A model generated the notes under the pieces. That model did no database searches. It worked only from the letters and a program-made list of their open reading frames with translations, and was not told the DNA's origin. DNA of 22,303 nucleotides from a virus. Position 1 is the first letter of the stretch. Each line of letters begins with the position of its first letter. A program made the translations under genes and the position numbers. This document shows positions 1 to 22,303 of the stretch, one piece after another. The DNA lies in IMG/VR virus record IMGVR_UViG_3300017724_000100, positions 1-22,303 of that record, one strand, 5' to 3'.

Positions 1-260
1 CCAACTGTACTACTTGTTACAGTAGAATCATCACTTGCGACACCATCTGCCCAACCGTGTGCGTTACCGTTCATATCTGTACAATTTGAATCATTGTTGA
101 TAGCACAATACTGAAAGTAGTTGCCACTACCATCTTGAACAACTTCTAAAGTAAGATCGTCACCAACTTGGTTCACATATATTTCATTTGCCATACAAGA
201 TTGTGCATAGAAAAAAGATACGAATAGGACTTTACCTAACTTGGATAATAGTGATTTCAT
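1..260 (-). CDS. Curlin-like secreted repeat protein, 3' end beyond window
   Basis: The ATG at 260 follows a good ribosome binding site (GGAGAAGGAAG). The protein starts with a signal peptide (basic n-region MKSLLSKLGK, hydrophobic core, likely cut after CMA at about residue 24). The mature part opens NEIYVNQVGDDLTLEVVQDG, which matches the opening of the secreted repeat protein at 1313-2035 almost position for position. The Q-x-G spacing resembles curlin (CsgA/CsgB) repeats. Two cysteines lie further on, in YCAINNDSNC. The start overlaps the end of the FecR gene by 29 bases, so the two are probably translationally coupled. The C-terminal part is outside the window, so the number of repeats is unknown. 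Inference: a second amyloid-type subunit exported through the phage CsgG pore. It could instead be another extracellular beta-rich protein. Confidence 0.7.
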   Translation of the reverse strand, partial: MKSLLSKLGKVLFVSFFYAQSCMANEIYVNQVGDDLTLEVVQDGSGNYFQYCAINNDSNCTDMNGNAHGWADGVASDDSTVTSSTV

Positions 261-1353
261 TATTACTTCCTTCTCCAATAGGTATATCGTAGAGTTCTAT
301 TTCATCTTGTTTCAAATTAATTCTGTAGTCGTGGTTCTTACTCAAATTAGCATCAAACACATTATTACCACCATCTCTTCTAAATTTCCAGTTTGTATTG
401 TAATCATATATCTCAACACCTGTATCTGGATTTTTACCTAACGCCACACCATCTTGCATTTTAGTAAATTCATCTCTCATCTGCAACGCAAGTTGTTCAT
501 TAAGAATATCTAAAATATCTGCAAGCAAATCTGCACCAAGCCAATCTAAGTCTAATTCAGTTGACCATGTTGAATCTTTAACATCTAATAATTCGTTAGT
601 TTGAAATGCATCAAACTGAAGAAAATCTATTCCTAAGAAATCTGCAAGTTTCTTCGCTCTTTCAGCTTCATCATCAACTTCTAATTCTATAGGTTTCTTT
701 CGAATTAATAAATTTAAAATACTATTCTCATCCAAATCAAGTATTACTGGTTTAGAAGGTTCTGAGTATGGACTAGGCACAATTGTTGCTTGGAATGCTT
801 GGTTCATTATAACCATACCAACTTCTGAAGCCACTGTAATTTCACCAACAACACAAATACCAAAGTCATTACACGATGGTAGAAGGATAATTGTACTACT
901 ACCAAGTTCATCTATTGTCATAGAAAAATCAGTACCCCTAACACCAACTACGGCGGTAGGAGTCCTGATCTTTATATTTTGTCTACTGTTTTTTGCAATT
1001 TGTCCAGATGCATATCTCATTGTACCAAAAGAGGCCTTCAGAGATAATGAACCTGTCTGAGTATTAGGGTCATATACAAATGAATCAATGATTAACTTTG
1101 AGTGTTCTGTTACATCCACTCTAGTATCATCTATGAATTCAATAGCAGTTCTTCCATTCTTTGTACGAACAGTATCCATTGATTCCATACCGAAACCTTT
1201 GTCTATAGAGTCAAATCCATCTTCTCCACGTTCAATATTAGTAACACCTTTTTGTTCTATAACTTGTCCAATGTTAGCATACGCTGAACTTGTTATTATA
1301 ACAAAAAATATACTAGTCAGACTGCACGATATCAATGTCAAAACTATCACCAT
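232..1353 (-). CDS. Secreted FecR-domain protein
   Basis: A 373-residue protein read from the ATG at 1353; a TTG one codon upstream is less likely. It has a hydrophobic signal segment (about residues 1-26, ending SSAYA) followed by a FecR-type domain (about 27-170). Visible landmarks are the pattern DTVRTKNGRTAIEFIDDTRVDV, broken here as DTVRTKNGRT then AIEFIDDTRV, then a glycine-containing LKASFGTMRYASG segment and the hallmark IRTPTAVVGVRGTDF at about 129-143. The remaining 200 residues are acidic and unrecognised. In bacteria FecR domains occur in anti-sigma regulators and also in exported beta-rich proteins. No sigma factor or TonB receptor gene is adjacent, and a cleavable signal rather than an internal transmembrane helix suggests an exported form. 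It sits between two curlin-like genes and overlaps both, so it probably belongs to the curli-type cassette. Confidence 0.75.
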   Translation of the reverse strand: MVIVLTLISCSLTSIFFVIITSSAYANIGQVIEQKGVTNIERGEDGFDSIDKGFGMESMDTVRTKNGRTAIEFIDDTRVDVTEHSKLIIDSFVYDPNTQTGSLSLKASFGTMRYASGQIAKNSRQNIKIRTPTAVVGVRGTDFSMTIDELGSSTIILLPSCNDFGICVVGEITVASEVGMVIMNQAFQATIVPSPYSEPSKPVILDLDENSILNLLIRKKPIELEVDDEAERAKKLADFLGIDFLQFDAFQTNELLDVKDSTWSTELDLDWLGADLLADILDILNEQLALQMRDEFTKMQDGVALGKNPDTGVEIYDYNTNWKFRRDGGNNVFDANLSKNHDYRINLKQDEIELYDIPIGEGSNNEITIIQVR

Positions 1354-2035
1354 CAATGCTAAGGTCTACAGTCTGGTCTTTAATTCCACTCTGATTAATA
1401 TCAATTGTACCACCACCGCCAGTTACATCTACTTCTATTCCGTGTCCGTGTACTCCATTACCTGTCTGTATTGTTGTTACTTTAACACCTTCATCACTAT
1501 TAGCACTTGTAGTTGCTAATGATGCACTATTATCAATATTAACTGTAAGAGCAGCATAAGTTCCATTTATTGTAGAGTTAATAATATTATTATCTCCATC
1601 AACAACAAAATTAACTACTGAATTTGAAGCGTCAGCTGTCTCTCCAATGTCAAATGAAAAGGCGTTGGTATCGCCTTCTGTTGTAATATTGAGAGTAATA
1701 TCGTCACAATTCCCAGCTGCAGAAGTACTACAATCTAAGTCTACTGTGTTACTAGAACCAGTAAATTCCCAGAGACCAGTATAGTCTGCACCCTTAATTG
1801 TCGCAGTAATTATGTTATAATTACCTTGTTGGGTTATGTCGAAATTCATCCCATCTCCATTAATCACAGCAGCAGTAGTAGCATTGCCTACTTTGTTATC
1901 AGTACCGTCCTGTGTAATGTCTAGGTCTAGATTGTCGCCAACTTGTGTGATATAAATTTCATTTGCTCCAAGTATGGAAGGCAACATCAATGCAGTCATC
2001 ATAATAAAGATTGACCCTACTATATTTTTGGTCAT
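1313..2035 (-). CDS. Curlin-like secreted repeat protein
   Basis: A 240-residue protein with a strong ribosome binding site (AAGGAGAAGAAATG) and a signal peptide likely cut after ILGA (about residue 24). The mature protein is rich in Asp, Asn, Thr and Gly and contains repeated beta-strand units with Q-x-G turns: IYITQVGDNLDLDITQDG near the N-terminus, FDITQQGNYN in the middle, and IDINQSG and FDIDIVQSD at the C-terminus. Curlin subunits of bacteria are built from repeats with conserved Gln, Gly and Asn, so this looks like a distant curlin relative. It begins 9 bases after csgG ends and overlaps the FecR gene by about 40 bases. Inference: a substrate exported by CsgG that forms an extracellular fibre or adhesive layer. 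The repeats are too degenerate for certainty, and a free-standing phage fibre protein is the alternative. Confidence 0.7.
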   Translation of the reverse strand: MTKNIVGSIFIMMTALMLPSILGANEIYITQVGDNLDLDITQDGTDNKVGNATTAAVINGDGMNFDITQQGNYNIITATIKGADYTGLWEFTGSSNTVDLDCSTSAAGNCDDITLNITTEGDTNAFSFDIGETADASNSVVNFVVDGDNNIINSTINGTYAALTVNIDNSASLATTSANSDEGVKVTTIQTGNGVHGHGIEVDVTGGGGTIDINQSGIKDQTVDLSIDGDSFDIDIVQSD

Positions 2036-2044
2036 TTCTTCTCC

Positions 2045-2851
2045 TTATTGTAAGCTTGCGTCTTCGTAACTCCACAAACCTTTTGTTTCGCCCTTTCTTA
2101 TCATATCAATAACTGCTTGGTCGATTGCACATTTAACTGCAACAGAAGTCGGCTCATTTGCGGCCGCACCACTTTCTAATTCAAATGCTTTAGTTCCCAA
2201 ATCGAAGAATCTAAATACATTCAAATCGTCCTTTACACTGGCAATTGTTTTAGTAACATTAGTGGCTAATATTACCTTACCAGAATTCACTGAAACAAGT
2301 CTCATTGAAACTGTTACTTGATCCGTTCTGTAAGAAGTATCACCGCCTACTCCAAAGTAACGCAATCCGTTACCACCGCTGACGATATTGGCATCATAAC
2401 CTACGATACCTCCTTCTAATATTAAACCAGCTAACTTTAAGGGCTTAAGTTCTGGTTTTTTTTCGCCTTTTTCATATTGTTCATATGTGGATTTTGCTAG
2501 TTGTCTTTCTTTAACTAGGTTATTAAGTCCACCTCTTTCAATCACTATAAACCAATCGCCCTTTGAGGCACTTTGTAATGCATCTATAACCCAGGCATCT
2601 GCTCCTTGGGTTACAGCAGAAGATAGTGATGAAAATCTTTCATTAGGTTTTCGTTGTCCTGTTTTATCCTTAAACTCATAAACTGCAATAGTCATTGGAG
2701 GAGCATCAAGTTTTGGTAAATCTTCTAATTTTTCTTGAACACCACTTACAAATTCAGTTGGCGGTAGTACTTCTAATTTATCCTGTACTACTGCTTGTGT
2801 ACATCCTCCCAATAAGCAAGTTGCAATAATAAATATAACAAGATGTTCCAT
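2045..2851 (-). CDS. csgG: Curli secretion pore lipoprotein CsgG
   Basis: A 268-residue homologue of CsgG, the outer-membrane lipoprotein that forms the curli export channel. The ATG at 2851 lies one base after the csgF stop; a TTG at 2863 is a weaker option. The N-terminus is a lipoprotein signal with lipobox LLGGC (Cys17). Conserved family features are IAVYEFKDKTGQRKP, WFIVIERGGLNNLVKERQ, LILEGGIVGYDANIVSGG, GLRYFGVGGDTSYRTDQVTV and VFRFFDLGTKAFELESG, then a late GLW. Length and order match E. coli CsgG (277-residue precursor). By eye, the constriction loop after KP reads NERFSSLSSAV where E. coli has YPASNFSTAV, so the Tyr and Phe ring residues seem replaced. It lies directly downstream of csgF and upstream of curlin-like genes. 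No CsgE gene is visible. Confidence 0.93.
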   Translation of the reverse strand: MEHLVIFIIATCLLGGCTQAVVQDKLEVLPPTEFVSGVQEKLEDLPKLDAPPMTIAVYEFKDKTGQRKPNERFSSLSSAVTQGADAWVIDALQSASKGDWFIVIERGGLNNLVKERQLAKSTYEQYEKGEKKPELKPLKLAGLILEGGIVGYDANIVSGGNGLRYFGVGGDTSYRTDQVTVSMRLVSVNSGKVILATNVTKTIASVKDDLNVFRFFDLGTKAFELESGAAANEPTSVAVKCAIDQAVIDMIRKGETKGLWSYEDASLQ

Positions 2852-2852
2852 A

Positions 2853-3305
2853 CTAAAATCCAAATCCTGTCAATGGAACTACGAGTTCGGTAAATGAACC
2901 ATCTTCTTCAGTAATCTGAACTGTAATGGTGCCTGCTGTTAAATCCTTTTCCCAGTATATGGTTGCACCTTCTAAGTCAGCAGTACCAGATAGAGCACCA
3001 TCATCTTCAAACATACTATCAACTAGATTCTTAGAAATTTGAGCATAAATTCTAGATTCTACGTTTTGAATAAATTTGTTTATAGTTTTATTTGCTTCTT
3101 CTCTTGCTGCTTCTCGATCAGCTGCATCAAGATCATCTTGTAATTTTTCTTTCCTATTATGTTCAATCTGAGCGATTGATAAAAAATGTTGTGACTGTCC
3201 AATTCCACTAAATGATGGACTTCCAAAACTGTGTACTAAATCGCCTGCATAACTAATTGTCGGTATTATTGCTAACAGACTTATTGTTGCTTTTAACGTC
3301 TTCAT
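2853..3305 (-). CDS. csgF: Curli assembly factor CsgF
   Basis: A 150-residue protein (E. coli CsgF is 138). The chosen ATG at 3305 begins MKTLKATISLLAIIPTISYA, a clear signal peptide. Upstream in-frame starts would place charged residues in front of it. The mature N-terminus, DLVHSFGSPSFSGIGQSQHF, matches the CsgF N-terminal segment that inserts into the CsgG barrel (E. coli MTFQFRNPNFGG..). A charged helical stretch follows (about residues 60-100), then a beta-rich tail, ATIYWEKDLTAGTITVQITEEDG, as in CsgF. In bacteria CsgF caps the CsgG pore and couples secretion to nucleation of the fibre. The gene overlaps the end of the upstream holin-like gene by about 50 bases and ends one base before csgG. 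Confidence 0.88.
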   Translation of the reverse strand: MKTLKATISLLAIIPTISYAGDLVHSFGSPSFSGIGQSQHFLSIAQIEHNRKEKLQDDLDAADREAAREEANKTINKFIQNVESRIYAQISKNLVDSMFEDDGALSGTADLEGATIYWEKDLTAGTITVQITEEDGSFTELVVPLTGFGF

Positions 3306-3594
3306 GTCTAGATCCATATCTTTGTAATATTTCTTCAATATCCCCATCTATAGGTTTACCTTCTTTATCATAATGTTCTAATAGCATAGAGAGCTTCATA
3401 TTGAGTCGTATCATATCATTATCAAGCATTCTTACTCTGTCAACCAGTGCAATAAGTGTACCCATTGTTTGTCCTATGATTGGATCAATTGTCTCTGTAA
3501 CCCATTTCCATATGAAGTATACAAAATATCCAAGACCCATCGCTGCTATAATAGGGAAACCATAGTCTTTTATTGCATTGGTAAGTTCGTCCAA
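3253..3594 (-). CDS. Small membrane protein, holin-like (copy 2)
   Basis: A 113-residue protein with one strong transmembrane segment near the N-terminus (about 12-32, GFPIIAAMGLGYFVYFIWKWV). An amphipathic, coiled-coil-prone helix (about 40-75) follows, then a hydrophilic C-terminus. The architecture and many positions match the upstream 92-residue protein, so the two are probably diverged duplicates. One N-terminal helix plus a coiled coil resembles BhlA/XhlA-type holin families, but no family is assigned with confidence. The ribosome binding site is TAGGAGATAAATTTGGATG. It lies between late promoters and csgF, which suggests a late envelope role: inner-membrane permeabilisation or support of the CsgG machinery. 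Confidence 0.6.
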   Translation of the reverse strand: MDELTNAIKDYGFPIIAAMGLGYFVYFIWKWVTETIDPIIGQTMGTLIALVDRVRMLDNDMIRLNMKLSMLLEHYDKEGKPIDGDIEEILQRYGSRHEDVKSNNKSVSNNTDN

Positions 3595-3603
3595 ATTTAT
3601 CTC

Positions 3604-3882
3604 CTAATCACGCCTTGCATCTTCTTTACCTTCATTAGCAGCTATTCTGTCAATGTTAGGTTTTATACCAAACGCATAACTCATCAATGCATCAATTTTC
3701 ACTAAGTCATTATTCATAGTCTGAACACGATTATCCAAAGAACCAATTATTCCTCTTAGTGTGTTTACACTATCAGTAACACCCTTTAATATAAATCTAA
3801 TTGTAAGGAAAACAAAATAACCAGCAGCAATTGCCCCTGCAATCGGAGCTCCTACGTCACCGATGAACGATAATATATCCAT
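3604..3882 (-). CDS. Small membrane protein, holin-like (copy 1)
   Basis: A 92-residue protein. Residues 6-33 form a hydrophobic helix rich in Gly and Ala (IGDVGAPIAGAIAAGYFVFL). The helix after it, SVNTLRGIIGSLDNRVQTMNND, parallels the LIALVDRVRMLDNDMIRLN segment of the downstream protein, so the two genes look like a tandem duplication. The leader has a GAGAGAGAAATAGT ribosome-binding region and T4-type late boxes at 3911 and 3953. Small size, a single N-terminal membrane helix and late control fit a holin or a pinholin-like partner. The position next to csgF and csgG leaves open an accessory role in curli-type export. Confidence 0.6.
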   Translation of the reverse strand: MDILSFIGDVGAPIAGAIAAGYFVFLTIRFILKGVTDSVNTLRGIIGSLDNRVQTMNNDLVKIDALMSYAFGIKPNIDRIAANEGKEDARRD

Positions 3883-3910
3883 ACTATTTCTCTCTCAATC
3901 AATTAGCTAC

Positions 3911-3918
3911 TATTTATA
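3911..3918 (-). promoter_or_regulatory. T4-type late promoter box
   Basis: An exact TATAAATA on the minus strand, 29 bases upstream of the ATG at 3882. TATAAATA is the -10 element read by the T4 gp55 sigma factor with gp33, and gp33 is encoded in this window. No sigma70 -35 element is seen in front of it. Confidence 0.7.
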
Positions 3919-3941
3919 AGAAACTCAATCTATCCTGTCTT

Positions 3942-4133
3942 CTAACGAGTTCTATTTATATCCCAAAATTCTTTGGGGGATACAAATGTATTGTTCCATT
4001 CTTGATTGATATTTCTATATTCCCAAAAGATATGATTAACCCACACAAAACTCAAAGCAACAAGAATTCCACATATGAGAAAATAAATCTTCTGGCCTTT
4101 AGTGAAGAAATGATCGTCATTCCAATTGTCCAT
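3942..4133 (-). CDS. Small single-pass membrane protein, unknown
   Basis: A 63-residue protein starting at the ATG at 4133. Two in-frame GTG codons just upstream are less likely starts, and AAAGGATAGGTGG provides the ribosome binding region. It has an acidic and aromatic N-terminus (MDNWNDDHFF), one hydrophobic helix (about residues 17-38, IYFLICGILVALSFVWV) and a polar C-terminus ending INRTR. It is the first gene after the late promoter at 4155 and leads the run into the holin-like and csg genes. I do not recognise the family. Size and topology would suit a lysis accessory or small envelope protein. Confidence 0.6.
   Translation of the reverse strand: MDNWNDDHFFTKGQKIYFLICGILVALSFVWVNHIFWEYRNINQEWNNTFVSPKEFWDINRTR
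3953..3960 (-). promoter_or_regulatory. T4-type late promoter box inside a coding end
   Basis: A second exact TATAAATA on the minus strand. It lies within the last codons of the 63-residue membrane protein gene and upstream of the box at 3911. It may be a tandem late start for the csg cassette, or a chance match in A+T-rich DNA. Confidence 0.4.
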
Positions 4134-4154
4134 CACCACCTATCCTTTCGTATA

Positions 4155-4162
4155 TATTTATA
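4155..4162 (-). promoter_or_regulatory. T4-type late promoter heading the csg cassette
   Basis: An exact TATAAATA on the minus strand, 21 bases upstream of the ATG at 4133 and 35 bases beyond the gp32 terminator. Its place right after a terminator marks the start of a new late transcription unit covering 4133 down to 1. Confidence 0.75.
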
Positions 4163-4196
4163 TAAAAAGGTTGTTTTTACAACAATAAATATTTGA

Positions 4197-4234
4197 CATA
4201 AAAAAAGGACAGAGTTTTGACACCCTGTCCTTTT
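4197..4234 (-). terminator. Rho-independent terminator after gene 32
   Basis: A 10-bp perfect stem (4203-4212 with 4225-4234, arms AAAAGGACAG and CTGTCCTTTT) with a 12-base loop. On the minus strand it runs straight into a T run. It lies about 115 bases downstream of the gp32 stop and separates that gene from the late csg cassette. Confidence 0.9.
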
Positions 4235-4260
4235 CCCACACTAAGTTTTCTTTCTATTCA

Positions 4261-4302
4261 GTATAGTCTAGCTGTCTAGTGTGTTGTATACTACAACTAT
4301 AC
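4261..4302 (-). other. Compact three-way-junction-like fold in the gene 32 3' UTR
   Basis: A closing stem of 7 bp (4261-4267 with 4296-4302, GTATAGT and ACTATAC) encloses two small hairpins: CTAG-CTGT-CTAG at 4268-4279 and TTGTA-CTA-TACAA (minus strand TTGTA-GTA-TACAA) at 4284-4296. The rest of 4235-4350 shows no gene. Seen by eye only; possible roles are mRNA stability or processing between gene 32 and its terminator. Confidence 0.35.
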
Positions 4303-4350
4303 CTAATCTATTTTGGGTCTGTGTGTTACACCGCTACCCTAGCATAGATA

Positions 4351-5253
4351 CTATTCGTTTGCCAACTTTTCAAAGTATGACATGGCATCATCATCGTCAT
4401 CAGATGCCGCAGCCACCGTAGAAGGTTCTGGGGTTGGTTCTGATTTGAACTTTGGAGTGAAATCCACAGTATCTTCATCAACCATTTGAGCAGCAGTTTT
4501 ACCTGTTGCAACAGTTCCAGTAAGAACTGCATCTAGACGAGCCTTCAATTCATCATATGATTTAAAGTTTGACGGCGCAAGAAACTCAGCAAGAGAATGC
4601 TGTGACTTGTAGATTGTTTCCAACTCTTCATCAGTTGATTTCAATGCAGATTTAGCATCCAAACCAGACTTATCGTAGTTCCAATAACCATCTACTTTCC
4701 TGATCTTCAACATGAAGTTCGCACCTTCCCAAAAATCAAATGGGTTGATTGGTGTTTCATCAGGGAACTCAGGTTGCATTGCTTCCATGAGTTTGTCAAA
4801 GATTTTCTTACCGAATCGGTAAAGCATAACCTTACCCTCGTTTTGAGGATTAGTCGGATCACTTACCACATATACGTTTGCATAGTATTGCAATTTACGT
4901 TTCTGTTTACGAGCAATCTCTTTATCACTCTCAATACCAGAGTTCCATAGTTGCGAGTTATACTCACTAATAGGGTCTTTCTGATTGATTGTGGTTAGAG
5001 AGTTCTCAATAAACCACTGTCCAGTTGGGCCTTGGAATGCGTGATTCCAAACTCGTACCCAAGGAAGTTCTTCACCCTCTGGTGCTGGTAGGAATCGAAG
5101 TACTGCGTACCCATTGCCTGCCTTATCAACCTGTGGTTTCCACAGACGTTCATCCACATAGGACTTTTTTTCTGTGGATGGTGATTCATCCTTTTGGACT
5201 TGTTGTAGTAGTTTATCCAGACTGTTCTGGTTTCTTAGTGCTGAAATTGACAT
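4351..5253 (-). CDS. 32: Single-stranded DNA-binding protein gp32
   Basis: A 300-residue homologue of T4 gp32 (301), the single-strand binding protein that organises phage replication, recombination and repair. The diagnostic stretch is YYANVYVVSDPTNPQNEGKVMLYRFGKKIFDKL at about residues 120-152, matching T4 YWANILVVKDP..NEGKVFKYRFGKKIWDKI; then WEGANFMLKIRKVDGYWNYDKS. The C-terminus is acidic (ASDDDDDAMSYFEKLANE), the tail gp32 uses to contact partner proteins. The protein contains no cysteine at all, so the zinc-binding His-Cys3 site of T4 gp32 is absent. It has its own sigma70-type promoter (5319-5347), an unstructured A-rich leader and a strong terminator. The T4 gp32 mRNA is autoregulated through its leader; the same may hold here. 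Confidence 0.95.
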   Translation of the reverse strand: MSISALRNQNSLDKLLQQVQKDESPSTEKKSYVDERLWKPQVDKAGNGYAVLRFLPAPEGEELPWVRVWNHAFQGPTGQWFIENSLTTINQKDPISEYNSQLWNSGIESDKEIARKQKRKLQYYANVYVVSDPTNPQNEGKVMLYRFGKKIFDKLMEAMQPEFPDETPINPFDFWEGANFMLKIRKVDGYWNYDKSGLDAKSALKSTDEELETIYKSQHSLAEFLAPSNFKSYDELKARLDAVLTGTVATGKTAAQMVDEDTVDFTPKFKSEPTPEPSTVAAASDDDDDAMSYFEKLANE

Positions 5254-5318
5254 ATATTTTCTCCGTATGTTTTTCGTATGTTAAAGTATTTCACGTTATT
5301 CATTATGTAACAGTATAT

Positions 5319-5347
5319 ATAATACCTAAAACTCATGCATTTGTCAA
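5319..5347 (-). promoter_or_regulatory. Sigma70-type promoter for gene 32
   Basis: TTGACA (5342-5347), a 17-base spacer, then TATTAT (5319-5324) on the minus strand. The leader to the ATG at 5253 is about 60 bases, A-rich, with the near-repeat ACATACGAAAA / ACATACGGAGAAAA. The second copy carries the ribosome binding site. Confidence 0.8.
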
Positions 5348-5403
5348 TAAGTTTTTGTAAAATATATATTTTAGTGTAGGGTATTTGCATATGAAACTCA
5401 TTA

Positions 5404-6105
5404 TTAAAGACTCTTCATCAATGGAAAGATTTTAGCAATCTCAATTGCACATTTCTTTGCAACTTCCATATGTTCTTTTTGTGTTCCATTCGCACTACGA
5501 AGTTCAATGTAGTGAACCCATGATCGTAAAGAACCTTGCATATATAATCGTGTCTTAGTCATACCCTCTGGTAGAACTACACGAGCCTGTTCTTTTGCAA
5601 TACCATTATCAATCGCCCACTGATACGCTTGTTTTGCTTGATTGATAACGCCATGTTGTCTACGATTCCAATCTGTAATCAACTCTTGCGTCTTTGTGTC
5701 AAGTTGTATCCTTGGGTCATTCTCAATCTCAATTGAGTTTTGACGATTCTTAGTATCTTGTAAACGACATTCTCTTGTCGTAAACGCATCACCCATTGAA
5801 GATGGTTCTGCATACCGTTGAGAGAATTCTTGAAAAGCGAAACTACGATGCCGCACAATTTGATGTGCAATATCTCTAGTTGTTTCTATTTCAATAGTTG
5901 CACTGGCCATTTCTAGTGGACTCCAGTGTTTGTGTTTAACTAGATATTTGATTAACTTTTCAGATGTACTTTTGTTTATCTGATTAGCTGGATTAGATAC
6001 ACGAGCACAGTACGCAATTAAGTCCTGTACATCATCAACCCCAATGATACCTGTTTCATCATTAGGTGGTTGACTGTAACTAATCAATTTTGCTGATGTT
6101 ACCAT
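5404..6105 (-). CDS. thyX: FAD-dependent thymidylate synthase ThyX
   Basis: A 233-residue flavin-dependent thymidylate synthase that makes dTMP from dUMP using methylene-tetrahydrofolate and NADPH. The family signature RHRx7S is present as RHRSFAFQEFSQR (residues 85-97). Further family features are HWSPLEMASATIEIE upstream, and RVVLPEGMTKTRLYMQGSLRSWVHYIELR downstream, read as two segments. I prefer the ATG at 6105, which has AAGGAC at good spacing. The start at 6135 would add ten residues and overlap the preceding gene. It lies between the small AbrB-like gene and gp32. With nrdB it supplies nucleotides for phage DNA synthesis. ThyX is frequent in marine phages; length is in the normal range. 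Confidence 0.95.
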   Translation of the reverse strand: MVTSAKLISYSQPPNDETGIIGVDDVQDLIAYCARVSNPANQINKSTSEKLIKYLVKHKHWSPLEMASATIEIETTRDIAHQIVRHRSFAFQEFSQRYAEPSSMGDAFTTRECRLQDTKNRQNSIEIENDPRIQLDTKTQELITDWNRRQHGVINQAKQAYQWAIDNGIAKEQARVVLPEGMTKTRLYMQGSLRSWVHYIELRSANGTQKEHMEVAKKCAIEIAKIFPLMKSL

Positions 6106-6124
6106 CGTTTTTAGTCCTTGTGAT

Positions 6125-6319
6125 TCAGTCACCATTATCTTCTTTCTTTTTCAAACTATAACCACCATCAGGTAGTTCTTCCCATAACAAAGTATCGCCT
6201 GTATCCCAGCCAACCGAGTCGATTGATCCTGCTGGAAATTCAAAAAACAATTCCTTTGTTTTGCCATCCTGTTGGACTTCTACCAACCATGTATTTTGTG
6301 ACGTTTGTTTATATTTCAT
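6125..6319 (-). CDS. Small AbrB/SpoVT-like protein, unknown
   Basis: A 64-residue protein. The C-terminal half, DSVGWDTGDTLLWEELPDGGYSLKKK, has the GW.xGD.L pattern with a following beta-hairpin seen in swapped-hairpin AbrB/MazE-type proteins. The N-terminal half looks like two beta strands (NTWLVEVQQDGKTKELFFEFP). That resemblance is weak and a DNA-binding role is only a guess. It lies 20 bases upstream of the chosen thyX start, so the two are probably co-transcribed. No toxin partner is adjacent. Confidence 0.6.
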   Translation of the reverse strand: MKYKQTSQNTWLVEVQQDGKTKELFFEFPAGSIDSVGWDTGDTLLWEELPDGGYSLKKKEDNGD

Positions 6320-6367
6320 AACAACCTTCTAAGTAGAGTAGTTTTATATCATACTCAGGATATACTA

Positions 6368-6583
6368 TCACCCTTTTCGGCGTGGCCGAAATGGCACCTT
6401 AGTAGAGTTATCTTCTAACCTTTTAGATAGAATACCACAACGCTTCACTAACTCTGCGTTATCGTATTCCAAAGATTTAACTCGTTCACCTGTTTCCACA
6501 AGCTTTGCACGATAAAAATCTCGTTCTCTAGCAAGTTCATTCGATTCGTTTGAACGAACTGGATCTGCTGTTTGCACTTCCAT
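6368..6583 (-). CDS. Small coiled-coil protein, unknown
   Basis: A 71-residue charged protein. Residues 15-58 have heptad-like spacing of Leu and Val (ELARERDFYRAKLVETGERVKSLEYDNAELV) predicting a coiled coil. The C-terminus is very basic (PFRPRRKG). Its ATG overlaps the last base of the gp59 gene, indicating translational coupling with the helicase loader. No family is recognised. A small replication accessory that binds protein or nucleic acid through the basic tail is possible. Confidence 0.6.
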   Translation of the reverse strand: MEVQTADPVRSNESNELARERDFYRAKLVETGERVKSLEYDNAELVKRCGILSKRLEDNSTKVPFRPRRKG

Positions 6584-7164
6584 TAGAATGTCTCCCTTAT
6601 CAACTGGAGCAGTTTCGTTTTACATTTCTCTCTATCATAAGAAAGGAATGCGGCGTACTTGACGATTAAACGTCTATTATCTGGCCATACTAAGTCATCA
6701 CTTAACCCTTTATCAAATCGTTTCACATAATGCAGTAACCCTTGTAGAATCACTGCGGTTTCGATATTGATTCTCTTAGCGAGAATGTTCTTTAATAATA
6801 CAGGATGTTTACCAGTTTGTAAAGAGAAAATTGAATCAAAATCCTCTACTTGTGAAAATAAAAAACTCATGTCATTTATGAAGTTATAGGTCAATGCCTG
6901 TTTGTACTTCACATATTGATTGTAATTATCTTCACTAAAATCACCTAACCATCCTTTAGGCGACTTTACAAAGTTTGCAATATAATACTCTAGTGTCTTA
7001 TCGTCATACTTCTTAGCTACACGAGCAAAGAAAAATCTATCCCTTCTTTTTAAGAATGATGCCTTTGTTGCAGAAGTCTTCCCACCATATCTTGTATAGT
7101 CGTAATTAGTCGTAAAATGCAACTTGAGACCAAGGTACATTTGGTAGGACTCCCATGCTTCCAT
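6583..7164 (-). CDS. 59: Replicative helicase loader gp59
   Basis: A 193-residue homologue of T4 gp59 (217 residues), which loads the gp41 helicase on gp32-coated DNA at forks. The best match is KRRDRFFFARVAKKYDDKTLEYYIANFVKSPKGWLGDFS (about residues 39-77) against T4 KRRDKYFFQKLSEKYKLK..FISNLVANQDAWIGDIS. A helical C-terminal domain follows, with LLKNILAKRINIETAVILQGLLHYV. It lies between gp33 and gp32 on the same strand, the T4 gene order. The ribosome binding site is AAGGAGTGATCCAATG. The N-terminus is a little shorter than in T4. Confidence 0.88.
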   Translation of the reverse strand: MEAWESYQMYLGLKLHFTTNYDYTRYGGKTSATKASFLKRRDRFFFARVAKKYDDKTLEYYIANFVKSPKGWLGDFSEDNYNQYVKYKQALTYNFINDMSFLFSQVEDFDSIFSLQTGKHPVLLKNILAKRINIETAVILQGLLHYVKRFDKGLSDDLVWPDNRRLIVKYAAFLSYDREKCKTKLLQLIRETF

Positions 7165-7175
7165 TGGATCACTCC

Positions 7176-7415
7176 TTAGATTGGTAGGGTTGCTACTCTA
7201 GGCAAGAAGTTTAATTCTCTTGCATCTGCTTCAATTTTTTCTTTAAGTGGTCTTGAGATGAGCGGTGCAATTGCATCAGGCTCCATCTGATTTTTTTCAC
7301 AATAATCTAATATAGCATCCATGTATGTAGTAACACCACCACCATTAGCAACGACTTTTTCAATTTTGATTGCAAACTTCTTTGGTGTCATAACTGCAAT
7401 TTCTTCTAGATTCAT
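7176..7415 (-). CDS. 33: Late transcription co-activator gp33
   Basis: A 79-residue protein matching the conserved part of T4 gp33 (112 residues), the RNA-polymerase-binding co-activator that lets the sliding clamp activate late promoters with gp55. The aligned stretch is TTYMDAILDYCEKNQMEPDAIAPLISRPLKEKIEADARELNFLP here, read as residues about 29-72. T4 has MSYLEATTAFLEENSIPE..FIPSGIIEKIQSEAIDENLLRP. Its position directly upstream of gp59 is the T4 order. The N-terminal arm of T4 gp33 is shorter here. Its presence supports reading the TATAAATA boxes in this window as late promoters. Confidence 0.8.
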   Translation of the reverse strand: MNLEEIAVMTPKKFAIKIEKVVANGGGVTTYMDAILDYCEKNQMEPDAIAPLISRPLKEKIEADARELNFLPRVATLPI

Positions 7416-7495
7416 AACAACTCCTATTAAGGTTTAAAAGGCAGACTTACCGTTGGTCTACACGAGCGTATTAAGTCGCCACACTTTTCAAAACT

Positions 7496-7569
7496 TGGAG
7501 CGGATGGATGGTAATGCACCACCTTCTATTGGTTGGAAACCTATTGTAATACTTTTATACTACATCCGC
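7496..7569 (-). tRNA. Degenerate tRNA-Gly(UCC), elbow-less
   Basis: 74 bases ending in an encoded CCA. The acceptor stem is perfect (GCGGATG with CATCCGC) and differs from the neighbouring tRNA-Gly stem at paired positions. The anticodon loop TTTCCAA gives UCC. The D arm (loop AAAAGTA) lacks the GG pair. The T arm (GGTGG-TGCATTA-CCATC) lacks TTC in its loop. The anticodon stem has one A-A mismatch. It lies 8 bases downstream of the intact tRNA-Gly and both are followed by the same ACTT-type spacer. It may be a decaying duplicate or a tRNA with a non-standard role. Confidence 0.6.
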
Positions 7570-7577
7570 TTAAAACT

Positions 7578-7651
7578 TGGAGCGGGCGAAGAGAATCGAA
7601 CTCCTATCCATAGGTTGGAAACCTACTGCATTACCACTATGCTACGCCCGC
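7578..7651 (-). tRNA. tRNA-Gly(UCC)
   Basis: A complete cloverleaf of 74 bases with encoded CCA. The acceptor stem is GCGGGCG with CGCCCGC. The D arm is GCAT-AGTGGTA-ATGC. The anticodon arm is GTAGG-TTTCCAA-CCTAT (anticodon UCC, reading GGA). The T arm has the canonical loop TTCGATT. It reads A-ending glycine codons, useful for an A+T-rich phage. Confidence 0.95.
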
Positions 7652-7665
7652 ATTATTTCTTTAAT

Positions 7666-7800
7666 TCATAATCCTAGTATACCAAAGAGATTAAACCATC
7701 CCATTGATGTTCCTATTGCAACTGGCACACCAATCATCATTAGTGCAATAATAATAAACGCCAGTCCAGCACCTTTGTTGTGATATGGTTCGTTACTCAT
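7666..7800 (-). CDS. Small membrane protein, unknown
   Basis: A 44-residue protein from the ATG at 7800, which overlaps the end of the upstream membrane protein gene by 8 bases and has AAAGGTGGTGAAC as ribosome binding region. A short polar N-terminus (MSNEPYHNKG) is followed by one long hydrophobic helix (about residues 11-35) and a second short hydrophobic end (WFNLFGILGL). The longer in-frame extension upstream lacks a ribosome binding site. Unknown family; probably co-translated with the neighbouring membrane protein. Confidence 0.6.
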   Translation of the reverse strand: MSNEPYHNKGAGLAFIIIALMMIGVPVAIGTSMGWFNLFGILGL

Positions 7801-8224
7801 GTTCACCACCTTTACCACGGCCATTGTAACCACTAAACACACTTGGTTTTCGTTTAGCTGTTTCAAATGTTGCTACTGTAACTGCAACTGCGGCAAGTAA
7901 CAATGCATGTAATACCATACTAATTACTCCTGCCCACATACTACTTACTATGATAGCAAATACAATACACCACATCCACGCAAGAACTTGCATAATCATA
8001 TGTCGTGTACTGAAGTCTGGAATATTACTTAACGGATTCTTTTCGTGATCCATTACTACGTTCCAACAATTATATACCCATTCTCTCATACTTATCACCT
8101 TCCTAAAAGTTACCTTTAAAGGATAGTGTGCATCAACATCATCACGATATTCGATTGCATCATTTACATTGTGAAACTCTTCAGAAACTTTACTATTTCT
8201 AAACCATGCTGTCACTTTATACAT
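7793..8224 (-). CDS. Two-helix membrane protein with soluble N-terminal extension, unknown
   Basis: A 143-residue protein. Residues 1-43 are a small soluble alpha/beta segment (MYKVTAWFRNSKVSEEFHNV). The rest carries a polar region, VMDHEKNPLSNIPDFSTRHM, and two hydrophobic helices (about 79-98 and 102-122), then a basic tail. Inside the gene, at 8089, an ATG (MREWVYNCWNVVMD) is preceded by TTTAGGAAGGTGATAAGT, an excellent ribosome binding site in the same reading frame. The gene may therefore give a long product and a roughly 98-residue short product, or it may be a fusion of two once-separate genes. The function is unknown. It is the first gene after the tmRNA. Confidence 0.65.
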   Translation of the reverse strand: MYKVTAWFRNSKVSEEFHNVNDAIEYRDDVDAHYPLKVTFRKVISMREWVYNCWNVVMDHEKNPLSNIPDFSTRHMIMQVLAWMWCIVFAIIVSSMWAGVISMVLHALLLAAVAVTVATFETAKRKPSVFSGYNGRGKGGEHE

Positions 8225-8254
8225 TGTCTATCCTTCCCATAATTAAGTAGTAGG

Positions 8255-8550
8255 TTATTCTGTTACTAGGAAACCTACCGAAACCCTATCCAATCACGCT
8301 GCTAGAGCGAAACCTTGAGGTGCAAAATTATCGTTTGCGTTTAGTTTTGTTAGACTATCAGGCGTCTATCCCACAGTTCTACTCTTTCCTATTCCTATCA
8401 GTCGATCCTAGTTCGCCCCCATCAAAAATGCATTAACTTCGACATCCCCTTAGGGCCATCTATGTTCTGCAAAACTTCCTATTGCAGTAGGACGTAATGC
8501 ACTTTTGGTGGAGGCGTTGGGTACTGCCCCCAAGTCCTGTCTAGTATTCA
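8255..8550 (-). ncRNA. ssrA: Two-piece (permuted) alphaproteobacterial-type tmRNA
   Basis: tmRNA rescues stalled ribosomes and adds a degradation tag. The order here is the circularly permuted one of alphaproteobacteria: acceptor piece first, then coding piece. The acceptor piece holds a T arm (8517-8533, TTGGG-GGCAGTA-CCCAA), the 3' acceptor strand CGCCTCC (8510-8516) and an encoded terminal CCA at 8506-8508. The coding piece starts at 8420 with GGGGGCG, which pairs over 7 bp with that strand (one G-U), and continues AACTAGGATCGAC. The tag reading frame starts at 8338 after AACTAAAC: ANDNFAPQGFALAA then TGA (8294-8296). The intervening segment 8421-8505 is closed by about 12 bp (8495-8506 with 8424-8435), as expected for a precursor loop to be excised. 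The outer ends are approximate. Confidence 0.92.
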
Positions 8551-8573
8551 GATTGTATCAACAAACTGTATAT

Positions 8574-8604
8574 TATTTATACCATAGTAATGTTTGATTG
8601 TCAA
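8574..8604 (-). promoter_or_regulatory. tmRNA promoter, sigma70-type overlapping a late box
   Basis: TTGACA (8599-8604), 17 bases, TATAAA (8576-8581) on the minus strand. The -10 is also part of an exact TATAAATA (8574-8581), the T4-type late element. The same start could therefore be used early by host sigma and late by phage sigma. Transcription would begin near 8568, just before the acceptor piece. Confidence 0.75.
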
Positions 8605-8614
8605 TAACTTTTTA

Positions 8615-8947
8615 TTATAAATCAACTCCAAGTGTTCTAAGTTTGTCAAAACCTCTACCTGTTGCAAGAATACAACCAAGTCCTTTATCTTTTGAAAACT
8701 CTAGTACACTCCATGACTTTGTTGATAACCCTACCGAAATAACTAATATAGTTTCGATATATGTGCCATCATTCTTTTGAGTTATCCCATTCATAGATAA
8801 GAATGGAACTTCTCCGAAATTTTTAGTAATCTCAACTAATTCTTGTGCAGGGCCACACTGGACAGGTTTTTGTGCCCAGAATGGTTCTGCTGAAACTGCA
8901 CTACTAAGCAGTAACGCTGGTAGTATTGATAACATTACTTTCTTCAT
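8615..8947 (-). CDS. Secreted protein, unknown
   Basis: A 110-residue protein from the ATG at 8947. It has a classical signal peptide (MKKVMLSILPALLLSSAVSA, cut about residue 20). The mature domain of about 90 residues has two cysteines (PVQCGPAQ and LGCILATG) that could form a disulfide in the periplasm. Visible segments are YIETILVISVGLSTKSWSVL, beta-rich, and GRGFDKLRTLGVDL at the end. It begins inside the 3' end of the nuclease gene (44-base overlap). I do not recognise the family. Export implies an envelope role. Confidence 0.65.
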   Translation of the reverse strand: MKKVMLSILPALLLSSAVSAEPFWAQKPVQCGPAQELVEITKNFGEVPFLSMNGITQKNDGTYIETILVISVGLSTKSWSVLEFSKDKGLGCILATGRGFDKLRTLGVDL

Positions 8948-9614
8948 TGTCTTTTTCCCATTGTTCTGTGAACATATCAATGGTTTCTACGAGATGAGGC
9001 AGATATTCATGCTTCTCTTTTACAAACTCTTGAACTAGTCCATCTTCTGTGACAACAAGAATAACAATCTGATTGATTTCAATTCCTGTTCTCTCTTCAA
9101 ACATTTCTGCATATGCAGATGCTTGCATGTAGTACTCAAAATTATAATCATCCTTTCGTTCAGAACGAGAGGTTTTGAAATCAATAATGGATGGTACACC
9201 ATTCCACTCTGCGATACAGTCCACACGGCCTGCAACACGATACTTCTCACTCCACAATCCACACTCTTGTGCGAATATATTATTTATGGACTTCTCCAAA
9301 GTTGGTTTTAGTTGTGAGAACAAACACCAAGGTAAGAATTTCTGTTCATCTTTGACAACCTCTTTATTATTTAAGAAGTCTTCACACATATGGTGAACAG
9401 CAGTTCCACGGCCTGCAGCACTACGCATGATATGATTTGCAACATCATTACCAACACGTTCACGCCACTTTCGTAGTCCTTCTTTCTTTTCCTTACGAAC
9501 ACCTAACACTGTTGTGATAGATGGATAGAACCCTGTAGGCGTATCATAGAAACGCTTGCGGTCTATATTTTTAGTAGATACCTCTGGGATATCAATTGGA
9601 TTATGTATAAACAT
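8904..9614 (-). CDS. PD-(D/E)XK exonuclease, MGME1/RecB-like
   Basis: A 236-residue nuclease. The ATG at 9614 has AGGAAG at ideal spacing; one at 9626 would leave only a very short leader. Motifs: GRGTAVHHMCEDFL (His in the RecB-type N-terminal motif, about residue 70), GRVDCIAEWNGVPSIIDFKTSR (catalytic Asp ... Asp-x-Lys, about 128-149) and YYMQASAYAEMF (the QxxxY motif). The pattern is close to mitochondrial MGME1 and related phage nucleases, which trim single-stranded ends. It follows phoH and has its own promoter (9643-9671). It probably works in phage DNA processing or recombination. Confidence 0.88.
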   Translation of the reverse strand: MFIHNPIDIPEVSTKNIDRKRFYDTPTGFYPSITTVLGVRKEKKEGLRKWRERVGNDVANHIMRSAAGRGTAVHHMCEDFLNNKEVVKDEQKFLPWCLFSQLKPTLEKSINNIFAQECGLWSEKYRVAGRVDCIAEWNGVPSIIDFKTSRSERKDDYNFEYYMQASAYAEMFEERTGIEINQIVILVVTEDGLVQEFVKEKHEYLPHLVETIDMFTEQWEKDNEESNVINTTSVTA

Positions 9615-9642
9615 ATTCTTCCTCATTTTATATTGTTACTGT

Positions 9643-9671
9643 ATTATACAACAACTTCACACGAAAGTCAA
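9643..9671 (-). promoter_or_regulatory. Sigma70-type promoter for the nuclease gene
   Basis: TTGACT (9666-9671), 17-base spacer, TATAAT (9643-9648) on the minus strand, about 29 bases upstream of the ATG at 9614. The -35 abuts the stop of phoH, so the nuclease can be expressed independently of it. Confidence 0.75.
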
Positions 9672-9674
9672 TAC

Positions 9675-10379
9675 TTATTCAGTATTAGTTTCTTTTTTAA
9701 TTTTACTAATTAGATATTCTTTTACCATACCAGAACGTACAATGTCACCCAATGTAAATTCAATATTCGAGAAAGATGGCATATTCTTCAAGATAGACAT
9801 GAAGTGTTTGATACCTTCTTTTTCTGAATGTTTTTGTAAGTCTGATTGAAAGAAATCACCACAGAACATAATCTTTGAATCCATACCAACCCTAGTAATG
9901 ATTGTATCCAATTCATGGAAATTTAAGTTCTGAGCCTCATCAACAATAATGATTGCATTGTCCAGAGTGATACCTCTAAGGAATGAAGTAGTAAGGAACA
10001 TCATTGAACCTTGTGCCTTCAACCTATCGTATAACAAACTGAATGCCTGTTCGTTTGGTTGTTCAAACATAAACTTAACCATATTTGCATAAGGTACTTG
10101 GAATAGTGCTGTCTTGTCTTCTTCATCGCCAGGCAAGAAACCAATCTCACGAGTCGGAACTGCACTACGAACAATGTACACTGTATCATATTTTGTTTCG
10201 TTTCTCAACACTTCCTGTAGTGCAAGATATAGAGTAACAAATGTTTTACCTGTACCAGCTGCACCATAAAGAAACAAATTTTTACCACTTGCATAGTCTT
10301 GAAATGCCTTTTGTTGATTGTCAGTGGCTGGTGTAACCTTCACCATATCTTCAAGTCTAATATCTTTTGCTTTTGCCAT
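9675..10379 (-). CDS. phoH: PhoH-like ATPase
   Basis: A 234-residue P-loop ATPase of the PhoH family. Walker A is GAAGTGKT (residues 39-46) and Walker B IIIVDEAQN (about 142-150). Other family features are YIVRSAVPTREIGFLPGD and CGDFFQSD. PhoH is a predicted RNA-related ATPase; phoH is one of the commonest auxiliary genes of marine phages. Its biochemical role in infection is not settled. It lies 3 bases after the small FmdB-like gene and is followed at once by the nuclease promoter. Length and motifs are complete. Confidence 0.95.
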   Translation of the reverse strand: MAKAKDIRLEDMVKVTPATDNQQKAFQDYASGKNLFLYGAAGTGKTFVTLYLALQEVLRNETKYDTVYIVRSAVPTREIGFLPGDEEDKTALFQVPYANMVKFMFEQPNEQAFSLLYDRLKAQGSMMFLTTSFLRGITLDNAIIIVDEAQNLNFHELDTIITRVGMDSKIMFCGDFFQSDLQKHSEKEGIKHFMSILKNMPSFSNIEFTLGDIVRSGMVKEYLISKIKKETNTE

Positions 10380-10382
10380 TAA

Positions 10383-10691
10383 TTATTTCCCCTGTCGTTT
10401 ACGGTGTTTATCCACAACCGCTTGCGTCTTAATATCTTTTGCCGATTTCTTTACATATCTATCTGCAAGTGAACTGCCTGGATGTGCCTCACCAACCTTC
10501 TGCAATACTTCTTGGAAACCGTTATCTGTTTTAAATCCACTAAATCCTGTACCACCAATAATCATTGGGGCAGAAGTGATAACATTCTCTTTATTAGGAT
10601 TTTCTTTTAGATACTCTTGGAGTGAAGAGTAAGACATAAACAACTCTTCCCATTCTCCAGTATCATTGTCTCTCACGCTATATGTTGGCAT
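10383..10691 (-). CDS. FmdB-like small protein without zinc cysteines
   Basis: A 102-residue protein. The opening MPTYSVRDNDTGEWEELFMS and the segment LQEYLKENPNKENVITSAPMIIGG are what I recall from small FmdB-type regulatory proteins of T4-like cyanophages. Bacterial FmdB proteins carry a CxxC zinc ribbon; this protein has no cysteine, so any regulatory zinc site is lost. The tail is basic (VDKHRKRQGK). It overlaps the upstream coiled-coil gene by 14 bases and precedes phoH by 3, so the three are one operon. Function unknown. Confidence 0.55.
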   Translation of the reverse strand: MPTYSVRDNDTGEWEELFMSYSSLQEYLKENPNKENVITSAPMIIGGTGFSGFKTDNGFQEVLQKVGEAHPGSSLADRYVKKSAKDIKTQAVVDKHRKRQGK

Positions 10692-10902
10692 TATTTTTCA
10701 ATTCTTCAATTTGTAATTTTAGTTCTTGGTTTTCTTCAACCAATTCCTTTATCCTATTTATACAAGAATAATAACTAGCATTTAATTCTTTCATTTGATG
10801 TTCAAACATTTGAGTTGTACTTATGGTTTGTGGTTTCATATTCTTTATATCTTCCTCACGCATTCTTCGCCCCATATAATCATAATACGATTCTCTAGTC
10901 AT
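10678..10902 (-). CDS. Small coiled-coil protein, unknown
   Basis: A 74-residue protein. The C-terminal half is a clear coiled coil (SCINRIKELVEENQELKLQIEELKNN). The N-terminus (MTRESYYDYMGRRMREEDI) is charged and aromatic. Its start overlaps the stop of the preceding gene as ATGA, typical of translational coupling. No family is recognised. The tight packing with the FmdB-like and phoH genes suggests shared expression. Confidence 0.6.
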   Translation of the reverse strand: MTRESYYDYMGRRMREEDIKNMKPQTISTTQMFEHQMKELNASYYSCINRIKELVEENQELKLQIEELKNNANI

Positions 10903-11450
10903 GCAGCCACCTCATACCAATCTGGAGCGCCTCTGCGTTTCCATGAAGCCAAGTGTTGTTTGTATTTGACATAGTAATCACGATATGCAACTAACGAATT
11001 ATTGTTCTTTACATCATCAGGCATCGCTGGTGTTGGTTCTGTCCATACACCTTCCTTCATATTCTTTGGAGTGTTGAACAAGATATCATTTAGTTTACGA
11101 TAACTCTCATGTGGTGCATCTTTACCATAACGCCACATGAACTCTGTATTGAGTTCTGTCCACATACGATACAACCATCTGTAGTTCTTTGCAGATTGTC
11201 TTACCCAAATACCACTAGGATGATTTACATGTGATGCTTTGTATAGAGTTGTTTCCATAACATCATCGTCCATCTTCCAACGCTTGATTTTTGCACCACT
11301 CTTAGTACGTCCATAATACAATTCACCGTCCATAGTACGATGTGCAGTAGACATTAGTTGAGCGTACTCAATAATCATTTTACTACAATGCGAATCACAA
11401 TGCATTTGGGCACACATGTCCTCATAAGCACTTAGGTAAAATACGTTCAT
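10899..11450 (-). CDS. Conserved phage protein of unknown function
   Basis: A 183-residue protein. The ATG at 11450 has GGGAGAAGA as ribosome binding site and overlaps the upstream stop as ATGA. The sequence opens MNVFYLSAYEDMCAQMHCDSHCSKMIIEYAQLMSTAHR and later has LYKASHVNHPSGIWVRQSAKNYRWLY and AMPDDVK; I remember this pattern from many T4-like marine phages and some bacteria, without a proven function. The conserved Cys, His and Lys near the N-terminus could be an active site. It is soluble, rich in Trp and Tyr, and ends RRGAPDWYEVAA. Confidence 0.7.
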   Translation of the reverse strand: MNVFYLSAYEDMCAQMHCDSHCSKMIIEYAQLMSTAHRTMDGELYYGRTKSGAKIKRWKMDDDVMETTLYKASHVNHPSGIWVRQSAKNYRWLYRMWTELNTEFMWRYGKDAPHESYRKLNDILFNTPKNMKEGVWTEPTPAMPDDVKNNNSLVAYRDYYVKYKQHLASWKRRGAPDWYEVAA

Positions 11451-11983
11451 TTCTTCTCCCATCTGTAGAAGATGTGATCTTCTATCTCAATCGTTTTTGT
11501 TTTAGTCTTGGCCCAAGAAGGCATTACATAGTCAGCATGATAGTGCGTTGCACCTTCTGTGATATCAATTACTGTCATTGTACCATCAATAATATCATTT
11601 GTCAATAGAAGTAATTCACCAAAGTAATCTTTATTAGCATCATGTATAACATCTGACTTACCATCACAATACCAACTAAACTGACACTTGTTTCTCACTG
11701 GTATCATCTCACCAGTACCCTTCCAACTTGGTCGAGATGGGCCTTGTTTCACTACACCACAAACTGTATTAGGATATCTAGAATCTACAACTCGATTCAT
11801 TGTCACAGCAATCACAGCTAATTGTCCAGCGAGTGGTTGATTTCGTGCTTCGTGATATACATTCTCTGCAAGACACATAGACTCAACTTGATAAAATGTA
11901 TCAGTCTGTCCTTGCGTCAAAGATGCATCGGCAGATACATTAGGTATTGTCAATGAAAGTGCAAGGATTAGGTTCTGTATCAT
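11447..11983 (-). CDS. SleB-type cell wall hydrolase
   Basis: A 178-residue secreted protein of the SleB/Hydrolase_2 family, whose bacterial members cleave peptidoglycan (lytic transglycosylase type). It has a signal-like N-terminus (MIQNLILALSLTIPNVSADA). The domain starts CLAENVYHEARNQPLAGQLAVIAVTMNRV (catalytic Glu in YHEAR, about residue 46). It continues VCGVVKQG, CQFSWYCDGK and GATHYHADYVMPSWAK, all family hallmarks, and closes with IEDHIFYRW. A separate GH19 endolysin is encoded at 13218-14075, so the phage has two wall-cleaving enzymes. Being exported by its own signal, this one could act without a holin. Confidence 0.88.
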   Translation of the reverse strand: MIQNLILALSLTIPNVSADASLTQGQTDTFYQVESMCLAENVYHEARNQPLAGQLAVIAVTMNRVVDSRYPNTVCGVVKQGPSRPSWKGTGEMIPVRNKCQFSWYCDGKSDVIHDANKDYFGELLLLTNDIIDGTMTVIDITEGATHYHADYVMPSWAKTKTKTIEIEDHIFYRWEKK

Positions 11984-12213
11984 ACTTCTACTCCAACAGA
12001 GTTATCAGGAACATTACTATTCCAATCCCAATGTGGCTCCATATCATGGTTATTATTGATTACATCTTCGGCATAGTTACCAAAACTAGGCCCAAATTTA
12101 TTTATTGCTTTCTTAACAATAGTCTCAGGTGAAGCAGTTAGTTCACCATCCTCAGTATAGAAGTCATAAACAAAGTCTTCTACATCCATTAACATATCTT
12201 TTACTGCACCCAT
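11980..12213 (-). CDS. Small acidic protein, unknown
   Basis: A 77-residue, strongly acidic protein (MGAVKDMLMDVEDFVYDFYTEDGE...). The middle, SPETIVKKAINKFGPSFGNYAEDVI, looks helical. There are no cysteines or membrane segments. Its ATG overlaps the stop of the preceding gene (TAATG), and its own stop overlaps the start of the SleB gene (ATGA), so it lies inside a tightly coupled operon. I do not recognise a family. Confidence 0.65.
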   Translation of the reverse strand: MGAVKDMLMDVEDFVYDFYTEDGELTASPETIVKKAINKFGPSFGNYAEDVINNNHDMEPHWDWNSNVPDNSVGVEV

Positions 12214-12518
12214 TATACAATCTCCTCAAAACCCATTGCGGCAACTTTATACTTTTTATTACCTACTAACATTTGGTCATTCATACTAGTGGAACGTAGT
12301 CCGTATGTCTGTCCATCATAAACTGGAAGTTCTGCCATGACAGTTACATCGTCATTAGCATCCTCTCCAAGTTTCATACTCCAAGAACCCATAATGTTGT
12401 TTGTCCAACGATATGCGTACTCAAGAGCTTCATTACCAATACGTTCACCAACTTCTACGAAAGCAACTGTTCTTGGCGAATCTTCAAACGCTGTGTGTAT
12501 TACTGCAACTTGTGTCAT
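12213..12518 (-). CDS. Conserved small phage protein, unknown
   Basis: A 101-residue protein. Visible blocks are MTQVAVIHTAFEDSP, EALEYAYRWTNNIMGSWS, DANDDVTVMAELPVYDGQTYGLRSTSM and the beta-rich end KYKVAAMGFEEIV. The look is familiar from T4-like marine phages but no function comes with it. It is the first gene after a strong sigma70-type promoter (12555-12583) and heads the operon that continues into the SleB gene. No signal peptide or membrane helix. Confidence 0.65.
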   Translation of the reverse strand: MTQVAVIHTAFEDSPRTVAFVEVGERIGNEALEYAYRWTNNIMGSWSMKLGEDANDDVTVMAELPVYDGQTYGLRSTSMNDQMLVGNKKYKVAAMGFEEIV

Positions 12519-12554
12519 AATTTAAAATCCTTCATTATCATTCTCTACATAGCT

Positions 12555-12583
12555 AATATACTAGCTTGTCAATACATTGTCAA
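12555..12583 (-). promoter_or_regulatory. Sigma70-type early promoter of the repeated family
   Basis: TTGACA (12578-12583), 17 bases, TATATT (12555-12560), preceded by GTGC on the minus strand. Its upstream context (AAAGTGCTTGACA) is shared with the promoters near 18402, 19428, 20226 and 13063. The spacer differs and lacks the palindrome found in the others. Confidence 0.8.
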
Positions 12584-12591
12584 GCACTTTT

Positions 12592-13005
12592 TTAAAGAAT
12601 ATTAGCATCCCATACTTCTTGTGTCAGTTTGTCTTCTAGACGGTATGCCTCTTTCTCCCAAGGCAAGTCCATATAAAGAGTTCCTTCTGCAACTTTAGTC
12701 TTTTTCCAACGGCCACCATAACCATCCATCTCATTACGAGCATACTGTTTAGCATGTACCATTTCGTGACATAGTGCGTTCACATAGTCCTTGAGGGACA
12801 GGTCACGACTGACCTCAATGTCAAACTGGCGATTGGTGTCTTCCATCATACAATACCCAATGGCATCACCATGCATCTTTTTGATACGAACAGTGATTTC
12901 TAGGGTACGCATACGAGGCATTAAAGATGTAATCATCTGAGAGACTACTTTAAAAGCAACCTCTTTTTGGAATTTGTTTCCACCTTGTACTTCAATCAAA
13001 TTCAT
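12592..13005 (-). CDS. SprT-like zinc metallopeptidase
   Basis: A 137-residue protein with the zinc-protease motif HExxH as ALCHEMVHAKQYARNE (about residues 79-94). A downstream Glu in LPWEKEAYRLED is a candidate third ligand, as in SprT/gluzincin-like small phage peptidases. The N-terminal half (MRTLEITVRIKKMHGDAIGYCMM, then QFDIEVSRDLSLKDYVNALC) forms the usual beta-sheet and helix before the motif. No substrate is known for the phage versions. It is a single-gene unit between two strong promoters. Confidence 0.85.
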   Translation of the reverse strand: MNLIEVQGGNKFQKEVAFKVVSQMITSLMPRMRTLEITVRIKKMHGDAIGYCMMEDTNRQFDIEVSRDLSLKDYVNALCHEMVHAKQYARNEMDGYGGRWKKTKVAEGTLYMDLPWEKEAYRLEDKLTQEVWDANIL

Positions 13006-13034
13006 AATTCACCTTTCTCATTAACTATACCTAT

Positions 13035-13063
13035 ATTATACTTGTTATAATAACAAATGTCAA
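13035..13063 (-). promoter_or_regulatory. Early promoter with palindromic spacer
   Basis: TTGACA (13058-13063), 17 bases, consensus TATAAT (13035-13040). The spacer contains the perfect dyad TTGTTAT-T-ATAACAA at 13042-13056. Downstream come TAGGTATAGTTAATGAGAAAG and the SprT-like start. That leader is nearly identical to the one before the gene at 20164. Confidence 0.85.
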
Positions 13064-13087
13064 GCATTATTTTGAATAAAAGGCATA

Positions 13088-13177
13088 AAAAAACCCCCTG
13101 TAAAAACAGGGGGTTAGAGGGTAGACACGGACTTTTGTAAGAGAGTCAATAAGAAGAGAGAGTTGTGTCTACCCTAT
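13088..13177 (-). ncRNA. Candidate small RNA with long hairpin and terminator
   Basis: Between the endolysin stop and the terminator lie a promoter (13183-13211) and then, right at the predicted start near 13176, an 11-bp perfect inverted repeat (13165-13175 with 13118-13128, AGGGTAGACAC and GTGTCTACCCT). Its 36-base loop is CU-rich on the RNA strand (ACUCUCUCUUCUU ... GACUCUCUUAC). A 10-bp terminator hairpin follows after two bases. No reading frame fits. The arrangement of promoter, structured body and terminator in about 90 bases is that of a bacterial small RNA. The loop could pair with the GA-rich ribosome binding sites used by several genes here. It could also be a 3' UTR element of the endolysin mRNA. 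Confidence 0.55.
13092..13115 (-). terminator. Rho-independent terminator
   Basis: A 10-bp perfect stem, AACCCCCTGT (13092-13101) with ACAGGGGGTT (13106-13115), and a 4-base loop. On the minus strand it runs into seven T. It ends transcription from the endolysin operon and from the candidate small RNA promoter, just before the SprT promoter. Confidence 0.95.
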
Positions 13178-13182
13178 AAACT

Positions 13183-13211
13183 ACAATAACTCATATTGAT
13201 TCGTTTGTCAA
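13183..13211 (-). promoter_or_regulatory. Promoter of the candidate small RNA
   Basis: TTGACA (13206-13211), 17 bases, TATTGT (13183-13188, four of six -10 positions). The next coding gene downstream lies beyond a strong terminator, so the only product would be the RNA at 13088-13177. Confidence 0.5.
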
Positions 13212-13217
13212 TATATT

Positions 13218-14075
13218 TTAGTTAAGTAATTCACCTAATGTAGCAGGCCCAGCGATACCATCTGCGACTAGTCCATTAGCAGACTGCCATTCTTTTAACG
13301 CACGTTCAGTGCCTGGGCCGAAGTCACCGTCTGCTGTGATACCTAATGCTTCTTGCATCATCACAACACCAACTGACTTCATACCTTTTCGCAATACTCC
13401 AATATCTTCTGGTGAAGGTTCTTCCACAAACTCATCTTCTGATTCGTGTTCTGATGCATCACTACCCAACATGTGTAGTGCTTCCTTCCAGTGATGGATA
13501 CGGTCTTCAAGGCCAATATAACCACCATTGATACGTTTAGTCATTGTTTTGATATCACCACTATCTGCATAACGGTTCAATTTGTTTTTGTTCCAGTACC
13601 AGATTGCAGACATAAGTGCAATCTCTTTGTCTTCTGAAACACTATCTGGATTATCAACAACGTCAACATCCATATCAGAGGCAAATGCACTATAGTTTGC
13701 TTTACCTGTCAACTGGATTGGGCCTCTGCCACGATACTTCCATCCATCACCAGATTCAGTATCACCATTATCCATACGATTTGCATAGACTACGTTAGCA
13801 ATCTTTTCTGGTTGTCTGTGATATGGTTCTGAATCTCTTGCGGCACGTTTGAAGTATTTGCCAAAGATTGCATCCAATGCTTTTGCACTGTAGTTTAGGT
13901 TTTCAGAGAATACTCTCCAACCACCACTTTCATGTCCACACTGAGCAATGAAAGATGCAATACGTTCTGGTGTATTGATTTCATACTTAGGGAACACTTC
14001 GTTCATTGCATCCACCCATCCATCAGGGTCTTTGCAGTTAGGAAAAAGTTCTTTGAACTGACTTGCTGTCAACAT
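13218..14075 (-). CDS. Endolysin: GH19 muramidase/chitinase-like plus PG-binding domain
   Basis: A 285-residue modular lysin. Residues about 1-200 are a glycoside hydrolase family 19 domain: IASFIAQCGHESGGWRVFSENLNYSA (catalytic Glu in GHESGGW, about residue 49), then YRGRGPIQLTGKANYSAFA and IWYWNKNKLNRYAD, the classic GH19 blocks. An acidic linker (SEHESEDEFVEEPSPED) follows, then a PG_binding_1 domain (LRKGMKSVGVVMMQEALGI...DGDFGPGTERALKEWQ...DGIAGPATLGELL). Phage enzymes of this type cut the peptidoglycan sugar backbone at lysis. There is no signal peptide, so it needs a holin; holin-like candidates lie at 3253-3882. Confidence 0.92.
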   Translation of the reverse strand: MLTASQFKELFPNCKDPDGWVDAMNEVFPKYEINTPERIASFIAQCGHESGGWRVFSENLNYSAKALDAIFGKYFKRAARDSEPYHRQPEKIANVVYANRMDNGDTESGDGWKYRGRGPIQLTGKANYSAFASDMDVDVVDNPDSVSEDKEIALMSAIWYWNKNKLNRYADSGDIKTMTKRINGGYIGLEDRIHHWKEALHMLGSDASEHESEDEFVEEPSPEDIGVLRKGMKSVGVVMMQEALGITADGDFGPGTERALKEWQSANGLVADGIAGPATLGELLN

Positions 14076-14077
14076 GA

Positions 14078-14533
14078 TTATTGACTCCTTTGATATTTGT
14101 CATTCCATCCAAAAGCTTCTTTTACTACATTATCAGAAAGTCCTTTGAATACCTTATGTAAGGATTTGTCTTTTGCGGCTATAATTAGTTCAGCCTCTGA
14201 GATATGCAAACCTTCAAGCATTTGAATGAACATATTTTCTTTCTTAAACGTAGGAAGAGCATTGTTACCACCTTTGATAAAATGATATAGTTTCCTTGAT
14301 TCTCTACGCAAGACAGTATGTTCAGTACCTTCTTCTGCTTCGTTTGCTTTGTATGGCACTTCCCCAGCTGGGATTGCCCATTCGATTTCTGGATCAAAAG
14401 AAGATTTAATAATCATCCTCAAAGAATCACAATCGTGTTCCTTTAGAATTTCTATCTTCTTGCCCTTTGTTTTTGCATTATGTACCCGCTTCAATATATC
14501 AGAAAGAAGTGGTGTAAAATTGTCTTTTGCCAT
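14078..14533 (-). CDS. DUF6433-like conserved phage protein
   Basis: A 151-residue protein from the ATG at 14533, with GGAG at good spacing; an upstream start would overlap rnh. The pattern KIEILKEHDCDSLRMIIKSSFDP, IPAGEVPYKAN, LYHFIKGGN, FIQMLEGLHISEAELIIAAKDK and VKEAFGW is the one I associate with DUF6433, a family common in T4-like marine phages with no proven function. It is soluble and mostly helical. It sits between rnh and the endolysin with almost no spacing, so the three form an operon. Confidence 0.7.
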   Translation of the reverse strand: MAKDNFTPLLSDILKRVHNAKTKGKKIEILKEHDCDSLRMIIKSSFDPEIEWAIPAGEVPYKANEAEEGTEHTVLRRESRKLYHFIKGGNNALPTFKKENMFIQMLEGLHISEAELIIAAKDKSLHKVFKGLSDNVVKEAFGWNDKYQRSQ

Positions 14534-14534
14534 T

Positions 14535-15395
14535 TTAAAAGTCTCCAATGTCATTCATAAGATTTCTCAATCTTTTTTGTATAAAATAATTTAGTAGTCC
14601 GGCCCGATTACCTTTTGGAGGCAATTCATATGCTTCTAGAATTCTCTCCGTCAAGTCACTTGGAATACACTCCAAATCAATAAGTATTTTGTTTCGTTGA
14701 TAGTTCCTCATCATATCTTCTGTACAATAATCAGATGGTTCTTGGTCTACCCAATTGTTCATCTTCTTCTTGGACAAAGGTTTCTGTCTTAGTTCATCAA
14801 CGAAAGTATTATCTGGTGATAAGAAATTAGGAATACCATCACTCCTATCACCTTTTAATACATGTTCTCTAATATATAGGTGAGGGTCTATACCACTCAC
14901 AAATTTCTTGAGAACTGGACTATACTGTTTAACAAAACTGTGTTTCTGTAATTGGATAAAGTCTTTATCACCAGATAAGATTAGAACCTTCTCAAATTCA
15001 TTAGGAGTTTTAGAGATGTGTTGAATAATGACAGCGATACAATCATCTGCCTCTGCACCTTCTACCTCTACTACTTTATATGGGAAGACTGTTTTAATCT
15101 CATCACGAATATTATTCAGTGTTTCAAAGATTGCATTCCAATCAAGTCCTGACTTTGCTCTATCCTTTTTACGATTAGCTTTGTAGTTTGGAAAATAATC
15201 TCTTCTCCAATACTTTTTGCTATCGTAACAAAGTACAAGTTCACCGTACTCTTTACCAAACCTAGAACGATACATTCTAAGCGAGTTCAGTACCATGTGT
15301 CGTACTAAGTCTTCATCAACATCGTTCTGATGTTTCGAACCAATCTGCATCATCAGGTTACTGATTGTTACTTGGTTCATATCAACTATTATCAT
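14535..15395 (-). CDS. rnh: RNase H / 5'-3' exonuclease (T4 rnh type)
   Basis: A 286-residue FEN-1/T4 RNase H-family nuclease (T4: 305) that removes RNA primers and adjoining DNA from lagging-strand fragments. Metal-site motifs run in order: MIIVDMNQVTIS at the start, YKANRKKDRAKS (about residues 71-82), VVEVEGAEADDCIAV (about 108-122), ILSGDKDFIQLQ (about 138-149) and GDRSDGIPNFLSPDN (about 182-196). The C-terminal helical region is complete. T4 carries rnh near 33, 59 and 32. Here it is upstream on the same strand with about 7 kb of other genes between. Confidence 0.93.
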   Translation of the reverse strand: MIIVDMNQVTISNLMMQIGSKHQNDVDEDLVRHMVLNSLRMYRSRFGKEYGELVLCYDSKKYWRRDYFPNYKANRKKDRAKSGLDWNAIFETLNNIRDEIKTVFPYKVVEVEGAEADDCIAVIIQHISKTPNEFEKVLILSGDKDFIQLQKHSFVKQYSPVLKKFVSGIDPHLYIREHVLKGDRSDGIPNFLSPDNTFVDELRQKPLSKKKMNNWVDQEPSDYCTEDMMRNYQRNKILIDLECIPSDLTERILEAYELPPKGNRAGLLNYFIQKRLRNLMNDIGDF

Positions 15396-15418
15396 AATTT
15401 TTCACCTTATTTTTAATC

Positions 15419-15447
15419 ATGCTATCATATATAAAACCAAATGTCAA
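15419..15447 (-). promoter_or_regulatory. Possible weak promoter for rnh
   Basis: TTGACA (15442-15447) with a 17-base spacer leads to TAGCAT (15419-15424), a poor -10. It starts 8 bases after the tRNA-Pro 3' end and about 25 bases before the rnh ATG. Confidence 0.35.
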
Positions 15448-15454
15448 TAGATTT

Positions 15455-15531
15455 TGGTCGGAGATGCTGGATTCGAACCAACGACCCTCTGCTCCCAAAG
15501 CAGATGCGCTACCAGACTGCGCCAATCTCCG
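15455..15531 (-). tRNA. tRNA-Pro(UGG)
   Basis: 77 bases with encoded CCA. The acceptor stem is CGGAGAT with ATCTCCG-type pairing. The anticodon arm is TCTGC-TTTGGGA-GCAGA (anticodon UGG). The T loop TTCGAAT is canonical. All arms pair well. Confidence 0.95.
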
Positions 15532-15540
15532 TATAATTTA

Positions 15541-15714
15541 TGTGTATGTGAGGGGAGTTTCAACGCTTTCGCTCCGCCCACACCTCACTAACGGCAAACA
15601 CAGTGCCGGCATACTTGCATCGGGTGATTTTATTTACTGTTAAGCGACACAGCTTCATCTTCATATGCCTCACCAACGGCATACTAGTTGGGCGCCACCC
15701 AACGGGTCTCCAAA
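15541..15714 (-). other. Structured non-coding stretch between a CDS and tRNA-Pro
   Basis: No convincing gene is present; the longest ATG frame is about 40 codons without family resemblance. The RNA strand holds hairpins: GTTGGG-TGGCG-CCCAAC (15687-15703), ATGCC-8 nt-GGCAT (15665-15682), CGGCA-7 nt-TGCCG (15592-15608) and GTGAGG pairing CCTCAC (15583-15588 with 15548-15553) around a GGAG...CTCC stem with an inner GC-GAAA-GC. The motif CCGTT(G/A)GTGAGG occurs twice (15668-15680, 15583-15595), with a third related copy, CCGTTGGGTGG, at about 15698-15708. It is more G+C-rich than its surroundings. It may be an unidentified regulatory or structured RNA. Confidence 0.45.
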
Positions 15715-16113
15715 TTATTCTTTATCATCTGCTCCAGTATTTTGGATGAGCTCTAAAAGGCCTTCCATATCAAAATCAGTATACATTCTACCAGTATCCA
15801 CATCCATATCTGTGGCAACAAACATATCTATAAGTCCTTGCATAGGATGTGATAGTCCCATGTCTTTATAAATTGTACACTTAACTACTTCGATTAGAAA
15901 TCCAATATTCTTAATAAAGTCTGGATCATCAACATCAACTTCGTTTTCACTCAGATTATGAATCAGATTAACAACCAATCCTTCAACAAGATGTTCTGCA
16001 AACTTCAAATCACTATGTAAATGGAGTGCCGTATCTGTTATGATAACTTTATTGTCATTACTTTTATGCATAGGAAACTGAATTATGTTACCATCTTTAT
16101 CTTTGTTTGACAT
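15715..16113 (-). CDS. Conserved acidic phage protein, unknown
   Basis: A 132-residue acidic protein. Its N-terminus is MSNKDKDGNIIQFPMHK. A helical middle (LKFAEHLVEGLVVNLIHNLSE) and DPDFIKNIGFLIEVVKCTIYKDMGLSHPMQGLIDMFV follow. The ending is DMDVDTGRMYTDFDMEGLLELI. The layout is familiar from T4-like cyanophage conserved proteins but I cannot name a function. Its ATG directly follows the stop of the upstream gene, so the pair is coupled. No membrane segment. Confidence 0.65.
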   Translation of the reverse strand: MSNKDKDGNIIQFPMHKSNDNKVIITDTALHLHSDLKFAEHLVEGLVVNLIHNLSENEVDVDDPDFIKNIGFLIEVVKCTIYKDMGLSHPMQGLIDMFVATDMDVDTGRMYTDFDMEGLLELIQNTGADDKE

Positions 16114-16611
16114 CTAAGCCTCTTTCATATCATCAGTCCATGTCGCACCGATATCAGGATAAAATACGCCAGGCGATCTCTTAGGTGTACCATCAGATTC
16201 ATATGCCATTGCAACACAACGATACTTAATTACATTCTGTTGATGTTCTCCATAAGCGGTATCTACATAATCACCATCACGCAAGTATCTCTGAAGATTT
16301 CGAATGTATCCCTCATGCATTGCAACACGAGCCTCTGCACCTTTAATCTTCCTACGAATATCTCCACGAGCAGAAGACAACAATTCTTTCTGCGTCTTAA
16401 TCCATGACTGTACTTTCTTCATACTCAAAGGGTCATCATCACCCTTTGCAACTACAGATGGATGTATACTCTTATATTGTGGGGGATTTTCTGCAAGTCG
16501 TTTTTCTCTTGCAAGAGCAAGACGTTCACCAGCGGCCTTCTTTTGTTCGGCCGTCATTGGTTTACGTTTCTTACGAGGTTTACTTACATTATCTACAGTC
16601 TTCCTTGACAT
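16114..16611 (-). CDS. Conserved basic phage protein, unknown
   Basis: A 165-residue protein with a very basic N-terminal third (KPRKKRKPMTAEQKKAAGERLALAREKRLAENP), a basic helix that could bind nucleic acid. A helical middle follows (SMKKVQSWIKTQKELLSSARGDIRRKIKGAEARVAMHEGYIRNLQRYL), then a compact tail with YGEHQQNVIKYRCVAMAYESDGTPKRSPGVFYPDIGATW. The ribosome binding site is AGGTGAGAT. It follows the bS21 gene by 10 bases. Conserved type in marine T4-like phages as far as I recall; no function assigned. Confidence 0.65.
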   Translation of the reverse strand: MSRKTVDNVSKPRKKRKPMTAEQKKAAGERLALAREKRLAENPPQYKSIHPSVVAKGDDDPLSMKKVQSWIKTQKELLSSARGDIRRKIKGAEARVAMHEGYIRNLQRYLRDGDYVDTAYGEHQQNVIKYRCVAMAYESDGTPKRSPGVFYPDIGATWTDDMKEA

Positions 16612-16621
16612 ATCTCACCTA

Positions 16622-16876
16622 TTAATAACCATTTTCATTTTGTTCTTTTAACAATTTGCGTTTCTGTCTACGAGTTGCAGCAGCCTTTTCTTTTCTGCGT
16701 TTCGTTCCTCTACTTTCAAAGAACGAGCGTTCTCGTAGTTCTTGAAACAAACCATCTCTGATTAGTTTCTTTTTTAGTACACGCATTGCACCATTAACAT
16801 CACCATTACGCACAACGACAGTTAGTCCTTGTAGTTGGTCTTTGTTATTCTTTTTCTTGTTTTTAAAGTCTTTCAT
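16622..16876 (-). CDS. rpsU: Ribosomal protein bS21 (phage-encoded)
   Basis: An 84-residue bS21 homologue (E. coli: 71). The core LTVVVRNGDVNGAMRVLKKKLIRDGLFQELRERSFFESRGTKRRKEKAAATRRQKRKLL aligns throughout with bS21 ([53 protein letters not shown]). A basic N-terminal extension (MKDFKNKKKNNKDQLQG) is extra. bS21 binds the 30S platform near the anti-Shine-Dalgarno region and helps initiation. Phage copies, known from pelagiphages, are thought to replace the host protein and bias translation to phage mRNA. It lies next to tRNA-Arg and upstream of a basic unknown gene. Confidence 0.93.
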   Translation of the reverse strand: MKDFKNKKKNNKDQLQGLTVVVRNGDVNGAMRVLKKKLIRDGLFQELRERSFFESRGTKRRKEKAAATRRQKRKLLKEQNENGY

Positions 16877-16893
16877 AATTTCCTCTGTTCGAT

Positions 16894-16970
16894 TGGCCTG
16901 CCCTGCAAGATTCGAACTTGCGACCTACTGCTTAGAAGGCAGTTGCTCTATCCAGCTGAGCTAAGGGCAG
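16894..16970 (-). tRNA. tRNA-Arg(UCU)
   Basis: 77 bases with encoded CCA. The acceptor stem is CTGCCCT with AGGGCAG. The D arm is GCTC-AGCTGGATA-GAGC. The anticodon arm is ACTGC-CTTCTAA-GCAGT (anticodon UCU, reading AGA). The T loop TTCGAAT is canonical. AGA is a favoured Arg codon in A+T-rich phage genes. Confidence 0.96.
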
Positions 16971-16987
16971 AATAATCAACCCAGCTG

Positions 16988-17395
16988 TTACTTATTAAAT
17001 TGTAGTTGATATTGTCTACCACTATGATAGAATGTCACAACACTATGAGAATAAACTTCGACTACTTCTTCTTCATATCGTGTCTGAATATGACACACAC
17101 GTTGAACTTGTCCTTTTTTATTCCCTGCCTTATCAGCACCAATGATACCACCCAAGATTGCACCAGCAGCTGCACCCTTGTCATTACCACCAATTACTTT
17201 ACCAGAAACACCACCAAGTAACATTCCTAGAAATGCGCCCTCTCCAGCGTTTCCACCACCAACAGTTCGGTTTTCACAAACCTCTACATTGTATGGTACA
17301 CGGTTCACAACCGTTTTGTTGAAATCTTGCACAGTCTCAGCAATTGCTGATGTTGATGCAAACATCATTCCGATAGTCACTAACGTCTTTTTCAT
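16988..17395 (-). CDS. Secreted glycine-zipper envelope protein
   Basis: A 135-residue exported protein. The signal peptide is MKKTLVTIGMMFASTSAIA. A glycine-zipper pair spans about residues 46-92 (GGGNAGEGAFLGMLLGGVSG, GGNDKGAAAGAILGGIIGADKAG), as in the 17-kDa surface antigen/SlyB type of 2TM outer-membrane proteins. The C-terminus is beta-like (VCHIQTRYEEEVVEVYSHSVVTFYHSG). Two cysteines flank the zipper. There is no lipobox. The start overlaps the end of the small gene at 17400 region (AAGGACTGATAAAATG). A phage-made envelope protein could alter the host outer membrane or exclude other phages; this is inference. Confidence 0.8.
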   Translation of the reverse strand: MKKTLVTIGMMFASTSAIAETVQDFNKTVVNRVPYNVEVCENRTVGGGNAGEGAFLGMLLGGVSGKVIGGNDKGAAAGAILGGIIGADKAGNKKGQVQRVCHIQTRYEEEVVEVYSHSVVTFYHSGRQYQLQFNK

Positions 17396-17399
17396 TTTA

Positions 17400-17543
17400 T
17401 CAGTCCTTAATTTCCATTACAAATTCACCAGTACCAAATAGTTCATATCCTTTATCACATTTGGTAATCTTCACATAAGTTTCCAATACCTCACACATTT
17501 CTTTTGCAGCGAGAATTGCCTCTTCAATAGATTTATATATCAT
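17400..17543 (-). CDS. Small protein, unknown
   Basis: A 47-residue protein starting at the ATG at 17543 and ending in KD just before the glycine-zipper gene. It reads MIYKSIEEAILAAKEMCEVL then ETYVKITKCDKGYELFGTGE and a short end. A helix followed by a beta hairpin is likely, with two cysteines. The ribosome binding site (GAAAGG) is rather far from the start. Its last codons provide the AAGGA for the next gene, so translation is probably coupled. No family recognised. Confidence 0.55.
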   Translation of the reverse strand: MIYKSIEEAILAAKEMCEVLETYVKITKCDKGYELFGTGEFVMEIKD

Positions 17544-17579
17544 TATCAATTTTTGTACCTTTCACCTTGATACAGGCTA

Positions 17580-17786
17580 CTACATTGACTTTACTTTGTC
17601 AAGAGGTATTAGCTCCTTTTCTCCATTATCATCAGTTTTAACTTGGATATAATTCCCATTCTCTAAAGTATCAAGAGTGTGTTCGATAATATCCTCAACT
17701 TTTTCTTTTCTTCCCTTCCATACTCCAAAGTAGTAAAACCCTGCCAAGCATAAAACGGAAATGATCGAGTGTTCAATAGCTGTCAT
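17580..17786 (-). CDS. Small membrane-anchored protein, unknown
   Basis: A 68-residue protein with an N-terminal transmembrane helix (about residues 6-24, HSIISVLCLAGFYYFGVWKG). A cytoplasmic-looking acidic part follows (VEDIIEHTLDTLENGNYIQVKTDDNGEKELIPLDKV). A T4-type late box lies 32 bases upstream of its ATG, so it is probably a late gene. Topology recalls small conserved anchors of T4-like marine phages; function unknown. Confidence 0.65.
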   Translation of the reverse strand: MTAIEHSIISVLCLAGFYYFGVWKGRKEKVEDIIEHTLDTLENGNYIQVKTDDNGEKELIPLDKVKSM

Positions 17787-17817
17787 TTATTTCTCCAGTA
17801 TTATAATATCTCTAAAG

Positions 17818-17825
17818 TATTTATA
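17818..17825 (-). promoter_or_regulatory. T4-type late promoter box
   Basis: An exact TATAAATA on the minus strand, 32 bases upstream of the ATG at 17786 and just after the stop of the preceding gene. It would drive the small membrane protein and the glycine-zipper gene late. Confidence 0.65.
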
Positions 17826-17830
17826 GAACA

Positions 17831-18010
17831 CTATCCAACCAGTTCAACTTCATCTGCGTATTCCTTTTCAAAATCATCGACAAGTTTCTTCTTTTTAGCA
17901 AGAAGAGATTCGACAGCATTCAATGCTCCACGTTTCTCATCAGACGCACCCTCATCCATAGCAATCAACAAAGATTCTAGGACACTAATATCTTCTAAAA
18001 CTTCAACCAT
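17831..18010 (-). CDS. Small acidic helical protein, unknown
   Basis: A 59-residue protein: MVEVLEDISVLESLLIAMDE, then GASDEKRGALNAVESLLAKK and a charged end DDFEKEYADEVELVG. It is strongly helical with a heptad-like pattern. The ATG overlaps the stop of the gene at 18010-18345 (TAATG), so the two are translationally coupled. No membrane segment or cysteine; family not recognised. Confidence 0.6.
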   Translation of the reverse strand: MVEVLEDISVLESLLIAMDEGASDEKRGALNAVESLLAKKKKLVDDFEKEYADEVELVG

Positions 18011-18345
18011 TATACAGTTCCTCTCACATAGGTTATCGGATTGACAACCTTCATATATTTCAATTTGAATTCAAAATGTTCTTTACTGAACTCATCATCC
18101 ATATCAAAGTCCTCACAGAACTTATCATAGGTCATAACTTGACTTGGAAATTCTTTCCAATCAATATGGTTTTCCATACCGATTGCAGCGACAAATGCCA
18201 TTGCATCCTGTTCTCTGTCCACACCTTCTACGATGTAGTCAGTACCGCCTTTGAATTTCCAGTAGGCGTTCCCATCATCAAACTTGCCGTTTCCAGCGTG
18301 AGCGCCATAGTTTTCCATAGCTTGGGTCATAACAACAAATTTCAT
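18010..18345 (-). CDS. Conserved small phage protein, unknown
   Basis: A 111-residue protein beginning MKFVVMTQAMENYGAHAGNG, followed by FDDGNAYWKFKGGTDYIVEG, a helical AMAFVAAIGMENHIDWKEF and an acidic FCEDFDMDDEFSKEHFEFK. It recalls conserved unknowns of T4-like marine phages. It is first behind a strong promoter (18374-18402), with GAGGAGAGAAT as ribosome binding region. Expression is therefore likely early and independent. No function can be given. Confidence 0.65.
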   Translation of the reverse strand: MKFVVMTQAMENYGAHAGNGKFDDGNAYWKFKGGTDYIVEGVDREQDAMAFVAAIGMENHIDWKEFPSQVMTYDKFCEDFDMDDEFSKEHFEFKLKYMKVVNPITYVRGTV

Positions 18346-18373
18346 AACGATTCTCTCCTCATCTTTCTATTTC

Positions 18374-18402
18374 ATAATACATGTTTTAATAACAAATGTC
18401 AA
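18374..18402 (-). promoter_or_regulatory. Early promoter of the repeated family
   Basis: TTGACA (18397-18402), 17 bases, TATTAT (18374-18379). The upstream GTGC and the spacer start TTTGTTATTAAAACAT match the promoters near 13063 and 19428, with a damaged palindrome. Confidence 0.8.
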
Positions 18403-18417
18403 GCACTTTTTTAAATT

Positions 18418-18750
18418 TTATTCAACCCTATCGTGGATTGCAAGCGCACCATAGAAGGGCGTACCCATCATTTCTTCAACCTTATCACTGAACCGTGAGT
18501 CAGATGTTGAACCGTAATGTCCACCCATCATAGTCCATGAACCTTTTTCAATCTCAGCAGTAGGCACGATATGAACAATTGTCCTACCCATAATATTCCT
18601 TGAAACCAACTGAGCGGCAGGATAATCATCACTTGGATTAAAAGGGCCATCTACGTTTTCAATACAAAGGCCTTGAATATCACCAGAGGTAACTCCACCA
18701 TTTGTACAGTCCCATTTACCATTTTTATAAACTTCAATATGTAAACCCAT
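18418..18750 (-). CDS. Conserved small phage protein, unknown
   Basis: A 110-residue protein: MGLHIEVYKNGKWDCTNGGV, GLCIENVDGPFNPSDDYPAA, VSRNIMGRTIVHIVPTAEIE and GGHYGSTSDSRFSDKVEEMM. It is beta-rich with glycine turns and two cysteines. The ribosome binding site AAGGAGAGAGATT is excellent. It closes the small-gene run that starts at 19363. I cannot assign a family. Confidence 0.65.
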   Translation of the reverse strand: MGLHIEVYKNGKWDCTNGGVTSGDIQGLCIENVDGPFNPSDDYPAAQLVSRNIMGRTIVHIVPTAEIEKGSWTMMGGHYGSTSDSRFSDKVEEMMGTPFYGALAIHDRVE

Positions 18751-18761
18751 AATCTCTCTCC

Positions 18762-18947
18762 TTAGTCGTAAGTTATCTGTGCTGCATAATCAATTCGATC
18801 AAACTCAGCTTCAAGTTCTGCAATTCGTTCTTTGCATTTCATTTTTGCGAAACCATTACCTGGCGTCTTTTTCGTAATCTTCTCTATAGACTTCAACATG
18901 TCTGTAAAGAAATTATATTCATTTTGAATTTTTGTTATATAATCCAT
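18762..18947 (-). CDS. Small helical protein, unknown
   Basis: A 61-residue protein, largely helical and charged: MDYITKIQNEYNFFTDMLKS, IEKITKKTPGNGFAKMKCKE and RIAELEAEFDRIDYAAQITYD, split by a Pro-Gly break so that two helices could form a hairpin. It lies 4 bases downstream of the preceding gene and 11 upstream of the next, in one operon. No recognisable family. Confidence 0.55.
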   Translation of the reverse strand: MDYITKIQNEYNFFTDMLKSIEKITKKTPGNGFAKMKCKERIAELEAEFDRIDYAAQITYD

Positions 18948-18951
18948 AATA

Positions 18952-19146
18952 TTATCTTTTCACCCATGTCTCGAAATTTACACCAGACCAAACAAAACCT
19001 TGTTCTATCTTGTAGACTTCATAGGCCTCTAATACTGTAATAGTATCATCAAATCCATTGTCCAACATCTCAACTAATTCTTCTACAGTTTTGCCAAAGA
19101 ACTTTGCACGTTTATTTAAAACTGTCATTGCACCTTTAATTTTCAT
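18952..19146 (-). CDS. Small protein, unknown
   Basis: A 64-residue protein. The N-terminus is basic (MKIKGAMTVLNKRAKFFGKT). An acidic helix (VEELVEMLDNGFDDTITVLEAYEVYKIEQ) follows, then an aromatic end (GFVWSGVNFETWVKR). The order of a basic helix and an acidic helix could suggest a small helix-turn-helix-like fold, but this is weak. A second in-frame ATG (MTVLN) is a possible start. Confidence 0.55.
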   Translation of the reverse strand: MKIKGAMTVLNKRAKFFGKTVEELVEMLDNGFDDTITVLEAYEVYKIEQGFVWSGVNFETWVKR

Positions 19147-19150
19147 AATA

Positions 19151-19363
19151 TTATCCTAACCATTTTACATTATTATTATCAAGGATGATATCACGAACCT
19201 GTTCACGGTCAAAACTATCACCACAGTAATCAACACCATCTGTATTGATATGTTTCTGAACAGCTTCAACAATCATCAATTTAGTCATACCCTTAATAGG
19301 ATATATACCTTCATTTTCATTGTAGAAACTATCAACATAATTTACAAAATCTAAATCTACCAT
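19151..19363 (-). CDS. Small acidic protein, unknown
   Basis: A 70-residue protein from the ATG at 19363, chosen because AAGGAG lies 8 bases upstream; a GTG at 19372 would leave no room for it. Sequence blocks are MVDLDFVNYVDSFYNENEGI, YPIKGMTKLMIVEAVQKHIN, and DREQVRDIILDNNNVKWLG. It is first behind the promoter at 19400-19428 and probably expressed early. No family recognised. Confidence 0.6.
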   Translation of the reverse strand: MVDLDFVNYVDSFYNENEGIYPIKGMTKLMIVEAVQKHINTDGVDYCGDSFDREQVRDIILDNNNVKWLG

Positions 19364-19399
19364 TCGAATCACTCCTTAATTTCTCTATCTTACCTATAC

Positions 19400-19428
19400 A
19401 GTATACTTGTTATCATAACAAATGTCAA
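19400..19428 (-). promoter_or_regulatory. Early promoter with palindromic spacer
   Basis: TTGACA (19423-19428), 17 bases, TATACT (19400-19405). The spacer holds the perfect dyad TTGTTAT-G-ATAACAA at 19407-19421, as in the promoter before the SprT-like gene. It starts the operon 19363-18418. Confidence 0.85.
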
Positions 19429-19431
19429 GCA

Positions 19432-19662
19432 TTATTTTGATCTTTTTCTCATAAAAAATCCTTCTGAAGTATTCACTGAAGCAAGAAGTTCTTCCCACAT
19501 AACAGGAGTAATCTCTACCACACTTGAAGATTCAAGATTTTCATCGTCCTGTACAATGTAAACAACATCATCGAAAGAGTGTACTTTTAAATCTCCAACT
19601 TGGCCTGTTTCATCCATTACTGTGATACAAACTTCATCATGTTCAAATTCAACACTAAACAT
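19432..19662 (-). CDS. Small acidic protein, unknown
   Basis: A 76-residue acidic protein with beta-type alternation: MFSVEFEHDEVCITVMDETG, DLKVHSFDDVVYIVQDDENL, SSSVVEITPVMWEELLASVN. The last residues are basic (FFMRKRSK). It ends just before the promoter at 19428 and starts 3 bases after the preceding gene. Very acidic small early phage proteins sometimes mimic DNA or bind host enzymes, but nothing here proves that. Confidence 0.6.
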   Translation of the reverse strand: MFSVEFEHDEVCITVMDETGQVGDLKVHSFDDVVYIVQDDENLESSSVVEITPVMWEELLASVNTSEGFFMRKRSK

Positions 19663-19665
19663 ATA

Positions 19666-19923
19666 CTATGCCCACTCTTCTTCTAGTGCTGCTTGTAATA
19701 ATAAACGTCCCTTCTCACCAGTTGTAACCAACATACGGCGGCCCAGTTCATTCTTCATTGCATCTTCTGTGTAAACTTTCGTAGCACCGTCATTGTACAT
19801 AACGGTTACTAATGTTACATCATCTGCATCTTCGTGTACAGAAGTTATCTCACCTTCTGCAATATAGTTGTCTTTTCCCAATTGGGGATAAACACGAACA
19901 ACTTCCATACCAACTTCAAACAT
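19666..19923 (-). CDS. Small protein, unknown
   Basis: An 85-residue protein with a small beta-barrel look: MFEVGMEVVRVYPQLGKDNY, IAEGEITSVHEDADDVTLVT, MYNDGATKVYTEDAMKNELG, then a helical end LLLQAALEEEWA. The strands with VxV and GxE turns resemble SH3/KOW-like small folds, a weak impression. It lies one base after the upstream gene and belongs to the operon from the promoter at 20198-20226. Confidence 0.6.
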   Translation of the reverse strand: MFEVGMEVVRVYPQLGKDNYIAEGEITSVHEDADDVTLVTVMYNDGATKVYTEDAMKNELGRRMLVTTGEKGRLLLQAALEEEWA

Positions 19924-19924
19924 A

Positions 19925-20164
19925 TTATACTAACTCCATTGCATCATTCCAAAGTTTCCACGCACCATCGTAGTTCTCAAAACCTTCTTCATCAGCAAAG
20001 TCCATTGAAGAACTATGGAAAGCGTTAGAAGAGATACCTTTTGTTTTGATAACATAGGCAATCATTTCAACAGTATTGCCATAACCAACAACACCTTCGT
20101 TTGAAAACATTTGAATCCCACCGTTGTGGGCAGCGATGAAGTCGATTTCGTTTTGATTTGTCAT
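19925..20164 (-). CDS. Small protein, unknown
   Basis: A 79-residue protein from the ATG at 20164: MTNQNEIDFIAAHNGGIQMF, SNEGVVGYGNTVEMIAYVIK, TKGISSNAFHSSSMDFADEE, then GAWKLWNDAMELV. The longer frame upstream runs through the promoter and is not real. The ribosome binding region is AAGAGAGAATC. It is the first gene of an early operon. No family recognised. Confidence 0.65.
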   Translation of the reverse strand: MTNQNEIDFIAAHNGGIQMFSNEGVVGYGNTVEMIAYVIKTKGISSNAFHSSSMDFADEEGFENYDGAWKLWNDAMELV

Positions 20165-20197
20165 AGTGATTCTCTCTTTCTCATTAACTATACCTAT

Positions 20198-20226
20198 AAT
20201 ATACCTGTTATCACAGCAAATGTCAA
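20198..20226 (-). promoter_or_regulatory. Early promoter of the repeated family
   Basis: TTGACA (20221-20226), 17 bases, TATATT (20198-20203), with an imperfect spacer dyad (TTGCTGT-G-ATAACAG). The leader TAGGTATAGTTAATGAGAAA is the same as the one before the SprT-like gene. Confidence 0.85.
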
Positions 20227-20243
20227 GCAAAAAGAACAAAAAA

Positions 20244-20266
20244 AAGCCCTTGAAAAACAAGGGCTT
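20244..20266 (-). terminator. Bidirectional-looking rho-independent terminator
   Basis: A 9-bp perfect stem (AAGCCCTTG with CAAGGGCTT) and a 5-base loop. T runs follow on the minus strand and an A/T tract lies on the other side. It closes the DUF1127 unit before the next early promoter. Confidence 0.92.
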
Positions 20267-20297
20267 GTAATTTTTTTTAAAAAAAGTTTTGAGAACT

Positions 20298-20516
20298 TTA
20301 GTTTGTCCAACCTTTTCTAGGTACAGATTTTCCCATAGAAATGTTTTTGATATCTCCACGACATATACCAATGTCTCTTAGTTCCAAGTCTGTCAATGAA
20401 TGCAATTCTCTATATGTTTTTCTATCCATCTTTGGTATGATACTGTCTCTGAAGTTTTTATACAAGTCTGCTACTATATTACAGAATGCACAATATGTTG
20501 TTGTTAGTGTTGTCAT
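20298..20516 (-). CDS. DUF1127 (YjiS-like) small protein
   Basis: A 72-residue protein from the ATG at 20516 (a GTG at 20543 would overlap the upstream micro-gene). The C-terminal half, TYRELHSLTDLELRDIGICRGDIKNIS, has the DUF1127 signature (L..L.D.EL.DIGI.R.DI). The N-terminal part contains CAFCNIVADLYKNFRDSIIP, with a CxxC. DUF1127 proteins are common in alphaproteobacteria. Some are arginine-rich and bind RNA or affect phosphate and stress responses; the phage copy's role is unknown. It is the last gene of a late-promoter unit of tiny proteins. Confidence 0.82.
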   Translation of the reverse strand: MTTLTTTYCAFCNIVADLYKNFRDSIIPKMDRKTYRELHSLTDLELRDIGICRGDIKNISMGKSVPRKGWTN

Positions 20517-20517
20517 C

Positions 20518-20580
20518 TTACTTACCGCCTTTTTTCTTTTCACCTTTAGGTTTTGTATAACTGTGATCTGGATCTAACAT
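20518..20580 (-). CDS. Lysine-rich microprotein (20 residues)
   Basis: The frame MLDPDHSYTKPKGEKKKGGK starts inside the stop region of the preceding small gene and ends one base before the DUF1127 start codon. The tail is very basic. The ribosome binding site is weak, but coupling with the overlapping upstream gene could provide initiation. It may be a real microprotein or a chance frame. Confidence 0.4.
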   Translation of the reverse strand: MLDPDHSYTKPKGEKKKGGK

Positions 20581-20708
20581 GATGGATACATCTTATGTTT
20601 AAACTCAGATATTTCATCAGCCTTTGTAAACTCACCCATATCTCTTAGTTGTCTTATACTCATGCAATAGCTTCTATATTCCATTGCTTTCAAGAACTTC
20701 TTAAACAT
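20574..20708 (-). CDS. Small DUF1127-associated protein, unknown
   Basis: A 44-residue protein: MFKKFLKAMEYRSYCMSIRQ, LRDMGEFTKADEISEFKHKM, YPSC. The ribosome binding site TTGGAGAGAGATG is strong, and the start overlaps the preceding gene by 8 bases. The part SIRQLRDMGEFTKADEI resembles the ASELSRMGYHEEAKKLM end of the upstream neighbour, so both could belong to one short helical family. No function known. Confidence 0.6.
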   Translation of the reverse strand: MFKKFLKAMEYRSYCMSIRQLRDMGEFTKADEISEFKHKMYPSC

Positions 20709-20904
20709 CATCTCTCTCCAACATTAACTTCTTAGCTTCTTCGTGATATCCCATTCTTGACAATTCAGACGCCGCTCTTGCTCGTCCTGCCGATTCTGCA
20801 ATTCCAATACTAGTTACAAGCAATACAGTAAATGCATGCCCAATCCACTCACATACCTTACATGTATGTTTATATCCATAATTCATTAGTACTTCAACTG
20901 ACAT
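20701..20904 (-). CDS. Small protein with CxxC and hydrophobic helix, unknown
   Basis: A 67-residue protein from the ATG at 20904, with AAAAGGAG as ribosome binding site. The N-terminal part MSVEVLMNYGYKHTCKVCEW has a CxxC. A hydrophobic helix follows (about residues 21-38, IGHAFTVLLVTSIGIAESAG). The end is RARAASELSRMGYHEEAKKLMLERDDV, a pattern I associate with small marine phage and SAR11 proteins next to DUF1127. It may be membrane-associated. One base separates it from the preceding gene. Confidence 0.65.
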   Translation of the reverse strand: MSVEVLMNYGYKHTCKVCEWIGHAFTVLLVTSIGIAESAGRARAASELSRMGYHEEAKKLMLERDDV

Positions 20905-20905
20905 T

Positions 20906-21061
20906 CTAGCTACTCCTTTTTTTCTGTGTAATATAATCATAATATGCAAGAACATCCTCATCTCTAAGGTGTCTTACATCACTCTGATATTCTGTTCTAA
21001 TAAACCTTACAATATCAGAGGTATTTTTCTTTTTGAATAATTTTATAATCCAATTTGACAT
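20906..21061 (-). CDS. Small basic protein, unknown
   Basis: A 51-residue protein from the ATG at 21061, chosen because AGAGGAAAAG lies just upstream. It reads MSNWIIKLFKKKNTSDIVRF, IRTEYQSDVRHLRDEDVLAY, YDYITQKKRSS. An amphipathic basic N-terminus is followed by a charged helix; YQSDVRHLRDEDVLAYYD has a faint DUF1127 look. It heads the late-promoter unit. A 7-bp leader hairpin (21085-21104) lies between the promoter and this start. Confidence 0.6.
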   Translation of the reverse strand: MSNWIIKLFKKKNTSDIVRFIRTEYQSDVRHLRDEDVLAYYDYITQKKRSS

Positions 21062-21118
21062 TTTCTTTTCCTCTAAAATTATAGGAAGATGCATATACAT
21101 CTTCTCGTATTTCAGATA

Positions 21119-21126
21119 TATTTATA
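21119..21126 (-). promoter_or_regulatory. T4-type late promoter box
   Basis: An exact TATAAATA on the minus strand, about 58 bases upstream of the ATG at 21061, in the gap after the GIY-YIG gene. It would make the cluster of tiny proteins late-expressed. Confidence 0.65.
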
Positions 21127-21155
21127 AAAAAAAGTCAATAATACTGTCGCATTAT

Positions 21156-21602
21156 TCATGCTAGTTTGGAATAGTCGTTATGCATATGAGGAACTAATGC
21201 CTCTTGCAAAACTTTAGAACTGCCGATCCTACAATTGATGATACCATTATAGTATTCATCTGTGAGTAAGACTTCTCTATCGAATTGTTCTTTGGCTTCT
21301 AGGTAACTTAATTCTCCTCTTCCAGTACAGAAGTGTAGAATTTCTCTGATAAACTTATCTTCGCCGAGTTCTTTAACATCAGCATTCAAGTGTTCAGAAG
21401 ACCCCCAATAGGTCTTCCAATCACTTTCTTTGGTAGAACGTCTTTTATTCTTTCTACCTTTTAGCGGCGGTTTAGTTACCTTAAACCGAGCTAGTTTCTT
21501 ACCAACATATTTTCTATTGTTGGTAAGATTAGTTATTAAGTATACAAATCCTTCGCAACCCTCTGGTAGGGTTTCAATTGGTTTGCCTTGATATGTCCAC
21601 AT
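21156..21602 (-). CDS. GIY-YIG family endonuclease-like protein
   Basis: A 148-residue protein from the ATG at 21602 (TAATG overlap with the zinc-ribbon stop). The GIY-YIG core is GFVYLITNLTNNRKYVGKKL (about residues 18-37). A basic stretch, KGRKNKRRST, and DWKTYWGSS follow. The conserved Glu in LSYLEAKEQ (about residue 101) would be the catalytic metal ligand. The family includes homing nucleases of T4-like phages and also single-copy conserved proteins of cyanophages. It lies just downstream of nrdB, a favoured neighbourhood for homing nucleases in T4. No additional DNA-binding domain is seen, so mobility is not shown. Confidence 0.8.
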   Translation of the reverse strand: MWTYQGKPIETLPEGCEGFVYLITNLTNNRKYVGKKLARFKVTKPPLKGRKNKRRSTKESDWKTYWGSSEHLNADVKELGEDKFIREILHFCTGRGELSYLEAKEQFDREVLLTDEYYNGIINCRIGSSKVLQEALVPHMHNDYSKLA

Positions 21603-21763
21603 TACCACTCATCGTTTTCATCAAATAGTTCATCTTCGTTATCACTATTTAGAGTGTCGCCGCAGAAAGGGCAGTTACCCACTGAATAATATCGTTCTTC
21701 CATATTGTGTTGTATTCTGAATACTGCTTCACATGATTCACATAAAATCTCTTTCTTACTCAT
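21602..21763 (-). CDS. Small zinc-ribbon protein
   Basis: A 53-residue protein starting at the ATG at 21763. It has two CxxC-type knuckles, ILCESCEAVF and GNCPFCGDTL, separated by about 20 residues, the usual spacing of a zinc ribbon. The C-terminal tail is strongly acidic (DNEDELFDENDEW). It lies 21 bases downstream of nrdB and overlaps the GIY-YIG start by one base. Possible roles are transcription or ribonucleotide reductase partner binding; none is shown. Confidence 0.7.
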   Translation of the reverse strand: MSKKEILCESCEAVFRIQHNMEERYYSVGNCPFCGDTLNSDNEDELFDENDEW

Positions 21764-21784
21764 TAAGTCTGCCCTTTTTTATTA

Positions 21785-22303
21785 TTATGCGGCTTCGTAG
21801 ACATCATCCCACTTACCTGTCAAACCAGCAACTTCATATTCTGTTACTCTGTTCTCAAAGAAATTAGTATGGTCTGCACCGTTCAGTACCCACTCCAACC
21901 AAGGTAGAGGGTTCTCTTTTACTTTGTAGTTTCCTTTTAGTCCTAGTTGAATAAGTCGCCTATCAGTAATGTATCTTACATACTGTTTAACTTCTGATTG
22001 TTCTAGTCCGTCAATCTCACCTAGTTTGTATGCCAAGTCTACGAAGTTGTCTTCTAACTTCACTGCCTGTCTTGCCATCTCATATATAGTTGATTTAAAT
22101 TCATCGTCAATAATACGAGGATGTTCTGCACAATATGCCTTGAATAGTCTTGCAATACCCTCAACGTGAATTGATTCGTCACGAATACTCCACTCAACAA
22201 CCTTACCCATACCCTTCATCTTACCGTAACGCTGGAAGTTTAGAAGCATCACGAATGATGCAAACAGAGCGATACCTTCATTCATCACTGACTTTGCCAT
22301 TGC
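21785..22303 (-). CDS. nrdB: Ribonucleotide reductase class I beta subunit, 5' end beyond window
   Basis: The C-terminal 172 or so residues of NrdB, which houses the metal and radical cofactor that drives reduction of ribonucleotides by NrdA. Visible ligands are the Glu in MNEGIALFASF and the Glu and His in SIRDESIHVEG, matching the second half of the R2 metal site (E. coli E204, E238, H241). The C-terminus, ENRVTEYEVAGLTGKWDDVYEAA, carries the acidic and Tyr-containing tail that binds NrdA. The frame continues without a stop to the window edge. T4 NrdB is 388 residues, so about half is missing. Confidence 0.93.
   Translation of the reverse strand, partial: AMAKSVMNEGIALFASFVMLLNFQRYGKMKGMGKVVEWSIRDESIHVEGIARLFKAYCAEHPRIIDDEFKSTIYEMARQAVKLEDNFVDLAYKLGEIDGLEQSEVKQYVRYITDRRLIQLGLKGNYKVKENPLPWLEWVLNGADHTNFFENRVTEYEVAGLTGKWDDVYEAA

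Follow-up and report, generated by a model that had tools for sequence, protein, structure and literature searches.

A probable two-piece, alpha-type tmRNA beside the late-transcription coactivator gene gp33 of marine T4-like phages

Phages are known to encode tmRNA, and a 2025 paper on the tmRNA database includes 79 bacteriophage tmRNA sequences (PMC11915505). For Methylophilales phage Melnitz, Buchholz et al. (2022) describe a two-piece ssrA, and they report that 17 of 47 related contigs have a permuted tmRNA. They propose that it serves to keep the hijacked translation machinery running or to tag host proteins (PMC9004378). Since this paper reports a two-piece tmRNA of the alpha type in this group of phages, the tmRNA that we analyze here is not new in kind, and an earlier note on this DNA implied more novelty than there is, much the same function having been proposed for Melnitz (PMC9004378). 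The two-piece plan is shared with alphaproteobacterial ssrA (RF01849, e.g., that of Caulobacter), as are a G3-U70 pair, a GGCRGUA-type T loop, and a tag that starts with ANDN. Mycobacteriophages (e.g., cluster C1), which are unrelated to the phage studied here, also encode a tmRNA, alongside phage tRNAs, and it is recorded simply as tmRNA. The mycobacteriophage molecule is the standard one-piece form. What appears to be new, as far as we found, is 1) a copy in Pelagibacter phage HTVC008M, 2) the exonuclease-gp33/gp59 locus of the gene in widely diverged T4-like phages, 3) a phage lineage of this RNA, 4) a fused promoter, and 5) compensatory and synonymous conservation.

The window, which is the whole stretch of 22,303 nucleotides that was analyzed, is a 22.3-kb viral fragment. 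It contains T4-like genes encoding gp32, gp59, gp33, PhoH, RNase H, the small subunit of ribonucleotide reductase, and a segE-type endonuclease, and it also encodes ThyX, CsgG, CsgF, and a curlin-repeat-like protein. The closest isolate is Melnitz (gp32 81%, CsgG 78%, and gp59 73%), followed by HTVC008M (gp32 59% and CsgG 53%). Judged by its sequence, this fragment comes from a marine T4-like myophage, with Melnitz as its nearest isolate. Positions 232-3347 hold a curli-like set that Melnitz and HTVC008M also have, composed of CsgF, CsgG, the curlin-repeat-like protein, and a FecR-domain protein. At 7569-7499, directly after a tRNA-Gly(TCC) gene at 7651-7578, there is another gene resembling tRNA-Gly (anticodon region TTTCCAA), with a D loop without GG and a T loop that is GTGCATTACC and not TTCRA, which scores 47.9 bits in Rfam and is missed by ARAGORN. 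This gene may have arisen by duplication and then decayed, or it may encode a tRNA without an elbow.

The upstream neighbor of the tmRNA gene is a PD-(D/E)XK exonuclease gene (phrog_298, 8904..9626, minus strand), which stands in place of the DexA gene of cyanophage S-P4. Its downstream neighbors encode the late-transcription coactivator gp33 (7176..7415, minus strand; PF16805 with 3.5e-22, phrog_254) and the helicase loader gp59 (6583..7164, minus strand; PF08993/PF08994, phrog_269). The order PhoH - exonuclease - tmRNA - gp33 - gp59 - (thyX) - gp32, all on one strand, is found in dozens of viral contigs, in which gp33 displays about 34-87% identity to that of the window. There are contigs in which the tmRNA is located away from gp33 (e.g., L296 and L298), and one contig (L020) covers the exonuclease-gp33 interval with no tmRNA match in it. 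The exonuclease gene of S-P4, which is annotated as DexA, runs into gp33 and leaves no room for a tmRNA, so the slot would be either an insertion in the Melnitz/HTVC008M-like group or a loss in S-P4. In Melnitz (MZ577095), SsrA is the same alpha-type permuted tmRNA, with the same TTGACA/TATAAATA promoter and the same locus (PhoH - exonuclease - tmRNA - gp33 - gp59 - thyX - gp32 - csgF - csgG). The two RNAs show 78% identity over the 60% aligned by BLAST, and their tags differ (ANDNYVPVDYALAA in Melnitz, ANDNFAPQGFALAA in the window). We also detected an unannotated permuted alpha-type tmRNA at the same locus in HTVC008M (KC465899, ~145103-145414, corresponding to L394 6104-6415), which scores 83.8 bits with the alpha model and 90.6 bits with the permuted model and partly overlaps an annotated hypothetical protein. 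It differs from the window tmRNA by its tag (ANFNEYALAA) and by its long branch in the tree described below. We found no report of this gene in the literature, and the main-text passages of PMC9004378 that name HTVC008M contain no tmRNA for it.

The earlier note had placed a phage-encoded permuted tmRNA at 8255-8604 and suggested a covariance search with the alpha-tmRNA model. When the window was searched using cmscan, minus-strand 8608-8249 matched RF01849 (alpha_tmRNA) over the complete model (1-355), with a score of 109 bits against a cutoff of 50 and an E value of 2.8e-29. RF04321 (tmRNA_permuted) matched 8567-8294 on the minus strand (101.7 bits, cutoff 47), and ARAGORN predicted a permuted tmRNA at 8600-8203 with the tag ANDNFAPQGFALAA*. 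No match to RF01850, the beta-type permuted tmRNA, was reported in the window, the best match of the clan being RF01849. The tmRNA described in the earlier note is therefore real, and the proposed coordinates are correct within a few bases, the gene being on the minus strand.

In transcript order, the RNA starts with the acceptor piece (8506..8570, minus strand; RF01849, RF04321, and ARAGORN), which has a putative 5' end and terminates in an encoded CCA (8508-8506). This piece contains the 5' strand of a distal inter-piece helix (TACAGTTT, 8563..8570, minus strand), a T arm TTGGG-GGCAGTA-CCCAA in which all pairs are formed (8517..8533, minus strand), and the 3' acceptor strand CGCCTCC (8516-8510) with U70, which together with the discriminator A73 occupies 8509..8516 (minus strand). 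Then comes an 85-nt intervening segment (8421..8505, minus strand), presumably removed on maturation, which folds as a long closing stem continuous with the acceptor stem. The folding energy of the acceptor stem plus intervening loop is -41.7 kcal/mol, and folding of the whole RNA gives z = -2.4. The coding (mRNA-like) piece (8249..8420, minus strand; RF01849 to model end 355) starts at G1 with GGGGGCG (8420-8414), with which CGCCTCC pairs fully, including G3-U70, the alanine identity pair. Further along are 1) the 3' strand of the distal helix (GAACTGTG, 8372..8379, minus strand), which pairs with 8563-8570, 2) the tag frame ANDNFAPQGFALAA-stop, with GCA as resume codon and TGA as stop (8294..8338, minus strand; ARAGORN), and 3) a terminal hairpin GTAGGTT...AACCTAC (8250..8278, minus strand), which lies inside the RF01849 match and shows compensatory changes in the alignment of its relatives. 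All of the parts described in the earlier note were therefore found, i.e., an acceptor piece encoded 5' of a coding piece with which it pairs, a stem closing the loop between them, and a tag frame with its stop at 8338-8294. Considering its intact tRNA-like domain, inter-piece helix, ALAA-ending tag frame, promoter motifs, and conserved locus, this phage gene most probably encodes a working tmRNA of the alpha type, in the permuted two-piece form.

Conservation of this RNA was assessed in a set of phage tmRNAs, among the matches listed, that came mostly from a scan with a pattern that fits just 4 of 54 bacterial copies. In 73 phage copies among the matches listed, the first two pairs of the T arm occur as all four Watson-Crick types with zero mismatches, pairs 5 and 6 of the acceptor stem show compensatory changes among the phage copies listed, and G3-U70 and A73 are present in 73/73 of the copies with both pieces located, the pair types being the unbiased part of this evidence because the finder demanded most pairs, with CCA a further search requirement. 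Of 72 intervening loops from phages among the matches listed, 67 are closed by a terminal stem with 7 pairs or more, and the mean is 11.5 pairs versus 3.8 in shuffled sequences. The distal helix covaries across phages, since at least 6 Watson-Crick pairs are formed with the own partner in 60% versus 9% with the partners of other phages (permutation p = 1e-4). In the tag, the final two codons specify alanine in 86/86 phage tags among the matches listed, and all four alanine codons are used. Judged from these patterns, structure conservation is far beyond chance, and the covariation together with synonymous change of alanine codons speaks for an RNA that works in two pieces and for translation of its tag. 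On the same two patterns, we rejected a decayed gene.

The proposal in the earlier note that the gene has its own promoter finds sequence support in TTGACA-N17-TATAAATA (8604-8574). The -35 box TTGACA (8599..8604, minus strand) is 17 nt before TATAAATA (8574..8581, minus strand), a late-promoter motif of the T4-like kind that can also be read as an extended -10 (TGGTATAAA). Among the matches listed, TATAAATA is found 46-49 nt before the T arm in 36 of the 69 phage tmRNAs having enough upstream sequence to be counted, compared to 0/42 bacterial tmRNAs, and the -35 box is conserved in 34 of these 36. About half of the phage tmRNAs listed thus display TTGA[C/T]-N16-18-TATAAATA, a sigma70 -35 box fused with a T4 late-promoter motif. 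TTGA[C/T] at 16-18 nt accompanies 32/34 distinct tmRNA TATAAATA sites versus 14/118 other sites in the same loci (Fisher p = 1.4e-19), and T4-like genes are present on the same contig for 31/36 tmRNAs with the TATAAATA motif versus 14/33 without it (p = 3e-4), p values that overstate the evidence since the sequences are related and not independent. The HTVC008M tmRNA is without a TATAAATA promoter. An early promoter was placed before the Melnitz tmRNA by its authors (PMC9004378). The simplest reading is that the promoter would be used by host sigma70 early and by the phage late sigma/gp33 machinery later, a dual use suggested by the motif fusion itself.

How might such an RNA serve the phage? 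The earlier note suggested that the virus supplies its own ribosome-rescue and tagging RNA, and this would fit the sequence. A broader reading, to which we give slightly less than even odds, is that marine T4-like phages keep an old, vertically inherited tmRNA at a fixed gp33-adjacent slot, under a fused early/late promoter, which provides rescue and a phage-specific degradation tag throughout infection. In the explanation that we favor, that of a functional tmRNA, early transcription would be by host RNA polymerase from TTGACA and the extended -10, and later transcription by phage-modified polymerase (gp55/gp33 type) from the overlapping TATAAATA. The 85-nt loop would be removed by host RNase P and other tRNA-processing enzymes, with the two RNAs staying base-paired, and charging would be by host AlaRS via G3-U70. 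Where ribosomes have stalled on mRNAs that broke in the course of infection, host SmpB and EF-Tu would then deliver the tmRNA. Host SmpB is presumably used, since neither the complete Melnitz genome nor 30 other phage records yielded an SmpB. The nascent chain would receive the tag (A)ANDNFAPQGFALAA and be destroyed by ClpXP-type proteases, while the ribosome would go back to the pool. The likely benefit would be that ribosomes are kept available during the decay of host and phage mRNAs. Escherichia coli tmRNA is stable through T4 infection, during which host tRNAs are degraded (PMC9697503), and this persistence is consistent with infected cells needing capacity for rescue. Since the host has its own tmRNA, the benefit of a phage copy is not obvious.

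One alternative, which we regard as unlikely, is that trans-translation works but that the main gain lies in displacing the host tmRNA and in a phage-specific tag of different fate, whose faster, slower, or adaptor-dependent degradation would change protein turnover beyond any added rescue capacity. It draws on the tags, which among the matches listed are mostly 14 residues long (56/86), end in YALAA or FALAA in 63 of 86 cases, and have middles that vary freely, up to 31 residues. In contrast, 29 of the 54 alphaproteobacterial tags sampled are 12 residues long, and most are unlike the phage tags. In addition, the exact ANDNFAPQG coding pattern is absent from every bacterial species genome scanned. 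However, the tag ends involved in ribosome resumption and ClpXP-type recognition are ordinary. In five phages (L235, L262, L271, L275, and L292), the tag reaches 29-31 residues, still begins with ANDN and ends with [FY]ALAA, and has a long middle that is partly shared among them (e.g., VNEDFALAA). Short tags (e.g., ANDNTFALAA) were considered as a beta-type replacement in the same slot, and this was rejected because L083 scores as alpha-type. For the likely host, OM43 (Methylophilales), a beta-type tmRNA was sought by sampling the classes of two genomes, which gave one or two matches of the beta type, none of them known to come from OM43. A contig in a MAG labeled Alteromonadales (L174 / L392) contains a beta-type permuted tmRNA (139 bits) with the tag ANDSTYALAA, which is shared by a phage relative (L086) whose reported best clan match is alpha-type, with 69 bits. 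A tag would be needless, on the other hand, if the RNA were a decoy that occupied SmpB, AlaRS, or ribosomes but stopped short of tagging, thereby inhibiting host trans-translation. The tag-less tmRNA of mycobacteriophage DS6A offers a precedent (PMC11915505), and the phage is without its own SmpB, but the intact tag frame, whose end is kept via synonymous codons in the 86 phage copies listed, makes this highly improbable.

Downstream of the tmRNA, Melnitz has a glutamine riboswitch, whereas the window has no RF01739 match over the cutoff. In Melnitz and relatives, this riboswitch lies 3' of the tmRNA and before the gp33 operon (L172 6422-6470, L004 778-828, and L083 1784-1832). It was reported as controlling the Melnitz tmRNA, without being a defining feature of the group (PMC9004378). 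Its position is more naturally that of a leader of the downstream genes. One could ask whether the structured RNA serves the gp33 transcript mainly as its 5' leader or as an element for its processing, with a tmRNA likeness that is inherited but unused. The tmRNA is indeed just upstream of gp33 in diverse phages, in Melnitz-type phages the riboswitch comes directly after it, and no terminator-like site was found behind it. Nevertheless, the tag frame, G3-U70, and CCA would be needless in a leader, and phages such as L296 and L298 have the tmRNA away from gp33, which leaves very little probability for this possibility.

In a tree of 117 tmRNAs, which is unrooted and with small bacterial sampling, one branch divides 76 phage-type copies, among the matches listed and including three from contigs of a bacterial metagenome bin, from 41 alphaproteobacterial copies (SH-aLRT 98). 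Three copies without the scan pattern (L057, L084, and L087), and that of HTVC008M, which was found without it, are still placed with the phages. Divergence of the tmRNA tracks that of gp33, the exonuclease, and PhoH (Spearman 0.63-0.68, Mantel p = 0.001), while its relation to that of gp59, gp32, and ThyX is weaker. Apart from being on one side of the tree, phage copies differ from alphaproteobacterial ssrA by their mostly 14-residue tags, by the fused promoter in about half of them, and by the median length of their intervening loop (80 nt in phage copies listed versus 22.5 nt). The alphaproteobacterial form proposed in the earlier note is upheld by RF01849, and the likeness to the Caulobacter tag fits the family, yet none of the 41 alphaproteobacterial tmRNAs groups with the phage copies. 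A MAG labeled Rhodobacteraceae (Water_Bin34; L173 and L175-L178) contains one bacterial-type and several phage-type permuted tmRNAs, and this mixture suggests that the bin probably contains several phage contigs. Two genomes that we take to be SAR11, as recognized solely through a 16S probe, have the tag ANESYALAA, and the one included in the tree is among the bacteria. A SAR11-related origin and recent sharing were inferred for the Melnitz tmRNA in PMC9004378, which is not supported in this sample, and recent host capture is contradicted by the tree and by co-divergence with phage genes. Even though integration at bacterial tmRNA genes is common (PMC9004378), the idea of a recently acquired host tmRNA (e.g., from an attachment site) that is useless to the phage has almost no probability left, being already strongly contradicted, at the level of sequence, by the tree, the same locus in diverged phages, co-divergence, covariation and synonymous conservation, a phage-type promoter, and the lack of an integrase among the annotated window genes.

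Taken together, these findings argue against the Melnitz tmRNA being a recent gift from SAR11. They turn scattered annotation into a testable statement, namely that phages have a tmRNA lineage of their own, at a fixed locus and with a conserved compound promoter and degradation tag, and the isolates Melnitz or HTVC008M can now be asked about the timing of the RNA, its cutting in two, and the proteins that are tagged. If the broader reading given above is true, the tmRNA would belong permanently to the programme by which the phage takes over its host, instead of being a gene borrowed from that host.
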